Below are positions 1 through 64,000 of a DNA stretch of 64,000 nucleotides, in pieces. A program made the translations under genes and the position numbers. Position 1 is the stretch's first letter. The number at the start of each line of letters is the position of its first letter. Origin of the DNA: an uncultured Ruminococcus sp. (GTDB lineage Bacteria > Bacillota > Clostridia > Oscillospirales > Ruminococcaceae); the NCBI GenBank assembly GCA_947624295.1, contig CANQJV010000006.1, positions 1 to 64,000 on the forward strand, written 5' to 3'. The notes below the pieces were generated by a model. It did no database searches and had not been told where the DNA came from. It saw nothing but the letters and a program-made list of their open reading frames with translations.

Positions 1-163
1 CACGGAAATCAATTTTCAAAAAACATCTGTTTTGTAACAGTGTTTTTATAGCATTTTGACGAGTAATTTCATTCAAAATCATCTGAAAATGATTCTAATT
101 CTAACATAAACCATATAAAATTAAAATAGTTAAATAATTTTATTAGCAAAATTGATTTCCGTG
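1..163. repeat. 163-bp non-coding element bounded by a perfect 16-bp inverted repeat
   Basis: Positions 1-16 (CACGGAAATCAATTTT) are the exact reverse complement of 148-163. The interior is AT-rich and non-coding. It contains further hairpins, for example around 24-50 (CTGTT/AACAG) and 118-143 (ATAAAATTA/TAATTTTAT). This layout suits a MITE-like element or a structured RNA. The left end coincides with the window edge, so the repeat may extend further. No transposase is visible. Confidence 0.55.
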
Positions 164-181
164 CGGCTGATTCAGAAACTA

Positions 182-210
182 TTGAAATTTGTAATCATTT
201 ATGATATAAT
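182..210 (+). promoter_or_regulatory. sigma-A-type promoter for the papain-like gene
   Basis: TTGAAA at 182-187 and TATAAT at 205-210 are separated by 17 bp, about 40 bp upstream of the coding start at 260. Confidence 0.6.
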
Positions 211-259
211 TATTATATAGATTTTTTGTTGTAATAAATTACACAATGGGGTGTTTATT

Positions 260-841
260 TTGGAATATATATATATTATAGTTGCACAAACAGGCACAAG
301 ACCTGCTAAACTTTTCAGATTTTTAACTAAAAAGCCGTATAATCATGTATCGCTTTCCGGAAGTGTCGATTTATCTGAAATGTACAGTTTTTGCCGTACA
401 TACCGCCCTTTTCCACTGCCTGCGACTTTCAACAGGGAAATTGTCGGGAAAGGTACTTTAGGGAGATTCGACTATATACCTTGCGAAATATACCGCATTA
501 AAGTTACGCCTGAACAGAAAAGAAAATATAACAAAGTAATAAAACATTTCGCAAATAACAGGAAAATTTACTCCTATAATCTTCTTGGGCTTATCGCTGT
601 ATACTTCAATATAAACTGGGCGAGAACACATAGCTTTGTATGTTCGCAGTTTGTCGCATATACTATGGATAAAATCGGCATACCGCTTGAAAAGCCGTTC
701 AGCCTCTACAGACCTGATGATTTCCGTAATTTTCCGAATGCCGATTTATATTATGCCGGTGAATTGAATTGTTTCTATGACGATATGATGACGATTTCTA
801 AAGAAACAAAAGCAGTCCGCCCCTTAATTCATCGGGCGTAA
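260..841 (+). CDS. YiiX-like permuted papain-fold hydrolase (NlpC/P60 superfamily)
   Basis: A protein of about 193 residues with no clear signal peptide. The sequence shows an early His in a Y-N-H-V-S-L-S motif and a later Cys in F-V-C-S-Q-F-V-A. This His-before-Cys order is that of the permuted papain-like YiiX/YaeF-type enzymes, which act on amide, thioester or cell-wall bonds. The actual substrate cannot be inferred. TTG at 260 is preferred because GGGGTG sits 6 nt upstream; an in-frame GTG at 251 has no ribosome binding site. The gene ends convergently and overlaps the tail of the leftward gene at 798-1085 by 44 bp. Confidence 0.6.
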   Translation: MEYIYIIVAQTGTRPAKLFRFLTKKPYNHVSLSGSVDLSEMYSFCRTYRPFPLPATFNREIVGKGTLGRFDYIPCEIYRIKVTPEQKRKYNKVIKHFANNRKIYSYNLLGLIAVYFNINWARTHSFVCSQFVAYTMDKIGIPLEKPFSLYRPDDFRNFPNADLYYAGELNCFYDDMMTISKETKAVRPLIHRA

Positions 842-1085
842 AAAGATATGCAATAAAATAAGCCTTATTTTCGGGAGATATTACCCTGAAACTGAAGTTA
901 TAGCTTTTGTCAAGAATTTTAAGTTCTGCATTGCCGTCGTTCACAATAAGGCTTGCAGGCGTGATTTTCTCATCATTAAGCCTGTTATATGAATTTGCAC
1001 AAGCGTACAGAAACATTTGCAAGCCAAAGGTCAGGACGATATACACCAAAATCGCCCTGACCGTTGTTTTATTTTTTACTCTCAT
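798..1085 (-). CDS. small membrane-anchored protein of unknown function downstream of spoIIP
   Basis: A 95-residue protein with one N-terminal membrane segment (about residues 9-28: A-I-L-V-Y-I-V-L-T-F-G) and a short extracytoplasmic domain. No family was recognised. The ATG at 1085 follows AAGGAG by about 11 nt. It starts 7 bp after the spoIIP stop, so the two are probably co-transcribed and may share a sporulation role (inference). A longer in-frame reading upstream would overlap spoIIP and is not favoured. Confidence 0.55.
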   Translation of the reverse strand: MRVKNKTTVRAILVYIVLTFGLQMFLYACANSYNRLNDEKITPASLIVNDGNAELKILDKSYNFSFRVISPENKAYFIAYLFTPDELRGGLLLFL

Positions 1086-1092
1086 AAAATCA

Positions 1093-2241
1093 TCACTCCT
1101 TGATTTTGTCAAATAAGTTACATAGCGAACGCCCGATAAGTTGTCCCGAATACTGCACTTGTTCCAATGTATTGCCGTGAGAACCGACTTCAATAAGCAG
1201 ACTGCCTGTTGTTAAATCCTGATTGTAATGGCGGTAGTCAAATAATATCGGGCGTGTGAAACCTGCATAATCGTTTTCAAATTGTTGCTGTAAAGTACAG
1301 GCAAAATGAAAATTTTTAATATAATCAGGCATTCCGAGTGTACCGTCATCACAACCCGATATTATCATAATTTGTGCAGCTTCTTTGCCGTCGATTTCTA
1401 CATAAGGCTGAGCTGCAAACTCTGAATTTGAAATAGCATCACGGTGAATATCAAGTGCAATTTTAATTGTCGGGTACTGCTCCAGAACGGGGACTATGCT
1501 TTCCCTGCTCCGACTGTATGAGCCGTTATATGACGGATAATCGTGTACTTCCGTTACGTGAATAACGCCTATTCCGTGCGATTCGAGTTCAGCTTGTATA
1601 GCATTGCCTACCATAATCATATTTTTTGTTTCGTCCGTAGTCCTGTAATTGAAATTCGCATCGAGGTTATCACGAACATACGGTTCAAAACTCTCTGTCG
1701 TGTGGGTATGGTAAATAAGCACTTGCGGTTCATCAGTATCGGACAAAGTAAAATCAGGGAGTTTACGGCTTTCCTCAATAAGTTTTTCATTTGACAAAGA
1801 TGTTTTGTTGTTGACCTGTCCGCCGTCCGCAAGATTAAAGTAAGTCGTTCCGCTGTATTCGCCGTATGTCGTCCGCACAATCGGTACACCGTTACCTGAC
1901 CACTCATTTTCCTGCGGATAAGGCTTGTCACCGGGATTATCCGAAACCATATCAAGCGGATTCTGTAAATCGACTTCATACGGGAAATCTTCCGCCTCTG
2001 CACCATATCCCTCTGATAAAATGATTTTACTGTCAAGCAAATCTTTCGGTGAATTTTCGTGCTGTACGCTGTATGAATTTTTTTCGGGCTGTTTTTCGCC
2101 TACTGAAATATTCCCCATTCTGTCAACTGCCGATTTTATAACGGGTATACATTTTGCAAGTCCTGCCGTACAGAACGGTACAAGCATTAAAGCAATACAT
2201 TTAACAGTACCCGCAATCTTCCGGCGTTTGAAACGTGTCAT
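1093..2241 (-). CDS. spoIIP: stage II sporulation protein P (cell-wall amidase)
   Basis: A 382-residue protein with an N-terminal membrane anchor (about residues 11-32) and a C-terminal Amidase_3-like domain. Family motifs are clear: V-L-I-Y-H-T-H-T-T-E-S-F-E-P, L-D-I-H-R-D-A and L-L-I-E-V-G-S-H-G-N-T-L, which supply the zinc-binding His and Glu residues. SpoIIP is the amidase of the SpoIID-SpoIIM-SpoIIP machine that remodels septal peptidoglycan for forespore engulfment. The true spoIID is not adjacent; a permuted SpoIID-like gene lies at 41653. The presence of this gene supports a spore-forming host. Confidence 0.9.
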   Translation of the reverse strand: MTRFKRRKIAGTVKCIALMLVPFCTAGLAKCIPVIKSAVDRMGNISVGEKQPEKNSYSVQHENSPKDLLDSKIILSEGYGAEAEDFPYEVDLQNPLDMVSDNPGDKPYPQENEWSGNGVPIVRTTYGEYSGTTYFNLADGGQVNNKTSLSNEKLIEESRKLPDFTLSDTDEPQVLIYHTHTTESFEPYVRDNLDANFNYRTTDETKNMIMVGNAIQAELESHGIGVIHVTEVHDYPSYNGSYSRSRESIVPVLEQYPTIKIALDIHRDAISNSEFAAQPYVEIDGKEAAQIMIISGCDDGTLGMPDYIKNFHFACTLQQQFENDYAGFTRPILFDYRHYNQDLTTGSLLIEVGSHGNTLEQVQYSGQLIGRSLCNLFDKIKE

Positions 2242-2358
2242 AATTCCACCTCAATTATTATAACATTTTTTATTCAAATATATTCGTATTACGGTAAAAA
2301 TATTACTGTACAGGCATTTTCAGGCATAATTATGAATAAGTTATAAAGGGTGATTTTT

Positions 2359-3231
2359 ATGTACAAATGCTATAATGTCAAAAAATTTATCAAATTGCTT
2401 ATGATAGATACTGTTATTTTTTCAGTATGTTCAATTTTTTTCTTTATCGGTAAAATGATTTTTTCTTCTGCACAAGATGAAAATAACGGCGTATTTTTGC
2501 CTGTTATTATGTACCATAGTGTATATGGCGATACTCCTGCGGAATACGTTGTAACTCCCACGCAACTTGAAAATGACTTGCAATGGCTTAAATCAAACGG
2601 TTATTCTACTGTCACGGCGGAACAAGTTATAAATTACACTCGCAATAAGGGCAATCTCCCCGAAAAATGCGTTATGATTACACTTGATGACGGCTTTTAT
2701 AATAACCTCTCTGTACTTTCGCCCTTGCTTGAAAAATATGATATGACTGCTGTTATATCGGTTGTCGGGAAATATACAGATAATGATGCAGTCGTTGACC
2801 CTCATAATCCGATGTACTCCTATCTTACATGGGACGATATTGCTGAACTACAAAACTCAGGACGGGTTGAATTTGGCAATCATACGTATAATATGCATTC
2901 CCTCAAAGGCGAACGTACAGGTTGTGGAATTGCTAATGGTGAAACAGAATCTGATTACAGGAAAAAGCTAAATAATGATATTTCGCAATTACAGGAGGAG
3001 TTTGCGGAAAATATAGGCTTTACGCCTGTAGTATTCACGTATCCTTTCGGCAAGGTAAGCCGTGAGAGTCTCCCTGTTATCCGTGAAAACGGCTTTCTTA
3101 TGACGCTCACCTGCCGTGAATCGCCTAACTATATCACACGTGATACGGATTGTCTGTACGGCATAGGACGTTACAACAGAAGCGGTTTATATTCCACGGA
3201 AGAATATATGAAAAAAATTTTTACTGAATAA
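2359..3231 (+). CDS. membrane-anchored polysaccharide deacetylase (NodB-like, CE4)
   Basis: A protein of about 290 residues with one N-terminal membrane segment and a NodB homology domain. Motifs in order are V-I-M-Y-H-S-V, T-L-D-D-G-F-Y (catalytic and metal Asp pair), F-G-N-H-T-Y-N-M-H (H-x3-4-H metal ligands) and F-T-Y-P-F-G. The likely role is deacetylation of peptidoglycan or another cell-surface N-acetylglucosamine polymer outside the membrane. ATG 2359 follows AAAGGGTG; an in-frame GTG at 2350 overlaps that ribosome binding site. It is divergent from spoIIP and followed by a strong terminator. Confidence 0.85.
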   Translation: MYKCYNVKKFIKLLMIDTVIFSVCSIFFFIGKMIFSSAQDENNGVFLPVIMYHSVYGDTPAEYVVTPTQLENDLQWLKSNGYSTVTAEQVINYTRNKGNLPEKCVMITLDDGFYNNLSVLSPLLEKYDMTAVISVVGKYTDNDAVVDPHNPMYSYLTWDDIAELQNSGRVEFGNHTYNMHSLKGERTGCGIANGETESDYRKKLNNDISQLQEEFAENIGFTPVVFTYPFGKVSRESLPVIRENGFLMTLTCRESPNYITRDTDCLYGIGRYNRSGLYSTEEYMKKIFTE

Positions 3232-3260
3232 AAAATCCTGCACAAAATGCAGGACTTTTT
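3231..3260. terminator. bidirectional rho-independent terminator
   Basis: Stem TCCTGCA (3236-3242) pairs with TGCAGGA (3248-3254) across a CAAAA loop. An A-run precedes it and a T-run follows, so it works on both strands between two converging genes. The same 30 bases recur at 4576-4605. Confidence 0.85.
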
Positions 3261-3263
3261 TAT

Positions 3264-4223
3264 TTATTGAAGTTTTATTGTTTCTTTGAGGTATTCAGTA
3301 TCAGAAAGCCAGCCTGTTACAGAAATTTCAACATCAGATTTATCTGTCAACTTATACGCTTGCGTAATAATACATGATGCACCGGGTTGAATATTGGTCA
3401 TAGATTTACCTAAATCAACATCGCTGTCGAAGTCCATAATAACCATATTGTCGCATTCTACACCGTTCTGAAAAGCCTTGTCTGTAAAAGTTGTTGCAAA
3501 TGATTCTGTGCTATCCTCGCCATTATAGAACTCATAATTAACTAAAAGCACTTCCTCACCGCTATAGTCAACATCAAGAGAATAGTCAATTATTTTTACA
3601 GATGTTTCCTGCAAATCTTCTCTGTTAATAGTTGTACCTTCTCCGCCGCCTAAGTCTATTTTCTCATCTAACAGCGTTTCATCATCAAGTGAAAATATTT
3701 CATCTACAACAACATTTGCCGTTGTCATATCCTGCAAAATATATGCAACTTTGACATTATATGTAACACCCGGCTGAACGTCCTTGCTTTGCATTTCAAT
3801 GTCAGTACCGTCATATCCATATGATTTCTCGCATTCTATGCCGTTCTGAAATACTTTGTCAATTAAAGAAAATGTAAATGACGCTGGTTCATTATCAGTA
3901 TTTGTCCATGCATACTCAACAACAAGCACATCATTTCCGTCATCATCTTTATCAAGTTCCCATGAATTTATAGAAATTCCTTTATCTTCAGTTGGTTTTT
4001 CCGTTTCAGACGTTTCCGGAATATCAGTTTCTTCTTCTGTTGGTTCTTCTGTTGTTTCCTCTGAAGTTTCAGGTTCATCAGTTTCTTTTTCTGTTGGTTC
4101 TGCACTGCTTTCGGAATCAGCAACGGAATTATTTTCCGATGATGATTCAGTACCGCCTGATGAACACGATACAAAGCAATTCATCATCAGCATTGCAAGG
4201 CATAAAGTAAAATATTTTTTCAT
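3264..4223 (-). CDS. secreted lipoprotein with two tandem DUF5067-like domains
   Basis: About 319 residues. The signal peptide ends in lipobox F-V-S-C (Cys20). A Glu/Thr/Ser-rich spacer follows (about 24-78), then two related beta-rich repeats of about 110 residues. Each repeat carries the pattern V-x-Y-x-[WF]-x-N, then F-Q-N-G-[IV]-E-C, then Q-P-G, typical of DUF5067. Such proteins are surface lipoproteins of unknown ligand. The start at 4223 follows AAAGGAGAG; an upstream in-frame extension was rejected. The promoter is at 4269-4297, and a perfect palindrome overlaps its start point, facing an XRE regulator (4348-4575). Confidence 0.75.
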   Translation of the reverse strand: MKKYFTLCLAMLMMNCFVSCSSGGTESSSENNSVADSESSAEPTEKETDEPETSEETTEEPTEEETDIPETSETEKPTEDKGISINSWELDKDDDGNDVLVVEYAWTNTDNEPASFTFSLIDKVFQNGIECEKSYGYDGTDIEMQSKDVQPGVTYNVKVAYILQDMTTANVVVDEIFSLDDETLLDEKIDLGGGEGTTINREDLQETSVKIIDYSLDVDYSGEEVLLVNYEFYNGEDSTESFATTFTDKAFQNGVECDNMVIMDFDSDVDLGKSMTNIQPGASCIITQAYKLTDKSDVEISVTGWLSDTEYLKETIKLQ

Positions 4224-4244
4224 TTTTATCTCTCCTTTAGTTTT

Positions 4245-4264
4245 TTGCACCTATATAGGTGCAA
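4245..4264. promoter_or_regulatory. perfect 20-bp palindromic operator candidate
   Basis: TTGCACCTATATAGGTGCAA is identical to its own reverse complement. It lies directly at the predicted transcription start of the leftward lipoprotein gene (-10 at 4269-4274). It is about 84 bp from the start of the divergent XRE regulator, the obvious candidate ligand (inference). Confidence 0.65.
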
Positions 4265-4268
4265 TATT

Positions 4269-4297
4269 ATTATAAAATAAATTTATAATAAAGTCAA
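4269..4297 (-). promoter_or_regulatory. promoter of the DUF5067 lipoprotein gene
   Basis: On the minus strand, TTGACT (4297-4292) and TATAAT (4274-4269) are spaced by exactly 17 bp. The predicted start near 4262 falls inside the 20-bp palindrome. Confidence 0.7.
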
Positions 4298-4347
4298 TAG
4301 CTTTTTCAAAAAAAGGTATAAAAAATTAAAGGAGGATTTTGTTAAAA

Positions 4348-4575
4348 ATGAACAAAATAATTGAAACCAAAGTAGGAAACAATATCAGAAAACTGCGTGA
4401 ACAGAAAAAAATGACTCAAGAAGAACTTGCCTTGAAATTACAGATAAACGGCTGCGACATAACAAGAAGTTCCGTCGCTAAAATTGAGGTGGGTCAACGT
4501 CATTTGTACCCCGATGAAATAATTCTCATCAAAAAAATCCTCAATGTGAGTTTTGACGAAATTTTTGAGGTATAA
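4348..4575 (+). CDS. XRE-family helix-turn-helix transcriptional regulator
   Basis: A 75-residue single-domain Cro/C1-type regulator. The helix-turn-helix runs through I-R-K-L-R-E-Q-K-K-M-T-Q-E-E-L-A and S-V-A-K-I-E-V-G-Q-R. There is no sensing domain. ATG 4348 is preferred, with GGAGG at 4331-4335; TTG at 4339 is too close to it. It is divergent from the lipoprotein gene and shares its intergenic palindrome, so it probably regulates that gene and itself (inference). Confidence 0.8.
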   Translation: MNKIIETKVGNNIRKLREQKKMTQEELALKLQINGCDITRSSVAKIEVGQRHLYPDEIILIKKILNVSFDEIFEV

Positions 4576-4605
4576 AAAAATCCTGCACAAAATGCAGGAC
4601 TTTTT
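4576..4605. terminator. bidirectional rho-independent terminator
   Basis: Stem 4581-4587/4593-4599 with A- and T-runs, base-identical to the terminator at 3231-3260. It separates the XRE gene from the converging gene at 4607. Confidence 0.85.
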
Positions 4606-4606
4606 G

Positions 4607-5221
4607 TTATAATTCAATAGGGTCTTCACCGTAAGTATCAAAAAAATCGTCATAATCATCGTGGTCATCATCATAATCGTCATCATCGTCGTAATCATTT
4701 CTGTCATATTTGCTGTCGCTGTAATTATTATATCGTTTGTAATTTTCTATGTATTCCTCAAAGAAGTCCTCGAAATCATCATATCCCATAGATTCCCATA
4801 AACCGTCATATTTCGGGTCACAATATTTCCTGAAATCTTCCGGTACTTCGCCTGTTTCCTGATATTCCTCGATGTATTTATCGGGGTGCAGGGCGAATTT
4901 CATCATATCTTCATACGGCTCTTTGAACGTTGTATTCACAAGTATAGTCGAAATTATCATCAGCACAAGCGATATTGACGAGAGAATTATTCCGGTGATT
5001 GAAAGCCCTTTTCCGCCCCATTTTTTCGCAAGCGATACGATTCCGAAAATAATTGAAAGCGGTGCGAAAACATATGTCGTACAACAGCAGAGAAGTATAT
5101 TCACAAGACCAAGCACAAAGCTTGTAACTGCTGCCCACATTGGTTTTTTCTGTATATTCTGCATATTCTGCATATTCTGCTGATTATACGGATTGTATTG
5201 ATTATTATATTGTCCTTCCAT
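4607..5221 (-). CDS. DUF4190-like membrane protein with Asp-rich tail
   Basis: 204 residues. The N-terminus is Gln/Asn-rich with a repeated Q-N-M/I unit, encoded by a short tandem DNA repeat. Two membrane segments follow (about 29-60 and 68-95), flanking G-I-V-S-L-A-K-K-W-G-G-K-G-L-S-I-T-G-I-I-L typical of DUF4190. The C-terminal region is soluble and acidic, ending in a run of Asp and Tyr. Function is unknown. It begins 13 bp after the metA stop and may be co-transcribed with it. Confidence 0.65.
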   Translation of the reverse strand: MEGQYNNQYNPYNQQNMQNMQNIQKKPMWAAVTSFVLGLVNILLCCCTTYVFAPLSIIFGIVSLAKKWGGKGLSITGIILSSISLVLMIISTILVNTTFKEPYEDMMKFALHPDKYIEEYQETGEVPEDFRKYCDPKYDGLWESMGYDDFEDFFEEYIENYKRYNNYSDSKYDRNDYDDDDDYDDDHDDYDDFFDTYGEDPIEL

Positions 5222-5233
5222 TTTAATCTCCTC

Positions 5234-6181
5234 TTAGTAATCTGTTTCCCATGTCCAGTTTCTTATTTCAAGTTCATCAAGATTATATGGCGTACGCTGA
5301 TAAACGCAGTAATTAAGCCAGTTTGAGAACATAAGATTTGCTGTACATCTCCATGAAAAAATAGGTATATTTTCGGGATTGTCGCCGGGAAAATAATTGT
5401 ACGGTATCTGAATATCAATCCCTTTTTTCAGGTCACGGAAATATTCCGAAGCGATTGTATCCCTGTCGTATTCCGAATGACCTGTAATGAAATATTGTCT
5501 GCCGTTTTTATTTGCAATTATATGAACTCCCGAAATTTCGGAGCTTGTAAGTATTACAAGCTGATTTTCCTTTTCAATATCTTCACGGTGAATTTCTGTA
5601 TTACGGCTATGCGGTACATAGAAAATATCATCGAATCCACGCAAAAGCAGACTGTTTTCGACTTCCGCCTTATGCGGGAAAATCCCAAACATTTTTTGTT
5701 TAAGCGTGTACTTTGGTATGCCGAAATGGTAATAAAGACCTGCCTGCGCTGCCCAACATATATGCAATGTCGAAAATACGTGAGTTTTAGACCACTCGAA
5801 AATTTCAGTTATTTCGTTCCAGTAGTCAACTTCCTCGTAATCAAGCAATTCAACAGGTGCGCCTGTAACTATCATACCGTCATAACGGCAATCTTTTATT
5901 TCATCAAAAGTTTTATAAAAAGATTCAAGATGATGACGTGATGTATTTTTCGAAATATGTGATGCCATTTGCAGAAGTTCAATATCAACCTGCAGCGGCG
6001 TATTGCTTAAAAGTCTTAACAATTGGCATTCTGTTTCAATTTTTTTCGGCATTATGTTAAGTATTATAACTTTCAGCGGACGTATATCCTGATGTTCAGC
6101 ACGTTCCTTTGACATTACAAATATATTTTCTTCCCCTAAAGTCGTGAATGCAGGGAGTTCAGATGAAATTCTTATCGGCAT
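5234..6181 (-). CDS. metA: homoserine O-acyltransferase, probably acetyl-CoA-using
   Basis: 315 residues, full length for the MetA family. It activates homoserine for methionine synthesis. The catalytic Cys is at 142 (H-I-C-W-A-A-Q-A), with His235 and Glu237 in T-G-H-S-E-Y-D. Residue 111 is Glu (T-G-A-P-V-E). In this family Glu111 is associated with acetyl-CoA use and Gly111 with succinyl-CoA, so homoserine O-acetyltransferase is more likely. No sulfhydrylase or S-box leader lies next to it. It starts 3 bp after the stop of the 6185-6571 gene and is probably co-transcribed with it. Confidence 0.92.
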
Positions 6182-6184
6182 AAT

Positions 6185-6571
6185 TCAATCTGCCTCCTTT
6201 TTATTTTTGCACGATTCGCAGGCGTTCATAAAACTGTCAAGATTTTCGCACACATTGCTGTTTCCCGAAAGAAAACGCAATTTGATTAAATTATTATACT
6301 TTGCCTTGTCGGGAATATCAAAAATCATTGTTTCGATACCTTTGAGGACGCTTTTGAACATCACTGACCGCACAAGACCGTCACATAGCATCAAATCGCC
6401 CTTATCATCGTAATCGTACACAACAGTTGAATCCGCCTGATATGCGTACGCAATAAAGCCTGTTGCTTCACCGTGTTCAATCGCTTCAGTTATGTGCAGA
6501 TTATTCCCGCCAATCCTTTCTGTAAGCGATTCATAGCCGTTTGTATCAAATTTTTCCTGTATCTCAAGCAT
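6185..6571 (-). CDS. conserved-looking hypothetical protein
   Basis: 128 residues, soluble, no signal peptide or membrane segment. The centre reads A-T-G-F-I-A-Y-A-Y and then an acidic stretch D-Y-D-D-K-G-D-L. The C-terminus has a C-x2-C pair (C-E-S-C-K-N-K-K). No family was recognised with confidence; a degenerate acetyltransferase-like fold is possible but unsupported. It lies between rluB (18-bp gap) and metA (3-bp gap) in the same orientation. Confidence 0.5.
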   Translation of the reverse strand: MLEIQEKFDTNGYESLTERIGGNNLHITEAIEHGEATGFIAYAYQADSTVVYDYDDKGDLMLCDGLVRSVMFKSVLKGIETMIFDIPDKAKYNNLIKLRFLSGNSNVCENLDSFMNACESCKNKKEAD

Positions 6572-6589
6572 TTGATTCTCCTATTTCTC

Positions 6590-7321
6590 CTACTTCTCCT
6601 TACCTATTGCAGTCCTTATAGCACGCAATTCTTCCGCTGTAAGTTCACGCCACGTTCCCGGCTGTAACATACCGAGTTTCAGCGGACCTACGCTTATACG
6701 GCGAAGTCTTGCGACTTCCAGACCTACTGCCTCGCACATTCTGCGGATTTGCCTGTTTCTGCCCTCTTTTATGGTGATAAGCAACACAACTCGTCCTGCC
6801 TGTTTTTCCTTGACAATTACAGTAGCAGGCATAGTTTTTTTACCGTCAATTTCAATGCCCTCCGAAAGCCTGACAAGCTGTTCATCGTTTATATCAGGAC
6901 GGACTGTTACACGGTACGTTTTAGAGATATGTCTGCTTGGGTGCATTATATTATTTGCAAATTCGCCGTCATTTGTGAACAAAAGCAATCCCTCTGAATT
7001 TCGGTCAAGTCTGCCTACAGGGTAAACACGTTCCTCAACGTCCTCCAGCAAATCCATAACACAACGTCTGTTGCGGTCGTCTGAAACAGTCGTCACGTAT
7101 CCACGGGGTTTATTCATCATAATGTAGATGAAATTTTTCTTTTTCGGCATATATATGCGTTCGCCGTCAATCGTAATAATATCGCTGAAACCGCATTTAT
7201 CGCCCAATTTTACAGGGTGCCCGTTCAATTTAACTCTGCCTTTGGACATAAGTTCCTCAGCTTTACGGCGTGAACAGTAACCGCTGTCGGCAATCATTTT
7301 CTGTATTCTTATTTTTTCCAT
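6590..7321 (-). CDS. rluB: RsuA/RluB-family pseudouridine synthase
   Basis: 243 residues. The N-terminal S4 RNA-binding domain reads I-R-I-Q-K-M-I-A-D-S-G-Y-C-S-R-R-K-A-E. The catalytic domain has V-G-R-L-D-R-N-S-E-G-L-L-L-F, whose Asp is the catalytic residue, and the H-I-S-K-T-Y-R-V and G-R-N-R-Q-I-R-R-M motifs. It probably modifies 23S rRNA. The gene follows dacB by 11 bp, an order common in Firmicutes (scpAB-ytfJ-dacB-rluB). Confidence 0.9.
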   Translation of the reverse strand: MEKIRIQKMIADSGYCSRRKAEELMSKGRVKLNGHPVKLGDKCGFSDIITIDGERIYMPKKKNFIYIMMNKPRGYVTTVSDDRNRRCVMDLLEDVEERVYPVGRLDRNSEGLLLFTNDGEFANNIMHPSRHISKTYRVTVRPDINDEQLVRLSEGIEIDGKKTMPATVIVKEKQAGRVVLLITIKEGRNRQIRRMCEAVGLEVARLRRISVGPLKLGMLQPGTWRELTAEELRAIRTAIGKEK

Positions 7322-7332
7322 TTTATCTCCTT

Positions 7333-8457
7333 TCAGGAGAAAAACTCCTTGATTTTTGTAATAAAGTCTTTTTTCTTCTCGGGTTTATGTAATATGTAGT
7401 CGGCATTTTCAGCGGAATAAAGCGGAATCTGTTTAATTTCCCTGTTGTTGTAGTATATACTCAAATCCGCCAATTTATCGCCTTCTTTAACAGGTGCATA
7501 TACAAACGGCGGAGCATTTACAACAAACTCGAAATCTTCCGCATTCGCTGAAAATGACGTAAAATCAACTTTTTCTGCTGTCACCTGTATTTTATCTCTG
7601 TCACTTCCTGCAATATCAAGCTGTATTTCGGGGAGTTCAGGCGAAACAGTCTTTGCAAGTTCAAAACATTTGTCATATAGCGCAATATGGTCATTCCAGT
7701 CATTGCGGTCGTTCAAAGTAACACAAATTAGATTTTTCCCATCACGTTCACAAGCTGATACAAGACATCTGCCTGCCTCGTCAGTGAAGCCTGTTTTCAC
7801 GCCGTAAGTACCGCTGTAAAGCGACAGGAGTTTATTTGTATTTTTTAACCAACGTGTATAGGGCGGATTACCGTACTCTAATTTTATTGTTTCGCTGGAA
7901 CATATTTCCCTGAAAATATCATTACGAAGTGCTACAGATGCAAGAATCGCCATATCATACGCTGATGACCCGTGCCCTGTACCCTCAAGTCCTGATGGCG
8001 TGACAAAATAAGTCTTTGTAAGACCTATTTCTTCCGCCTTATTGTTCATAAGTTCAGCGAAATTCTCAATACTTCCTGCAATTTTTACAGCAGTTGCATT
8101 TGCGGCATCATTCCCCGAAGGCAAAAGCATTCCGCAGCATAAAGCGTATTTTGTGACAATATCGCCTTCCTGCAATCCCATAGACGAACCTTCAACGTGA
8201 ATTGCATCGCTGTCCACAACAAAAGGTTCATCAAGATTTCCGCTTTCAAGGCAGATGAGAGTTGTCATAATCTTAGTAGTACTCGCCATAGGTAATTTTT
8301 CATTGCTGTTGTGTTCAAAAAGTACCTCGCCTGTATCAGCTGAAATAACAACAGCCGCCTTTGCAGATATTTCGGTTTCATCTTCAGCACATACGTCCGG
8401 AATTTTCATTCCGCCTATAACAAATGCAGATAACAGAATTACAGCTAATTTTTTCAT
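7333..8457 (-). CDS. D-alanyl-D-alanine carboxypeptidase (DacB/DacF type)
   Basis: About 374 residues with an N-terminal signal peptide. Serine peptidase S11 motifs are present: A-S-T-T-K (SxxK nucleophile), L-P-S-G-N-D (SxN) and V-K-T-G-F-T (KTG). A C-terminal beta domain ends in an amphipathic stretch (F-I-T-K-I-K-E-F-F-S) that could anchor it to the membrane. It trims the terminal D-Ala of peptidoglycan stem peptides. ATG 8457 is chosen because GGAGG lies 9 nt before it; an in-frame ATG at 8475 overlaps that site. The context with ytfJ suggests the sporulation-linked DacB/DacF class. Confidence 0.9.
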   Translation of the reverse strand: MKKLAVILLSAFVIGGMKIPDVCAEDETEISAKAAVVISADTGEVLFEHNSNEKLPMASTTKIMTTLICLESGNLDEPFVVDSDAIHVEGSSMGLQEGDIVTKYALCCGMLLPSGNDAANATAVKIAGSIENFAELMNNKAEEIGLTKTYFVTPSGLEGTGHGSSAYDMAILASVALRNDIFREICSSETIKLEYGNPPYTRWLKNTNKLLSLYSGTYGVKTGFTDEAGRCLVSACERDGKNLICVTLNDRNDWNDHIALYDKCFELAKTVSPELPEIQLDIAGSDRDKIQVTAEKVDFTSFSANAEDFEFVVNAPPFVYAPVKEGDKLADLSIYYNNREIKQIPLYSAENADYILHKPEKKKDFITKIKEFFS

Positions 8458-8524
8458 AAACGCATACCTCCGCAAAAAAATATCTTCTTCTGCATAATAT
8501 GCGGAAAAGCTGTATCATATTACA

Positions 8525-8947
8525 TCAGTCGCTTAAAGAAATATCGCTGTCTGAATCATTTTTCTTAGCCTTTTTCTTAGCCATAATGCCCTGTATTTTC
8601 TCAACAACATTCGGCACAGCATTTATTGCACTGTTCAAGCGGTCGTTGCCCGAATCAACAGTAACCATTTTTGCGTTACCGTCAGGAGATATGACGAGGA
8701 ATCCCTCCGGTTTAATGCTTATACCTGCGCCTGCTCCGCCTGCAAATAAATCCTTGTCGTATTTTGACGGTAAATCTGAACCGCCTGAGGCGAATCCATA
8801 GCATACCTTTGAGATAGGTATTACTGTAGTACCGTCTGCTGTCGTAATAGGCTCACCTATTATCGAATTTACGTCAGCCATTTCCTTGACTTTTTCCATT
8901 GAAACGCCAAGCAATTCATTTATATTTGTTTTCTTTTTTGTTTCCAT
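8525..8947 (-). CDS. ytfJ: YtfJ/GerW-family sporulation protein
   Basis: About 140 residues. The conserved core has V-I-G-E-P-like I-I-G-E-P-I-T-T-A-D-G-T-T-V-I-P-I-S-K-V, then F-A-S-G-G-S, a G-G-A-G-A-G-I-S-I-K-P-E-G-F-L-V segment and a Lys-rich tail. GerW is needed for normal spore germination in Bacillus. The start at 8947 has GAGGT 11 nt upstream; the upstream in-frame reading overlaps the DUF2953 gene and is rejected. It sits 11 bp after DUF2953, its usual partner. Confidence 0.85.
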   Translation of the reverse strand: METKKKTNINELLGVSMEKVKEMADVNSIIGEPITTADGTTVIPISKVCYGFASGGSDLPSKYDKDLFAGGAGAGISIKPEGFLVISPDGNAKMVTVDSGNDRLNSAINAVPNVVEKIQGIMAKKKAKKNDSDSDISLSD

Positions 8948-8958
8948 AAAATAAGACC

Positions 8959-9846
8959 TCATTTCTTTGATTTCTTTGATTTTCTTGATTTTTTCAGTTT
9001 TTTCTCCTGTAATTTCTGCGGAATGAAAAATCTGAACATATATGTTATCAGGAAATAAATTCCTGCAACAATCAGTGTAATAAGTCTGAACCCTAATTTC
9101 ACCGAAATATCCCAACGGCTCTTATCTGATTTGTAGTCAGGGAAAATGTCAACCGTTTTGAATTTCGCTGTACAAACTGTACTAATCCAGCCGATTATAT
9201 TGTATACAGCTCCGCTTATTTCGCCGTATTTCAGCGCACATTTATAAGCATCTTCGCCTGTAATCATAAAATCAATATAAATATTGCTGAATCTGAACCC
9301 TTTGCAAATATGAATAAGCGGTCTGTCAGCTGAACGGAGCATATCAAGCACCATTTCTATTTTATCCTCATTTTCGTCGAGTCTATCAAAAATCTTTTCA
9401 AGTTTACCCTTTTTTTCGTCATCTTCATCAAATGTTGATTTTTCGTTTTCTCTTTCGCTGTCTTTTGCAGTGTTATCCGAAATTTCGTCATCTGATACAG
9501 TTTCATCAGCATCATTTTCAGTAATATCGTCAATTTCATCGTTGTTGTAAATTTCGTCAGGTTCAGGCATAAGAAGTTCCTCAATATTGTCCTCTATATT
9601 GCTGATTTCATCTATATCTGTATCTTCGTCAAAATCATCATCATTTTTATTGATATGTTTGTCAATAAATTTAACTGCAATTCCTTTTTTATCTGAACCG
9701 TAAATATTAACAAAACCGTATTTTATTTTATAAGTAAATTTTTTATCAATATAAGCAGTTTCCGCACTTACAGGTATAATAAGAAACAGCAGGATAATTC
9801 CTATAATCGCAAGAATTACCCACAACAGAATTTTCAAAACTATCAT
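8959..9846 (-). CDS. DUF2953 membrane protein (YtfI-like)
   Basis: 295 residues. An N-terminal membrane segment (about 5-27) is followed by a very acidic Asp/Glu-rich insert (about 70-150). The DUF2953 core has C-K-G-F-R-F-S-N-I-Y-I-D-F, then T-G-E-D-A-Y-K-C-A-L-K-Y-G, and a second membrane segment lies near 255-275 before a Lys/Ser tail. Function is unknown, but DUF2953 genes are usually next to ytfJ, as here. The acidic insert is unusually long. Confidence 0.75.
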   Translation of the reverse strand: MIVLKILLWVILAIIGIILLFLIIPVSAETAYIDKKFTYKIKYGFVNIYGSDKKGIAVKFIDKHINKNDDDFDEDTDIDEISNIEDNIEELLMPEPDEIYNNDEIDDITENDADETVSDDEISDNTAKDSERENEKSTFDEDDEKKGKLEKIFDRLDENEDKIEMVLDMLRSADRPLIHICKGFRFSNIYIDFMITGEDAYKCALKYGEISGAVYNIIGWISTVCTAKFKTVDIFPDYKSDKSRWDISVKLGFRLITLIVAGIYFLITYMFRFFIPQKLQEKKLKKSRKSKKSKK

Positions 9847-9861
9847 ATCTGCTCCTTTCAG

Positions 9862-10434
9862 TTAAATATTTTCATCTGAATTATCATCGCTGTCAAGGTC
9901 AAATTCGAGTTGTCTTGACGGCTGAAATTCAGCAAGAGGCGGTAATTCCGAAAGCGAACTCAGCCCGAAACATCTCAGAAAATTAGGCGTTGTACGGTAA
10001 ACAAGCGGTTTCCCGGGAACATCAAGCCTGCCTGCCTCCTCAATAAGCGATTTTTCAACGAGATTATTGACGACGGACGAACTGTCAACGCCACGGACAT
10101 TTTCAACAAATCCCTTTGATACAGGCTGATTGTACGCTATAATCGTAAGGACTTCCATAGCGGCATTTGAAAGCGGAGTATTCCTTTTAGTTTCGAGAGC
10201 CTCACGTATTTGCGGAGCGAATTGCTCACGGGTACACATCTGATAACTCCCGTCAAGATTTTTTATGCAGATACCGCTGCCGCAATCGTCATACCGTTCA
10301 TTGAGAAGATTTATCATTGTAGGCACTGTCCCCGCATCAATCCCGCAGGACTGCGCAATACGGCACAATTCAACAGGTTCACCTCCTGCAAAAAGTACAG
10401 CCTCTATTGCTCCGAGTTTTTCTTTGACTTCCAA
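9862..10434 (-). CDS. scpB: segregation and condensation protein B
   Basis: 190 residues with two winged-helix regions. Hallmarks are I-E-A-V-L-F-A-G-G-E-P-V near the start and L-T-I-I-A-Y-N-Q-P-V-S-K, then V-R-G-V-D-S. ScpB binds ScpA and SMC to form the condensin complex that organises the chromosome. It overlaps the end of scpA by 31 bp, implying translational coupling. Confidence 0.93.
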   Translation of the reverse strand: MEVKEKLGAIEAVLFAGGEPVELCRIAQSCGIDAGTVPTMINLLNERYDDCGSGICIKNLDGSYQMCTREQFAPQIREALETKRNTPLSNAAMEVLTIIAYNQPVSKGFVENVRGVDSSSVVNNLVEKSLIEEAGRLDVPGKPLVYRTTPNFLRCFGLSSLSELPPLAEFQPSRQLEFDLDSDDNSDENI

Positions 10435-11147
10435 TTCTTCCTCTCTCCTTTGAAAAATATGGTAGTATTATCGTCGCTTATCGTGATACGCCCGAAACGT
10501 GTAAGTTCAAGTACGGCGAGAAAAGTTGCGACTCTTTCCGAACGGTCACGCACACCGTCATATAGTTTATCCATTTGCACTTCGCCTGTTGAATACAATT
10601 CACGCAAAATATGCACGACTTTAGTTATTACAGGAACGATTTTCCGCTTGACAACAGCATTTATCTTGTTTTCTATGTGGATTTTCTTCATTTCAGCCTT
10701 TATTTTCTGCGGTGAAATTGCTTTATAAGCCTCTGCGAGTATTTCGGGGTCATGCGTGAGTGTGTACGTCATATCCGCCTTTATTTTCATAGGTTTACGG
10801 ACGAAAATATCACTTCCTGTACTTCTTTCGGCGAGTGCTTTTGCGGCGAGTCTGCATAGTGACAACTCAATCAATTCGCCCTCAAGTTCTTTCTTGAGTT
10901 TTTCAGCTTCTTCAGGTTTCGGCAGAAGTGCGGCAGTCTTTATGTATATAAGCCTTGCCGCCATTTCAAGAAATTCGCCTGCAATTTCAAGATTACTGTT
11001 ATGCATTTCGTCTATATAAAGCATATACTGTTCAAGTAACTTTGATATTTCTATATCATATATATTCAGCTTATGTTTTGTTATAAGATTTAACAGCACA
11101 TCAAGCGGTCCCTCATATACATCAAGCTTATATGTTATTTTCTCCAT
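10404..11147 (-). CDS. scpA: segregation and condensation protein A
   Basis: About 247 residues, full length. The kleisin N-terminus reads Y-K-L-D-V-Y-E-G-P-L-D-V-L-L-N-L-I, followed by E-F-L-E-M-A-A-R-L-I-Y-I-K-T-A-A-L-L-P. The C-terminal winged helix has V-A-T-F-L-A-V-L-E-L. It bridges SMC heads together with ScpB. ATG 11147 overlaps the stop of the upstream S2P-like gene (TGATATG arrangement); an in-frame TTG at 11156 is an alternative. Confidence 0.92.
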   Translation of the reverse strand: MEKITYKLDVYEGPLDVLLNLITKHKLNIYDIEISKLLEQYMLYIDEMHNSNLEIAGEFLEMAARLIYIKTAALLPKPEEAEKLKKELEGELIELSLCRLAAKALAERSTGSDIFVRKPMKIKADMTYTLTHDPEILAEAYKAISPQKIKAEMKKIHIENKINAVVKRKIVPVITKVVHILRELYSTGEVQMDKLYDGVRDRSERVATFLAVLELTRFGRITISDDNTTIFFKGERKNWKSKKNSEQ

Positions 11148-11148
11148 A

Positions 11149-11820
11149 TCAGCCAAATACCAACGGAATCCATACTGTTGTAAGCGAAATAAGTCTGCTG
11201 ATAAGCCCTATAAGCCAGCCTAACGGGTCAATCAGATGATTTGTGAGAGGTCCTATGAAGAAAAGTCCCAGCAGAATATATGTTGACCATTGATTTATCT
11301 GCCTGTAATTCCTGAAATACCAGCTATGGAATTTAGGCGGTGCAAAGTAACTCAGAATATTGAACCCGTCCAGATTAGGCAACGGCAAAATTGAGATAGT
11401 ACCCAGACATATATTGATACTCGCAAGGAAATTCAGGACAAGGCACAATGCCAGAACAGCTGTACTTCCTCCGGTATACGCAATAATCATAGCGATATTC
11501 ATACAGATAATCGCCATAAGATAGTGAGTTAAAGGTCCTGTCAGCGATAGTACAAGCACGCCTGTACGTGGATTTTTCATGCGGTTTACGTTTATGGGCA
11601 GCGGTTTAGACCAGCCGAATCCCACAAGCATTATCGCAAGCGAACCAAGCAAATCAAGATGAGCCATAGGATTGAGAGTTATGCGCCCCTGTACTTCAGC
11701 CGTATCATCTCCCAACGCTTTCGCAACAAGTCCCTTTACGGAGTTAGTTACAGGCAATACAAGGAACAACATCAATGCCCTTGAAAAAAATGTTAAAAAT
11801 AATTGTAAAGTATTGTTCAA
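11149..11820 (-). CDS. S2P-like (M50) membrane protein lacking the HExxH zinc site
   Basis: About 223 residues with five or more membrane segments. The layout matches the short Firmicutes site-2 protease family: G-D-D-T-A-E-V-Q-G-R-I-T-L-N-P-M-A-H-L-D, then G-F-G-W-S-K-P-L-P-I-N and L-P-L-P-N-L-D-G-F. At the place where the family has H-E-F-A-H (about residues 25-29) this protein has T-N-S-V-K, so two zinc ligands and the catalytic Glu are missing. Only the later Asp ligand remains. It is therefore probably not a metalloprotease. TTG 11820 is preferred (GAGG 8 nt upstream) over GTG 11829. It heads the scpA-scpB operon. Confidence 0.75.
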   Translation of the reverse strand: MNNTLQLFLTFFSRALMLFLVLPVTNSVKGLVAKALGDDTAEVQGRITLNPMAHLDLLGSLAIMLVGFGWSKPLPINVNRMKNPRTGVLVLSLTGPLTHYLMAIICMNIAMIIAYTGGSTAVLALCLVLNFLASINICLGTISILPLPNLDGFNILSYFAPPKFHSWYFRNYRQINQWSTYILLGLFFIGPLTNHLIDPLGWLIGLISRLISLTTVWIPLVFG

Positions 11821-11969
11821 ACCAAACACCTCGTTATTTCTTTTAATTTTTAATTATATATATTAAAACTATATATTTTTTATTATACTACAAATGCACA
11901 AATTTTTCAAGCCTAATTTGCAAATTTACAGCTTATTAAAAAAATTTGTATTTTTTTTTCAAAAAACAC

Positions 11970-11998
11970 TTGCATTTTCTGAAAGAATGTGATACAAT
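11970..11998 (+). promoter_or_regulatory. promoter of rpmB
   Basis: TTGCAT (11970-11975) and TACAAT (11993-11998) with a 17-bp spacer, 68 bp upstream of the rpmB start. Confidence 0.65.
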
Positions 11999-12065
11999 AT
12001 TATTATTGTCTGATAATATATCAGTTATTATCTGATTCTATGATTCTATAAGGAGGTGCAGCCTG

Positions 12066-12251
12066 ATGGCAAAATGCGATATCTGCGGTAAGGGAGTTAC
12101 ATTCGGAATTAAAGTTTCCCACTCTCATAGACGTACAAACAGAACATGGAAGCCTAACGTAAAGCGTGTAAAGGCTATCGTCAAGGGTACTCCTTGTCAT
12201 ATCTATGCTTGCTCAAGATGCCTACGTTCCGGTAAGGTTGAAAGAGCTTAA
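12066..12251 (+). CDS. rpmB: 50S ribosomal protein L28
   Basis: 61 residues. It begins M-A-K-C-D-I-C-G-K and later has Y-A-C-S-R-C-L-R-S-G, giving the four-Cys (zinc-binding, C+) form of L28. The core R-R-T-N-R-T-W-K-P-N is diagnostic. It is a single-gene unit with AGGAGGTG before ATG, its own promoter and a terminator. Confidence 0.96.
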   Translation: MAKCDICGKGVTFGIKVSHSHRRTNRTWKPNVKRVKAIVKGTPCHIYACSRCLRSGKVERA

Positions 12252-12275
12252 TTTACCCATTTTCTCAAAAATATC

Positions 12276-12304
12276 GGGCGTTCTTCGGAACGTCCTTTAT
12301 TTTT
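12276..12304 (+). terminator. terminator after rpmB
   Basis: An 8-bp stem GGGCGTTC/GAACGTCC is closed by a C(TTCG)G tetraloop and followed by TTTATTTTT. Confidence 0.85.
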
Positions 12305-12306
12305 CC

Positions 12307-12344
12307 GCAAAAAAATAACGCTGTCCTCAAAAAACAGGATTATT
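12307..12344 (-). terminator. terminator after the dockerin esterase gene
   Basis: On the minus strand an 11-bp stem with one mismatch (12334-12344 with 12314-12324) is followed by a T-run, just past the stop at 12354. Confidence 0.75.
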
Positions 12345-12353
12345 TTTGTTATA

Positions 12354-15300
12354 TTATTTTACATGATTTGCTAAACCTGCTATATTCTGCGCTTTTACAT
12401 CGTCCGCAACAAGTTTTGCAACTGCATTTGCACCCTCTTCACAAAAATGCGTTCCGTCTGTTGAACCCTCAACAACGCCCATAAGATGATATTTCAACGC
12501 TCTGTCGTATCCTATTGAGTTATAATGATTAACCATAAGCGTATTAAGGTCAATGCAAGGTATGCTGTATTTCGCTGAAAGCTGTTTGCACGCATCGCAA
12601 TAATTTGTATAACTATTAACAAATTTACCGTTTGAATATGCTTTCATGCCGATTACAGTAGTAACAAGTATAGGTGTTGCATCTTTCGCCTGCGCTGATT
12701 TGATGAACTCTGTCATATACCACTCATATGAACCTTCTGACGGATTATTCACGTTACCGCAAGTAGGTGCGTATCTGTCAGCGTTCGCTTTACCTGAATC
12801 GTTTATAGCAAACTGCACCATTACAAAGTCGCCCTCTTTGAGATTATCAGCAATTGTCTGCCATCTGCCCTCATCATAGAATTTCTTTGTTGAACGTCCT
12901 GCTATTGAATGATTCGCAACTGTAACGCTGTCGTCGAAATAGTCCGCAAGATAATATCCCCAACCTTGCTGAGGTGCGTATGATGCACGGTAACTTTGTA
13001 CTGTTGAATCGCCTGCAATATATATAGTAGGCTTATTTGTTTCAACTGGCGGTAAATCGCTGTTCGGGTCATAAATTTCAGCAAAAGGCTCATCTGTAGG
13101 CATAAGCGTGATATAGTCAAGATTAGGTCCGCCGTTTTCAGTAGCTGATACAAACTGTATCGTATTTTTGCCTGCAATAAGCGGTAATACTATACCAAAT
13201 TCCGTCCATTGAGTCCATGCGCCTGTACCCGTGAATGACTGCATCCAGTAATCAGTTGTGTTGCCGTTCACATATATTTTCATTTTCCTGTCTGCCTCAG
13301 TACCGTTCGCAAATCTTATATGTGTCATATAATTTCCGTTTGCGGTCACGTCAACATCAAAAGTAACACTGCTGTCAAGAATATTGTCAAGATTCAGGTA
13401 GCCTATAACTTCACTTTTCTCTGTAGGCATTGTCTTTGTAAAGCCCTCGTTTACTGTTTCAGCAACACCACTGCTCCACGACTGGTCTACAGCGTAATAG
13501 CGTGGGTCTGTTGTTGTCGGGATTGTAGTTGTTGTAGTTGCTGTAGTCGTTACAGGCGGAACATATACGGGTAATTCCCTTAAATCAGCAAGAAATTCCT
13601 GTATGAAAAGAGCATCTTCCCCTGTAATCATGCCGTCCTGAGTCAAATCAGCGTTTATTATACCTGCCTCATCAAGTCCATAAACATCTTTGTTACCTAT
13701 ATATTGGATTATAGCCGCTGCATCAGCAAAATTAACAGTACCGTCAAGGTTCGCATCACCAAAGTGAACTGTCGGAGCAGGTTCTGTTTCAGGCGGATTT
13801 GAAGTTGTTTCCGTTGCTGTTGTTGTGGTAGTTGTAGTTGTCACCGGTTCTGTTGTTGTAGCGGTGACAATTACAGCTTCTCTGACAAACCAGTCCTGAC
13901 AATTTACGCCGTTTATTTCCCACTGCTGAATATTAGCACCTGCATCTTTAAGAGCGTTTACTACTTCAACTGCTGATTTATCGCCTGAAACTCTTGTTCT
14001 TATTTTATATGAACCGTCAGCATTCTTTGTGAATTTGAACTGCTGATTATTTTCGCCGTTGAAATTATAAAGCCCTATATTTTTACCATTTTCAGGCTTG
14101 TTGCCTGCAACATCAAGTGCGACTTTATCGCTGTAAGCAGGAAATATATAATAATATCCGTCACCTGCCGACTTCAATCGCCATGTATTATATTCAGCCT
14201 GTTCAGTAATTCCCCATTGCTGAACATTTGCACCGCTTTCAATTTTACCGTCTGCGACTTCCATATATAGACCGCTGTTTACGTTCTCGAAAGAATACAT
14301 GACATTTTCATCAAAAACTTCTGCTGTAATTGCGTTTGCATTGTCGAAATCGTACAATTGCGACATAAGTTCAGCAAGTTTCAGTGAGCCTTTTTTACTT
14401 TGGTGTAAATCGTCCGCTGAACCATTCGCCTGTATTGCGTAGTATTCAGCCATTCCGTCGTATCCCACGGAAAGCCCGAAATCTTGCCACGGATTGAACA
14501 GGTCTATAACTGTAACATTCTGTTCAGTGCCGATTTGGTCAAGCTGACCGCCGAACCAGCGTCCCGAAAGCAATGGGCTTCTTGTGAGGTCGCCACGTCT
14601 GCCCTGCTGTTTTACGAGAACCACTGTCATTCCCTTTGATTTTGCGGTTTTCACCATATCCGTGACAGTTTCATAGTACTCGTCTTTATTTGAGTAGTTT
14701 GTATCGTTTATACCGATTGATATGACGTAAATATCGCCTTCTTTACCGTATTTCTCAATAGGTGCGAATTGCCCTGCATCAACGAAACCTTTCGCATATT
14801 GACCGCTTGCCGCCATATTACGTACTTGCCAGTCTTTTGAAACGTAATCTCCTAAAAATTGTCCCCAGCCGTGTTGTGACGAATCGTTGACATTATAGTA
14901 ATTTGCTACAGTTGAATCTCCGCAAAGCCATATTGTTTTGTTAGTTTCGCCGGTATCGTTGATTTGTTTTATTTCAACCGCCGAAATCGTAAACGGTGTA
15001 TTTGCTCTGCCTGCAACAGCCTGAATATTCAACTGACCGTCCGTTACAGGAATCTGCACTGTTTCTGCAGCGTTGTTGCCTGTTAGATTCATCATCTGGA
15101 GAATACCCTCCATTTTTATTGACGTACGTGAACAATCTCCCGTGATGACCTTGACTTCATACAAACCTTTCGGCAAATCAACATTGAAAGTATTCGCACC
15201 GCTTTCCGATTTGAACTGCACCGCATCACTTAATGCACCTTTGCCCTTAGCTGTAACGTTCGCAACGTTCGCTGTCTGCGCAAATCCATATCCTTTTGAG

Positions 15301-15476
15301 GCGTTATAGCCGTCTGTAGCTGATACTCCCGTGTAACCCGATTCCGTACCGTTCCCGCCAAAATCAAATTTCCAGTCCGTAGCAGCTGAATTTGCCTGAG
15401 GTATCGAAATCCCTGCAAATGCCGAAAGTGACAGTGTGAGCGAAGTCAGATAACTCAAAAATCTTTTTGCTTTCAT
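12354..15476 (-). CDS. secreted modular dockerin protein with two SGNH/CE12-type esterase domains
   Basis: 1040 residues. Modules in order: signal peptide (1-31); beta-sandwich carbohydrate-associated module (about 34-170); SGNH esterase 1 (180-375; G-D-S188-T, G-I-N257-D, D356-x-H358); ricin-like beta-trefoil (about 393-530; paired N-I/V-Q-Q-W motifs); Thr-rich linker; type I dockerin (572-632; duplicated Ca loops D-A-N-L-D-G-T and D-L-T-Q-D-G-M); Thr linker; CBM35-like module (about 658-793); SGNH esterase 2 (816-1036; G-D-S824-T, I-N892-D, D1007-x2-H1010). Both esterases resemble rhamnogalacturonan/xylan acetylesterases (CE12), so it probably deacetylates pectin or hemicellulose while docked to a cellulosome scaffoldin. 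No scaffoldin is in the window. The start follows AGGGAGGA. Confidence 0.85.
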   Translation of the reverse strand: MKAKRFLSYLTSLTLSLSAFAGISIPQANSAATDWKFDFGGNGTESGYTGVSATDGYNASKGYGFAQTANVANVTAKGKGALSDAVQFKSESGANTFNVDLPKGLYEVKVITGDCSRTSIKMEGILQMMNLTGNNAAETVQIPVTDGQLNIQAVAGRANTPFTISAVEIKQINDTGETNKTIWLCGDSTVANYYNVNDSSQHGWGQFLGDYVSKDWQVRNMAASGQYAKGFVDAGQFAPIEKYGKEGDIYVISIGINDTNYSNKDEYYETVTDMVKTAKSKGMTVVLVKQQGRRGDLTRSPLLSGRWFGGQLDQIGTEQNVTVIDLFNPWQDFGLSVGYDGMAEYYAIQANGSADDLHQSKKGSLKLAELMSQLYDFDNANAITAEVFDENVMYSFENVNSGLYMEVADGKIESGANVQQWGITEQAEYNTWRLKSAGDGYYYIFPAYSDKVALDVAGNKPENGKNIGLYNFNGENNQQFKFTKNADGSYKIRTRVSGDKSAVEVVNALKDAGANIQQWEINGVNCQDWFVREAVIVTATTTEPVTTTTTTTTATETTSNPPETEPAPTVHFGDANLDGTVNFADAAAIIQYIGNKDVYGLDEAGIINADLTQDGMITGEDALFIQEFLADLRELPVYVPPVTTTATTTTTIPTTTDPRYYAVDQSWSSGVAETVNEGFTKTMPTEKSEVIGYLNLDNILDSSVTFDVDVTANGNYMTHIRFANGTEADRKMKIYVNGNTTDYWMQSFTGTGAWTQWTEFGIVLPLIAGKNTIQFVSATENGGPNLDYITLMPTDEPFAEIYDPNSDLPPVETNKPTIYIAGDSTVQSYRASYAPQQGWGYYLADYFDDSVTVANHSIAGRSTKKFYDEGRWQTIADNLKEGDFVMVQFAINDSGKANADRYAPTCGNVNNPSEGSYEWYMTEFIKSAQAKDATPILVTTVIGMKAYSNGKFVNSYTNYCDACKQLSAKYSIPCIDLNTLMVNHYNSIGYDRALKYHLMGVVEGSTDGTHFCEEGANAVAKLVADDVKAQNIAGLANHVK

Positions 15477-15680
15477 AAAAATCCTCCCTAAATATAATTT
15501 ATCTGTTTTAATTATATCATAATATATTTACAAAGTCAATGCAGAAATTATATACTTTTATGATATTTTATGATATTTTTCAGAACTGATTTTTTATAGT
15601 GTAAAATAATATCATTTTTTCTTTGCAAAATAAAATAATATTACATATATACTCTATAAATGAATTATTTAAAAAAGTAC

Positions 15681-15709
15681 TTGAAATATATACTGGTATA
15701 TGCTATAAT
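15681..15709 (+). promoter_or_regulatory. promoter of the radC-like gene pair
   Basis: TTGAAA (15681-15686) and TATAAT (15704-15709) with a 17-bp spacer, 35 bp upstream of the first radC-like start. Confidence 0.65.
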
Positions 15710-15743
15710 ATATATATAACTTAAATAAAGAAAAAGGTGTTTT

Positions 15744-16433
15744 ATGGACAAAAATAAAATTCACAGCGGTCACAGGGAAAGACTTCGCAATAAATTTATA
15801 AATTTCGGTGCAGAGGCATTGCTTGACCACGAATTACTTGAACTTGCGCTGTTTTACTCGATTCCACGTGCAAATACAAATGATATAGCACATAGTCTTA
15901 TAAATGATTTCGAAAATCTGAAAAATATACTTGATGCATCTGTAGACGAACTTACAAAATCAAAAGGTATAGGAGAAAATTCCGCTGAATTTATCCGGCT
16001 TTTCGCCGATATATGCAAAGAATACAATAAATTTTCAACAACACATGATTATGATACTACTAAAAATTATTTCCCTGAATACCTCCATAACTATTTCCAA
16101 AGCGCAAATTCAAATATATGTTTGCTTTTATGCATAGACAACAAGCTCAATATAAAAAATAAAATAAATTTCACAATTGAAAATATACTTAAAGATGATT
16201 CAGAAATACGCCGTATTGTGCAATTTCTTATCACAAACGACTGCACAAGAGTCATCGCTGGTATAAATCACCCCGAAAGAATAGCTATGCCTAATGATTT
16301 GGATTTCGCTGTAATAAAACTTTTATCCGAAAAATTGTCCGTATTAAACATAATTCTTGCTGACTGCATAATATGCAGTAAAAATGAAACTTTCTCATTA
16401 AAACAACATGGTGCTTTTTCATTTGAGGAATAA
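15744..16433 (+). CDS. RadC-like protein with degenerate JAB/MPN site
   Basis: 229 residues. The N-terminal helical UPF0758 part reads R-E-R-L-R-N-K-F, then G-A-E-A-L-L-D-H-E-L-L-E-L. A helix-hairpin-helix follows (S-K-G-I-G-E-N-S-A), then the JAB domain. The JAMM signature, normally H-x-H-P-S-G, reads I174-N-H176-P-E-R, so the first His is lost and the metal site is probably impaired. RadC proteins have no settled function. The next gene, 6 bp downstream, is a paralogue with an intact signature. Confidence 0.8.
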   Translation: MDKNKIHSGHRERLRNKFINFGAEALLDHELLELALFYSIPRANTNDIAHSLINDFENLKNILDASVDELTKSKGIGENSAEFIRLFADICKEYNKFSTTHDYDTTKNYFPEYLHNYFQSANSNICLLLCIDNKLNIKNKINFTIENILKDDSEIRRIVQFLITNDCTRVIAGINHPERIAMPNDLDFAVIKLLSEKLSVLNIILADCIICSKNETFSLKQHGAFSFEE

Positions 16434-16439
16434 TAAAAT

Positions 16440-17168
16440 ATGACAAACGACAATAATAATGAACTTACTATTGAACAGCTTAAAAACAAATACCGTTCAT
16501 ATGGCTATGATACGCTTACAAATGATGAGAAAATCCGCCTTTTTCTTTCATACTCCGAAAAAGGTAAAAATCTTGACAAAGCAACTGAAATTATTACAAA
16601 AACATTCGGGAATATACATATTGCTTCTGATTCAGGCGTAGTTTTCCTCATGAATGTGTGCAAATTAAGCACATCAAGCGCAGTTTTACTGAGCCTTATC
16701 CCTGCATTCAGCAATATTTATACATTTGAAGAATACAGCAAACTGCAACTCAATTCATCTGAAAATGCCAAAGAATTTTTCTCCGCACTCCTGAAAAATA
16801 ATCACTTTGAAAAATCAGTTGTAATTGCACTTGACAAAAAATTCAATATCATAAATCAACTGATTTTTTCGAATGAAGAAATAGACAGGGTAAATTTACC
16901 ATTTAGAAAAATATATGAATTTGCACAAAATGATTCTATAAAATATGTGATTATTTCACATTGCCACCCCGACGGAAATGCTTTTCCGTCAAATGATGAT
17001 ATAAATACAACATTGAAAATAAAAGAAATGCTTAATATGGCTGATACTGTCCTTGTTGACCATATAATAGTAGGTTCTGACAACGCTTTGTCAATGCGTG
17101 AATACCTGAAAGAAAATATTTTCGATGATGTTAAAAATTATAACATATCTACCTCCACGGGTGAATAG
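16440..17168 (+). CDS. RadC-like JAB-domain protein (intact metal motif)
   Basis: 242 residues. It has the same architecture as the preceding gene, but the JAMM motif is intact: I-S-H174-C-H176-P-D-G-N-A-F-P-S-N-D-D187, followed by V-D-H-I-I-V-G-S. It may be an active metalloenzyme. The helix-hairpin-helix part is less conserved than in its neighbour. It is almost certainly co-transcribed with it. Its 3' end overlaps the converging C39-like gene by 20 bp. Confidence 0.8.
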   Translation: MTNDNNNELTIEQLKNKYRSYGYDTLTNDEKIRLFLSYSEKGKNLDKATEIITKTFGNIHIASDSGVVFLMNVCKLSTSSAVLLSLIPAFSNIYTFEEYSKLQLNSSENAKEFFSALLKNNHFEKSVVIALDKKFNIINQLIFSNEEIDRVNLPFRKIYEFAQNDSIKYVIISHCHPDGNAFPSNDDINTTLKIKEMLNMADTVLVDHIIVGSDNALSMREYLKENIFDDVKNYNISTSTGE

Positions 17169-18144
17169 TTACCGCTTGACTTCCGAGTTCCTTGTAACGC
17201 TGTTCAGCCGTTTCCTTTTTGTACGGTACTGCTGAACCTTTCAGTGGGTCATTGAAATAATAGTTTTCCTCATCATAACCCACAAGCACAAGGCAATGTT
17301 CATTAGAAATCCAGTTGAATTTCTCACCTGTTTCCTTTATAGTCCACGCATTTTCGTCAACTACAGTCTTACTCATACCTATACTCGCCCATATGATAAC
17401 AGGGTCGCCGAAATCTATATATTCAATGCAGAGGTCACGCAAACTCAAACCCGAAAGATTAGCAGCGTCAAAATACTCATTATCAAGATATTTCTCCAAA
17501 CCGTTGAAAATTACAGGCGCATAACAACCATATCCGCTTTCGCTCCGTGGATTACCTATAAACACTTTTGCAGGGTCTGCGCAATACATATTGTTATCGT
17601 CGCCGTACTCAATATCAGCCTGTTTTATGTACCCTTTGTCAATCAAATCGCCTGCTGATATATCAAATCCATAGAATTTCAACAGCATTGACGCACTGAC
17701 AAGTTCACAACCTGTAGGGTACTCCTCTTTTTGTGAAATATACGGGACATCTATGCATACAAAATCATTTTCCGCAACCGTTGTAACTGTTTGTTTAGTT
17801 GATTCAGGCGGATTTGTAGTGATTTGTTTTGTGGCAGTTGATTTTTCTGTAACAGGCTTAGTTTCGGGTATTTCGGGAATATCTGTAAATTCGGGCATAT
17901 CAGAAATTTCAGGGGAATCGTCTATATCGGGAATTTCAGAAAAGTCCGGCATATCAGAAAATTCAGAGGAATCGTCTATATCGGAATTTTCAGAAAAATC
18001 GGGATTTTCCGGTTCATAATCAGGTTCTGTATAGTCAGAAAATAACGTATTATCTTCGAACATAGTTTCTATAGAAGGTTCATCACTGCACGAACACATT
18101 GTTAAAACAGCAGCGCAAATAACGAATATTTTTAATTTATTCAT
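17149..18144 (-). CDS. lipoprotein with C39-like papain-fold peptidase domain
   Basis: 331 residues. The signal peptide ends in lipobox M-C-S-C (Cys19). Residues about 35-125 form a Pro/Glu/Ser/Thr linker with imperfect repeats of D-F-S-E-I-P-D-I-D-D-S-type units. The C-terminal domain matches Peptidase_C39_2: Y-I-S-Q, Y-P-T-G-C146-E-L-V-S-A-S-M (candidate nucleophile), then N-E-H-C-L-V-L-V-G-Y-D (His) and Y-F-N-D-P (Asn/Asp). Such proteins are exported cysteine peptidases or adhesion-related proteins; the substrate is unknown. The linker repeats imply slippage-prone DNA. Confidence 0.75.
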   Translation of the reverse strand: MNKLKIFVICAAVLTMCSCSDEPSIETMFEDNTLFSDYTEPDYEPENPDFSENSDIDDSSEFSDMPDFSEIPDIDDSPEISDMPEFTDIPEIPETKPVTEKSTATKQITTNPPESTKQTVTTVAENDFVCIDVPYISQKEEYPTGCELVSASMLLKFYGFDISAGDLIDKGYIKQADIEYGDDNNMYCADPAKVFIGNPRSESGYGCYAPVIFNGLEKYLDNEYFDAANLSGLSLRDLCIEYIDFGDPVIIWASIGMSKTVVDENAWTIKETGEKFNWISNEHCLVLVGYDEENYYFNDPLKGSAVPYKKETAEQRYKELGSQAVTIHPWR

Positions 18145-18186
18145 ATATTTTCTCCATTCAAGAGATTTTCATTAACTTTATTAACA

Positions 18187-18213
18187 AAGCCTGAGTTTTT
18201 ACGCTCAGGCTTT
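18187..18213. terminator. terminator between metK and the C39-like gene
   Basis: A 9-bp stem AAGCCTGAG/CTCAGGCTT (18187-18195 with 18204-18212) lies between the metK stop (18219) and the downstream gene. The T-run is stronger on the plus strand than on the minus strand. Confidence 0.65.
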
Positions 18214-18218
18214 TTATT

Positions 18219-19406
18219 TTATTTTTTAAGTGCCGATTTTATAGCTTCTGTCTTGTCAGTTTTCTCCCACGCAACGCCTAAATCTTCACGTCCCATATGT
18301 CCGTATGCTGCAAGCTGTCTGTATTGCGGTTTTTTAAGGTCAAGCATTTTAATTATAGCTGTCGGTCTTAAATCAAATACCTTTGAAACCGCCTCAGCAA
18401 GTTCATTTTCGTCAACTTTCCCCGTACCGAACGTGTCAACAAGTATCGAAATCGGCTTTGCAACTCCTATAGCGTACGAAAGCTGTACCTCGCATTTATC
18501 GGCAAGTCCTGCTGCAACAATATTTTTAGCAATATATCTTGCGGCATATGCGGCACTTCTGTCAACTTTAGTCGGGTCTTTTCCGCTGAATGCACCACCG
18601 CCATGACGTGAATAACCGCCGTATGTATCAACAATAATCTTTCTACCCGTGAGTCCGCTGTCACCTTGCGGTCCGCCGACTACAAAACGTCCTGTAGGAT
18701 TTATGTAAATCTTTGTATTTTCGTCCATAAGTTCAGCGGGGATTACTTCACGTATAACAAAATCCTCAATATCACGGCGTAACTGGTCAAGTGATACGTC
18801 TGCTGAATGCTGTGAAGATACAACTACAGCATCAACTCTCACGGGCTTGTCATTGTGGTATTCTACTGTAACTTGTGACTTGCCGTCGGGACGGAGATAA
18901 CGAAGTGTGCCGTCTTTGCGTACTTCCGTGAGTTTCATTGCGAGTTTATGAGCGAGGGAAATCGGTAACGGCATAAGTTCGGGAGTTTCATTGCAGGCAT
19001 AGCCGAACATAATACCTTGGTCGCCTGCACCGTTCGAAAGTCCGTCATTAGCGTTATTTTGTTCACGGTACTCATAAGCCTCATTTACGCCCATAGCAAT
19101 ATCAGGTGACTGTTCATCGATACTCGTAATGACTGCGCACGTATGCGCATCAAAGCCGTATTTTGCACGGTCGTAACCTATATCAGCCACTACTTTACGT
19201 GCAATTTTCGGGATATCCACATCAGCTTTTGTGGAAATTTCGCCTATACACATAATCATACCTGTTGTTACGACTGTTTCGCACGCAACACGGGAATTTT
19301 CGTCCTGTTCAAGCATTGCGTCAAGTACGGCATCTGAAATCTGGTCACATATTTTATCGGGGTGACCCTCAGTTACAGATTCAGAAGTAAAAAAAACTTT
19401 GTTCAT
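18219..19406 (-). CDS. metK: S-adenosylmethionine synthetase
   Basis: 395 residues, full length. Motifs: [12 protein letters not shown] (ATP/methionine loop), [11 protein letters not shown] and [16 protein letters not shown]. It makes SAM from methionine and ATP. It is preceded by an S-box leader with a terminator (19424-19730), so transcription should fall when SAM is abundant. ATG 19406 follows GGAGGT. Confidence 0.97.
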
Positions 19407-19423
19407 ATCTTTTGACCTCCATT

Positions 19424-19449
19424 AAAAAAGCACTCCTCTCCGGGAGTGC
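19424..19449 (-). terminator. SAM-controlled attenuator terminator of metK
   Basis: On the minus strand GCACTCC (19449-19443) pairs with GGAGTGC (19436-19430) and is followed by TTTTTT. It lies between the aptamer and the metK ribosome binding site, as expected for a transcriptional SAM-I switch. Confidence 0.9.
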
Positions 19450-19468
19450 CTTGATTTTTTGTAAAAAT

Positions 19469-19730
19469 CCTCATCTTCCGGAAATATACCGCAGAATTTA
19501 GCACCGTTATACTATACTGAACTCTATTGCAACTGCCACATATCTAACTGCATAAATTCCGCCTGTCTGCGTCATCGTCCTCACCATACACAAAGTATGC
19601 TTTCGTCCTCTTCCTTGACAAGCGAAATTTCTGCTTGTTATCTATTGTGCCAATTGCAACAGAGTTCAGTATTAAAAATATAGGTTGCCGGACTTCATAG
19701 GCTCTGTTGCCTCCGTCGCTCTTGATAAGG
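19469..19730 (-). promoter_or_regulatory. SAM-I (S-box) riboswitch with a large insertion in P3
   Basis: The minus strand holds the S-box core. P1 pairs CCTTATC (19730-19724) with GATGAGG (19475-19469). CAAGAG, GGAGGCA and CCGGCAACC mark the P2/kink-turn region. The 3' side has GGTGCTAAATTC and GGAAGATGAG. The aptamer is normally about 100 nt. Here it is 262 nt because a 159-bp self-complementary element (19514-19672) replaces the P3 tip. All core segments are intact, so SAM binding is probably kept (inference). Confidence 0.9.
19514..19672. repeat. structured repeat element, copy 1 (inside riboswitch P3)
   Basis: Arms 19514-19540 and 19646-19672 are complementary over 27 nt: as minus-strand RNA, 26 of 27 positions pair, two as G-U. 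Between them is a core (19565-19620) nearly identical to 62314-62368. It contains a CATAC/GTATG hairpin flanked by two GAGGACGA-type segments on the minus strand. A small hairpin (ACAAGC/GCTTGT) sits beside it. No coding potential was seen. It could be a MITE-like insertion or a structured RNA module. Confidence 0.75.
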
Positions 19731-19739
19731 TATGATTAT

Positions 19740-19768
19740 ATTATACTACACGAATGCAGGTTTGTCAA
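19740..19768 (-). promoter_or_regulatory. metK: promoter of the metK leader
   Basis: On the minus strand TTGACA (19768-19763) and TATAAT (19745-19740) are 17 bp apart. Transcription would start near 19733, just before aptamer P1. Confidence 0.85.
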
Positions 19769-19776
19769 TAGGTAAA

Positions 19777-19813
19777 TCAAAAAAAACAGACTGCCCAAAC
19801 AACAGTCTGTTTT
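19777..19813 (-). terminator. terminator at the end of the aag-araC transcription unit
   Basis: On the minus strand an 11-bp stem AAAACAGACTG/CAGTCTGTTTT (19813-19803 with 19793-19783) is followed by a run of T residues. About 190 nt of non-coding sequence separates it from the stop at 20002; apart from the repeat at 19917-19988 nothing was recognised there. Confidence 0.85.
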
Positions 19814-19916
19814 ATGCCTAAACCAAGCCGATTATTACACTTTAGCCGTACCCATTATCCACAATTTACAAGAGGTGTTACCGACAAGGTTTATTCACTT
19901 TTCTACCTATAATTAT

Positions 19917-19988
19917 AATATCACAATTTTTATCAAATGTCAATGATAAAATTGTGAAAATTTAACGAAAATTTATTTTTTCCTGTAA
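19917..19988. repeat. 72-bp direct repeat, copy 1
   Basis: It matches 20300-20371 at 69 of 72 bases, in the same orientation. It contains an internal inverted repeat (CACAATTTT...AAAATTGTG). On the minus strand it ends in a remnant that reads N-Y-R-K-K-stop, matching the AraC C-terminus (S-Y-R-K-K-stop). Confidence 0.85.
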
Positions 19989-20001
19989 TTTGTCAAAATT
20001 A

Positions 20002-20274
20002 TCACTCATTTTTTTCTAAAGGAACGGCTCTTACATTCATTTCTTTTTTAACAGGAAAAGAAACGGAAAAAGTCGTATTTTCAACATCATCTTCATTTTT
20101 TTCATAATATGGCAGATTTTCAGCAAAACATTTCTCATTATTTATATATGCCGTTTCTATTGGTAGTTCATTTTTTTTTTCATTGCCATTTGCATATGAA
20201 AATAATGCAGAAGTACAAGAGATTCCGACAAGAGCGATTGCTCCGAAAACGATTATTATAGATTTGATTTTCAT
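20002..20274 (-). CDS. small exported protein of unknown function
   Basis: 90 residues. The N-terminus is a signal peptide or anchor (I-I-I-V-F-G-A-I-A-L-V-G-I-S), with a possible cleavage site near S-Y-A-N. The remainder is charged and has no recognised domain. AGGAGG precedes the ATG. The gene is bracketed by two copies of a 72-bp repeat, one of which covers the araC 3' end, suggesting it arrived or was trapped by a local duplication. Confidence 0.55.
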   Translation of the reverse strand: MKIKSIIIVFGAIALVGISCTSALFSYANGNEKKNELPIETAYINNEKCFAENLPYYEKNEDDVENTTFSVSFPVKKEMNVRAVPLEKNE

Positions 20275-20299
20275 AATGCAGACCTCCTTTTGTTTCTAC

Positions 20300-20371
20300 A
20301 ATATCACAATTTTTATCAAATGCTAATGATAAAATTATGAAAATTTAACGAAAATTTATTTTTTCCTGTAA
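20300..20371. repeat. 72-bp direct repeat, copy 2 (covers the araC 3' end)
   Basis: Same sequence as 19917-19988 with three substitutions. Its right part encodes the last residues and stop of the AraC regulator, and the rest is the downstream intergenic sequence. Confidence 0.85.
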
Positions 20372-21117
20372 CTCGTCGGAGTAACTCCCACAATCTTTTT
20401 GAATTGCCTCATAAAATGCTCCTCGTTATCGTAACCGCACATCGCCGCAACCTGCGAAACTGTACAGCCCGTTTCGCTGAGTATCTCCTTCGCTTTCTCG
20501 ATTTTACCGCTGATTACGTCCGTCATACACGATACACCGAAAGTTTCACGATAAATATGCTGGAAATATGAACGTGACATATTCACATACGCCGACATAG
20601 TATCAACATTCCATTTCAATTGCGGATTACGGTATATTTTCTCACGCAGTTCAATCAGCGCACTGTAATGCGGTTCAGTAGCCGTATTGACGTTATCCCC
20701 GTGAATACAGCTCTCGGACGTTTTCATCAGCAACGTTTTCATCATAAAATCAAGCATTTTCACACGCCTGCCGTTCATGGAATAAAATTCCGCTGTAATA
20801 TCCCTGATAAGCAGGCTTATAAATTCACTGTCGGCGTTGCTTATCGGGGTATTGAATCCAACATCAATGAAATCCGTATCTTTATCAGTTTCAAACGAAA
20901 TCCAGTCGCACACAAGAAAATCGTCTGCTGACGAATAATCGACAGCAGTCGTCCCGTCGTATATTATCAGCGTATTTTCAGGTGAAATTTTGCCGTTTAT
21001 CTTTATTTTACTCCGTGCCAACACCAACAGGCAATTATTCCCGTTGTCGGATTTATAGCTGTAATCGCTCTCATAAATGCAATTCCAGCCGACTGAAATT
21101 ATATTCAAAAAAATCAC
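20356..21117 (-). CDS. AraC-family transcriptional regulator
   Basis: 253 residues. The N-terminal part is a cupin-like sensing domain. The C-terminal two helix-turn-helix motifs read S-A-Y-V-N-M-S-R-S-Y-F-Q-H-I-Y-R and V-S-Q-V-A-A-M-C-G-Y-D-N-E-E-H-F-M-R-Q-F-K-K, ending G-V-T-P-T-S-Y-R-K-K. The ligand is unknown; the N-terminus resembles sugar-responsive members. It overlaps the aag stop by 4 bp, so it is translated from the same message as aag and rqcH. Confidence 0.88.
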   Translation of the reverse strand: MIFLNIISVGWNCIYESDYSYKSDNGNNCLLVLARSKIKINGKISPENTLIIYDGTTAVDYSSADDFLVCDWISFETDKDTDFIDVGFNTPISNADSEFISLLIRDITAEFYSMNGRRVKMLDFMMKTLLMKTSESCIHGDNVNTATEPHYSALIELREKIYRNPQLKWNVDTMSAYVNMSRSYFQHIYRETFGVSCMTDVISGKIEKAKEILSETGCTVSQVAAMCGYDNEEHFMRQFKKIVGVTPTSYRKK

Positions 21118-21626
21118 CTTTTTTCAGCTATATATCGCCATTTTATATTACGCCAATACTCCCCTGCGTAATCAATCCCGACTCGTGGTGCTGTTCTGAT
21201 TTCGGGCTTGAATCCGTCATCTTCAATCCGAATTTTATCGTTGCCATATATCTTCGTACTGTTGAAACTCCCGTCAATTTGCAGATATTTCGTTAATTTA
21301 GCAGGTCCGTTGTGAACCTCCCCGCACCGTATCAGTATACCTTGTGGCTGTTCTTTTTCGCCCGTGATGACGTTCATCAGCCAATGCATACCGTAGCACA
21401 AATACACGTAAATCAGCCCGCTTTCGCCGTAAAGCACTTCAGTCCGCTTTGTTCTGCCCTTTGATGCGTGGCAAGCCTTATCTTCCTCGCCACGATACAC
21501 TTCAACTTCCGCAATACGTTCCCGAAGTTCAGTCCCGTCCTCAAATCGCCGTACTATGATTTTCCCGACAAGTTCAGGGGCAACGTCAAGCGCATCACGG
21601 TGGAAAAATTTTTCAGTAAGAATCAT
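21114..21626 (-). CDS. 3-methyladenine DNA glycosylase (Aag/MPG family)
   Basis: 170 residues, slightly short for the family but with both ends conserved. Motifs: F-F-H-R-D-A-L-D-V-A-P-E-L-V-G-K, the catalytic Glu in I-A-E-V-E-V-Y, D-K-A-C-H-A-S-K-G-R-T-K-R, and Y-V-Y-L-C-Y-G-M-H-W-L-M-N-V. It excises alkylated purines in base-excision repair. It starts 3 bp after the rqcH stop. Confidence 0.9.
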   Translation of the reverse strand: MILTEKFFHRDALDVAPELVGKIIVRRFEDGTELRERIAEVEVYRGEEDKACHASKGRTKRTEVLYGESGLIYVYLCYGMHWLMNVITGEKEQPQGILIRCGEVHNGPAKLTKYLQIDGSFNSTKIYGNDKIRIEDDGFKPEIRTAPRVGIDYAGEYWRNIKWRYIAEKR

Positions 21627-21629
21627 ATA

Positions 21630-23369
21630 TTATACCCTCAGTTTATTTTCTGTTGCCTCGTCAGGCTTAACGAACGCCGTCTTGTAATTGGTGAAAATTA
21701 CTTTGCCGGGTTTTGCACCTGACGGTTTTTTCACGTATTTCGCAAGGCAATAGTCAACAGGCACAAGGTCTGAATTTCGTCCCTTACTGTTGTATGCCGC
21801 AATAACTGCCGCCTCCTCAATCGTCTTATCAGGCGGATTTTCGCCGTTCGTAACTATAATCACGTGTGAACCTGTTATATTTTGCGTGTGTAGCCATATA
21901 TCCGATTTTTCGGCAAATTTCAATGAAAGTTGGTCATTCTGGCAATTATTCCTACCGACAAGAATAGTATACCCGTCACTTGATTTGTACTCAATCGGCG
22001 GTAATGCTTTTGGCGGTTTAGACTTCCCTCCGTTTGACTTTATATAGCCTTGTTCACGCAATTCAAGCCGTAACTGAATTATATCATTTTCGGATTCCGA
22101 ACGTGTGAGGGAATCAAAAACGCTGTCAAGATACTGTAATTCCTCCTCGCCTTTAGCAATTTGTTCCGCAAGTTTTCCTTCAGCTGTAACGCATTTTTTA
22201 TACTCACTGTAATAATATTGTGCATTTTGTGACGGAGTTTTCCGCACATCAAGTTCAATTGTCATTTCAGGGTTGCTTTCATCATAGAAATTGACTACAG
22301 TTGCCGATAAATCGCCTTTTTTTATGCGATACATATTTGCTGAAATCAAATCACCGCAAAGTTTATAGTAATCCTTGCCCGCACATTCCGAAAGTTCCTG
22401 TTTCTGGACTGAAATACGCCTTGTTGTGCGTTCCGTGAGGTTGACAAGCAGTCTAAACAAATCATTTGCACGCTGTTTTGTGCGGACAGCTTTATCACGT
22501 TCGTAATAAAAATAGTCGAGAAGTTCGCAAGCTGTCGGGATTTCTTTAGTGTACATCAGTGTACCAAATTGATTCAACCTGACAAAAGAAAAATCTTTTA
22601 ACATTTTATCTTTAGTGCTTGCGACCGAAAAACAACATTCCCCATTAACAAGCTGTTCACGAGTTTTCTTAATTACAAAAAGCAGTCTGTCAAGCCGGTC
22701 GCCGTCAATTGTATCGCTCTGCAAATGATTCCCACGTCCCGCAAAAAATGCCCATTCCCTTGCGAGTACCGGAGAAATCCCCTCGAAAACACGTATTAAA
22801 GCCTTTGAGAGTTCAGCAGGAGTCGTCGCCCTTAGATGCGAAACAATTGTTTCGTTATCGGCTTTCAGGAAATTCAACCGCTCATCTCTCGGCGGAAGTG
22901 TGTACCTCATTCCCGGAAGTACCATTCTTTCCCTTGACATTTCCTCGTCAACTCGCTTGATACTGTCGATTATTTTGCCATCGCTGTTTATCACAATCAG
23001 ATTCGAACACCGCCCCATAATTTCGCAGGCAAGCGTTATTGTCGTAATATCGCCTAATTCGTTCACGCATTCGAAGTCAAGGAAAAGTATTCTTTCAAGA
23101 CCATCCTGCCGTATTGCAATAAGTCTGCCGTTGCCGATTCTTTTCCTCAGCAGCATACAGAACATCGGCGGTACTTGCGGATTATCGGGTTGTTTTTGCG
23201 TAATGTGTACCCTTGCACTGCCTGCATTCACCGAAATATAGAGCTTTTTTTTGCGTATTGATATAACAATTTCCTCACGTGACGGCTGATAGATTTTCTC
23301 AACACGTCCGCCGATAAGTTCCTGCAATTCATTTTTCACCGCATATAGAAATGCTCCGTCTAAAGCCAT
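21630..23369 (-). CDS. rqcH: RqcH (NFACT-family ribosome quality-control factor)
   Basis: 579 residues. The NFACT-N domain starts A-L-D-G-A-F-L-Y-A-V-K-N-E-L and has G-G-R-V-E-K-I-Y-Q-P. A coiled-coil segment follows (about 280-430), then the NFACT-R domain (G-Y-T-I-L-V-G-R-N-N, D-I-W-L-H-T-Q, G-S-H-V-I-I). RqcH binds stalled 50S subunits and adds alanine tails to nascent chains; older annotations call it a fibronectin-binding protein. It follows trmK-nif3 by 39 bp. Confidence 0.92.
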   Translation of the reverse strand: MALDGAFLYAVKNELQELIGGRVEKIYQPSREEIVISIRKKKLYISVNAGSARVHITQKQPDNPQVPPMFCMLLRKRIGNGRLIAIRQDGLERILFLDFECVNELGDITTITLACEIMGRCSNLIVINSDGKIIDSIKRVDEEMSRERMVLPGMRYTLPPRDERLNFLKADNETIVSHLRATTPAELSKALIRVFEGISPVLAREWAFFAGRGNHLQSDTIDGDRLDRLLFVIKKTREQLVNGECCFSVASTKDKMLKDFSFVRLNQFGTLMYTKEIPTACELLDYFYYERDKAVRTKQRANDLFRLLVNLTERTTRRISVQKQELSECAGKDYYKLCGDLISANMYRIKKGDLSATVVNFYDESNPEMTIELDVRKTPSQNAQYYYSEYKKCVTAEGKLAEQIAKGEEELQYLDSVFDSLTRSESENDIIQLRLELREQGYIKSNGGKSKPPKALPPIEYKSSDGYTILVGRNNCQNDQLSLKFAEKSDIWLHTQNITGSHVIIVTNGENPPDKTIEEAAVIAAYNSKGRNSDLVPVDYCLAKYVKKPSGAKPGKVIFTNYKTAFVKPDEATENKLRV

Positions 23370-23408
23370 AAAATCAGTCCTTTGCTTTTTAGTAAAATAA
23401 TTTATACA

Positions 23409-24848
23409 TCACAATTCATCAAACGGAACCGTCGAATTTTCCGCAATTTCAATATCAAGCAATGGGAATTTCTCCTCAAGTACACGCCTTAATTCCCACA
23501 AAACAATATTTTCCGTGTAAAAATGACCGCAGTCAAAAACCGTGAAATTATGATTATCCGCATCAATCCAGACATCGTGCTTAACATCGCCCGTAATCAA
23601 CGCATTACAGCCTTTTTTCTCCGCAAGGGCAAGGAGTGAACCGCCTGAACCTGAACATATCGCAATTCTTGAAACGTATTCGTTATATTTTTTACTCAAT
23701 CTGATTCGCTTTAGACCAAAAATATCTTTCAGGATTCCTGCAAATTCATACGTATCGGCATTTTCTTTTAGTTCAATTATATAGCCAAATCCGCCGTCCT
23801 CAAGCGGTTCAGTTGAGGAAATCCCAACTTTTTCGGCAATTTTTTTAACAATAGCCGTATTCGTACCGCCCTCCGCAATATCAAGATTCGTGTGCATACA
23901 TATCGCATCTATGTTATGTTCTATCAGCTTATAAACAGGATTCCCTGCATCGATTTTTTTCAATGGGTGGAAAATCACGGGGTGATGCGAAATTATCAAG
24001 TCAGCCTCTTTGTAAACCGCCTCTTGCACAACGGAATTTGTAATATCAAGCGCAAGGAGTATGTTAGAACACGCTTGCAGACTGTTCACGAGAAATCCCG
24101 AATTATCCCAGTCTTCCTGCAAAGAAAACGGATATTTTCCGTCAAGGAAATCATATATTTCGTTGACATTTTTAACGCTTGCGCCCTCAATGAGTTTCCT
24201 GCTTAGTGCCCTGCTATGGACTGCCTCGTCAATTCTGCCCGATTTTTCAAGCGATTCAGCCATTTTCACAAGACGTTCGGACTGCTTTTCACGGTACTTT
24301 TCGCCCATTTCATCGCCGTTATCAAAAAAACCGCTGATTGATTCAAATTCCGTGCATTCAGACATATTATATTCGCACTCGATTGATGTATATTCAGCGC
24401 ATATCACCGTGTAAATTTTCCCGCTGTCCTCAACTGCCTTTTCAGATATATTCTGAAAACCGTTCCTGCAAAGCATTTTCCGCAGTATTTCGGGTTTCGT
24501 CATAGGCTGTAAAATAAACCGCACATTATTATAATTGCCTGATTTGAGTATATTTACAATAGTTTCACCGCCCATACCTGCAATGACAATATCGGTCACG
24601 CCGTCAAGATTTATATTTTCAAGACCGTCCGACAACACAAGTTCAACTTTATCGGTGATACCGTACTTTTCAACAGTTTTGCGTGCTGATTCAAGCGGAT
24701 TAGGATTTATATCAGACGCAATTGCTCTCCCGCATTTCCCCGATTTTACGAGTTCAACAGCAAGATATGCGTGGTCAGTCCCTACATCGCAAACCGTTCC
24801 CCTACCGCTTACAAATTCTGCACATAATTCAAGTCTTTTATCAAGCAT
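23409..24848 (-). CDS. TrmK tRNA methyltransferase fused to a Nif3-like protein
   Basis: 479 residues. Residues about 1-215 are TrmK, the tRNA m1A22 methyltransferase: C-D-V-G-T-D-H-A-Y-L-A is the SAM motif and I-A-G-M-G-G-E-T-I the family signature. Residues about 222-479 are the Nif3/YqfO-type dinuclear metal protein: S-L-Q-E-D-W-D-N-S-G, then I-S-H-H-P-V-I-F-H, M-H-T-N-L-D, and a final H-D-V-W-I-D-A...D-C-G-H-F-Y-T-E. In Firmicutes these are normally adjacent separate genes. Here there is one uninterrupted reading frame with no internal stop. The start has AGGAGAAG upstream. Confidence 0.9.
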   Translation of the reverse strand: MLDKRLELCAEFVSGRGTVCDVGTDHAYLAVELVKSGKCGRAIASDINPNPLESARKTVEKYGITDKVELVLSDGLENINLDGVTDIVIAGMGGETIVNILKSGNYNNVRFILQPMTKPEILRKMLCRNGFQNISEKAVEDSGKIYTVICAEYTSIECEYNMSECTEFESISGFFDNGDEMGEKYREKQSERLVKMAESLEKSGRIDEAVHSRALSRKLIEGASVKNVNEIYDFLDGKYPFSLQEDWDNSGFLVNSLQACSNILLALDITNSVVQEAVYKEADLIISHHPVIFHPLKKIDAGNPVYKLIEHNIDAICMHTNLDIAEGGTNTAIVKKIAEKVGISSTEPLEDGGFGYIIELKENADTYEFAGILKDIFGLKRIRLSKKYNEYVSRIAICSGSGGSLLALAEKKGCNALITGDVKHDVWIDADNHNFTVFDCGHFYTENIVLWELRRVLEEKFPLLDIEIAENSTVPFDEL

Positions 24849-24872
24849 AATCTTCTCCTGTAATAAAAATTC

Positions 24873-24897
24873 AGGCGTACCGTAAATCAGTACGCCT
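24873..24897 (-). terminator. hairpin terminator after the DUF1858 gene
   Basis: AGGCGTAC (24873-24880) pairs with GTACGCCT (24890-24897). On the minus strand it is followed by GAATTTTTA. It separates the DUF1858 gene from trmK-nif3. Confidence 0.7.
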
Positions 24898-24905
24898 TTA
24901 GTTTT

Positions 24906-25109
24906 TTACGCCTTTTTAGCAAAATGTTCGTTCAGTTTTGCAACAAGTTCATCGGGGTCTGTACCGTGTACGGAACAAGCCTCCTCAATTGATTCGCCTC
25001 TTGATGCGGGACAGCCGAGACAATGCATACCCATTTCAAGAAAATACGGTGCGACTTCAAAATCAGCGTCGAGAATATCGCCGATGATAGTATTTTTAGT
25101 AATTTCCAT
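24906..25109 (-). CDS. DUF1858 (hybrid-cluster-type Cys motif) small protein
   Basis: 67 residues. The DUF1858 core is present: I-G-D-I-L-D-A-D-F-E-V-A-P-Y-F-L-E-M-G-M and H-C-L-G-C-P-A-S. The C-x2-C pair could hold a metal or a redox thiol. Function is unknown, though members occur with redox and S-metabolism proteins. ATG 25109 with GGAAGG upstream is chosen; the longer in-frame reading starts in the intergenic region without a ribosome binding site. Confidence 0.8.
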   Translation of the reverse strand: MEITKNTIIGDILDADFEVAPYFLEMGMHCLGCPASRGESIEEACSVHGTDPDELVAKLNEHFAKKA

Positions 25110-25185
25110 AATAAATATACTTCCTTCCGATAAATTTTTGTTTAATTGGTACAGATTACAGGTCACACCCTGAATCCGTCATCTT

Positions 25186-25228
25186 ATGCCGTTCCGGTTT
25201 ATCAGTTCCCGAAAACCGAAAACGGCAT
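25186..25228. terminator. hairpin after the zinc-ribbon gene
   Basis: ATGCCGTT (25186-25193) pairs with AACGGCAT (25221-25228), extended internally by CGGTTT with AAACCG. There is no clear T-run on the minus strand, so it may be a structured 3' end rather than a classical terminator. Confidence 0.5.
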
Positions 25229-25240
25229 ATACTGAAAAAA

Positions 25241-25516
25241 TTACTCCTCGTTAAGACGTGAGAAACACTCACTGCAATAAACAGGTCTGCCCTCTTTTGG
25301 TTCAAACGGGATTTTTGCCTCTCCGCCGCATACTGCGCAAACGCTTGTATACATTACACGTTCACGTTTTACAGCGTTTTTCCTTGCGGCACGGCAATCC
25401 TTACATCTTTTCGGTTCATTGGTGAGACCCTTTTCAGCATAAAATTCCTGTTCGCCTGCTGTGAAAACAAATTCGTTACCACAATCAACGCAGACTAAAG
25501 TTTTGTCCTCGTACAT
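25241..25516 (-). CDS. zinc-ribbon domain protein
   Basis: 91 residues with eight Cys in four C-x2-C pairs (9/12, 38/41, 60/63, 81/84), predicting two zinc ribbons. The N-terminal ribbon (L-V-C-V-D-C-G-N-E-F, then K-R-C-K-D-C-R-A-A-R-K) matches the small probable zinc-binding family of Firmicutes. Role unknown. GAGG lies 9 nt before the ATG. It follows the sigma-factor gene with a tRNA-like sequence between. Confidence 0.78.
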   Translation of the reverse strand: MYEDKTLVCVDCGNEFVFTAGEQEFYAEKGLTNEPKRCKDCRAARKNAVKRERVMYTSVCAVCGGEAKIPFEPKEGRPVYCSECFSRLNEE

Positions 25517-25544
25517 TTTTTAATACCTCGCTTAATAAGATTTG

Positions 25545-25619
25545 TGTTACGACAGGGATTGCACCTGTATCTTTGAAATACCTTACGGCAGACAATGTTC
25601 TTGATTGAACTACATAACC
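25545..25619 (-). other. tRNA-like sequence (pseudo-tRNA candidate)
   Basis: A 75-nt minus-strand segment directly after the sigma-factor stop. Acceptor-like arms GGTTATG (25619-25613) and CGTAACA (25551-25545) pair at 6 of 7 positions, one as G-U. A D-arm GTTC-AATCAA-GAAC is followed later by a T-arm ACAGG-TGCAATC-CCTGT. The D-arm resembles tRNA-Gly. The anticodon arm does not form a normal 5+7 structure, so it is not a functional tRNA as read. It could be a decayed tRNA or a tRNA-mimic regulatory RNA. Confidence 0.4.
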
Positions 25620-25623
25620 ATTT

Positions 25624-26220
25624 TCAATATTTTCCGATATAGGCACGGATTTTATTTTTCGCCCTCTGTATTGCATTATCTGTAGTTTTTTCGGAAATAC
25701 CGCATTTTGAAGCGATTTCCCTGTAACTCATACCCTGAATATAAAGGCTGAAAACTTTTCTTTCAGTTTCGGAAAGGATATTATTCACGGCGTGCCATAA
25801 TTCAGAAAAAAATTCCTTGTTGATATAAATACTCTCCGGAGTTTTCTCCTCTGAAATAGAATCAGTCGGAATATTGTCAAGACTTTCACATGGAAACGGA
25901 TTTTTCCTTGATTTTGCAAGGAAAGTTTTCATCTGATTTGTAATGCAGACTTCCGCAAAGGTAGAGAATTTCACACCTTTGTCAATGTCAAATGAAGCAA
26001 TTGCTTTCAGAAGTCCCATCAATCCCTCCTGTTTCAAATCGTCTGTATCGATGTCAGAGGAGGCATAAATTCCGGCTTTTACAAAAATAAGTTTTGAGTA
26101 ACGAAACACGAGAGTGCTTGCGGCTTGTTTATTTGTTTTCGCAGTTACAGCAAGTTCATCATCAGTTTTACCGCAGAATTCATTTAATAAATTGAAATCC
26201 AAATCAAGCAAGATATTCAC
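25624..26220 (-). CDS. sigma-70 family sigma factor, SigH-like
   Basis: 198 residues. Region 2 is seen as A-S-T-L-V-F-R-Y-S-K-L, then D-T-D-D-L-K-Q-E-G-L-M-G-L-L-K-A-I and F-D-I-D-K-G-V-K-F-S-T-F-A. Region 4 reads L-S-E-T-E-R-K-V-F-S-L-Y-I-Q-G-M-S-Y-R-E-I-A, with helix-turn-helix S-E-K-T-T-D-N-A-I-Q-R-A-K. The layout is closest to SigH, which starts sporulation in Bacillus, but the assignment is tentative. The likely start is GTG 26220. Confidence 0.82.
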   Translation of the reverse strand: MNILLDLDFNLLNEFCGKTDDELAVTAKTNKQAASTLVFRYSKLIFVKAGIYASSDIDTDDLKQEGLMGLLKAIASFDIDKGVKFSTFAEVCITNQMKTFLAKSRKNPFPCESLDNIPTDSISEEKTPESIYINKEFFSELWHAVNNILSETERKVFSLYIQGMSYREIASKCGISEKTTDNAIQRAKNKIRAYIGKY

Positions 26221-26276
26221 CCAACAATCAATTTTATCTGTATTCAGTTTTTCAAAGAGTATTAGTATATTATCCC

Positions 26277-26308
26277 CGGCAATCCGCAGAAAATCCGCAG
26301 ATTGCCGG
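26277..26308 (-). terminator. hairpin after the DivIVA-like gene
   Basis: CCGGCAATC (26277-26285) pairs perfectly with GATTGCCGG (26300-26308), with a partly self-complementary loop. The T-run is poor, so termination strength is uncertain. Confidence 0.5.
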
Positions 26309-26323
26309 AAATATATTCAGAAA

Positions 26324-27820
26324 TCAGTTTGCATTTTTAGCAGCTTCTTCTTCAGCAGCTTTAAGCAGTTCAGCCATATCAAAGCCGAAATTGCTTATAG
26401 GCTTTTTCGGTGCAGGCTTAGGTGCCTCAGCAGGTTTAGGCGGTGCTGTAGCAGGCTTAGGAGCTGTTGCAGTTGTTGCCGGCTTAGGTGCTGATGCAGT
26501 TGAAGTTGCAGCAGGTTTTGGTGTAGTTGCAGGCTTGTTTATAACAATATCGTCCATACCCGACATAGCAGGTGCTGAAGGTTTGGCGGTACTCGGCTTT
26601 ACGTCAGCCTTTGGAGTTTCGGACGGCTTGAAATCAGCTCTTTTGACTTCAGCTAACTTTATAGTAGCTTTATCATTGCCTGTTTCTACAGCGTCACGTG
26701 CCTCAGCAATAATATTATTTGTTTCCTTGAGTTTTTCAGTTGTTTGTGATGCAAAATTATTTACAGCATCTGTTAAACTTGTAAACTTACTGTTTACGCT
26801 CTCGATTTCATTAAGCAGTAATGTGCGGACAGTTGACGACATATCATTGAGCTTTTTAGCCTGTTCATTTGCATCTTTGACAGCTTTTTCAGCCTCAGCG
26901 TTCGCATTATCAACAGTCTTTTTAGCTGTTGCGTTTGCATCGTCAACAGTTTTCTTAGCAGTTTCATTTGCCTCACTGATAGTTTTCTGTGCCTTATTAT
27001 CGGCATCTTTAAGGATTTTATCAGCTTTATCCTGAGCCTCTTTAATAGTTGTCTTTGCATTTTCCTCTGCTTCTTTCTTGCTCTTGTCAGCAGATTCCTG
27101 CGCATTATTGAGGATATTGCTCATCAAGTCGTTAAGCAAAGCTGTAGGATTGCTCATCTTCTCATTAAGCTGAGTGATTTCGCCCTTGAGTTTGTTAATC
27201 TCAGCGTCTTTACCTGTTGATGCTGTTGAAACTTCTTTCGTGAGTTTAGCAATTTTGCTGTCCTTTTCAGCTGATTCCTTGACTTTCGTGTTAAGCTGTT
27301 CAGTTTTGGACTTGATTTCAGCAATAGCCTTTGCTAAATCCTGTTTTGCCTTTGTTAATTCCTGCTTTGTCTTTGCGAGTTCAGCGTTCACTGCTGAATT
27401 ATCAACAGGTGCTTGTGCAGGAGCGCCGCCTGCTGACTTCTGTTGTGCAAGTTGTGCTTTAAGTGCGGCAATTTCCTTTTTAGCGGCATCAAGTGCTGCC
27501 TGATTTGCCGTATTGCCTGTAGGAATACCTTTTCCTGCTTTAATCTGGTCAAGCTGTTTTTTAAGTTCATCATTTTCTTTTCGTGCAGCTCTCCAGCCGT
27601 TATTAGCAGCATTCAGTTTTTCCTGAAGGTTATCGATTTGGGTTCTGTATTTTGCAATTTCCTGAGGGTCTGTAGCGGGCTGTTTCGGACCGCTGGCTTC
27701 AGAAAGTTCTTTTTCCAGTGATTCAATTTTTGAATTTAATTCATCAAGATATTGCAAAACATCTTCCTTAACGAATCCACCGCCGATTTTAGTGGTACGT
27801 AATACGGTTGGCTGTTCCAT
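26324..27820 (-). CDS. DivIVA-like coiled-coil protein with Pro/Ala-rich tail
   Basis: 498 residues. The N-terminus G-G-G-F-V-K-E-D-V-L-Q-Y-L-D-E-L-N-S-K-I resembles DivIVA/GpsB membrane-curvature proteins. Long coiled coils follow (about 30-70, 115-230). A stretch at about 245-325 contains 11-residue-like repeats of A-K-K-T-V-D-D-A-N-A type, reminiscent of LEA or apolipoprotein helices. The C-terminal 120 residues are rich in Pro, Ala, Lys and Thr, ending in a short conserved-looking helix (F-G-F-D-M-A-E-L-L-K-A). It lies after ftsZ and is likely a division or polarity factor (inference). Confidence 0.65.
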   Translation of the reverse strand: MEQPTVLRTTKIGGGFVKEDVLQYLDELNSKIESLEKELSEASGPKQPATDPQEIAKYRTQIDNLQEKLNAANNGWRAARKENDELKKQLDQIKAGKGIPTGNTANQAALDAAKKEIAALKAQLAQQKSAGGAPAQAPVDNSAVNAELAKTKQELTKAKQDLAKAIAEIKSKTEQLNTKVKESAEKDSKIAKLTKEVSTASTGKDAEINKLKGEITQLNEKMSNPTALLNDLMSNILNNAQESADKSKKEAEENAKTTIKEAQDKADKILKDADNKAQKTISEANETAKKTVDDANATAKKTVDNANAEAEKAVKDANEQAKKLNDMSSTVRTLLLNEIESVNSKFTSLTDAVNNFASQTTEKLKETNNIIAEARDAVETGNDKATIKLAEVKRADFKPSETPKADVKPSTAKPSAPAMSGMDDIVINKPATTPKPAATSTASAPKPATTATAPKPATAPPKPAEAPKPAPKKPISNFGFDMAELLKAAEEEAAKNAN

Positions 27821-27974
27821 TATTTCACTCCGTTCTCCGCATGGATTTGCGGCAGTATTTTAAGCATAAAAAGCCTTACAATAATTATAACACATTTCAC
27901 AACAAGTTTCAATTATCAACTATGTAGAATTTTAGTGTGAATTTCTATGCATTTCGCCAAAAAAATATAACAAA

Positions 27975-27998
27975 AGGCGACTGCCGGAGCAATCGCCT
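27975..27998 (-). terminator. terminator after ftsZ
   Basis: On the minus strand AGGCGA-TTGC...GCAG-TCGCCT forms a bulged stem (27998-27993 with 27980-27975) followed by TTTTG, 13 nt past the ftsZ stop. Confidence 0.65.
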
Positions 27999-28010
27999 CG
28001 TATAAATCAA

Positions 28011-29171
28011 TCAACTGCCAAGAATTTTAAGAATATCATCGAGGTCGTAGTCCTGAGTAGGCTGCTGAGGCTGTCTTATATTTGACTGGCGTTCATCATT
28101 TGTGCTTGTACCAAGGCTGTCAATAAGTGGGTTATCGATTTTTATAACAGGCTCATCAGGTTCTTCAACCGGCGGAACTGCAAAATCGTCCTCATCTTCA
28201 ATAGCAGGTGCATCGGGGTCATCGAAACCTGCTGCAATAACTGTAATAGTCATTTCGTCCTGCATATCTTCCTTGAACGCCGTACCGAAGATAAATTCAA
28301 CACCTTCAGCGGCTGTATCTGTAATCATCTTTGTAGCAGCATCGACATCGGAAGAAAGAATATCTTCAGACATAGCAATATTGATAAGAAGTCTTTTTGC
28401 TCCTGAAATCGAGGTTTCGAGGAGAGGGCTTGATATAACGGCATTTGCGGCTTCTTTTGCCTTATCCTTGCCTGAACCGTGACCGATAGCCATATGTGCG
28501 TAACCTGCACCTCTCATAATCGTTGAAACGTCTGCGAAGTCAAGGTTTATGTAGCCTTCCTCAACTATAAGGTCCGAAATACTCTTTACACCTGTTTTCA
28601 GGACATCGTCCGAAAGAGAAAACGACTGTTTCATTGTAAGCTGTTGTTTGCCGTCAAGAAGTTTTTCGTTAGGGATAACGATAAGTGAGTCAACATATTT
28701 TCTTAATTCAGCAATACCTTTTTCAGCCTGAGCCATTTTCTGTTCTCTTTCAAAGAGGAACGGCTTTGTAACGACTGCGACGGTGAGAATATCCATTTCC
28801 TTTGCGATTTTAGCAACAACAGGAGCTGCACCTGTACCGGTACCGCCTCCCATACCTGCGGTAATGAAAATCATATCAGCACCTTTGAGATGTGCCTCAA
28901 TTTCGTCCCTGTTTTCCTCTGCACTTCTCTGACCGATTTCAGGCTTATTACCTGCGCCTCTGCCCTTTGTAAGTTTAGCACCGATTGGGATTCTTGTTGT
29001 AGCTTTGGACTTGTTCAATGCTTTAGCATCAGTGTTTATAGCAATATACTCGATATTGCTTACACCGGAGTCAACCATACAGTTGACAGCATTACCTCCG
29101 CCGCCGCCAACACCTATAACCTTTATATTAACATCGGGTTCCATTGCTTCCTCATAATTGAAATCTGACAT
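28011..29171 (-). CDS. ftsZ: cell division protein FtsZ
   Basis: 386 residues. The tubulin-like GTPase has [12 protein letters not shown], the G-box [10 protein letters not shown] and N-T-D-A. The C-terminal linker is acidic and Pro-rich, and the conserved tail is [11 protein letters not shown]. It polymerises into the Z ring at midcell. AGGAGG precedes the ATG, and 174 bp separate it from divIB. No ftsA lies upstream. Confidence 0.97.
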
Positions 29172-29345
29172 TTTGAAACTCCTCCTATTTTTTTCAAACT
29201 TTAATCTTTGTCTGTAAATTTCAAGCTATAAATACACTTATAATTTTATCATATTCTGATGATTTTTTCAAGTATCATAGCCATTATTGATTAAATTCTG
29301 CATATTTCACAATTTTACAATATAATGCAAGCTCATTTTTGTTTA

Positions 29346-30503
29346 TTATCCCCACTGGTCAGGCACACCGTCATAGTCGTAGTCCGTATAGCCGTAGTCC
29401 GGAATACCGTCGCCGTCAATATCCATCCATGTTTCCTCGTCATCAGGCACACCGTTGCCATTGTAGTCGTTCGGGTAATCAGGATAGCCGTCGCCATCGT
29501 AGTCAGCAAAATATTCCCCGTACTGGTCGGGAATACCGTCGCCGTCCTCATCTGTAAGGTAATTGCCTCCGTAACCCTCATTGTATCCGCCGTCATCGTA
29601 GCCGTAATCAACAACAGGTTCAGTTGTCGTGACTGTAGTTGTCGTAGTAACCGCCATTGTTGTAGCGTTTGAATCAGCCGTCGTGACTTCAGGTGCAGTT
29701 GTCGTAACAATTTCGCCGTTACCTCTGAAACTGCACTGATTTGAGCCTATCATTCTCAAATAGCCCTTTTTACCCTTGACGTTTTCGTCATTCATGACAT
29801 TTTGCGCAAGGTCAAGTTTATATTCAACATCATTCCAGTTACCCATTTCGAAAACAAGACCATTTCTGTAATTTACCATTATTTCGTATTCATTTGTTAT
29901 ATCAATTGACTCAATTTGCGTATTGTCGTCCCTGTCGAAACGGCTTATAATTTGCGTGAACGCATCGTATTTATTCTGATTCTTCGATTCAAGTGCTTTT
30001 CCTACCTCCGTATTAGCCGGTTCAAATCCATATATTACAGGGAGATTCTCTATATCAGTATAAAAATTATTATCAGAAAGAATTTTCCCTTGCCTGCTTA
30101 CAAGAAGTACTCCCTTATCATACTGCACATTGTAAGCAGGAATACAGCGTGTTACGTGTATCCGCAATGTTGACGGGAAATCCCTCTGCACATCAGCAGT
30201 TTCAACATAAAGCAACTCGTCCGTTATCTGCTTTTCAGCTTTTTTTGTACTTAGCCGAAGCAGATTATCGCCTGCACGTATCCCCGAAACTTCCACAATT
30301 TTCATATAGTCGTAAGTTTGCGATTCCCCAGAAACAACAATACTGTCAACATTGAACAAAAAAGTAAAGCACATTGTAATTCCGATAGTAAGGACAAGCA
30401 GAATAATAGTAATCACATAAACGCTCATCATACGTTTTCTACGACGCATACGTTTTCCGCTGTTCTGCCTTTCAATATTTGTTTTATCAATATCATTACC
30501 CAT
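29346..30503 (-). CDS. divIB: DivIB/FtsQ-like division protein with calcium-binding-type repeat tail
   Basis: 385 residues. A basic cytoplasmic N-terminus precedes one membrane segment (about 27-50). A POTRA domain (about 52-119: V-D-S-I-V-V-S-G, then D-F-P-S-T-L-R-I-H-V) and the DivIB beta domain (to about 260) follow. A Thr-rich linker comes next (266-296), then five D-x-[DN]-x-[DN]-G-x-P-D repeats (about 318-382), like thrombospondin type 3 or EF-hand loops. DivIB/FtsQ scaffolds the divisome with FtsL and FtsB outside the membrane. The repeat tail is not a normal part of the family. Confidence 0.85.
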   Translation of the reverse strand: MGNDIDKTNIERQNSGKRMRRRKRMMSVYVITIILLVLTIGITMCFTFLFNVDSIVVSGESQTYDYMKIVEVSGIRAGDNLLRLSTKKAEKQITDELLYVETADVQRDFPSTLRIHVTRCIPAYNVQYDKGVLLVSRQGKILSDNNFYTDIENLPVIYGFEPANTEVGKALESKNQNKYDAFTQIISRFDRDDNTQIESIDITNEYEIMVNYRNGLVFEMGNWNDVEYKLDLAQNVMNDENVKGKKGYLRMIGSNQCSFRGNGEIVTTTAPEVTTADSNATTMAVTTTTTVTTTEPVVDYGYDDGGYNEGYGGNYLTDEDGDGIPDQYGEYFADYDGDGYPDYPNDYNGNGVPDDEETWMDIDGDGIPDYGYTDYDYDGVPDQWG

Positions 30504-30523
30504 ACTAATTTTAACCTCCGTAT

Positions 30524-31792
30524 TTACTCCCTACGGATTTTCCCTCCGAGAGATGAAACAGCCTCCTCAAATTTTTCATAACCTCTGTCTATGTGATAAA
30601 TATTACTGAGATGCGTCGTACCCTCCGCTGAAAGTGCCGCTATCACCATTGCCGCACCTCCACGCAAATCCGTAGCTTCAATATCAGCACCATGAATTTC
30701 AGGTACTCCACGTACTACAGCCACCTTCCCCATAACTTGAATATCTGCGCCCATTTTAACAAATGCATCTGTATGACGGTAACGGCAATCAAAAATATTC
30801 TCCTCAAAAACACTCGTGCCGTCCGCTGTAATAAGTGCTGACATTAAAATTGCTTGTGTATCTGTCGGAAATCCCGGATACGGCATTGTACGTATTCTGT
30901 CTTTCAACGCACGTAATCTTGCACCTTTACGGACGTATATTCTGTTATCCGCAAGATATATCCCGCAGCCCGTTTGTTCGATAACGGAAATAAACGGCTC
31001 TGTTTCGGAAATACAAGCGTTTTTAATTATCATTTCTCCACCTGTTGCCGCTGTCATTGCAATGTACGTAGCACAAACAATTCTGTCGGGCATTATCGTA
31101 TACTCACAACCGTGTAATTTCTCAACACCATTTATGACAATCCTGCTTTCGCCGTCGCCTTTTATTTCAGCTCCGCAACACCGCAGAAAATTACACAAGT
31201 CACAAATTTCGGGTTCACGGGCGGCATTGTTGATAATCGTTTCTCCTTTTGCCGTAACCGCACACAAAATTATATTTTCAGTTGTGCCGACTGACGGAAA
31301 TGACAACGAAATTTTTGTTCCGTGCGCTCTGCCTGACGGTATACGGCAATGTATTTTCCCATTGATGTCCGAAATTTCAACGCCCATTTTCTGCATTGAA
31401 GCAAGGTGCATATCAATCGGGCGTGAACCGAGTTCGCAGCCGCCGGGAATACTCACAATACACTCGCCCATTCTCCCTAAAATAGCACCCATAAACATAA
31501 TTGACGAACGCATTTCACGCATAAGTTCATCGGGAATCTCAAAACTTGATGCGCCTGACGAATCAATTACAGCCTCACCTGACGACAACCGGCATTTACA
31601 GCCAAGGCGATTGAGAATCCTTGATGCGGAATACACATCGGTAAGTACAGGACAACTTTTAAGTACACACTCACCGCTTACGAGAAATGCCCCTGCCATT
31701 ATCGGTAATGCACTGTTTTTACTGCCCTGTAGATTTATTTCACCGCTAAGACGGTTTCCGCCTGTAATAACAAAATTTTGCAAATATACCAC
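30524..31792 (-). CDS. murA: UDP-N-acetylglucosamine 1-carboxyvinyltransferase
   Basis: 422 residues, full length. Key residues: Q-G-S-K-N-S-A (substrate Lys/Asn), the catalytic Cys in G-G-C-E-L-G-S-R-P-I-D-M-H, and P-G-F-P-T-D. It transfers enolpyruvate to UDP-GlcNAc, the first committed peptidoglycan step, and is the fosfomycin target; the Cys predicts fosfomycin sensitivity of the enzyme. It lies between murG and divIB, an arrangement seen in some Firmicutes. Confidence 0.94.
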   Translation of the reverse strand: MVYLQNFVITGGNRLSGEINLQGSKNSALPIMAGAFLVSGECVLKSCPVLTDVYSASRILNRLGCKCRLSSGEAVIDSSGASSFEIPDELMREMRSSIMFMGAILGRMGECIVSIPGGCELGSRPIDMHLASMQKMGVEISDINGKIHCRIPSGRAHGTKISLSFPSVGTTENIILCAVTAKGETIINNAAREPEICDLCNFLRCCGAEIKGDGESRIVINGVEKLHGCEYTIMPDRIVCATYIAMTAATGGEMIIKNACISETEPFISVIEQTGCGIYLADNRIYVRKGARLRALKDRIRTMPYPGFPTDTQAILMSALITADGTSVFEENIFDCRYRHTDAFVKMGADIQVMGKVAVVRGVPEIHGADIEATDLRGGAAMVIAALSAEGTTHLSNIYHIDRGYEKFEEAVSSLGGKIRRE

Positions 31793-31835
31793 CTCACAGC
31801 TTTTTGTTTATATTATGCTGTAAAGCGGTTTTCAG

Positions 31836-32966
31836 TTACTTTGTTTTTGCGATGAGTTTATCGATAACCGCAAGAATACGCTCGTTTGTATCGTCAAGAT
31901 GAAGATTCGCCGCACTTTTCGACATTATTTCAACTTTATCGGGATTTTTGTATAATTTGTCAATTTCTTTAATTATTTTTTCGGGAGTAACATCTTTTTG
32001 TTCAATAACTTCCGCCGCACCTGCTTTCCCAAGCACCATTGCATTATGATACTGATGATTACCTGCTACAATCGGGGACGGAATGAGGATAGATGCCTTG
32101 CCTGCCGCCTCAAGTTCCGCAAGAGTTGACGCTCCCGAACGGCATATTACAAGGTCAGCTGCTGCAAGACATACGTCCATATCGTTTATGTACTCCGTAA
32201 TCCTAAGACGGTTGTTTTTCAGAGGAATACCTGCTGATTTCATAGCCTGCGGAAATGTGTCTTTTCCCATACCGCCGTAGCCGTGAATATGATTTATTTT
32301 CAGCTTTTTCCCGTAATGCCATTTTATAGCTTCTGTCATCGTGTCATTTATACAGCCTGCGCCAAGACTTCCGCCGAATGACAATATAGTAAAATCGCTG
32401 TTGAATCCGAGTTTTTTACGGGCATCAGTTTTGCTGATATGGTTTATATTACTCCTTACAGGCAACCCTGTAACGCTGTACTCGAATTTGCTCTTATCCA
32501 TGAAATCAAGTGCTTCTTTGACCGTAAGCATAACATAGTCAACTTCTTTCGAGAGAAGTCTGTTTGTAACTCCGGGATAAGCGTTCTGTTCGTGTATTGC
32601 TGTAGGTATCCCCATTCTTGCGGCTTTCCTGATTACGGGACCGGCAGCATATCCGCCTGTACCTATTGCAATATCAGGCTTGAAATTGCTGATTATTTCT
32701 TTTGCTCTTTTCCCCGAAACCGCAAGATAAGCAACAGCTTTTATATTGCGACCGATATTTTCAAGCGAAATTTTCCGCTGAAATCCTGCTACTTTTATTG
32801 TTTCGATTCTGTAACCTGCCTGCGGTACAAGTTTCGACTCCATACCTTTAGGAGTACCTGCAAAAAGAAATTCCGCATCGGGGTACTTTGATTTTATTAT
32901 ATCTGCGATTGCAAGACCGGGATTTATATGACCGCCTGTACCTCCGCAAGAAATAAGAACTCTCAT
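31836..32966 (-). CDS. murG: lipid II synthase MurG
   Basis: 376 residues. The GT-B glycosyltransferase has I-S-C-G-G-T-G-G-H-I-N-P-G-L (N-terminal Gly loop), H-E-Q-N-A-Y-P-G and the UDP-GlcNAc site C-R-S-G-A-S-T-L-A-E. It adds GlcNAc to lipid I on the inner face of the membrane. Confidence 0.95.
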   Translation of the reverse strand: MRVLISCGGTGGHINPGLAIADIIKSKYPDAEFLFAGTPKGMESKLVPQAGYRIETIKVAGFQRKISLENIGRNIKAVAYLAVSGKRAKEIISNFKPDIAIGTGGYAAGPVIRKAARMGIPTAIHEQNAYPGVTNRLLSKEVDYVMLTVKEALDFMDKSKFEYSVTGLPVRSNINHISKTDARKKLGFNSDFTILSFGGSLGAGCINDTMTEAIKWHYGKKLKINHIHGYGGMGKDTFPQAMKSAGIPLKNNRLRITEYINDMDVCLAAADLVICRSGASTLAELEAAGKASILIPSPIVAGNHQYHNAMVLGKAGAAEVIEQKDVTPEKIIKEIDKLYKNPDKVEIMSKSAANLHLDDTNERILAVIDKLIAKTK

Positions 32967-32993
32967 AAATCTGCTCCTTTAATTATAGTCAAA

Positions 32994-34232
32994 TTATTCT
33001 TCCTGCCCATGAATTTCGGGAGGATAATACCGCTGTTTTGAGATATTCAGCATGATACCCATTTCAACAAGCTGCATTATCAACGCTGTACCGCCGTAAC
33101 TGAAAAATGGCAGGCTTATACCTGTATTTGGTATAAGATTGCTCACAACGGCGAGGTTAAGAACCGTCTGTATGCCGATTTGAGTGGTAATACCTACGGC
33201 AAGCAACATTCCGAATCTGTCCTTACAGCGTACAGCTATTGAAAATCCCTCGACAACAAGGAGAAAGAATACAATTATAATCGCCAATGCACCGATAAAG
33301 CCTATTTCTTCGCATACGATAGGGAAAACAAAGTCATTTTTTGTTTCGGGGAGATAGAGGTACTTCTGGCGTGAATTTCCAAGACCTAAACCAAAAAGTC
33401 CTCCCGAACCGATTGCAATTATTGAATTTACCGTCTGCCAAGTATCATTGAGCATATCAGAAAAAGGGTCTTGCCATGATTTTATACGCACCTGAACATA
33501 GCTCCCCGGAATACTATACTGCCAGTAAATATATCCTGCCGCTGCTGATACAGCAACGATACCAAGCGGAATAAAATGTTTAAGATTAGCACCTCCGCAA
33601 AGTATCATTGCAATTGCAATTGTGCCTATAAGGACAATACCGGAGATATGTTTTTCAAGTGCAATAAGAAGAACATATGCTAAAAGATAAAGCCCGTATT
33701 TGAGAATACCTGTCTTGAATTTACGCATTTTATTGCCGTCTTTTTCCATACTGTAAGCGAAAAATATAATAAGTGCCAGTTTTGCGACTTCAGACGGCTG
33801 GAAATTTATTCCGCCTATAGTAATCCATCTTCTTGCACCCATTGAACCGCCTTCTGTATTTCCTATAAAAAGCACAACAACAAGCAATACAGCAACTGCA
33901 AAGTACAGCAGTGATGCAATGTTGACTTTCCTGAATAGTGGTAATTCCATTTGCTTGAAATTATGGTAGTCGAATTTCATAAAGAAAATCATCAGGACAA
34001 AACCTATTATAGCATTCACAGCCTGATTTTTAGCGTAATAAAGACCGTCGCCGTGGTCACTGTAAGCCCATGCGTAGCTTGCGGAAGCCATCATTACAAT
34101 TCCGACGACAAGAAGTATCATGACATAAGCAAAAAACGACAGACTTATGTCACTGTTTTTTCCACCGCCGAAAAGCACAACAAACAAGCCTTTTCTTTTT
34201 TTCTTTTTTTTAGTTCTTACTATAGCAGGCAT
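32994..34232 (-). CDS. ftsW: SEDS peptidoglycan polymerase FtsW/SpoVE
   Basis: 412 residues with about ten membrane segments and a basic N-terminus. Signatures: G-A-R-R-W-I, F-Q-P-S-E-V-A-K-L, and C-E-E-I-G-F-I-G-A and L-P-F-F-S-Y-G-G-T. It polymerises lipid II with its partner class B PBP (36767-39187). Spore-specific SpoVE cannot be excluded from sequence alone, but the cluster context fits FtsW. Confidence 0.93.
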   Translation of the reverse strand: MPAIVRTKKKKKRKGLFVVLFGGGKNSDISLSFFAYVMILLVVGIVMMASASYAWAYSDHGDGLYYAKNQAVNAIIGFVLMIFFMKFDYHNFKQMELPLFRKVNIASLLYFAVAVLLVVVLFIGNTEGGSMGARRWITIGGINFQPSEVAKLALIIFFAYSMEKDGNKMRKFKTGILKYGLYLLAYVLLIALEKHISGIVLIGTIAIAMILCGGANLKHFIPLGIVAVSAAAGYIYWQYSIPGSYVQVRIKSWQDPFSDMLNDTWQTVNSIIAIGSGGLFGLGLGNSRQKYLYLPETKNDFVFPIVCEEIGFIGALAIIIVFFLLVVEGFSIAVRCKDRFGMLLAVGITTQIGIQTVLNLAVVSNLIPNTGISLPFFSYGGTALIMQLVEMGIMLNISKQRYYPPEIHGQEE

Positions 34233-34247
34233 ATCGGTCTCCTTTCG

Positions 34248-35285
34248 TTAAAATACCAACAATGTTACTATTCCTATAATTCCGAAAATAATTCCTGTAA
34301 GTGAAAAAGTTATAACAATCTTGTATTCACTCCATTTGCACATTTCAAAATGATGATGTATGGGTGTCATTTTGAAAATACGTTTGCCTTCACCTGTTTT
34401 CTTTTTAGTGTATTTGAAATAGCTCACCTGAATTACAACAGAAAGTGCCTCTATAATGTAAACCATTGCGACAAGTATAAGGAGAAAGTGCTTGTGAAGG
34501 ACAAGTGCAACACCTGTTACACTTGCGCCGAGGAACATTGAACCTGTATCGCCCATAAAGCATTTGGCAGGATTGAGATTCCATATAAGAAATCCAAGAC
34601 AACCGCCTGCAAGTGCCATAGTAAAGCACGAAATTTCATTATATCCGAGAATTGCGCAGCATACCGTGAAAATCAACATTGCTGAAAACGTAACTGAACC
34701 GCATAAACCGTCAACACCATCCGTAAGATTTACAGCATTTGTGAGATATATTATAACAGGTATCATTATAATATAGTAAAATATGCCGAGTTGAGGTGAT
34801 TCCCAGAAACCGAGGTCTATTGAAGTCGAGCCGTCGCCGAATTTATACAGCGTGAAAAGAAATCCCAATCCGAAAAGTGTTTGTAAAATGATTTTCTGTA
34901 TTGCTGTAAGTCCGTCATTATTTTTCCTTGCAACTTTTGTGTAATCGTCAATAAATCCGATAAGCCCGAACAAAAGTGCGAAAATCAATACGCTCAGCAT
35001 CCTGTAAAAAGATTTATGAGTTTCAGCGTCAGTCACGTCAAGCCCTGCCTGTATACGGTAAACCCAGTATCCTGCAATTGTTGTGATTACGGACGAAATT
35101 ATGAACATAAATCCGCCCATTGTAGGAGTACCCTGTTTTTTTGCGTGCCATTCGGGACCGTCTTTTACTTTTATCGGCTGTCCGAACTTTATTTTATGCA
35201 GAAACGGCACAAGCCATTTCCCTGATACAGCGGCAATCCCAAACGAAAGCATTGCTGTAAGTAAGTTAATTATCCAGAATGACAT
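34248..35285 (-). CDS. mraY: phospho-N-acetylmuramoyl-pentapeptide-transferase
   Basis: 345 residues with about ten membrane segments. Motifs: G-T-P-T-M-G-G, F-I-D-D-Y, N-L-T-D-G-V-D-G-L, and M-G-D-T-G-S, M-T-P-I-H-H-H-F-E. It makes lipid I from UDP-MurNAc-pentapeptide and undecaprenyl phosphate. It lies 15 bp upstream of ftsW. Confidence 0.96.
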   Translation of the reverse strand: MSFWIINLLTAMLSFGIAAVSGKWLVPFLHKIKFGQPIKVKDGPEWHAKKQGTPTMGGFMFIISSVITTIAGYWVYRIQAGLDVTDAETHKSFYRMLSVLIFALLFGLIGFIDDYTKVARKNNDGLTAIQKIILQTLFGLGFLFTLYKFGDGSTSIDLGFWESPQLGIFYYIIMIPVIIYLTNAVNLTDGVDGLCGSVTFSAMLIFTVCCAILGYNEISCFTMALAGGCLGFLIWNLNPAKCFMGDTGSMFLGASVTGVALVLHKHFLLILVAMVYIIEALSVVIQVSYFKYTKKKTGEGKRIFKMTPIHHHFEMCKWSEYKIVITFSLTGIIFGIIGIVTLLVF

Positions 35286-35314
35286 TTAATCAAACAACTC
35301 CTTTTTTTCTCCTG

Positions 35315-36748
35315 TTACAGCAGTTTCAAGCCTTCTGCAACAATTTCTCTTTCATCAAAATGAATATGTTTCATTCCGGCAAGAATCTGATAATCTTCAT
35401 GACCTTTTCCTGCCAATACTATTATATCACCTTTTTCTGCAATTTGCAAGCTATGGAAGATAGCTTTTTTTCTGTCAACGACAACATCATACGGAATATC
35501 TGTATTTTCGAGCCCTTTCAGTATATCTTTTATAATTTCTTCAGGAATTTCGTTACGGGGATTGTCAGAAGTCACAATAAGCCTGTCAGCATATTTTGCT
35601 GCTGCCTGCGCCATTTTGGGACGTTTTGCGGAATCCCTGTTACCTCCGCACCCGAACAGGCATATAAGTCTGTTATCCGTGTATTCCCTCACGCTTGAAA
35701 GAATATTTTCAATTGCATCGGGAGTATGTGCGTAATCGCATATTACCGTGAAATCACGTCCTGTAGGGATAATTTCACATCTGCCTTTTACTCCGTTGTA
35801 ATTTTCAACAGCATTTACTATATTTTCGGTATCTATACCGAGTTCCATACATACAGCTATAGCGGCTGTCATATTTGATACGTTGAATTTCCCCGGAATA
35901 CGTGAATTTACAGGCGTAATCTTATGCGAAAGCAAAACGAATCTGTTGCCGGTTGATTTTACCTGCACGGAATCAGCCTTATAATCAGCAAGTCTTTTAT
36001 CTATACAAAACGAAAGTTTTCTGCACTGCACCTCATCATAGAGCCTCTGCCCGTACTCGTCATCAATATTTATCAGGGCAGTATCGCACATATCAAAAAG
36101 CAATTTTTTTGCTTGATAGTAGTCCTCCATTGTTTTATGGTAATCAAGGTGATCCTGCGTGAGATTTGTAAAAACAGCTAACTTAAAATGCGTTGAACCT
36201 ATCCTTTTCTGCACGAGTGCGAACGAACTCACTTCCATAACAACGTATTCGCAGCCTGATTCCGCCATTTTTGCAAGTACTTCCATATACTCATAAGCAA
36301 GCGGTGTTGTATTTTCGGTGTGGAGGATTTCGTTGCCGATTTCGTTTTGTATTGTGCCGATAAGACCTGTTTTATGCCCTGTACTCATCAGAATATGCTT
36401 GATTATATTTGTTGTGGTAGTTTTGCCGTTTGTGCCTGTAACGCCTATAAATGTCATTTTCTTTTCGGGGTGTCCGAACCACGATGCACATATTTCACTG
36501 TAAAGCTGACGTGTATCAGGTGTAATAATTTGCTTGTCGCCAAGTCCCAAATCGTACTCACATACAACAGCTGCCGCACCCTTTTCAAGCATTTCGGCTG
36601 CTGAATTATGCCCGTCAAAATTACCGCCTTTTATACAGAAAAACAGACTCCCTTGCTTTACTTTTCTCGTATCGTCCGTAATTGAAGTGATTTCCATATC
36701 TCCGACAGAAGTAACGGCATTATTTTCAAGTAAATCTTTTAATTTCAT
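35315..36748 (-). CDS. murE: UDP-MurNAc-tripeptide synthetase (meso-DAP type)
   Basis: About 477 residues. The ATP site is G-V-T-G-T-N-G-K-T-T-T, with E-V-S-S and H-T-P-D-A-I-E. The substrate motif is D-N-P-R, which marks the meso-diaminopimelate-adding enzymes; Lys-adding MurE has a different motif. The host wall therefore probably contains meso-DAP. ATG 36748 with AGGAG 8-9 nt upstream is preferred to ATG 36754. Confidence 0.93.
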   Translation of the reverse strand: MKLKDLLENNAVTSVGDMEITSITDDTRKVKQGSLFFCIKGGNFDGHNSAAEMLEKGAAAVVCEYDLGLGDKQIITPDTRQLYSEICASWFGHPEKKMTFIGVTGTNGKTTTTNIIKHILMSTGHKTGLIGTIQNEIGNEILHTENTTPLAYEYMEVLAKMAESGCEYVVMEVSSFALVQKRIGSTHFKLAVFTNLTQDHLDYHKTMEDYYQAKKLLFDMCDTALINIDDEYGQRLYDEVQCRKLSFCIDKRLADYKADSVQVKSTGNRFVLLSHKITPVNSRIPGKFNVSNMTAAIAVCMELGIDTENIVNAVENYNGVKGRCEIIPTGRDFTVICDYAHTPDAIENILSSVREYTDNRLICLFGCGGNRDSAKRPKMAQAAAKYADRLIVTSDNPRNEIPEEIIKDILKGLENTDIPYDVVVDRKKAIFHSLQIAEKGDIIVLAGKGHEDYQILAGMKHIHFDEREIVAEGLKLL

Positions 36749-36766
36749 AATCATTCTCCTATAGAA

Positions 36767-39187
36767 TCAGTCTCCGCTGTCGTGCACCATAAATTCAAGT
36801 TCAATTGTTGTTCCTACAGGTACAGTTTCACCCGGTTCAATTGACTGACTTTCCACAACTGCACCGTCACGATGAATTGATGCACCTTTTGCAACGTAAT
36901 TAAGCCTTTGGTATACGATTGAATCGTTAGCAGTCTGCGGGTCTACTCCTCTCAAATCAGGTACTACCGTATATTCAAGTACAGGATTCGAATCAGTATA
37001 GAGGTAAACAGTACCGCCTTTTGCAATTGATGAACCTGTTACAGGCGATTGTTTCAGAACAGATGTTCCCGAACCGATAATCTCATATTCCGCACCAAGT
37101 CCCTCTAAAGTTGCTTTTGCATCGTCGAGAGAACCTTCAAGAAGCGGTACTTTTATATCGAGTTCAGCAAGTTCTTCATCTGTATACTGCGGACTTATTC
37201 CCATATACGGCAGGACTTCTGCAAGAATCTCTCTTGCTGTAGGCACTGCAACCTGACTTCCGTAATAATTACCGCCATTATTTTTATAGTCAGGCATATC
37301 CGCAAGCACAAGAAGTATGATTTCGGGGTCGTCGGCAGGCACAAAACAACAGTAAGATGCACCGTATTCCTGTCGGCTTGCGTCCTCAACTTCACCCTGC
37401 ACAAGCGTATGTCCCTTTTCGGTTTCGGAAAGTCTTTGCGATGTACCCGATTTTCCGCCAATTGCATAGCCTTTTATAGTGACGTTGCCACTACCGTTGT
37501 CAACTGTTACGTGATAAAGCGAATCACGCATTATAGCAGAAGTTTCCTCCGAAATGACTTGCCTGCGGACTGTACGTTCATTTTTGAGGATAACGTTGCC
37601 GTCCTCGTCAAGAATTTTATCAACAACATACGGCTGTAACAAATATCCACCGTTTATTGCGGCACAATAGGACGTAATCATTTCAAGTGGAGTTATTGTG
37701 TGATTTTGTCCGATTGACGACATTGCAAGGTCAACATTTGTAAAAGTTTCACTATCCTGTATATTACCACTAAATTCAGCAGGCAAATCAATTCCCGTAG
37801 GCTCTTTAAGCCCGAATGCATCAAAGTAGTACAGGAATTTTTCCTCACCTATTCTCGCACCGATTTCCATAAAAGCAGGGTTACAGGAGTGCGTAAGTGC
37901 CTCCTGATACGTCTGTGCTCCGTGACCTGATGCAACGTGGCATGATACAGGTTGTGCCATACCGTCAAGTTTCACTGAACCGGAGCAATAAAAACTGTCC
38001 CGCACTCTGTCAATGAGATTTTCTTCAAATGCGGCGGCACTTGTGATAACTTTGAATACGGAACCCGGCTCATATACTTCAGTAATGCACTTGTTGCGCC
38101 ATTGAGTTTCTCTCGCTTCTCCTTGTATTTTACTGTATTCATTATCGTCGCTTACAGTCTTTAACTTTTCCTCAACTGCGGTATCTGCAATATCATAGGG
38201 ATTATTCAAATCATAACTCGGATATTGTGCCATACCGTATATTGCACCTGTTTTTGCGTTCATAAGGATAGCACAACTTCTTTTTTTAGTCATATATTTT
38301 GTTGACATTTCCTCAAGGTGCTTTTCGAGGTAATACTGGATTTCCTTATCTATTGTAAGGTAAACGTCATTGCCATTCTGTGCAGGGTAAGTTTTCGAAT
38401 ACCTGTACGGCAACTCATTTCCGTTTGAATCCTTTGCTGAAATTGTTCTGCCGTCAGTCCCCGAAAGATAATCGTCATAATAAGACTCTATGCCGTACAT
38501 ACCGTATCCGTCAGCGGAAGTGAATCCTATAACTGATGCGGCAAGTTCATTTTGTGGGTAGTAACGTTTCGTATCCTCCTCAACATTAAGGCTTACAAGA
38601 CCGTACTGATTGAAAAGCGCAAGCACTTCATCAGCAACAGGTTTTTCGACTTGTTCCTGTAAAATGCTGTACTGACTGTTTTCTTCCATAGCTTTTGTAA
38701 CTTTTTCGGCAGTTATCCCCAATTTCCCTGAAAGCACTGAAATTGCCTCTTCACGGAATGCCTGTGCAGATGAAGGGAGAGTTTCCTCAACTATAACCTG
38801 TACTTCCTCGCCGTTTTCGTTTGTAGTTTTCTGGACATCAGGCTTATATGTACCTTCTTCTATCTGCTTATTACGCTCATCAATACGTTTCTGTAGATTT
38901 TTCATATCCTGCCTGAATTGTTTCGGGTCAAGGAAAACTTTGTACACAGATGCACTTTTTGCGAGAGCGGTTCCCTGAGAATCATAAATCGAACCACGGT
39001 GCGCTGAAATTGTAATCGAGCCGAAATGCTGGTCATTTGCCATATCCTGATACTTTTCGTTGTCAATGACTGAAATGATAAAAAAGTTTCTTATCACAAC
39101 GAAAAAGAGAATAAGGAAAAAAATTATCATGAAACATCTTGTTCTGATTTTCATTGACTTTGATGGAATATTTTTATTATTAGCCAT
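36767..39187 (-). CDS. class B penicillin-binding protein with two PASTA domains (FtsI/SpoVD type)
   Basis: About 806 residues. There is one membrane segment near the N-terminus (R-C-F-M-I-I-F-F-L-I-L), then a dimerisation domain (S-A-H-R-G-S-I-Y-D). The transpeptidase has E-P-G-S-V-F-K (SxxK), S-C-N (SxN) and G-G-K-S-G-T (KSG). Two C-terminal PASTA domains follow (about 675-730 and 738-800). It crosslinks septal peptidoglycan with FtsW. Division FtsI and spore SpoVD share this architecture. ATG 39187 (AGGAAAGGG upstream) is chosen over a longer in-frame reading. Confidence 0.92.
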   Translation of the reverse strand: MANNKNIPSKSMKIRTRCFMIIFFLILFFVVIRNFFIISVIDNEKYQDMANDQHFGSITISAHRGSIYDSQGTALAKSASVYKVFLDPKQFRQDMKNLQKRIDERNKQIEEGTYKPDVQKTTNENGEEVQVIVEETLPSSAQAFREEAISVLSGKLGITAEKVTKAMEENSQYSILQEQVEKPVADEVLALFNQYGLVSLNVEEDTKRYYPQNELAASVIGFTSADGYGMYGIESYYDDYLSGTDGRTISAKDSNGNELPYRYSKTYPAQNGNDVYLTIDKEIQYYLEKHLEEMSTKYMTKKRSCAILMNAKTGAIYGMAQYPSYDLNNPYDIADTAVEEKLKTVSDDNEYSKIQGEARETQWRNKCITEVYEPGSVFKVITSAAAFEENLIDRVRDSFYCSGSVKLDGMAQPVSCHVASGHGAQTYQEALTHSCNPAFMEIGARIGEEKFLYYFDAFGLKEPTGIDLPAEFSGNIQDSETFTNVDLAMSSIGQNHTITPLEMITSYCAAINGGYLLQPYVVDKILDEDGNVILKNERTVRRQVISEETSAIMRDSLYHVTVDNGSGNVTIKGYAIGGKSGTSQRLSETEKGHTLVQGEVEDASRQEYGASYCCFVPADDPEIILLVLADMPDYKNNGGNYYGSQVAVPTAREILAEVLPYMGISPQYTDEELAELDIKVPLLEGSLDDAKATLEGLGAEYEIIGSGTSVLKQSPVTGSSIAKGGTVYLYTDSNPVLEYTVVPDLRGVDPQTANDSIVYQRLNYVAKGASIHRDGAVVESQSIEPGETVPVGTTIELEFMVHDSGD

Positions 39188-39318
39188 AAATTTCCCTTTC
39201 CTGTTGAAAATTACAGTCATATAAAACAGAATAAGGCAGGGTAACTTTTGCCCCGCCTGCGACATCTCTCTTTATATGATGCCTTTGATACATAATGAAA
39301 CATATTTCTTATAAGCGA

Positions 39319-39370
39319 GGAATCGCTTTCTTCACCGGAATCGTTATGAAGTTATGAGGAAAGCGACTCC
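39319..39370. other. long hairpin in the ftsL-pbp intergenic region
   Basis: GGAATCGCTTTC (39319-39330) pairs with GAAAGCGACTCC (39359-39370), 12 bp with one G-U. It lies in the 300-bp gap between ftsL and the PBP gene. A second short stem (GCAGG...CCTGC type) lies near 39236-39261. No promoter or coding sequence was convincing here. It may be a partial terminator or an RNA-processing site. Confidence 0.5.
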
Positions 39371-39488
39371 TTAAAATATAATCCGTTCACTCGTTGTATC
39401 TCTATGTTCTACAAATCACTGCGGTTCTCTCTGTTTTTACCGCTGTATTCAATTATCAGGGGCAGTCTGTATTATATTTATATTTGTA

Positions 39489-40001
39489 CTACCCTCTGAA
39501 ATATTCCACACAATTGTCAAAAAAACGTTTAACTTTTGCGAAAAAGCCCTCATCTTGTGTTGGAATATTAACAACGTCATCGGTTTGTATCTCGATGTAC
39601 TGTATTTGTGACGAATCTATTTTCTGCATACCCAGTACATTTTCGGCATAATCCTCAACGTTTTTGGCAGACATTTTACTGTCAAGTTCCGATTGAAGTC
39701 TTACATTTTCAGCTTCGGCGATATTGAGTTCATTATTAAGGGAAGAAACTTTGTTATACATTGTATTACGCCTGTCAAAGCTGTAAATGACCGCACCAAA
39801 CATTACTACAGCGAGAGCGGAAACAACTACTATAGAAAATACAGAACCGCTTTTTGTTTCCGTATTACTCATATTGATACTCTGTTTTTTACCGGCTTTT
39901 TTCTGTTTTTTCTTTGGTTCGGTACTTTCAGTTTCAGTAACGCCGGCAGTTTTTTCCTCAAAGTTGTTATCATGCTGTTTGAGGGTATTATTATCAGCCA
40001 T
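39489..40001 (-). CDS. ftsL: FtsL-like cell division protein
   Basis: 170 residues. A polar, Lys-rich cytoplasmic N-terminus of about 50 residues is followed by one membrane segment (about 53-73) and a leucine-zipper-like coiled coil (about 80-115). N-V-E-D-Y-A-E-N-V-L-G-M is the classic FtsL/DivIC end motif. It forms the FtsQLB-type complex with DivIB. Its ATG shares one base with the rsmH stop (TAATG). Confidence 0.82.
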   Translation of the reverse strand: MADNNTLKQHDNNFEEKTAGVTETESTEPKKKQKKAGKKQSINMSNTETKSGSVFSIVVVSALAVVMFGAVIYSFDRRNTMYNKVSSLNNELNIAEAENVRLQSELDSKMSAKNVEDYAENVLGMQKIDSSQIQYIEIQTDDVVNIPTQDEGFFAKVKRFFDNCVEYFRG

Positions 40002-40936
40002 TACAATCCGCTCCTTTCTATAATTCTTAATTTGGCACTTCTGCTTCTGTTGTTTTCTTCAAGCTCACTCTGAGCCGCCTCTATAGGCTTTTTATTCACA
40101 AGTAATCCCTGCGGCTTGTGTCCGCACACGCAAACGGGGAAATCAGGCGGACATATACAGCCTTTACACCACTCCGCAAACCTCTGCTTGACGATTCTGT
40201 CCTCAAGCGAGTGGAAAGTGATTACGGCAAGTCTGCCTTGAGGTTTCAGGCTGGCGAAGGCTTTATCGAGCCCTTCAGTGAGATGCTCCAATTCTCCGTT
40301 GACAGCGATTCGTATAGCCTGAAAAGTTTTTTTACAGGGATTTTTTTCTCTGCGGGCTTTTTGCGGAATACTTTCTCTTATAATATCGGCGAGCTGTAAA
40401 GTTGTTTCAATCGGTGCAGTTTCTCTTGCTTTCACGATATTTGAGGCGATACGGCGTGAAAATTTTTCTTCCCCGTACCTGAAAATTATATCTGCAAGTT
40501 GTTTTTCGGGGTAACTGTTTACAATATCAGCCGCACTTATACCGATTCTGCTCATTCTCATATCGAGAGGAGCGTTCACGGAATGATAAGAAAAACCTCT
40601 GCTTTCCTCGTCAAGCTGATATGACGAAACGCCTAAATCCATAAGTATACCGTCAACTCCGCTTATTTCGAGTTCAGACAGAATAGTGTCAAGTTCCGAA
40701 TAATTACGGTGAATGACAACAGCATTGCTAAATTCCGCAAGTCTTTCGGTAGCCGTTTTGACGGCATCGGGGTCACGGTCAATAGCAATAAGTCTGCCTT
40801 TATCGCTTAATTTTTCAGCGATTGCAAAGGAATGTCCGCCTCCTCCGGCTGTACAGTCAACATATACGCCGTCGGGATTGATATTAAGTCCCTGAACAGA
40901 TTCATTAAGCAGGACAGGTGTATGTCTGAAATTCAT
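40001..40936 (-). CDS. rsmH: 16S rRNA (cytosine1402-N4) methyltransferase
   Basis: About 311 residues. Hallmarks: H-T-P-V-L-L-N-E-S, Y-V-D-C-T-A-G-G-G-G-H-S, G-I-L-M-D-L-G-V-S-S-Y-Q-L-D, and the C-terminal S-L-E-D-R-I-V-K and N-x-R-S-R-S-A-K-L-R. It is the first coding gene of the division cluster. ATG 40936 has AAGGAG upstream. Confidence 0.95.
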   Translation of the reverse strand: MNFRHTPVLLNESVQGLNINPDGVYVDCTAGGGGHSFAIAEKLSDKGRLIAIDRDPDAVKTATERLAEFSNAVVIHRNYSELDTILSELEISGVDGILMDLGVSSYQLDEESRGFSYHSVNAPLDMRMSRIGISAADIVNSYPEKQLADIIFRYGEEKFSRRIASNIVKARETAPIETTLQLADIIRESIPQKARREKNPCKKTFQAIRIAVNGELEHLTEGLDKAFASLKPQGRLAVITFHSLEDRIVKQRFAEWCKGCICPPDFPVCVCGHKPQGLLVNKKPIEAAQSELEENNRSRSAKLRIIERSGL

Positions 40937-41390
40937 AAAACAGCTCCTTAGTCCGGTCACGCACAAACAAACCGCATTGTTACAAGTCTGTACTGCATAG
41001 CCGATAAATCTGCCGTTGTAATTTTTTTGTGGCGGAAAACATCGGATATTTGTGTAACATCTTCAGTATTCCGTGATTACGGCAGTCAGTCTTGTTTTTC
41101 AGTTCTGCTGATTACTGTATACGGCGAATCAGTTGTCAGGTTTATGCGCTCAGCGTGAATGCTTTTGTAAAATATGTTAACAGTAGAGTGCATTTTCTTT
41201 GACATTCTGAAAACTTTTCATTGATTTCGGACGAATCCGGCAATCTCAGGCGAGTTATCGCAGTATCAAGGGACTTTCCTACAGAGTAAACGGCTGATGT
41301 GTTCGGGGCACGGGACAGAAATGTCACAATCTGCATAGTATGTCAGTTTCCACGCAAAAACGAAACACAAATAAAGCCTTAAAACCCTAT
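40937..41390 (-). other. long untranslated leader of the division/cell-wall cluster
   Basis: About 450 nt separate the promoter at 41397-41425 from rsmH. mraZ, which usually occupies this place, is absent. A 64-codon minus-strand reading (41142-41336) shows no ribosome binding site or recognisable composition. No known riboswitch was recognised. The rest of the gap up to 41652 is AT-rich and contains the promoter and an inverted repeat. Confidence 0.5.
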
Positions 41391-41396
41391 ATAAAT

Positions 41397-41425
41397 ATTA
41401 TAATACATTCGTCTAAAATTTACAA
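41397..41425 (-). promoter_or_regulatory. promoter of the rsmH-ftsZ cluster
   Basis: On the minus strand TTGTAA (41425-41420) and TATAAT (41402-41397) are 17 bp apart. It is the only clear promoter seen upstream of rsmH. Confidence 0.6.
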
Positions 41426-41582
41426 TACACAATTCACATAAAAATTCAACTAAAAAACAAGTTTTTTTATACATATTATTCAAAAATCAAATTTCGCCGC
41501 TATACTAAAAACATATGTTTTATTTATTTGGTTAACTGTTATAATCTTAGTCACAATTTTTTTCATCAAAAGCAACGAAATT

Positions 41583-41640
41583 GCAGAATAAGCAAGTAAA
41601 ATATATATAAATTATATAAAATTTCACATACTTATTCTGC
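41583..41640. repeat. 10-bp inverted repeat with AT-rich loop, 3' of the SpoIID-like gene
   Basis: GCAGAATAAG (41583-41592) and CTTATTCTGC (41631-41640) are perfect reverse complements spaced by 38 nt of A/T-rich DNA, 13 nt beyond the SpoIID-like stop. It may act as a transcript end. Confidence 0.5.
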
Positions 41641-41652
41641 CTGATTTGTTAT

Positions 41653-43092
41653 TTACCACAAAGGCTCTTCATATACAGGTTCAGTATATTGCTCCTCGTA
41701 GTAGTCGGTTGGTTCTTCGTAGTAGTCAGTCGGCTCCTCGTAGTAATCTGTCGGCTCCTCGTAATAGTCAGTAGGTTCTTCTACAGGTTCATCAGTCGGT
41801 TCTTCTTCAGGTTCTTCTGTTTCAAGACCAATGTCTGTCGGGTAACTGTTCGGATAGTAAACACCCGGTGTCTGCATATAGTCGGGGTCAACTACTTCCA
41901 AATCTGACGTACCTTCAGGGATTTCCTCACCTTCGGGTCTGGGAGTATAGAACACATTGAATTTAGATGACTTCAAACCTATAGCGAGTTTGAATTCATA
42001 TCCCCTGACAGTTTTCTGGTCATCTATATTGACATAAGTCACATAGCCTGTTTCTTCTGAATACTGAGGTTTAATCCAGTTTTCGGGATTATCTGAAAGT
42101 TCAATGTCATATGCCGATTCAATCATATTTCTGAGCTGAAAATCGTCAACATATGTAACTGTACCGTAATGTGGGTCATATGCGGCATCATAGTCGCTTG
42201 AAACTGAACGGAGATACGGAGGGCTTGAGTAGAAAACTTCCGAACAATTTGCAGTTATTCCACCGCTTGATGCGGAAAACATAGTCAGTGCATAGTCACC
42301 GTTGTAGTAAAGTGCTTGTCCGAGGACTTCCGAAACGGCATCAACAACAACTTGCGGAGGACACGGTTTGCACCTCAAATCAGCGGCATCGTTACCGTTG
42401 TATTTGCAGTAGCTGTAAACCGCAACTGCCTGCGCCTTGATAGCCTCGTAACTCATAGTTCCGCCGATTTCGTTGTAAACGATTTGTGATACCATTGAAA
42501 GCACATCGCCCGAAACTCCGTTCACTGTTATTTCCTCATCTTCAGCAAGACCTGTATTCATCAGGTACGTATCGGGGTAGTAGTGGAAAAGTATATCCTG
42601 ATAAGTCCATCCGCTGTATGTAGCGTAGAAATTCGCACCGTTCTGACTCATTCCGACACCGTGTCCCCAACCGTATGTTACAATTGCGAATTTACCGGGG
42701 ATTGATTCAATAACGGGGTCGCTTTCGAGCCACGGAATATCTCCCACATAACCGCCTGTAACGTTCAGTTCAACAGGTGTAGGTTTTTTAGCCGATTCAG
42801 GTGACAATTCATAGCTTATAAGTGACAAGCTGTCATCGTATTCACCGAGATCAGCCTTAAACCATTCTATTTCTTCTTCTTTTTCTTCTTCCGGTACTTC
42901 CTCAGCAGGGCTTTCAGTTGCCGGTTCTGTCTGAGTTTCAACAGTTGTTGTGACATCAGTTATGTCAGTTGTTTCTGTAGTTGCAGGTACTGTTGTATCT
43001 TCCGCAAATACAGTTGCAGGCATTGCGCTTAAAATAAGTGTTGTTCCTGCGATTACTGCAAGTGTTTTCTTAAATGAATTATCATTCTTCAT
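41653..43092 (-). CDS. secreted SpoIID/LytB-domain protein with circularly permuted motif order
   Basis: About 479 residues. Signal peptide (A-M-P-A-T-V-F-A-E), Thr/Glu-rich segment, then the SpoIID domain. In SpoIID the order is Y-x-x-E-M-P...A-L-K-A-Q-A-V-A-A first and G-H-G-V-G-M-S-Q at the C-terminus. Here G-W-G-H-G-V-G-M-S-Q-N-G-A comes first (about 145-160). Then come Y-N-E-I-G-G-T-M-S-Y-E-A-I-K-A-Q-A-V-A, S-A-S-S-G-G and P-P-Y-L-R-S-V-S-S. SpoIID is a lytic transglycosylase, so a wall hydrolase is likely. The tail has four E-E-P-T-D-Y-Y repeats. It is downstream of two sortase genes in one operon. ATG 43092 follows GAGGTGA. Confidence 0.8.
   Translation of the reverse strand: MKNDNSFKKTLAVIAGTTLILSAMPATVFAEDTTVPATTETTDITDVTTTVETQTEPATESPAEEVPEEEKEEEIEWFKADLGEYDDSLSLISYELSPESAKKPTPVELNVTGGYVGDIPWLESDPVIESIPGKFAIVTYGWGHGVGMSQNGANFYATYSGWTYQDILFHYYPDTYLMNTGLAEDEEITVNGVSGDVLSMVSQIVYNEIGGTMSYEAIKAQAVAVYSYCKYNGNDAADLRCKPCPPQVVVDAVSEVLGQALYYNGDYALTMFSASSGGITANCSEVFYSSPPYLRSVSSDYDAAYDPHYGTVTYVDDFQLRNMIESAYDIELSDNPENWIKPQYSEETGYVTYVNIDDQKTVRGYEFKLAIGLKSSKFNVFYTPRPEGEEIPEGTSDLEVVDPDYMQTPGVYYPNSYPTDIGLETEEPEEEPTDEPVEEPTDYYEEPTDYYEEPTDYYEEPTDYYEEQYTEPVYEEPLW
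41698..41781. repeat. four tandem 21-bp repeats encoding E-E-P-T-D-Y-Y
   Basis: Imperfect in-frame 21-bp units near the 3' end of the SpoIID-like gene. Synonymous differences between copies show that the protein repeat is kept. An acidic Tyr-rich surface tail results. Confidence 0.8.
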
Positions 43093-43124
43093 TGGAATCA
43101 CCTCATAAAATTAAAACATATAAA

Positions 43125-44063
43125 TTATTGTTCTTGTTGTTCTTCTTCAGAATCAGTATTTTCTTCAGGTTCTTCTTTTTTTCTCATCTCAATAGTTGAA
43201 AAATCTTCTGCCGATTCACCGTCACGCAATCTTCTTGCTATTATGCAGAATCTCGAATTATCCTCATCTGCATAGCAAGTCGAGAGAGTAAGCAGTTTAT
43301 CGCCGTATTTCACATCAATCCCCGTATCAAAAAGCTGTTTTTCCTTTACGCAGTTCATATAGTAGTTGAAATCATCTTCCGTATCAAGTTCTTCCAAATT
43401 CCAGTAAAGAAAATCAGAGTACCAGTTTCCGCCTGTAATCAGGCACGCACATATTACATAGTCATAGTCCTTGTAATTTGAGCTTATCTGAATAAACGGG
43501 TATTTTTTATAGTAGTCGTAATCCTGCCTGTAACGCCTTATAGAGCCGAACATTGTATTATTCGCCATATTATGCCCGTAAATGACGATATTTTCAGACT
43601 GTTCGTCCTCAATTCCGCCGAAATTATCACGGTAATCCATATAAAGCGAACCTGCAAATTCATAGCTCCTGTCAAGTGCCCTATGAAGATAGTATTCATT
43701 TTCGGGGTAAGCCTCACCGCCATAATACGCAATTCCGGCAGGAATTTCGCCGGGGTCTTTCAGTAACGGGTAGTCAACGTCCGTCCCCTCAATTTTAATC
43801 CAGCCTGCAATATCCTTGTTTTCTTTCAGGAGAGCCTTAGCTTTGCCTGTCATGCCGTTTTCCGAGGGAACATAGTCGTATACAGGCAACACAACAGGTT
43901 CAGTTACAGGCGGTTCTGTTGTTTCAGTCGTCGGAGCAGTTGTTATTTCGGGAGCAACGGGAGTATCTTCTTTTTTAGGGATACTCAGGTACGCAAACAC
44001 TCCCAGACCGACAGCAACTATAAATGCGGTACAAGCTGAAATAATTTTTGCTGTTTTGCTCAT
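43125..44063 (-). CDS. class B sortase
   Basis: 312 residues. An N-terminal membrane anchor (about 6-28) and Thr/Pro linker are followed by a sortase domain. Catalytic His is in Y-G-H-N-M-A, Cys in L-T-L-S-T-C-Y-A, and Arg in S-R-F-C-I-I-A-R-R. G-W-I-K-I-E-G-T-D-V-D-Y-P is typical of class B. It would attach proteins to peptidoglycan or assemble pili. Its substrate was not found; no sorting signal is evident in the downstream SpoIID-like protein. The gene follows the second sortase by 8 bp. Confidence 0.9.
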   Translation of the reverse strand: MSKTAKIISACTAFIVAVGLGVFAYLSIPKKEDTPVAPEITTAPTTETTEPPVTEPVVLPVYDYVPSENGMTGKAKALLKENKDIAGWIKIEGTDVDYPLLKDPGEIPAGIAYYGGEAYPENEYYLHRALDRSYEFAGSLYMDYRDNFGGIEDEQSENIVIYGHNMANNTMFGSIRRYRQDYDYYKKYPFIQISSNYKDYDYVICACLITGGNWYSDFLYWNLEELDTEDDFNYYMNCVKEKQLFDTGIDVKYGDKLLTLSTCYADEDNSRFCIIARRLRDGESAEDFSTIEMRKKEEPEENTDSEEEQQEQ

Positions 44064-44071
44064 TTGTTAAA

Positions 44072-45364
44072 TCATTCCTCAGTTTCGTTTTTTGGTTTAC
44101 TTTCAGGACCATACGGTTCAAATTCAGCGTTCGGGTCATATTTCTCGTTTGTTCTCGTCCTGTAATACATAGTCGGGAATTTTATATTGGGGTTCGCCTT
44201 GCTTTCAGTACCCTCGTATGGGTCTTCGCCCTCACGCACTTGTCTTGCAAGGAGAATAAGCCTTCCGTTGTCACCTAAAAGCGTATTGCAGGTTGATAAT
44301 GTGAGAAGTTGGTCACCATATTTCACATCAATATTATTTGTGCGGATTGTTCGTCTTTTAGCCTCGTTCACGAATTTATAGAAATCTTCCTCATTTTCGA
44401 AATCGAACTTATTCCAGCAATCGAATTTTGTTTCTGTTTCGTCGAAAGCGTCGAGAATAAAGAACGCAAATATTTTATATTGATAGACCTCATATTTTGA
44501 TTCAAGGTATATTACAGGGTGCTTGTCGTAGTAGTCGCTGTTCCTGTAATAATATTTCAGTGCGCCGAACATACTTTCATCAGCCATATTATGCCCGTAA
44601 ATGACAATATTATCCGAATTTTCCACGGCGAGATGATGGTCTGCACCTACTTCATCGAAATGATTGCGGTAGTCCATGAAAAGCGTACCTGCACGGGAGT
44701 CACCGCCCTTGAAACTCAAATGCAGATATTTGTCGTTATCTTCAGCCTGCACCACAGGTAACTCAAAAACAGGTTCACCGCCTGTTGTGGGTAATTTTAT
44801 AAATCCGACATAATCGGGGTTCATATCGAGTAATTTTTGTGCAGGAACACGGAGTTCATAATATTTTTGCGGAACGCCGTTCTCATCAATTTCTATCCTG
44901 TCTTCAGTTTCAGGTTCATAGTATGTATTGTGGAGTTCAGCAATCTCATCATTGCGCATACTGTTCCGCCACAAATCAAGGTAGTAGTCGCCTATCATGT
45001 AACCGCAGACAATTATTGCGGCGATTGAAGCAAGAAACAGTATTTTCCTTGTGCTTTCAAGTCCTCCGTCGCCCTTTTCAGGGAAAAGACTTCTTATTTT
45101 CTGCCAGAAAGTCTTTTTCTTCTTTCTTTTCTTCTTCTTTGAATTTGAAGATTTTTTCTTTTTTGCCGGAACAGGTCTTTGTTCAGCGTAATTATTTTCA
45201 TTTGATTTCCGTACACGGTGAACAGGCGGAAGTGCCTCGTGACTTCTCACCTCATACGGTATATCAGCATCTTCAGGTTTTCTGCCATCATTTATAGCTT
45301 TGCGGATAGCCTTTATTTTTTCAGCTCTTGCAATAGCTTCAGCGTCATTGCTGTTGTCATTCAT
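44072..45364 (-). CDS. class B sortase with long basic cytoplasmic N-terminus
   Basis: 430 residues. Residues 1-95 are cytoplasmic and rich in Lys (K-K-K-K-S-S-N-S-K-K-K-K-R-K), then one membrane segment (about 105-127) and a class B sortase domain: Y-G-H-N-M-A-D-E-S-M-F-G, L-T-L-S-T-C-N-T and N-G-R-L-I-L-L-A-R. It is paralogous to the next gene. The extended N-terminus is unusual for a sortase and might target it or bind a partner (inference). Confidence 0.88.
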   Translation of the reverse strand: MNDNSNDAEAIARAEKIKAIRKAINDGRKPEDADIPYEVRSHEALPPVHRVRKSNENNYAEQRPVPAKKKKSSNSKKKKRKKKKTFWQKIRSLFPEKGDGGLESTRKILFLASIAAIIVCGYMIGDYYLDLWRNSMRNDEIAELHNTYYEPETEDRIEIDENGVPQKYYELRVPAQKLLDMNPDYVGFIKLPTTGGEPVFELPVVQAEDNDKYLHLSFKGGDSRAGTLFMDYRNHFDEVGADHHLAVENSDNIVIYGHNMADESMFGALKYYYRNSDYYDKHPVIYLESKYEVYQYKIFAFFILDAFDETETKFDCWNKFDFENEEDFYKFVNEAKRRTIRTNNIDVKYGDQLLTLSTCNTLLGDNGRLILLARQVREGEDPYEGTESKANPNIKFPTMYYRTRTNEKYDPNAEFEPYGPESKPKNETEE

Positions 45365-45536
45365 TCTGATTTTTCACCTCGTCATTGAGTATATTTATAA
45401 GTATATTGTACACCATTTCAAGCGGAATGTCAAGAGATACAGCCGAATTTTCACACGATTACCGTTAAATTCACAGAAAATATTCATTTTTCAGTTATTT
45501 TGTACAAACTTTTCAGTTAAAATATGTAAAAAATAC

Positions 45537-46715
45537 CTATTTCCGGTAATCAAATGTTTTCATAACCGTATTTTCAACAGCTTTCTGTATAAGCGGTTCA
45601 AAGTCAAATTTTGCCTGCGCTTTCTCAATATTTTCAAGTTTCGGCTTTACCTTCGGGTGTTGAGGAGTGAACACGGTACAGCAATCCTCATAAGGTTCTA
45701 TTGACGTTTCAAAAGTATCTATTTTACGTGCAATATCAATGATTTCGATTTTGTCCATACCGATACACGGACGGAATACAGGCATACGGCACACCGCATC
45801 AGTACAAGCTATAGCTGCCATTGTCTGACTTGCAACCTGTCCTACGCTTTCGCCGGTAATCAGCGCAAGGTCATTGTCATTTTCAGCTATTCTCTGAGCA
45901 ATTTCCATCATAAGACGGCGCATTATTATTGTAAAATACTCTTCTGGGCAATTATCTTTTATAGCCTCCTGAATTTCAGTGAACGGCACGCAAAAAAATG
46001 CTATTCCTCCGCAATATTCCGTAAGTTTACTGCAAAGTTCTTCTACTTTCAACTGCGCTCTGTCGGAAGTATATGGTGGACTTACGTAATGTATCGCTGA
46101 AATACGTATGCCTCTTTTCGCCATCATATAGCCTGCAACAGGGCTGTCGATTCCTCCCGAAAGCAATAGCAATGCTTTTCCGCTGCTGCCTACGGGTAAT
46201 CCGCCTGCTCCCTTGATATTTTCCGCATGAACATATGCATTTGTGTCACGTACTTCAACAGTTACTGTTATTTCGGGATTTTTCACATCAACAGTAAGAT
46301 TGGGGTAATTCTCAAGAAGTATTCCGCCTAATTCCGCACATATTTCGGGCGATTTCATCGGGAAAGCCTTATCCGAACGCTTAGCATTGACTTTGAAAGT
46401 CTTAGCATTGCGGAGTATATCATCAAGATATTCAATTGTTTTAACTTTTATGTCATTGAAATCCTTTTCGCATACGCACGCACGGCAAAGTGAAGCTATA
46501 CCGAAAATTTTCCCTACACGCTCAACGACTTCGCCTAAATCCGCATCTTCATCAAGCGGAGTTATATAAGTTGTGGATTGTGCGGACGTAAGCTGAAAAT
46601 GCCCTAAACTTTTAAGCCTGCGTTTGATATTTTTAGTCAGCATATCCTCAAATGTACGCTTATTCAGCCCTTTCAGAACCATTTCACCATATTTTACAAG
46701 TACAATTTCTTTCAT
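45537..46715 (-). CDS. thiI: tRNA 4-thiouridine / thiamine sulfurtransferase ThiI
   Basis: 392 residues. Ferredoxin-like and THUMP domains (to about 165) are followed by the PP-loop domain with L-L-S-G-G-I-D-S-P-V-A. There is no C-terminal rhodanese domain, which is normal for Firmicutes ThiI. It thiolates U8 of tRNA using sulfur from a cysteine desulfurase encoded 12 bp upstream. Confidence 0.93.
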   Translation of the reverse strand: MKEIVLVKYGEMVLKGLNKRTFEDMLTKNIKRRLKSLGHFQLTSAQSTTYITPLDEDADLGEVVERVGKIFGIASLCRACVCEKDFNDIKVKTIEYLDDILRNAKTFKVNAKRSDKAFPMKSPEICAELGGILLENYPNLTVDVKNPEITVTVEVRDTNAYVHAENIKGAGGLPVGSSGKALLLLSGGIDSPVAGYMMAKRGIRISAIHYVSPPYTSDRAQLKVEELCSKLTEYCGGIAFFCVPFTEIQEAIKDNCPEEYFTIIMRRLMMEIAQRIAENDNDLALITGESVGQVASQTMAAIACTDAVCRMPVFRPCIGMDKIEIIDIARKIDTFETSIEPYEDCCTVFTPQHPKVKPKLENIEKAQAKFDFEPLIQKAVENTVMKTFDYRK

Positions 46716-46727
46716 TTCAAATTCTCC

Positions 46728-47855
46728 TTATCCTCTTAATGTTGCCATACCTTCACGAAGTATTTTCACAAACTCGTCAAGTTCAGATTCAGTTGTTTCC
46801 GCTGTAATACTTATCCTCAACGCACTATCGGCATTTTTATCAGATACGCCAAATTCACTCAATACACCGCTCTGCTGACCCTTTGAACACGCTGAACCAC
46901 TGCTTACATAAATCCCCTTGCTTTCGAGGAAATGGAGCATTATCTCAGACCGCTTTCCCATCGAGATATTTATGATATACGGTGACGCATCTTCAGCTGA
47001 ATTTACCGATATACCGTCAATTGCAGATATATTTGCAAGCAATCGGCTTTTGAGTGCTGATACTGCCTGATAACGCTCTTTTATTGTGGGATTGTATTTT
47101 TCGACGGCACTCCCGAACGCACATATAAGCGGTACGCTTTCAGTGCCTGAACGGATTCCTTTTTCCTGTTTTCCGCCTGTCATAACGGGAATCACACGAA
47201 CGCCTTTTTTTATGTAAAGTACCCCTGTTCCCTTTACAGCGTGGATTTTATGCCCGCTCAGTGAAATCAAATCAGCGTTGAGAGCATTTGCTTTGAACGG
47301 TATTTTCATATACGCCTGAACACAATCGGTATGAGTAATAATATCGGGATATTTCCGCTTTACCGCCTGAAAAGTTTCTTTTATCGGCAAAATATAGCCT
47401 GTTTCGTTGTTGACGTACATCATTGTAATCATAACAGTATTATCATCGCAGGCATTCAGGAAATCAGCTGAATAAAATTTCCCGTCACTTTCGGGAGAGA
47501 CACGGACTACTTCAAAGCCCGATTTTTCGAGTGCCGACAAAGTTTCCTCAACTGATGCGTGTTCAACAGACGATGCGACTATTTTCCGCCGTTTTCTGCC
47601 GTAAGCTGAACATATCCCACGCAAAGCAAGATTATTGCTTTCAGTTGCTCCCGAAGTAAAAAAAATATTTGACGAATCCGCACCTATTGAATCAGCAATT
47701 ATTTTTCTTGCGTTATCAACAGCAATCTGCGCATCAAGTCCTACACGGTGCAGAGATGACGGATTGCCGAAGTTCTCAGTCATTGCCGCTACAGCCGACT
47801 GTACAGCCTCCGCACAAGGCTTTGTAGTTGAAGCATTATCAAGATATATGAACAT
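46728..47855 (-). CDS. cysteine desulfurase (NifS/IscS-like, ThiI partner)
   Basis: 375 residues. It starts Y-L-D-N-A-S-T-T-K-P. The PLP Lys is in S-G-H-K-I-H-A-V-K-G and the persulfide Cys in S-S-G-S-A-C-S-K-G. It releases sulfur from cysteine. Adjacency to thiI indicates the NifZ-type role of sulfur donor for tRNA thiolation rather than a general Fe-S scaffold role. Confidence 0.9.
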   Translation of the reverse strand: MFIYLDNASTTKPCAEAVQSAVAAMTENFGNPSSLHRVGLDAQIAVDNARKIIADSIGADSSNIFFTSGATESNNLALRGICSAYGRKRRKIVASSVEHASVEETLSALEKSGFEVVRVSPESDGKFYSADFLNACDDNTVMITMMYVNNETGYILPIKETFQAVKRKYPDIITHTDCVQAYMKIPFKANALNADLISLSGHKIHAVKGTGVLYIKKGVRVIPVMTGGKQEKGIRSGTESVPLICAFGSAVEKYNPTIKERYQAVSALKSRLLANISAIDGISVNSAEDASPYIINISMGKRSEIMLHFLESKGIYVSSGSACSKGQQSGVLSEFGVSDKNADSALRISITAETTESELDEFVKILREGMATLRG

Positions 47856-47978
47856 ATAATCACGCTTTCTTGTTAGAGTAATGTACTTATTATATCACGT
47901 TTTTACTTGTATTGCAAGTATTTTGCAAAAATATTATACTTGTCTGAAAAATTTTTCAAAAAAATTTTCAGAAAATAC

Positions 47979-48007
47979 TTGACAAATCCGTTTTGTTATG
48001 TTATAAT
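47979..48007 (+). promoter_or_regulatory. promoter of rpmG-secE-nusG-rplK-rplA
   Basis: A consensus TTGACA (47979-47984) and TATAAT (48002-48007) with a 17-bp spacer. The leader to rpmG is about 100 nt and holds a 4-codon reading (ATG-CTG-AGG-ATA-TGA) after GGAGG. Confidence 0.8.
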
Positions 48008-48114
48008 AATTATACCTCGTTATCCGGAGGTTATTTTTATGCTGAGGATATGAGGGAGGCAAACAACCTATCTCTAACAAAACAGAGAAAGTATTTTTTT
48101 CAGGAGGTGCCGAT

Positions 48115-48264
48115 ATGAGAGTTAAAATTACATTAGCCTGCACGGAGTGCAAACAACGTAATTATGTTTCCAAGAAAAACAAGAAGAATGACCCGGACAG
48201 AATCGAAATGATGAAACACTGCAAATTCTGCCGTAAGCATACTCTTCACAAGGAAACAAAGTAA
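48115..48264 (+). CDS. rpmG: 50S ribosomal protein L33
   Basis: 49 residues: [13 protein letters not shown] at the start and [15 protein letters not shown] at the end. Four Cys give the zinc-binding form. CAGGAGGTG lies before the ATG. rpmG-secE-nusG is the standard bacterial order. Confidence 0.95.
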
Positions 48265-48281
48265 TCGGAAGGAGTATTTGA

Positions 48282-48644
48282 ATGGCTAAAAAAGACAAGA
48301 AAAATACTGCTGACGAAATGTCCGAAACTCCCGATGTTTCCAAAAATGAAAAAGAAAAAAAATCCAAAAAAGCTGAGGAATCAGTGACTGAGGATAAAAA
48401 GGAAAAAAAGGAAAAACAGGATAAAAAGGACAAGAAAAAATCCGAGAAAAAAGAACCTAACAAAATTGTAAAATGGTTCAAGGATTTGAAAATTGAGTTC
48501 AAAAAAGTAGTCTGGCCAAGTAGAAAAACAGTCTTTGATAATACAAGCGTAGTTCTCGCTGTCGTTGTCGCTTCAGCTGTTCTCGTCGGTCTGCTTGATA
48601 CAGGGTTCCTTGCCCTTATGAGGCTCATCTATCAGCAAGGTTAA
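48282..48644 (+). CDS. secE: preprotein translocase subunit SecE
   Basis: 120 residues. An unusually long, charged Lys/Glu N-terminus (about 60 residues) precedes the SecE core: W-F-K-D-L-K-I-E-F-K-K-V-V-W-P-S-R-K, then one membrane segment. Typical Firmicutes SecE is about 60-75 residues, so the N-terminal half is an extension. It clamps SecY in the translocon. Confidence 0.92.
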   Translation: MAKKDKKNTADEMSETPDVSKNEKEKKSKKAEESVTEDKKEKKEKQDKKDKKKSEKKEPNKIVKWFKDLKIEFKKVVWPSRKTVFDNTSVVLAVVVASAVLVGLLDTGFLALMRLIYQQG

Positions 48645-48674
48645 ACAATTACGGAAATCTGAGGAGGATTAGTT

Positions 48675-49208
48675 ATGTCAGAAGCAGCAAAATGGTATGT
48701 TGTACACACATATTCCGGCTACGAAAACAAAGTTGCACAGAATATCGAAAAAGTTGTTGAAAACCGTAAGCTCCACGACCTTATCCAAGAAGTCAGAGTT
48801 CCAACCGAAAAAGTTATTGAAACTGTCAACGGTAAGGAAAAAGAATACGAACGCAAAACCTTCCCCGGCTACGTTCTTATAAAAATGGTAGTTACCGACG
48901 ATACATGGTATATCGTGAGAAATACAAGAGGCTGTACAGGCTTCGTCGGTCCTGCCTCCGTCCCTACACCGCTTTCAGAAGAAGAAGTCCGCAAAACGTT
49001 CGGCATAGATACTTCATCGCCGATTGTTGAGGTCAACTTCAAAGAGGGCGACAGAGTTCAGATTTCGGGTACCGCTATGGACGGCTTTATAGGCATTGTC
49101 CAGAGCATCAATTTAGACGACCGCACTGTCAATCTGCTTGTATCAATGCTCGGTCGTGAAACACCTACTACTGTATCTCTCAATCAGGTTATAGCAGTAG
49201 ATGAGTAA
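48675..49208 (+). CDS. nusG: transcription termination/antitermination factor NusG
   Basis: 177 residues. NGN domain: W-Y-V-V-H-T-Y-S-G-Y-E-N-K-V, K-T-F-P-G-Y-V-L-I and N-T-R-G-C-T-G-F-V-G. The KOW domain has F-K-E-G-D-R-V-Q-I. GAGGAGG precedes the ATG. Confidence 0.96.
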   Translation: MSEAAKWYVVHTYSGYENKVAQNIEKVVENRKLHDLIQEVRVPTEKVIETVNGKEKEYERKTFPGYVLIKMVVTDDTWYIVRNTRGCTGFVGPASVPTPLSEEEVRKTFGIDTSSPIVEVNFKEGDRVQISGTAMDGFIGIVQSINLDDRTVNLLVSMLGRETPTTVSLNQVIAVDE

Positions 49209-49302
49209 AATATCAAACAAAATCGAAACTTAAAAAGTTTCAGTGGGAGAGGCAAAATAATTATTGCCCCGCCATTTACCACATTTATGGAGGTGCGAAT
49301 AC

Positions 49303-49728
49303 ATGGCACAAAAAGTAGTTGGCTACATTAAGCTTCAAATCGCAGCAGGAAAGGCTACTCCTGCACCGCCTGTAGGACCGGCTCTCGGTCAGCACGGCGT
49401 TAATATCATGGCATTCACTAAGGAATTCAACGAGAGAACCAAAAATGACATCGGTATGATTATCCCCGTTGTTATCACTGTTTACGCAGACCGTTCATTC
49501 TCTTTCATCACTAAAACTCCTCCCGCAGCAGTCCTCATCAAAAAAGCCTGCAATATCAACAGCGGTTCGGGAGTTCCGAATAAGACCAAAGTCGCTAACA
49601 TCACCAAAGAACAGATTCAGAAAATCGCTGAACAGAAAATGCCTGACCTCAATGCAGGCTCTCTTGAGGCAGCTATGAGCATGATTGCCGGCACTGCACG
49701 TTCAATGGGTGTTGTAGTCGTTGACTAA
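49303..49728 (+). CDS. rplK: 50S ribosomal protein L11
   Basis: 141 residues: [25 protein letters not shown], then [11 protein letters not shown] 49303 follows GGAGGTG; a longer in-frame reading from 49264 is leader sequence. Confidence 0.97.
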
Positions 49729-49854
49729 TCAGATTTAACAAAAAATGCACACGGGTTCACCCGTTAAGCGTTCTATCTATTGGTGGGAGGAAAATTCCGC
49801 TAACTGTATCGCTATAGGCGATGCGGTATTACCACTTAAACAGGAGGAAATATA

Positions 49855-50550
49855 ATGAAACACGGCAAAAAATACGTTGACAGTGCTAAAACTGTTGATT
49901 ATACAAAGCTCTATGAGTCTGTTGAGGCTCTTGAATTAGTCTGCCAGAATGCAAAGGCAAAATTTGATGAAACTGTTGAGGCTCATATCCGCCTCGGCGT
50001 TGACTCCCGTCACGCTGACCAGCAGGTAAGAGGTGCAGTTATTCTCCCTAACGGTACAGGTAAATCAGTTAAAGTTCTCGTTTTCTGCAAAGAAGACAAG
50101 TATGAGGCTGCACAAGCTGCAGGTGCTGATTACGTAGGCGGTATGGATATGGTTGAGAAAATCCAGAAAGAAAACTGGATGGACTTCGATGTTGTTATCG
50201 CTTCACCCGATATGATGGGTCTCGTAGGTCGTCTCGGTAAAATCCTCGGACCTCGTGGACTTATGCCGAACCCGAAGGCAGGTACTGTAACTCCCGACGT
50301 TGCTAAGGCTGTAACTGAGGCTAAAGCAGGTAAAATCGAGTACCGTCTTGACAAAACAAACATCATTCACTGCCCTATCGGTAAAGCATCTTTCGGTGCT
50401 GCTAAACTTGAGGAAAACTTTGCTGTTCTTATGGAAGCTATCGTTAAAGCTAAACCTGCTGCTGCAAAGGGTGCTTACCTCAAGAGCTGTACTGTTGCAT
50501 CAACAATGGGTCCCGGAGTACCTGTTGCTACAACAAAATACGGTGTATGA
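49855..50550 (+). CDS. rplA: 50S ribosomal protein L1
   Basis: 231 residues: [10 protein letters not shown], and the L1 signature around [12 protein letters not shown]. The 126-nt gap after rplK may hold an autoregulatory L1 site, but none was identified with certainty. A terminator follows directly, so rplJ-rplL are not part of this operon here. Confidence 0.97.
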
Positions 50551-50564
50551 TTTAACTAAAATAC

Positions 50565-50602
50565 AAAAGTTGTGCGGAGTTAATTCTGCACAACTTTTTT
50601 GT
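50565..50602 (+). terminator. terminator after rplA
   Basis: An 11-bp perfect stem AAAAGTTGTGC/GCACAACTTTT (50565-50575 with 50588-50598) ends in TTTTTT. Confidence 0.9.
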
Positions 50603-50683
50603 TATAAAATTCGTATGACTGCATAATAATTTCAGCAAAATATGACGTAAATTTGTAATAAGTTACAATTAACTGAAAATCAC

Positions 50684-50712
50684 TTGACAAATCATATAAT
50701 TCTTAGTATAAT
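50684..50712 (+). promoter_or_regulatory. promoter of the feo operon
   Basis: TTGACA (50684-50689) and TATAAT (50707-50712) with a 17-bp spacer. No clear Fur-box palindrome was recognised. Confidence 0.75.
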
Positions 50713-50761
50713 AATAATCAGGTTAGCAAGTAATAACTAAACTGATAAGGAGGATTTGCGT

Positions 50762-50977
50762 ATGACTTTGAAAGACGCTGTAGAAGGCAAAGAATACACT
50801 GTCCGTGAAATAAACAGTGACGATGAAGAACTCAATTCTTTTCTGTTTTCACTCGGCTGTTACAGCGGCGAAAGTATTACAGTTGTCTCGCATATGAAAA
50901 ACGGTTGTGTTGTTTCTATCAAAGACGGCAGATATAATATTGATAAACAATTAGCTGATGCAATCGTTGTGTACTAA
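50762..50977 (+). CDS. feoA: ferrous iron transport protein A
   Basis: 71 residues with the SH3-like FeoA fold: L-F-S-L-G-C-Y-S-G-E-S-I-T-V-V-S and L-A-D-A-I-V-V. It is thought to modulate FeoB in the cytoplasm. ATG 50762 is 8 nt after AAGGAGG; an in-frame TTG at 50756 is too close to that site. Confidence 0.85.
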   Translation: MTLKDAVEGKEYTVREINSDDEELNSFLFSLGCYSGESITVVSHMKNGCVVSIKDGRYNIDKQLADAIVVY

Positions 50978-51104
50978 ATTCCGCTGTAATTGAGTATATA
51001 TTAGCAATCGCAAAGTCGGTTGTTAATTTTTTGATGATATGTTAGCATATAATAACTTAATGTTATTCATTATAAATTTATATTATATATAGGAGGAGAT
51101 TTTT

Positions 51105-53102
51105 ATGAGAATAGCCTTGACAGGTAATCCGAACTCAGGTAAGACTACTATGTTCAATGCTTTAACAGGCAGAAACGAAAAAGTCGGTAACTGGGCAGGT
51201 GTTACTGTTGACAAAAAAGAACACACTATCAAGAAATCCTACACAAACGGCAGCGAAATTATAGCTGTTGACTTGCCCGGTGCTTACTCAATGTCACCGT
51301 TCACAAGTGAGGAAAGCATTACAAGTTCATATGTCAAAAAGGAAAAGCCCGATGTTATTATAAATATCGTCGATGCTACGAATTTAAGCAGAAGTCTTTT
51401 CTTCACAACTCAACTGCTTGAATTGGGGATTCCGATTGTTGTCGCACTTAACAAAAGCGATATAAACAAGAAAAAAGAAACTAAAATTGATTCGGACAAA
51501 CTCGCTGTACTTCTCGGCTGTCCCGTAGTCAATACAAGTTCAATTGCTTCTGAGGGTCTTGCTGAAGTCGTAAAATCAGCTGTCGAACAGGCTGGTAAAA
51601 CGCAGACCGCACCTTATAAGCAGGGCGATATTGACCTCACTGACAAATCAGCTGTTGAAATGGCTGACCGCAAGCGTTTTGATTTTGTCAATAAAATTGT
51701 CAAAGGCGTTGAAACTCGTAAAGTGCTTACAAAAGACAGAAATACAGGCGATAAAATTGATGCTGTAATCACTAATAAAATCGTGGGTATTCCGATTTTT
51801 GCGGTTGTTATGTTCCTTGTATTCCAGATTTCGCAAGTATGGGTTGGTCCGTTTATAGCTGATACACTCGTAGGCTGGCTTGAAACGTTTCAGGAATGGG
51901 TAAGAGGTCTGCTTGCGAACGCCTCCCCGCTTCTTTCAGCACTTCTTGTTGACGGTGTAATAGGCGGTGTTATAGCTGTACTCGGATTTTTACCGCTTGT
52001 AATGATTATGTACTTTCTTATTGCTATTCTTGAGGACTGCGGTTATATGTCGAGAGTTGCCGTTGTACTTGACCCTATTTTCAAAAGAGTCGGACTTTCG
52101 GGTAAATCGGTCATCCCGTTTGTTATCGGAATAGGTTGTGCTGTTCCCGGTATTATGGCGAGCCGTACTATCAGAAACGAACGTGAAAGACGTGCTACCG
52201 CAATGCTTACGCCGTTTATGCCGTGCGGTGCTAAAATCCCTGTAATTGCACTTTTTGCAGGAGCATTTTTTGATGACGCAGGCTGGGTGAGTTTCCTGAT
52301 GTATTTTTCAGGTATAGCACTTATTTTCCTCGGCGCACTTCTTGTGAATAAAATAACAGGATTCAAAGCAAGAAAATCTTTCTTTATAATTGAACTCCCC
52401 GAATATAAAGCTCCGTCACTTATCGGCGCATTCAAATCAATGTGCAGCCGTGGCTGGGCGTACATAGTAAAAGCATCTACAATTATTCTCCTTTGCAATA
52501 CAGCTGTTCAGATTATGCAGACATTTGACTGGACTTTCCACGTTGCAGAGGAGGCTGACAAGTCAATTCTCGCCTCAATAGCAAGCCCGTTTGCGTATCT
52601 TCTTGTGCCGATTGTAGGCGTACTCAGCTGGCAATTAGCTGCTGCTGCTGTAACAGGCTTTATCGCAAAAGAAAACGTTGTCGGAACACTTGCTGTATGT
52701 TTTGTAGGGCTTGAAAACCTCATCGATACAGAGGACCTTGTTCTTATGGAGGGCGCAGGCGGAAGTGTTGCATCAGTTATGGCGATAACTAAAGTTGCTG
52801 CACTTGCATATCTTATGTTTAATCTTTTTACACCGCCATGTTTTGCTGCTATCGGTGCTATGAACTCCGAAATGAAAAGTGCAAAATGGATATGGGGCGG
52901 TATAGGTTTACAACTTTTCACCGGCTATACTATTGCATATCTCGTGTACACAATCGGTACTATAATCACTGCGCCGTCGTCACTCAACGTAGGTGCGGCT
53001 GTAGCAGGACTTATTGCTATACTCGTTATGATTTCAGTAATAATTGTTCTTGTCAACCGTTCAAATAAGAATATCAAGGCTGAATATGCCCTTGCGAAAT
53101 AA
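51105..53102 (+). CDS. feoB: ferrous iron transporter FeoB
   Basis: 665 residues. The G-protein domain has G-N-P-N-S-G-K-T-T (G1), D-L-P-G-A-Y (G3) and N-K-S-D (G4). A helical spacer leads to a polytopic membrane domain with two Gate motifs, G-C-A-V-P-G-I-M-A and a later K-x-x-x-x-L region. It imports Fe2+ across the membrane, driven or gated by nucleotide hydrolysis. A 127-bp gap separates it from feoA. Confidence 0.95.
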   Translation: MRIALTGNPNSGKTTMFNALTGRNEKVGNWAGVTVDKKEHTIKKSYTNGSEIIAVDLPGAYSMSPFTSEESITSSYVKKEKPDVIINIVDATNLSRSLFFTTQLLELGIPIVVALNKSDINKKKETKIDSDKLAVLLGCPVVNTSSIASEGLAEVVKSAVEQAGKTQTAPYKQGDIDLTDKSAVEMADRKRFDFVNKIVKGVETRKVLTKDRNTGDKIDAVITNKIVGIPIFAVVMFLVFQISQVWVGPFIADTLVGWLETFQEWVRGLLANASPLLSALLVDGVIGGVIAVLGFLPLVMIMYFLIAILEDCGYMSRVAVVLDPIFKRVGLSGKSVIPFVIGIGCAVPGIMASRTIRNERERRATAMLTPFMPCGAKIPVIALFAGAFFDDAGWVSFLMYFSGIALIFLGALLVNKITGFKARKSFFIIELPEYKAPSLIGAFKSMCSRGWAYIVKASTIILLCNTAVQIMQTFDWTFHVAEEADKSILASIASPFAYLLVPIVGVLSWQLAAAAVTGFIAKENVVGTLAVCFVGLENLIDTEDLVLMEGAGGSVASVMAITKVAALAYLMFNLFTPPCFAAIGAMNSEMKSAKWIWGGIGLQLFTGYTIAYLVYTIGTIITAPSSLNVGAAVAGLIAILVMISVIIVLVNRSNKNIKAEYALAK

Positions 53103-53105
53103 GCT

Positions 53106-53267
53106 ATGATTGAGAATATTATAATAATTGCGATTGTTGCAGTTATAGTTACGGCGGTTATAATATACCTTGTCCGTGCTAAAAAAAATGGTCAGCATTG
53201 CATAGGCTGTCCCGACTGCAAAAAATGTAATGGTAAATGTCATTGTGATACAAGTGAAAAGAAATAA
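53106..53267 (+). CDS. FeoB-associated Cys-rich membrane protein
   Basis: 53 residues. One membrane helix (about 4-22: I-I-I-I-A-I-V-A-V-I-V-T-A-V) is followed by a Cys-rich tail with H-C-I-G-C-P-D-C-K-K-C-N-G-K-C-H-C. Proteins of this pattern regularly follow feoB in Firmicutes and may hand over or shield iron. It starts 3 bp after the feoB stop and was too short for routine gene calling. Confidence 0.8.
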   Translation: MIENIIIIAIVAVIVTAVIIYLVRAKKNGQHCIGCPDCKKCNGKCHCDTSEKK

Positions 53268-53273
53268 CAAATT

Positions 53274-53302
53274 ACAGGCAGAGAACTTGGTTTTCTGTCT
53301 GT
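53274..53302 (+). terminator. terminator after the feo operon
   Basis: ACAGGCAGAGAA (53274-53285) pairs with TTTTCTGTCTGT (53291-53302) across a 5-nt loop, followed by TTATTTTAT. Confidence 0.75.
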
Positions 53303-53318
53303 TTATTTTATAAAACTG

Positions 53319-53347
53319 TTGCAAATTCACTGAAAATGTGTTATAAT
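53319..53347 (+). promoter_or_regulatory. promoter of the GS-like/ANTAR pair
   Basis: TTGCAA (53319-53324) and TATAAT (53342-53347) with a 17-bp spacer, 32 bp before the start. The leader is short, leaving little room for an ANTAR-type double hairpin. Confidence 0.65.
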
Positions 53348-53379
53348 AAGACAGATTATTTAACTCACGGAGGTTTATA

Positions 53380-54672
53380 ATGAATACTTCTCCTATAGAA
53401 ATACTGAAATTTATCAGGGAAAATGATGTCAAGTTTATAAGGCTTACTTTCTGCGATATTTTCGGGAATCTCAAAAATATAGCGATTATGCCGACTGAAC
53501 TCGAACACGCTTTCGCTTACGGTATACCTTTCGATGCCTCGGAATTTAGTGACAGCAGTTCGGATTTGTTCTTAGTCCCCGATATATCAACTCTTTCCGT
53601 TTTGCCGTGGCGACCTAAATCAGGCAGAGTAGTGCGGTTTTTCTGCGCATTGAAAAATCCTGACGGGACTGATTTTACAGGCGATATACGCACAAATTTA
53701 ATCAATTATATGAACGAACTCCGTATGAACGGCTATTCGTGCGAAATGGGTACACGATGCGAATTTTATCTCTTTGAACTTGACGAAAAAGGTAATCCGA
53801 CTGATATTCCGCACGATAACGGCGGTTATCTTGACGTAGCTCCGCTTGATAAATGCGAAAATGCAAGGCGTGAAATTTGCCTTTCTCTCGAGGAAATGGG
53901 TCTTAAACCAAAAAGTTCCTGTCATAAGCACGGTTCAGGGCAAAATGAAATAGATTTCCACGAAAATGAGCCTGTAACTGCCGCTGATGATATGGTGCAT
54001 TACAAGACTGTCGTCAAATCAATCGCTGCACAATGCGGACTTTTTGCGTCATTTATGCCACGTCCGCTTACTACTGAACACGGCAGTGCATTGATTTTCT
54101 CGATAAGCCTGAAAAAAAATGGCGAACATATTTTCGGGGATACTCCCGAAAACATTCCGTATGAGGGTAAATGCTTTATTTCGGGGATATTGCGCAGAAT
54201 ACGTGAAATTACAGCTTTCCTGAATCCCACGACAAATTCATATAAGCGGTTCGGAATCGGCTATGCTCCGCAGTATGTGAATTACTCGTCACAAAATTGC
54301 TCCGCACTCATCAAAATACCGCATATTGCAGGTACTCCGCCCCGTATCGAAATCCGTTCAGCTGATGCTTCCTGTAACCCATACATAGCTTTCAGACTTA
54401 TTCTCTCTGCGGGCATTGAAGGCATAAAATCGGGCGATTGTTCGCTTTACGACAAAAACAAAGCCGGAGGAAATTCTTGTGAAAAACTCCCCGAAAATTT
54501 CGAAGAAGCCGTATATATTGCCGAAAACAGTGATTTTGTCAGGAATAATCTCCCTGAAAATATTGTTAAAACTCTTATAAATTACTACAAAATGCAAGTC
54601 AATGAATTTAACAAGATACCGCCCGAAAATCAGGATTCATTTGAACACGGCTACTACTTCAAAACGTTATGA
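53380..54672 (+). CDS. glutamine synthetase-like protein with altered active-site residues
   Basis: 430 residues, GlnA type I size. Kept: the beta-grasp start, Glu128 (C-E-F-Y-L-F), G-Q-N-E190-I-D-F, N-P-T-T-N-S-Y-K-R-F and R-I-E-I-R-S-A-D. Changed: the G-S-G-M-H metal motif reads G235-S-A-L-I239, losing the His, and Q-N-R-S reads Q-N-C307-S, losing an Arg of the phosphate/ammonia region. It may be a weak or different ligase, or a sensor for the ANTAR regulator encoded by the overlapping next gene (4-bp ATGA overlap). Normal glutamine synthesis is presumably done by another GS outside the window (inference). Confidence 0.8.
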   Translation: MNTSPIEILKFIRENDVKFIRLTFCDIFGNLKNIAIMPTELEHAFAYGIPFDASEFSDSSSDLFLVPDISTLSVLPWRPKSGRVVRFFCALKNPDGTDFTGDIRTNLINYMNELRMNGYSCEMGTRCEFYLFELDEKGNPTDIPHDNGGYLDVAPLDKCENARREICLSLEEMGLKPKSSCHKHGSGQNEIDFHENEPVTAADDMVHYKTVVKSIAAQCGLFASFMPRPLTTEHGSALIFSISLKKNGEHIFGDTPENIPYEGKCFISGILRRIREITAFLNPTTNSYKRFGIGYAPQYVNYSSQNCSALIKIPHIAGTPPRIEIRSADASCNPYIAFRLILSAGIEGIKSGDCSLYDKNKAGGNSCEKLPENFEEAVYIAENSDFVRNNLPENIVKTLINYYKMQVNEFNKIPPENQDSFEHGYYFKTL

Positions 54673-55220
54673 GCAAGGCTATTATTGTATCACTCCCGTG
54701 CGGAACAGCTGATTTAATTGACAATACAGCTAAAAATGCAGGGTTTTCAACCGTAATTATTTCAGGAGGTAACGAAACTCGCCGTATTATAAGGAATAAT
54801 TTCAACCCCGATTTGATTGTAATAAATACGCCTTTATCCGATGAATTTGGCTATGAACTCGCTGAAGATTGCATTATGGAAACATCTGTTCCTGTAATCT
54901 TAATCTGTTCAGGCGATATTGCTGAGGATATTGCGAACAAACTTTCCGATACGGGTATAACTGTACTCGCAAAGCCTGTAAATCGTGAAATTCTTACAGA
55001 ATATATCCGCCGTGAAAATTTCGCTGAAATCAGGGAATCGGACGAGGTACTCAGCAGAATCGACGATATGAGGCTGATTAACCGTGCAAAAGCTGTCCTT
55101 ATGAAGTACCTGAAATTCACTGAACCGCAGGCACATCGCTATATCGAAAAACAAGCTATGAATAACCGCTGTACAAGGCGTGAATCAGCAGAGAAAATTA
55201 TAAATACATACGAAAAATAG
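54669..55220 (+). CDS. ANTAR-domain response regulator
   Basis: 183 residues. The N-terminal receiver-like domain has D-L-I-V-I-N-T-P at the phospho-acceptor position: the expected Asp is replaced by Asn/Thr context, so phosphorylation is doubtful. The C-terminal ANTAR helices read L-I-N-R-A-K-A-V-L-M-K-Y-L-K-F-T-E-P-Q-A-H-R-Y-I. ANTAR proteins bind paired hairpins in leader RNAs and prevent termination, often for nitrogen genes. It is translationally coupled to the GS-like gene. Confidence 0.85.
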   Translation: MSKAIIVSLPCGTADLIDNTAKNAGFSTVIISGGNETRRIIRNNFNPDLIVINTPLSDEFGYELAEDCIMETSVPVILICSGDIAEDIANKLSDTGITVLAKPVNREILTEYIRRENFAEIRESDEVLSRIDDMRLINRAKAVLMKYLKFTEPQAHRYIEKQAMNNRCTRRESAEKIINTYEK

Positions 55221-55227
55221 GAATTAT

Positions 55228-57921
55228 ATGGAAAATAAATTAAAAGAAAAAGCAAAATATATTGTATCTCAACTTACAATTGACGAAAAATTGTCAATGC
55301 TTACAACTCATCATAAATCAATTGAACGGCTGAATTTGCCTGAATTTAATATCGGTACTGAAATCGCCCGTGGATTTGTCGGACGTTCTCCGCAAAATTA
55401 TTCGACTGTTTTCCCGCAACCTATCGGTCTTGCAGGTACTTTTGATACTGAACTTATGCGGATTATCGGCGAAATTGCAGGCGATGAAACAAGGGCATAT
55501 TACAATGAGGATAATATAAGCTCGTTTTTGTACGGTCCTACAGTTGATATGGAACGTGATTCACGCTGGGGACGTACTGAAGAAGCATACGGTGAGGACG
55601 TTTGCCTTGCTGGTGAAATGACAAGTGCCTATACAACGGGTCTTGTGGGTGACGATGATTTGTACTGCAAAACAATCCCGACTCTGAAACACTTCTGCGC
55701 AAATAATAACGAGGATAACCGTGGGAATTGCAATGCTTATCTCCCTTTGCGCCTGAAATATGAGTACTACTATGCGCCTTTTGTTTACGCAATAAAATAC
55801 GGCAGTGCGAAAAGTGTCATGGCGGCTTACAACAAAATTAACGGCATTCCGGGGTTATGTAATCCTGAACTGAAAAATCTTGATATATGGTTTGCTGTAA
55901 CGGACGGCGGTGCTTTTGCAATGAATATGACTGAACACGGCTATTGCGGAAGTCACTCCGAAACATTCGCTGAAACAATTCACGCAGGTTGCGCAATAAT
56001 GCTTGAATCTGAGGAAATTATTGTAAATGCAGGTAAAAAATCGCTTGAAAAAAATCTTGTAACTGAAAATGAGATTGACGAAACTGTAGAAAATATAATC
56101 TATATGCGCCTGAAACTTGGTAAAAATGACAGCAATTGCAAGTATAATAATATAACAAAATCCGTGCTTGAAAATAAAAAATCAGCTGAAATAAATCTCC
56201 GTTCAGCAAGGGAACAAGTGGTTCTCCTAAAAAACAACGGCATACTTCCGATAAGGGAAAAGCCCCGGAAAATCGCTGTAATCGGGGCATTGGCTGACGA
56301 AAATCTGCGTGACTGGTATACGGGATATTTCCGTAACGCTGTTTCAATAGTTGACGGCATAAAAAACGAGTTTCCCGACAGCGAAATTATATTCAGCAAT
56401 CTCTGGAACGTCACCGCAATAAAAGCTCCCAACGGCAAATATATTTCAGTCCATAGCGACGGTACGATTTCAGCTGATGCCGACGAAATCACTGACAGCG
56501 AACTTTTTGAGTTGCAGACTTGGGGAGGTAATTGCTGTAATCTTTTTTCTGTTAAATATAAAAAATATCTCTCATTTGACGGTAATACGCTGAAACTCGG
56601 CGAAAAACATATATACGGCTGGTTTACTCCCGAAACTTTCAACATATCATATACGGGTAACTACTATATTATTGACGATTACCGCACTCACAAACGACTG
56701 ACCTGCTCCGAAAATGGTGCTGTTTCATTCAGCAGGAATACGCCCGTTCGCCCTGAATCAAAATTTGTTTTGGAATTATCCGATACAAGTAATATCATTG
56801 AATCAATAAAAGAATGTGATTTAACAATATACTGCATCGGCAATCACCCTGTTCAATACGCTAAAGAAACTTGCGACAGGAAAAGTATACAGCTTGATTT
56901 GCAGGATAATATGAATCGTATCAGAACTATGTGCAGAAATCTCATAATGGTACTTGTTTCAAGTTATCCTTGCTGTATAAATGAAGCAGATTTTTCCGCT
57001 GTAATCTACACTACCCATACAGGAGCAACTTTAGGCACTGCAATTGCCGAAACTATCAGCGGTAAAAATAATCCTGCCGGCAGACTTGCTATGACGTGGT
57101 ACAGGTCTGATATGGATTTGCCTGATATAATGGATTACGACATAGAAAAAACAGGTATGACATATATGTATTTCAAAGGCTCTCCGCTTTATCCATTCGG
57201 CTATGGCTTGTCGTACTCCGAATTTAAGTACATAAATCTCGATATCTCGGCTTATTCCGCTGAAGTAACATTGCAGAATATATCTGATACCGACGGTGAT
57301 GAAGTCATACAGCTGTATTTTTCCGTACCTGATTCCGCTGTAAATCGCCCTGTCAGGAAACTTTGTGCATTTTCAAGAGTTCATCTCAATGCAGGTGAAA
57401 AGAAAACAGTCGTTCTTGATATAAAGCCCGATATTCTTATGATTTACGATGTCCGCCGTAACAAGATGATTACAGAAAGCGGAAAATATATCTTTACAGC
57501 AGGAGGTTCGTCCGATAATCTGCCGTTATCTGCTGAATACGAAATATCAGGCGAAAAACTCGGTACTCGTAACTATAAATTTGAGGCGCAGACTTTTGAC
57601 AATGCAGATAATATTGAAATATGCTGGTCAAAAAAATTGAGAAGGCATTATATTTCCGCAAAAGACTGGGAAAATAACGTCATCTACAGCGGAATTGACT
57701 TCAGGCGGAAAAAATACCTGAAATTTACTGCTTCATCTGTAACAGGTACAAATAGTATACATATTTACATAAATGCAAACCACTATGATATACAGCTGGC
57801 TACAAGCGACAGTTATGACGATTTCAGCGAATATACCGTTGAAATTGCTCCTGCTGATACAGATACAGTAGCTTTTACATTGCCATATGATACTTGTTTG
57901 CTTGATATTTCAATTTTATAA
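55228..57921 (+). CDS. glycoside hydrolase family 3 enzyme with inserted beta-trefoil-like domain
   Basis: 897 residues, no signal peptide, so probably cytoplasmic. The GH3 N-domain has G-P-T-V-D-M-E-R-D-S-R-W-G-R, L-K-H-F and the nucleophile Asp in A-V-T-D-G-G-A. The C-domain carries V-L-L-K-N-N-G-I-L-P and P-F-G-Y-G-L-S-Y. An insert at about 390-510 (Y-I-S-V-H-S-D-G, K-Y-L-S-F-D-G, K-R-L-T-C-S-E-N-G) resembles a fascin/beta-trefoil module. A fibronectin III-like domain and a further beta domain close the protein. Beta-glucosidase or beta-xylosidase activity is likely; specificity is open. Confidence 0.88.
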   Translation: MENKLKEKAKYIVSQLTIDEKLSMLTTHHKSIERLNLPEFNIGTEIARGFVGRSPQNYSTVFPQPIGLAGTFDTELMRIIGEIAGDETRAYYNEDNISSFLYGPTVDMERDSRWGRTEEAYGEDVCLAGEMTSAYTTGLVGDDDLYCKTIPTLKHFCANNNEDNRGNCNAYLPLRLKYEYYYAPFVYAIKYGSAKSVMAAYNKINGIPGLCNPELKNLDIWFAVTDGGAFAMNMTEHGYCGSHSETFAETIHAGCAIMLESEEIIVNAGKKSLEKNLVTENEIDETVENIIYMRLKLGKNDSNCKYNNITKSVLENKKSAEINLRSAREQVVLLKNNGILPIREKPRKIAVIGALADENLRDWYTGYFRNAVSIVDGIKNEFPDSEIIFSNLWNVTAIKAPNGKYISVHSDGTISADADEITDSELFELQTWGGNCCNLFSVKYKKYLSFDGNTLKLGEKHIYGWFTPETFNISYTGNYYIIDDYRTHKRLTCSENGAVSFSRNTPVRPESKFVLELSDTSNIIESIKECDLTIYCIGNHPVQYAKETCDRKSIQLDLQDNMNRIRTMCRNLIMVLVSSYPCCINEADFSAVIYTTHTGATLGTAIAETISGKNNPAGRLAMTWYRSDMDLPDIMDYDIEKTGMTYMYFKGSPLYPFGYGLSYSEFKYINLDISAYSAEVTLQNISDTDGDEVIQLYFSVPDSAVNRPVRKLCAFSRVHLNAGEKKTVVLDIKPDILMIYDVRRNKMITESGKYIFTAGGSSDNLPLSAEYEISGEKLGTRNYKFEAQTFDNADNIEICWSKKLRRHYISAKDWENNVIYSGIDFRRKKYLKFTASSVTGTNSIHIYINANHYDIQLATSDSYDDFSEYTVEIAPADTDTVAFTLPYDTCLLDISIL

Positions 57922-57930
57922 CAAATATAA

Positions 57931-57969
57931 CAAAATACCGCATACAGCAATATGCCGTATGCGGTTTTG
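57931..57969. terminator. bidirectional terminator between the GH3 and DUF11 genes
   Basis: CAAAA-TA-CCGCATAC (57931-57945) pairs with GTATGCGGTTTTG (57957-57969) with a 2-nt bulge, between converging genes. Confidence 0.8.
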
Positions 57970-57974
57970 TATTG

Positions 57975-58847
57975 TCAATTCGTGGAAGCTATAGTTCCCG
58001 TAATTACAAGCGTACTTGTACCGGGCTGTATTGCCCATGCTCCTGTAGTTGCATCTTGAGTATAGGTTGCAGCAGGTACTGTTATTTTGCCTTCAAGCGA
58101 CTGGAAATCACCACTTGATGTGCTATAGCTGTAGTCAGTATTGATTGCCCATGATGTGCCGTTGAAAGTTACAGATGATATATTCAGTACAGGATTAAAT
58201 GTATCCTTGAATATTACATCATCTGTTGTAGCAACAGCTTTACTGCCATAATTCTGGATATTGAAAGTATAGGTTATAGTGCCGTTTTCAGGTACTACAG
58301 CCGGGTCAAGCGATTTGCTGATAGCAAGATTTGCATCATCACTGTGATTTACAACTGCTTCAGCTGAAACAGGTGTGATAATTCCATCGCCTGTTATTGT
58401 CGCTGTATTCGTAATTTGTGCATTTTCACCAAGAGGTGCAAACGGATTTGTCCTTACTGTATAGATTACAGAAGCATTGCCGTTAGCAGGAACATTTATT
58501 CCCTCTATTATCAATGGTTCTTCTTCTGAAACAGTCGGGTCTGTCTGCTTTATACCATTCACATAGTAGCTTACAGAATCGGCAATATAATTCAGCGGAA
58601 CCAATCCTGTAGGGAAATCCTCTGTAGTATATTTGCCAAGATTATCGGTAACAGTCAGATTTGTGAAGTCTGTATTACCGCTGTTGATTATATTCACCAC
58701 GTAGGTGACATTGCCATTGCTGTTGTAGCTGTCAGTTGTGGCATTTTTATTTGCGGAAATAACTCCCACAATTTCACCTGTTGTTATATTTGAACCGGTC
58801 ACGTTTCCATTATATGAAAGCGTTGCCTGATTATAAAAAGTCGCCAT
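57975..58847 (-). CDS. DUF11-repeat protein without a signal peptide
   Basis: 290 residues, beta-rich. It begins M-A-T-F-Y-N-Q-A-T-L-S-Y-N-G-N. Two or three DUF11-type repeats are seen, with V-T-Y-V-V-N-I-I-N-S-G-N-T and then I-T-Y-T-F-N-I-Q-N-Y-G-S. No signal peptide, anchor or sorting motif is visible. DUF11 domains are usually extracellular, so export would need another route. A role as a spore-coat or mother-cell-made surface protein is conceivable but unproven. AGGAGG precedes the start. Confidence 0.7.
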   Translation of the reverse strand: MATFYNQATLSYNGNVTGSNITTGEIVGVISANKNATTDSYNSNGNVTYVVNIINSGNTDFTNLTVTDNLGKYTTEDFPTGLVPLNYIADSVSYYVNGIKQTDPTVSEEEPLIIEGINVPANGNASVIYTVRTNPFAPLGENAQITNTATITGDGIITPVSAEAVVNHSDDANLAISKSLDPAVVPENGTITYTFNIQNYGSKAVATTDDVIFKDTFNPVLNISSVTFNGTSWAINTDYSYSTSSGDFQSLEGKITVPAATYTQDATTGAWAIQPGTSTLVITGTIASTN

Positions 58848-58936
58848 AAAAAATCCTCCTTTTTTTGTGCAGTCTGTACACTGCTTTTATATTGTATGCC
58901 AACAGGAATAAATTGGTGAAAATTTTATTATAACTC

Positions 58937-58965
58937 TTGTAATATTGTCCGAAATGTGCTATAAT
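58937..58965 (+). promoter_or_regulatory. promoter upstream of the YfhO-like gene
   Basis: TTGTAA (58937-58942) and TATAAT (58960-58965), 17-bp spacer. The predicted start (about 58972) coincides with an ATG opening a 29-codon reading that ends at 59061. The remaining 5' region up to 59158 shows nothing else. Confidence 0.65.
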
Positions 58966-59158
58966 ATACTTATGGAAACACCGCACAAAGTTCGCCTGAC
59001 AGCATATCCGCTTGAATTTTTCGTCATTTTGCACGAAAACTATTTGTTTGGTATCAGTTAAAATATACTATTTTTATATTTTATACAATTTAACAAAAAA
59101 TTTTATTTCACGTCAATTCTATGCGGTTATTGCCTTATATAAATTTCAGGAGGAAAAA

Positions 59159-61681
59159 ATGAAAAATAAACTGCAACATCCGCAATCTGCAAAAGAAAAA
59201 TATCTCCTTGCCTTTTTACTGGGATTTCTGACACTTCTCATCGCTCTTATACCCGTTATGATTGTCGATAAAGGCTATTTCATCTATTACGGCGACTATA
59301 ACGCTCAACAGATACCTTTCTATAATCTTGCAAATGATACTGTACGTTCAGGGGATTTCGGCTGGAACTGGTTCACGGATTTAGGCTCAGATTTTCTGAC
59401 TTCATACTCGTTTTATTTAATAGGCAGTCCTTTTTTCTGGTTCTCTACTCTCCTGCCCCGTGGACTTGTCACCTATGCTATGCCGTTTCTGCTTGCGCTG
59501 AAACACGGTCTTGCATCGCTTACGGCTTATATTTATATTCGCCGATTCGTCCGCAGTAAAGAAACTTCTCTTATAGGAGCAATGCTCTATGCCTTTTCGG
59601 GATTCCAGATTTTCAACATCTTTTTCAACCACTTTCAGGACGTTACAGCCTTTTTCCCGCTTATGCTGATTGCAATGGAGGAAAATATAAATAATCGCCG
59701 TCGTGGTTGGTTCGGGCTTATTGTTGCGGTTATGGCGACTATAAATTACTATTTCTTTACGGGGCAAGTTGTTTTCCTGATACTATATTTTATTATGCGT
59801 TTACCGTGTACCGATTTCCACGCTACGTGGAAAAAATTCTTTGCTCTGCTTATTGAGGCTGTCCTCGGTACAGCTATGGCAGGATTTATTCTTTTACCCT
59901 CCGCAATGGCTATTCTTGGGAATTACCGTGTAAGCGAACATCTTTTCGGTGAAAATATGGTTTTCTACTACGAAAAATCAAGGGTTCTGCGTATAATACA
60001 AAGTTTCTTCATGTTGCCCGACGTTCCTGCACGCCCGAATCTTTTCAAGAACGACGGTTCAAAATGGTCGTCAATCGGCGGATATTTCCCGTTATTCTCG
60101 ACTTTGGGAATTATCACTTTCATGCGGACAAAGAAAAAACACTGGGCTTTCAGAATATCGCTTTTGTGCATAATCTGCTCATTTATACCGATTCTCAACT
60201 GTATGTTCTATATGTTCAATGCCTCGTATTACGCACGCTGGTTCTATATGCCGATACTTATTTTCGCAATGATGACTGCGCAGACACTCGATGATGAAGA
60301 TGCGGATTTTGTACCTGCAATTGCAATAAATGCGGTTGTTATCCTCGTATTCGCCGCAATATCGCTGATACCTGAGAAAAAAGACGGTGAGCTTGACTGG
60401 TTCTCGTTCCCGAGTGATGTATATTATTTCTGGTTCACAATAGGCGTAACTATGGGATTTTTGTTGTTTGCATCGTATATAATCCATAGAAAAAACAAAG
60501 GTTTGAAATACAAAAATCTCATGGTATACAGTACAGCTGTCGCAAGCCTTATCTGTACGCTTACTACAGTTATCTACGGAGCAACTTCGCCCGAATCTGC
60601 CAAAAAATACATAGATATGGCGATTGACGGTAAAAAAAGCGTTGTTGAGGAAGTCACGGAAGATAATTTTTTCCGTGTCGATATATCCGAAAATCTTGAC
60701 AATTACCCTATGATATGGGGTTTGCCTAATATGAGGGCATTCCAGAGTGTCGTTGAAACTTCAATTATGGAATTTTACGATAAAATAGGCGTTCAGCGTG
60801 ATGTTGCGTCACGCCCTGACATTACTCACTATACATTGCGTGGGCTGTTTTCAGTTAAATATTTTTACCGTGAAAAAGTTGACGGACGTACAATTGACCT
60901 GTTCGAAAGAATGAAGAAACATAGCGGTTCTCTTGAGGAAAAATACGCAAAAGATGATGACGGCGAAATACAGGCGAGACTTACTGATATAAGATATTAT
61001 ATGCCCGGATTTGAATTTGTTTCGGAAAATGAGAATTTCGAAGTCTATGAAAACAAATTATATATTCCTATGGGATTCGCCTATGATACGTATATTTCTG
61101 AGGACGATGCAGAAGAATGCAATGATTTCAGCCGTGAGAAAATGCTGATAAAAACGCTTGTTCTGAACGATGAACAAATTGCTGAATATTCTGATATTTT
61201 AACGAAATCTGACGGAAGTGTAAAAAATATGACAAAATCAGATTACGAAAAAGCCTGCCTCGAAAAGCAAAACAATTGTTCTGATGAATTTACATGGGAT
61301 TCCCACGGTTTTACTTCAAAAATAACACTCGATAAGCCTGAACTCGTATTTTTCAGTGTTCCATACAGCAAAGGCTGGTCAGCTGAAGTCAACGGTGAAC
61401 CGACTAAAATCGAAAAAGTTTCCTACGGATTCATGGCTGTACCCGTTCAGAACGGCGAAAATACAATCACATTCCGCTACAGTACGCCGTACCTCAAAGA
61501 AGGACTGATTATTTCAGTTTCAGCACTCGCCCTGTTTGTTCTGTATATGGTGATATGCCGATTTATCGACAGGAAATCCAAAGTAAACAGATTCTCGCAC
61601 TTCTATGATTACAATTCATGCCATAAAATTACAGCTTCTGAATTATATATCAGAAACTGTCACAAAAATAAGGAGGACTAA
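59159..61681 (+). CDS. YfhO-family polytopic membrane protein
   Basis: About 840 residues with roughly 12-14 membrane segments and a large extracytoplasmic C-terminal domain. Hallmarks: Y-Y-G-D-Y-N-A-Q-Q-I-P-F, W-N-W-F-T-D-L-G-S-D-F, and late P-Y-S-K-G-W-S-A-E-V-N-G. YfhO proteins are GT-C-like and linked to glycosylation of lipoteichoic acid or surface polymers. ATG 59159 with CAGGAGG upstream is chosen. The NUDIX gene follows within 2 bp, suggesting one operon. Confidence 0.85.
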   Translation: MKNKLQHPQSAKEKYLLAFLLGFLTLLIALIPVMIVDKGYFIYYGDYNAQQIPFYNLANDTVRSGDFGWNWFTDLGSDFLTSYSFYLIGSPFFWFSTLLPRGLVTYAMPFLLALKHGLASLTAYIYIRRFVRSKETSLIGAMLYAFSGFQIFNIFFNHFQDVTAFFPLMLIAMEENINNRRRGWFGLIVAVMATINYYFFTGQVVFLILYFIMRLPCTDFHATWKKFFALLIEAVLGTAMAGFILLPSAMAILGNYRVSEHLFGENMVFYYEKSRVLRIIQSFFMLPDVPARPNLFKNDGSKWSSIGGYFPLFSTLGIITFMRTKKKHWAFRISLLCIICSFIPILNCMFYMFNASYYARWFYMPILIFAMMTAQTLDDEDADFVPAIAINAVVILVFAAISLIPEKKDGELDWFSFPSDVYYFWFTIGVTMGFLLFASYIIHRKNKGLKYKNLMVYSTAVASLICTLTTVIYGATSPESAKKYIDMAIDGKKSVVEEVTEDNFFRVDISENLDNYPMIWGLPNMRAFQSVVETSIMEFYDKIGVQRDVASRPDITHYTLRGLFSVKYFYREKVDGRTIDLFERMKKHSGSLEEKYAKDDDGEIQARLTDIRYYMPGFEFVSENENFEVYENKLYIPMGFAYDTYISEDDAEECNDFSREKMLIKTLVLNDEQIAEYSDILTKSDGSVKNMTKSDYEKACLEKQNNCSDEFTWDSHGFTSKITLDKPELVFFSVPYSKGWSAEVNGEPTKIEKVSYGFMAVPVQNGENTITFRYSTPYLKEGLIISVSALALFVLYMVICRFIDRKSKVNRFSHFYDYNSCHKITASELYIRNCHKNKED

Positions 61682-61683
61682 TT

Positions 61684-62220
61684 ATGCATCTTGACGAAAA
61701 AACAATTAACAGTGATGTTATCTATGAGGGAGTAATTTTCACTATAACGCACGATACTGTTGAACTCGAAAACGGTAAAACTGCTATACGTGATGTTCTT
61801 CTTCACCACGGCGGAGTGTGTGTTATTCCCGTGACCGATAACAACGAAATTTTCCTTGTAAAGCAATTCCGTTATCCGTTCCGCACAACAACAAGGGAAG
61901 TCCCTGCCGGTAAACTCGAAAAGGGCGAAAATCACGCTGAATGCGGAAGACGTGAACTTCTTGAGGAAACGGGATGTATTTGTGACGAATATATCTACCT
62001 CGGTGAAATGCTACCGACACCTGCATACAATTCCGAGATAACATATATGTATATGGCGAAAGGTCTGCATTTTGAGAAACAGAACCTTGACCCTGACGAA
62101 TTTCTTGATGTTGAGAAAATACCGCTTGCTGAGGCTGTACAGCTTGTTATGGACGGGAAAATCCGTGATGGTAAAACTCAGATAGCTATACTCAAAACCG
62201 CAAGACTTCTCAATATATGA
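61684..62220 (+). CDS. NUDIX hydrolase, ADP-ribose pyrophosphatase type
   Basis: 178 residues. The Nudix box is complete: G-K-L-E-K-G-E...R-E-L-L-E-E-T-G. V-K-Q-F-R-Y-P and P-A-G-K match the ADP-ribose pyrophosphatase (NudF/YqkG) group. It hydrolyses ADP-ribose or similar nucleoside diphosphates. AAGGAGG lies within the end of the preceding gene. Confidence 0.9.
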   Translation: MHLDEKTINSDVIYEGVIFTITHDTVELENGKTAIRDVLLHHGGVCVIPVTDNNEIFLVKQFRYPFRTTTREVPAGKLEKGENHAECGRRELLEETGCICDEYIYLGEMLPTPAYNSEITYMYMAKGLHFEKQNLDPDEFLDVEKIPLAEAVQLVMDGKIRDGKTQIAILKTARLLNI

Positions 62221-62229
62221 AAAATCAAC

Positions 62230-62259
62230 AAAAAGCCCTGCAATAAGCAGGACTTTTTG
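62230..62259. terminator. bidirectional terminator after the NUDIX and spoVG genes
   Basis: CCTGC/GCAGG stem with an AATAA loop, flanked by AAAAAG and CTTTTT. On the plus strand it ends the NUDIX gene. On the minus strand it would end the spoVG transcript after repeat copy 2. Confidence 0.8.
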
Positions 62260-62262
62260 TAT

Positions 62263-62420
62263 ATACTCTCCGTTGCTACAAACTGTCCGGTAATACTGAC
62301 ATAAAACCTGTCTGTCTGCGTCATCGTACTCGCCATACGACAGTATGCTTTCGTCCTCTTCCTTGACATACGGATTTTCTGTTCAGCATTCTCTGGACAC
62401 TTTGCAACAGCGGAGAGTAT
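62263..62420. repeat. structured repeat element, copy 2 (3' of spoVG)
   Basis: 158 bp. Arms 62263-62288 and 62395-62420 pair at 23 of 26 positions, the outer 10 perfectly (ATACTCTCCG/CGGAGAGTAT). The core at 62314-62368 matches 19565-19620 at about 51 of 56 positions, in the same orientation. The arms differ in sequence from copy 1 except for a shared ATACT end and TTGC segment. It lies 19 bp past the spoVG stop, on the spoVG-sense strand. Confidence 0.75.
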
Positions 62421-62439
62421 AAATGCAGTATGTATCAGA

Positions 62440-62766
62440 TTATTCTTCTGATGATGATTCTGATAATGATTCCGCCTTGAGTAATGCACTTTCTGCTTCA
62501 GCGGCAAGAAGTGCGGTCTGCTGTTCGTAAACCTCAAGAATTTTCTCCTCGAAGATTTTTCTTGATTCAGGCGAAATCGGGTGAACGATGTCACGGAACA
62601 CACCATTTTCGTCCTTACGGCTGGGCATTGCGACAAAAAGTCTTTCTTCGCCCTGAACAACTTTGATGTCGTGGACAGCAAGCATATCGTCGATTGTAAC
62701 CGAAACGACTGCACGAAGTCTGCCACCTGACATAAGTTTTCTGATTCTTACATCTGTAATTTGCAT
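62440..62766 (-). CDS. spoVG: septation/sporulation regulator SpoVG
   Basis: 108 residues: M-Q-I-T-D-V-R-I-R-K-L, R-A-V-V-S-V-T-I-D-D-M, L-F-V-A-M-P-S-R-K and D-I-V-H-P-I. SpoVG is a small nucleic-acid-binding regulator of septation, sporulation and other processes. The Ser/Glu/Ala-rich C-terminus is an ordinary variable tail. ATG 62766 follows AAGGAGG; a longer in-frame reading crosses the leader hairpin and is rejected. Confidence 0.95.
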   Translation of the reverse strand: MQITDVRIRKLMSGGRLRAVVSVTIDDMLAVHDIKVVQGEERLFVAMPSRKDENGVFRDIVHPISPESRKIFEEKILEVYEQQTALLAAEAESALLKAESLSESSSEE

Positions 62767-62820
62767 TGTTTTTTCCTCCTTAATAAACAACAAGTGACAT
62801 ATATATACTCCAGAACCTTT

Positions 62821-62887
62821 TTTGTCTGCCATGCAGACAAATTATATGTCTATCTTATATTATAACTCATAAATCAAAAAAAATCAA
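62821..62887 (-). promoter_or_regulatory. spoVG: spoVG promoter and leader palindrome
   Basis: On the minus strand TTGATT (62887-62882) and TATAAT (62864-62859) are 17 bp apart. Downstream of the start, TTTGTCTGC-CAT-GCAGACAAA (62821-62841) is a perfect 9-bp inverted repeat with a 3-nt gap, either an operator or a leader hairpin. Confidence 0.65.
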
Positions 62888-62943
62888 TACAAAAAATAAA
62901 AATATTTTCTAAGGAGTGAAAAAAAATATAAAATTACGAGTTA

Positions 62944-62987
62944 AATTTCAATTCGCTATTGAAATTATTGGTAAAATATAGTATAAT
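62944..62987 (+). promoter_or_regulatory. murC: murC promoter overlapping an inverted repeat
   Basis: TTGAAA (62959-62964) and TATAAT (62982-62987), 17-bp spacer. AATTTCAAT-TCGCT-ATTGAAATT (62944-62966) is a perfect 9-bp inverted repeat covering the -35 box, a plausible repressor site. Confidence 0.6.
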
Positions 62988-63053
62988 AATATAATAGACT
63001 AAATATTGTACATAATAATATTATAACATTAAACAAAAAGAAAGGTGATTTAT

Positions 63054-64000
63054 TTGGAAGATATTCTCAATGGCAGAAAACATATTCATTTCATAGGAAT
63101 AGGAGGTTCAGGTATGTACCCTCTTGCGCAGATTCTGCACAGTAAGGGATACTATCTGACAGGTTCAGACAACAACGAAACTGAAACTCTCGATGCTGTA
63201 AGGAATATGGGGATACCTGTTTTTATTGGTCAAAAGGCTGAAAATATCAAAGGTGCGGATTTAATCGTTCATACTGCTGCTATTATGGACGATAACCCTG
63301 AACTCATTGCCGCTAAAAAAAGCGGTGTGCCTTATCTGGAGCGTGCTGAACTCCTTGGAGTCATTACAAGTTGGTACGACAATGCTATATGCGTTTCGGG
63401 TACTCACGGCAAAACCTCCACAACTTCAATGATTACGCAGATTATGTATACTGCCGGAATCGATTTATCGGCGTATATCGGCGGAAAACTCCCGTGTATA
63501 AACGGCAGTGGAATTGCAGGCAAAAGCGATATTCTTGTGTGCGAATCATGCGAATTTCAAGACCATTTCCTGAAACTTTCCCCTGATATTTCTGTTATCC
63601 TAAATATCGATGCTGACCACCTTGACTATTTCGGCACTTTGGAGAATATTATAAAATCTTTCCACCAATTCAGTGAAAATACATCAAAATGCATAATAGT
63701 CAACGGTTCAGACGAAAATTCTATGAAATCGCTTGACGGTATTACGGGCAAGGAAATTATCACTTTCGGAAATGACAGTTCATGTGACTACTACCCCGAA
63801 AATATCCGTCACGAAAACGGTCTGCTAACGACGTACAACGCAATGTATAAAGGCGAAAATCTCGGGCTTATAACGCTCCACGTGGCAGGAATCCACAACG
63901 TCCTCAATTCTCTTGCGGCTGTTGCAGCTGCACGTTACTGCGGTGTTGACTTCGAGTATATCGCAAAAGGTCTTGCTGACTTCAGAGGTGCTAAACGCCG
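63054..64000 (+). CDS. murC: UDP-N-acetylmuramate--L-alanine ligase (3' end outside window)
   Basis: The first 315 residues are present, and the frame is open to the window edge. I-H-F-I-G-I-G-G-S-G-M-Y-P-L-A is the N-terminal Rossmann signature. The ATP loop is S-G-T-H-G-K-T-S-T-T-S, followed by E-S-C-E-F and N-I-D-A-D-H-L-D-Y-F. It adds L-Ala to UDP-MurNAc. The start is TTG 63054, with AAAGGTGA 6 nt upstream. It is far from the main mur cluster and has its own promoter. Confidence 0.93.
   Translation, partial: MEDILNGRKHIHFIGIGGSGMYPLAQILHSKGYYLTGSDNNETETLDAVRNMGIPVFIGQKAENIKGADLIVHTAAIMDDNPELIAAKKSGVPYLERAELLGVITSWYDNAICVSGTHGKTSTTSMITQIMYTAGIDLSAYIGGKLPCINGSGIAGKSDILVCESCEFQDHFLKLSPDISVILNIDADHLDYFGTLENIIKSFHQFSENTSKCIIVNGSDENSMKSLDGITGKEIITFGNDSSCDYYPENIRHENGLLTTYNAMYKGENLGLITLHVAGIHNVLNSLAAVAAARYCGVDFEYIAKGLADFRGAKR

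Follow-up and report, generated by a model that had tools for sequence, protein, structure and literature searches.

Can a riboswitch aptamer take up a whole repeated element within one of its own helices and still work as a riboswitch? The question is raised by the metK leader in a 64,000-nucleotide stretch of an uncultured Ruminococcus genome (positions 1 to 64,000 of contig CANQJV010000006.1, hereafter the window), in which the loop of helix P3 of a SAM-I (S-box) aptamer is occupied by a long hairpin that recurs elsewhere in the same genome.

Insertions into riboswitches have been treated before, by Barrick and Breaker (2007; PMC2258182), where riboswitches are described as tolerating long ‘variable insertions’ folded into stem-loops. 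The window insert resembles these in forming a stable stem-loop where the aptamer can accommodate one, with the core undisturbed, but differs in that its origin can be named here, a repeated, mobile-looking element. A second precedent comes from the pneumococcal trp leader, in which two T boxes are separated by a BOX repeat and which still seems to work by the authors’ RNA-seq (PMC3049150). As in the window, an interspersed hairpin repeat is co-transcribed in a riboswitch leader; however, BOX sits between riboswitches and outside any aptamer helix. No account of a repeat placed within an aptamer was found in the open-access literature among the matches listed, judged by titles and abstract openings. 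An earlier note on this DNA had known of no described case, which agrees with the listed matches as regards a repeat inside an aptamer, but needs narrowing with regard to variable insertions and to BOX between T boxes, both of which are described in those two sources.

Aptamer Core and Predicted Fold of the metK Leader

All S-box segments named in the earlier note were found in order on the minus strand, and the parts of the leader are listed in Table 1. The likeness to SAM-I (RF00162) comprises P1-P4, the conserved core, metK downstream and an intrinsic terminator, and the genomic context, with metK following and a predicted terminator as expression platform, is that of a SAM-I member. The terminator scan assigned the stem in the metK leader to the plus strand only. 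Unlike a typical SAM-I aptamer, the leader holds a 157-bp repeat in its P3 loop, and hence the model aligns only its 5′ half properly: RF00162 gave 32.7 bits (E 1.8e-5) against a cut-off of 44.4, no match within the window reaching its cut-off, and the alignment consists of a proper 5′ half followed by a spurious tail from P3 on. We take this score below the cut-off to be an effect of the P3 insert, not of non-membership in SAM-I.

Table 1. Features of the metK leader, its insert and related loci (window coordinates unless a locus is named).
Feature	Position	Strand	Remarks
metK leader promoter, predicted	19740..19768	−	TTGACA, 17 nt, TATAAT; 12/12 consensus letters, by consensus scan only
SAM-I (S-box) aptamer of metK	19731-19469	−	Between consensus promoter and metK
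P1, 5′ strand CCUUAUC	19724..19730	−	Sequence; pair probabilities 0.99-1.0 with insert
P2 (GAC/GUC outer, AGGC/GCCU inner)	19691..19717	−	RF00162 alignment, folding, congener comparison
P3, 5′ strand CCUAUA	19679..19684	−	Folding and congener comparison
Hairpin insert in P3 loop, repeated element	19515..19671	−	157 bp, TA at each end
Element core, conserved	19562..19621	−	GUCAAGG, three tandem G.A steps separated by single Watson-Crick pairs, GAAAGC/GGUGA loop, AUAC...GUAU apical stem
P3, 3′ strand UAUAACGG	19504..19511	−	Folding and congener comparison
S-box conserved segment GGUGCUAAAUUC	19494..19505	−	Sequence and congener comparison
P4 (CGG...CCG)	19479..19491	−	Folding; ambiguous register, 0.36 and 0.5-0.6 for two registers
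P1, 3′ strand GAUGAGG	19469..19475	−	Sequence and folding
Intrinsic terminator, predicted, GCACUCC-CGGAGA-GGAGUGC-UUUUUU	19424..19449	−	Stem −11.1 kcal/mol
metK, S-adenosylmethionine synthetase, 395 aa	18219..19406	−	All three S-AdoMet_synt Pfam domains
Second element copy within the window	62264..62419	−	147.4 bits with model R1; without Rfam family there
Long-P3 S-boxes in three Oscillospiraceae MAGs (three species)	L096:1828-2027; L097:897-1098; L098:2611-2813		P3 hairpin of ~150 nt each

Conservation of the core was assessed against the aptamers of 18 congeners, with the window aptamer excluded from the set that defined the invariant columns. With the insert left out, the window aptamer keeps 58 of 58 such columns; under leave-one-out, six of the 18 congeners break one or two invariant columns, against none broken by the window. 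Among columns kept in at least 16 of the 18 congeners it retains 73 of 77, differing at four positions that are conserved in 16-17 of them.

Folding together with the congener columns places the SAM-I core and its helices in the leader, P1-P4 still being predicted with the insert in place. The pair probability of P1 is 0.99-1.0 both with and without the insert, that of the P3 CC/GG pairs is 0.95 with it versus 0.66 without, and that of the outer P2 pairs 0.48 versus 0.35, with P4 pairing nearly the same in the two forms. The terminator is predicted to form in both, and folding with and without the insert resolved no antiterminator pairing. The leader as a whole folds at −115 kcal/mol, compared with a shuffle mean of −69.9 (z −9.9; 0 of 100 shuffles as low). 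The earlier note had described the aptamer as apparently intact and had held that the view of a tolerated or functional insertion would fail if P1 and P3 could not form around the insert; both helices form in the folding, and with all invariant columns kept the aptamer does appear to be intact.

Two further repeats were observed near the leader. An 81-nt direct repeat (93% identical, window 19914-19994 and 20297-20377) lies upstream of it, its copies flanking a small ORF (20002-20274), and window 17864-17998 holds tandem 27-nt-spaced units inside ORF 17149-18144, where they encode a Ser/Pro/acidic repeat stretch.

The Insert Is One Copy of a Repeat Family

Counted from TAC to GTA the insert measures 157 bp (19671-19515), which corrects the 159 bp first given for it. 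Its ends form 21-22 uninterrupted pairs, or about 28 across bulges, and in the predicted fold the arms continue P3 as one stacked helix, as had been proposed. From an alignment of 34 full-length copies (A1) a covariance model, R1, was built; it aligns along the whole insert (157/157 positions) with a score of 153.0 bits, the window copy being itself one of the 34 sequences. In the genome of the window, a single draft of 69 contigs that is 85% complete, R1 gave 53 matches at E ≤ 0.01, which after subtraction of 16 opposite-strand duplicates mark at least 37 distinct places, a lower bound in that scoring covered 150 of the 1897 candidates from the first look. Many partial copies of the insert were also returned when the same genome was searched at the DNA level. 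The repeat status claimed for the insert was thus confirmed, both by the second copy in the window and by the number of places in the genome.

The family extends to other members of the genus. Among 100 genus genomes, with up to 8 candidates scored per genome, matches at E ≤ 1e-4 were found in at least 12 congeners in addition to the genome of the window, and R1 matches occurred in 16 of 20 chosen genomes (that of the window included), with 123 in G088 and 86 in G017 when both strands are counted. No Rfam family reached its cut-off over the element in the window or in sets of 15, 20 and 20 loci, which are partly the same places.

Short, multi-copy and bounded by terminal inverted repeats, the element is MITE-like in these respects. 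TA is present at both of its ends, TA having been chosen as the end when copies were delimited. The search for an IS630-type transposase was confined to PF13358, which had 0 matches in the 85% complete genome, and an IS630 parent for the element was dropped as a candidate; since this transposase was not found, mobility and a TA duplication are what we infer for the element. Relative to flanking genes no orientation bias was seen (17:12 on the left and 16:14 on the right, at 30 of the 37 places, with ORFs called only roughly), which favours a mobile element over a cis-regulator, and a regulatory role argued from element orientation was likewise abandoned.

Some copies have settings or forms of their own. 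At L185:1501-1774 in the genome of the window, a copy with different arms and on the opposite strand (1501-1656) separates a TTGACA-17-TATAAT promoter, read by eye, from an FMN riboswitch, whose aptamer (1657-1774) it abuts. Another copy (L174:1056-1214) is located ~40 nt downstream of the RNase P RNA gene, and some copies (L006-L011) hold an additional ~60-nt hairpin-rich insertion within the core, a repeat within a repeat. Near SRP RNA, a short core-less element (L024:1500-1577) has ends resembling those of the window insert (ACTAAAATCTGTTGCAA...), so insert-like ends also occur without the core.

Element Anatomy and Strand Bias

The consensus structure of the element shows double changes at 31 of 51 pairs in A1, and 95.7% of cells pair, compared with 78.0% in shuffles and 29-46% when the alignment is slid; the copies are related, and these pair counts are not independent events. 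Several arm types, each self-complementary, surround one common core, the arms falling into 8 clusters at 72% identity, a threshold of our own under which some clusters are related. Among 53 distinct cores, located with a motif that required the GAAAG/GGT letters, tandem G.A is present at step 1 in 31, at step 2 in 38 and at step 3 in 50, and the single pairs between the G.A steps, which are of several pair types, are canonical in 53, 40 and 52 of the 53.

In all 46 elements tested (46/46), folding favours the core strand over its complement. A bias between the strands is also visible in the arms, where distinct mismatches summed over clusters comprise 93 of G.U type versus 27 of A.C type, all 8 clusters pointing in the same direction; this count is taken from an arm alignment that treats G.U and A.C alike, and the copies are not independent. 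The structure-based count of 144 G.U to 19 A.C cells was made on a structure predicted for the core strand and leans towards G.U. In elements of a second type, recognized by model R2 (see below), the mismatch bias is weaker, at 44 to 26. The need for two double-stranded terminal repeats would not by itself yield a G.U bias, so that one-strand folding has apparently been kept. Folding of one strand, as RNA or as ssDNA, therefore seems to be maintained in the element family; a mutational cause of the G.U bias in the arms is possible.

SAM-I Leaders Across the Genus

RF00162 matched in 118 of 125 genus genomes, that of the window included, and 116 of these matches exceed the cut-off; the two below it come from the window and from G061, where a contig end truncates the match. 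The seven genomes in which RF00162 had no match may be incomplete, or their leaders may have been missed. Matches over the cut-off span 85-135 nt, with G071 at 189 nt as the sole exception; moderate P3 extensions are represented by spans of 135 nt in G148 and 126 nt in G028. Among the 118 matched genomes, with the contig-cut G061 set aside, only the window and G071 showed an insert in P3 that reaches about 100 nt or exceeds it. The pattern CGGCAACC-N120-180-GGTGCYAAWTYC found the window alone among the 125 genomes, in a form that misses congeners reading CAGCAACC. The earlier note had reasoned that a tolerated or functional insertion would be a mistaken view if close relatives all carried an unrelated long P3; in the genus, the relatives mostly have a normal P3.

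The S-box of G071 (L108, G071:C4:22343-22531) has an imperfect P3 hairpin of ~100 nt that is unrelated to the window element. It was considered as a repeat and rejected, the whole insert being single-copy in G071 and the four other matches covering 18-34 nt at E about 0.004 or worse.

Long P3 Hairpins in Other Oscillospiraceae

S-boxes with a P3 gap of 165-195 nt were sought in the genome_contigs collection (described as covering 84,980 species), in a scan that, using one gap range and one strict pattern, will have missed other long-P3 cases. Of the 19 loci returned, three are real long-P3 S-boxes (L096-L098). By reading, 11 are tandem S-boxes (L090-L095, L099, L100, L104, L105, L107) and five are chance matches (L089, L101, L102, L103, L106), the match at L106 beginning in a normal S-box and ending by chance. 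Tandem S-boxes such as L090, L105 and L107 fit the same long-gap pattern, but they consist of two complete aptamers with the P3 insertion absent.

The three long-P3 leaders, 82-83% identical, have P3 gaps of 174-177 nt and all precede metK, which was identified as an ORF in L096 and by eye from the letters in L097 and L098. Their consensus structure, predicted from those same three sequences, places 68 of 92 pairs within P3: 41 without change, 10 with compensatory and 7 with one-sided changes, and 10 that at least one of the sequences breaks. Repeats elsewhere in G150 and G151 match the apex and architecture of this P3 hairpin, and the model R2, built from 8 repeats of G150 and G151 with the P3 inserts left out, finds the three inserts at 70.5, 66.5 and 49.0 bits. 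Among 61 sampled genomes from the genus to which G151 (carrying L098) belongs, 57 have SAM-I, with spans of 69-111 nt, G151 itself excepted. Repeated hairpins thus appear to have entered the P3 of the S-box at least twice, and an insert of other origin once (G071). P3 looks like a recurrent, permissive landing site, since other lineages carry large P3 hairpins independently, one of them shared by three species.

A relationship between the two kinds of repeated hairpin was also considered. R2 scores the window insert at 33.4 bits and R1 scores L127, a repeat in G151, at 40.2 bits; the first look with R1 had given 0 matches in G149-G151 and evidently misses some, since L127 is in G151. On the P3 inserts of L096-L098 R1 found none, the best score being 8.9 bits, in L097. 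The opposite strand of true element copies scores 27-52 bits, and hairpin shape alone may therefore explain these cross-matches. From the sequences, membership of the window element and the L096-L098 element in one superfamily is suggestive only.

A Probable Passenger in a Tolerant Loop

We consider it likely that the metK riboswitch still works, with a mobile hairpin accommodated in one of its tolerant loops, and that the insert is a passenger. A copy of the MITE-like palindromic repeat, whose identity, copy number and position are read directly from the DNA, would have entered the AT-rich loop of P3 in the metK leader at a TA dinucleotide. The two arms of the element would pair mutually and prolong P3, and in the computed fold the element projects outward as a single long helix. 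The SAM-binding core, intact at the level of its letters, would be unchanged by the insertion, as would P1, P2, P4 and the terminator. In the SAM-I structure the tip of P3 points away from the SAM pocket, so that lengthening should be harmless. We infer a mobile origin, this order of events, and a riboswitch in which SAM sensing and attenuation of metK have most likely persisted.

The switch might instead have been weakened or broken, with metK now constitutive or driven from a promoter at the junction between insert and flank. A promoter-like sequence, GTGGCA-17-TATAGT (9/12), does run across the insert end (19539-19511), and a start there would skip P2 and the 5′ strand of P1. However, 9/12 is the lowest score listed and is shared by 4 of 5 scan sites, with 1.4 sites expected in shuffles, and the upstream 12/12 promoter is intact; with the 58 invariant positions unchanged and the aptamer kept in folding, we regard loss of the switch as unlikely. 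Co-option of the insert as a second input, as the earlier note had suggested, would have a protein, an RNase or a ligand acting at the element core to shift metK termination or mRNA stability. Such a role would fit a core that is conserved whatever the arm type and whose single pairs between the G.A steps change compatibly, the coincidence here of the better-folding core strand with the metK sense strand, and the P3 hairpin of similar architecture common to three other species. The same core family is present, however, at about 36 other genomic places with no orientation bias to flanking genes, so that conservation of the core needs no role at metK, and among matched genomes the element stands at metK in this genome only. 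Evidence for a second input was not found, and we hold it to be quite unlikely; cleavage of the long P3 helix by an RNase is possible.

Two explanations would do away with the insertion itself. Joining of a repeat copy at the wrong place during assembly might be suspected in a 69-contig draft with many element copies, but the insert is deep within a 92,971-base contig, about 19.5 kb from its start, and the closest other copy in the assembly has 90% identity over 87 of 201 bases, a divergence such that no assembly copy could have supplied the insert sequence; an artefact is very improbable. That P3 is natively long in this species is barely credible: P3 length does vary in the genus, as the spans in G148 and G028 show, but the repeat model covers the insert over its full length, and the pattern search found it in none of the other genomes among the 125 of the genus.

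The passenger reading could be widened. The repeats might form an undescribed RNA-structured mobile class, defined by a tandem-G.A core, interchangeable self-complementary arms and selection for the fold of one strand, that repeatedly colonises P3 of the metK SAM-I riboswitch and whose hairpin can become a lasting part of the regulator, as a protein- or RNase-binding arm, in the manner of the L096-L098 species. We find this wider proposal conceivable and, on the whole, doubtful.

For riboswitch biology, repeated hairpins settling in permissive loops, where they lengthen the helix of the host RNA, would be a concrete source for long ‘variable insertions’. Congeners without the insert and the species of the window with it would form natural pairs in which the tolerance of a riboswitch may be gauged. 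The locus also marks a blind spot of model-based searches, in that a riboswitch with an intact core scores under its Rfam cut-off. Finally, it exposes a large family of hairpin repeats, whose bias towards folding of one strand calls for explanation.
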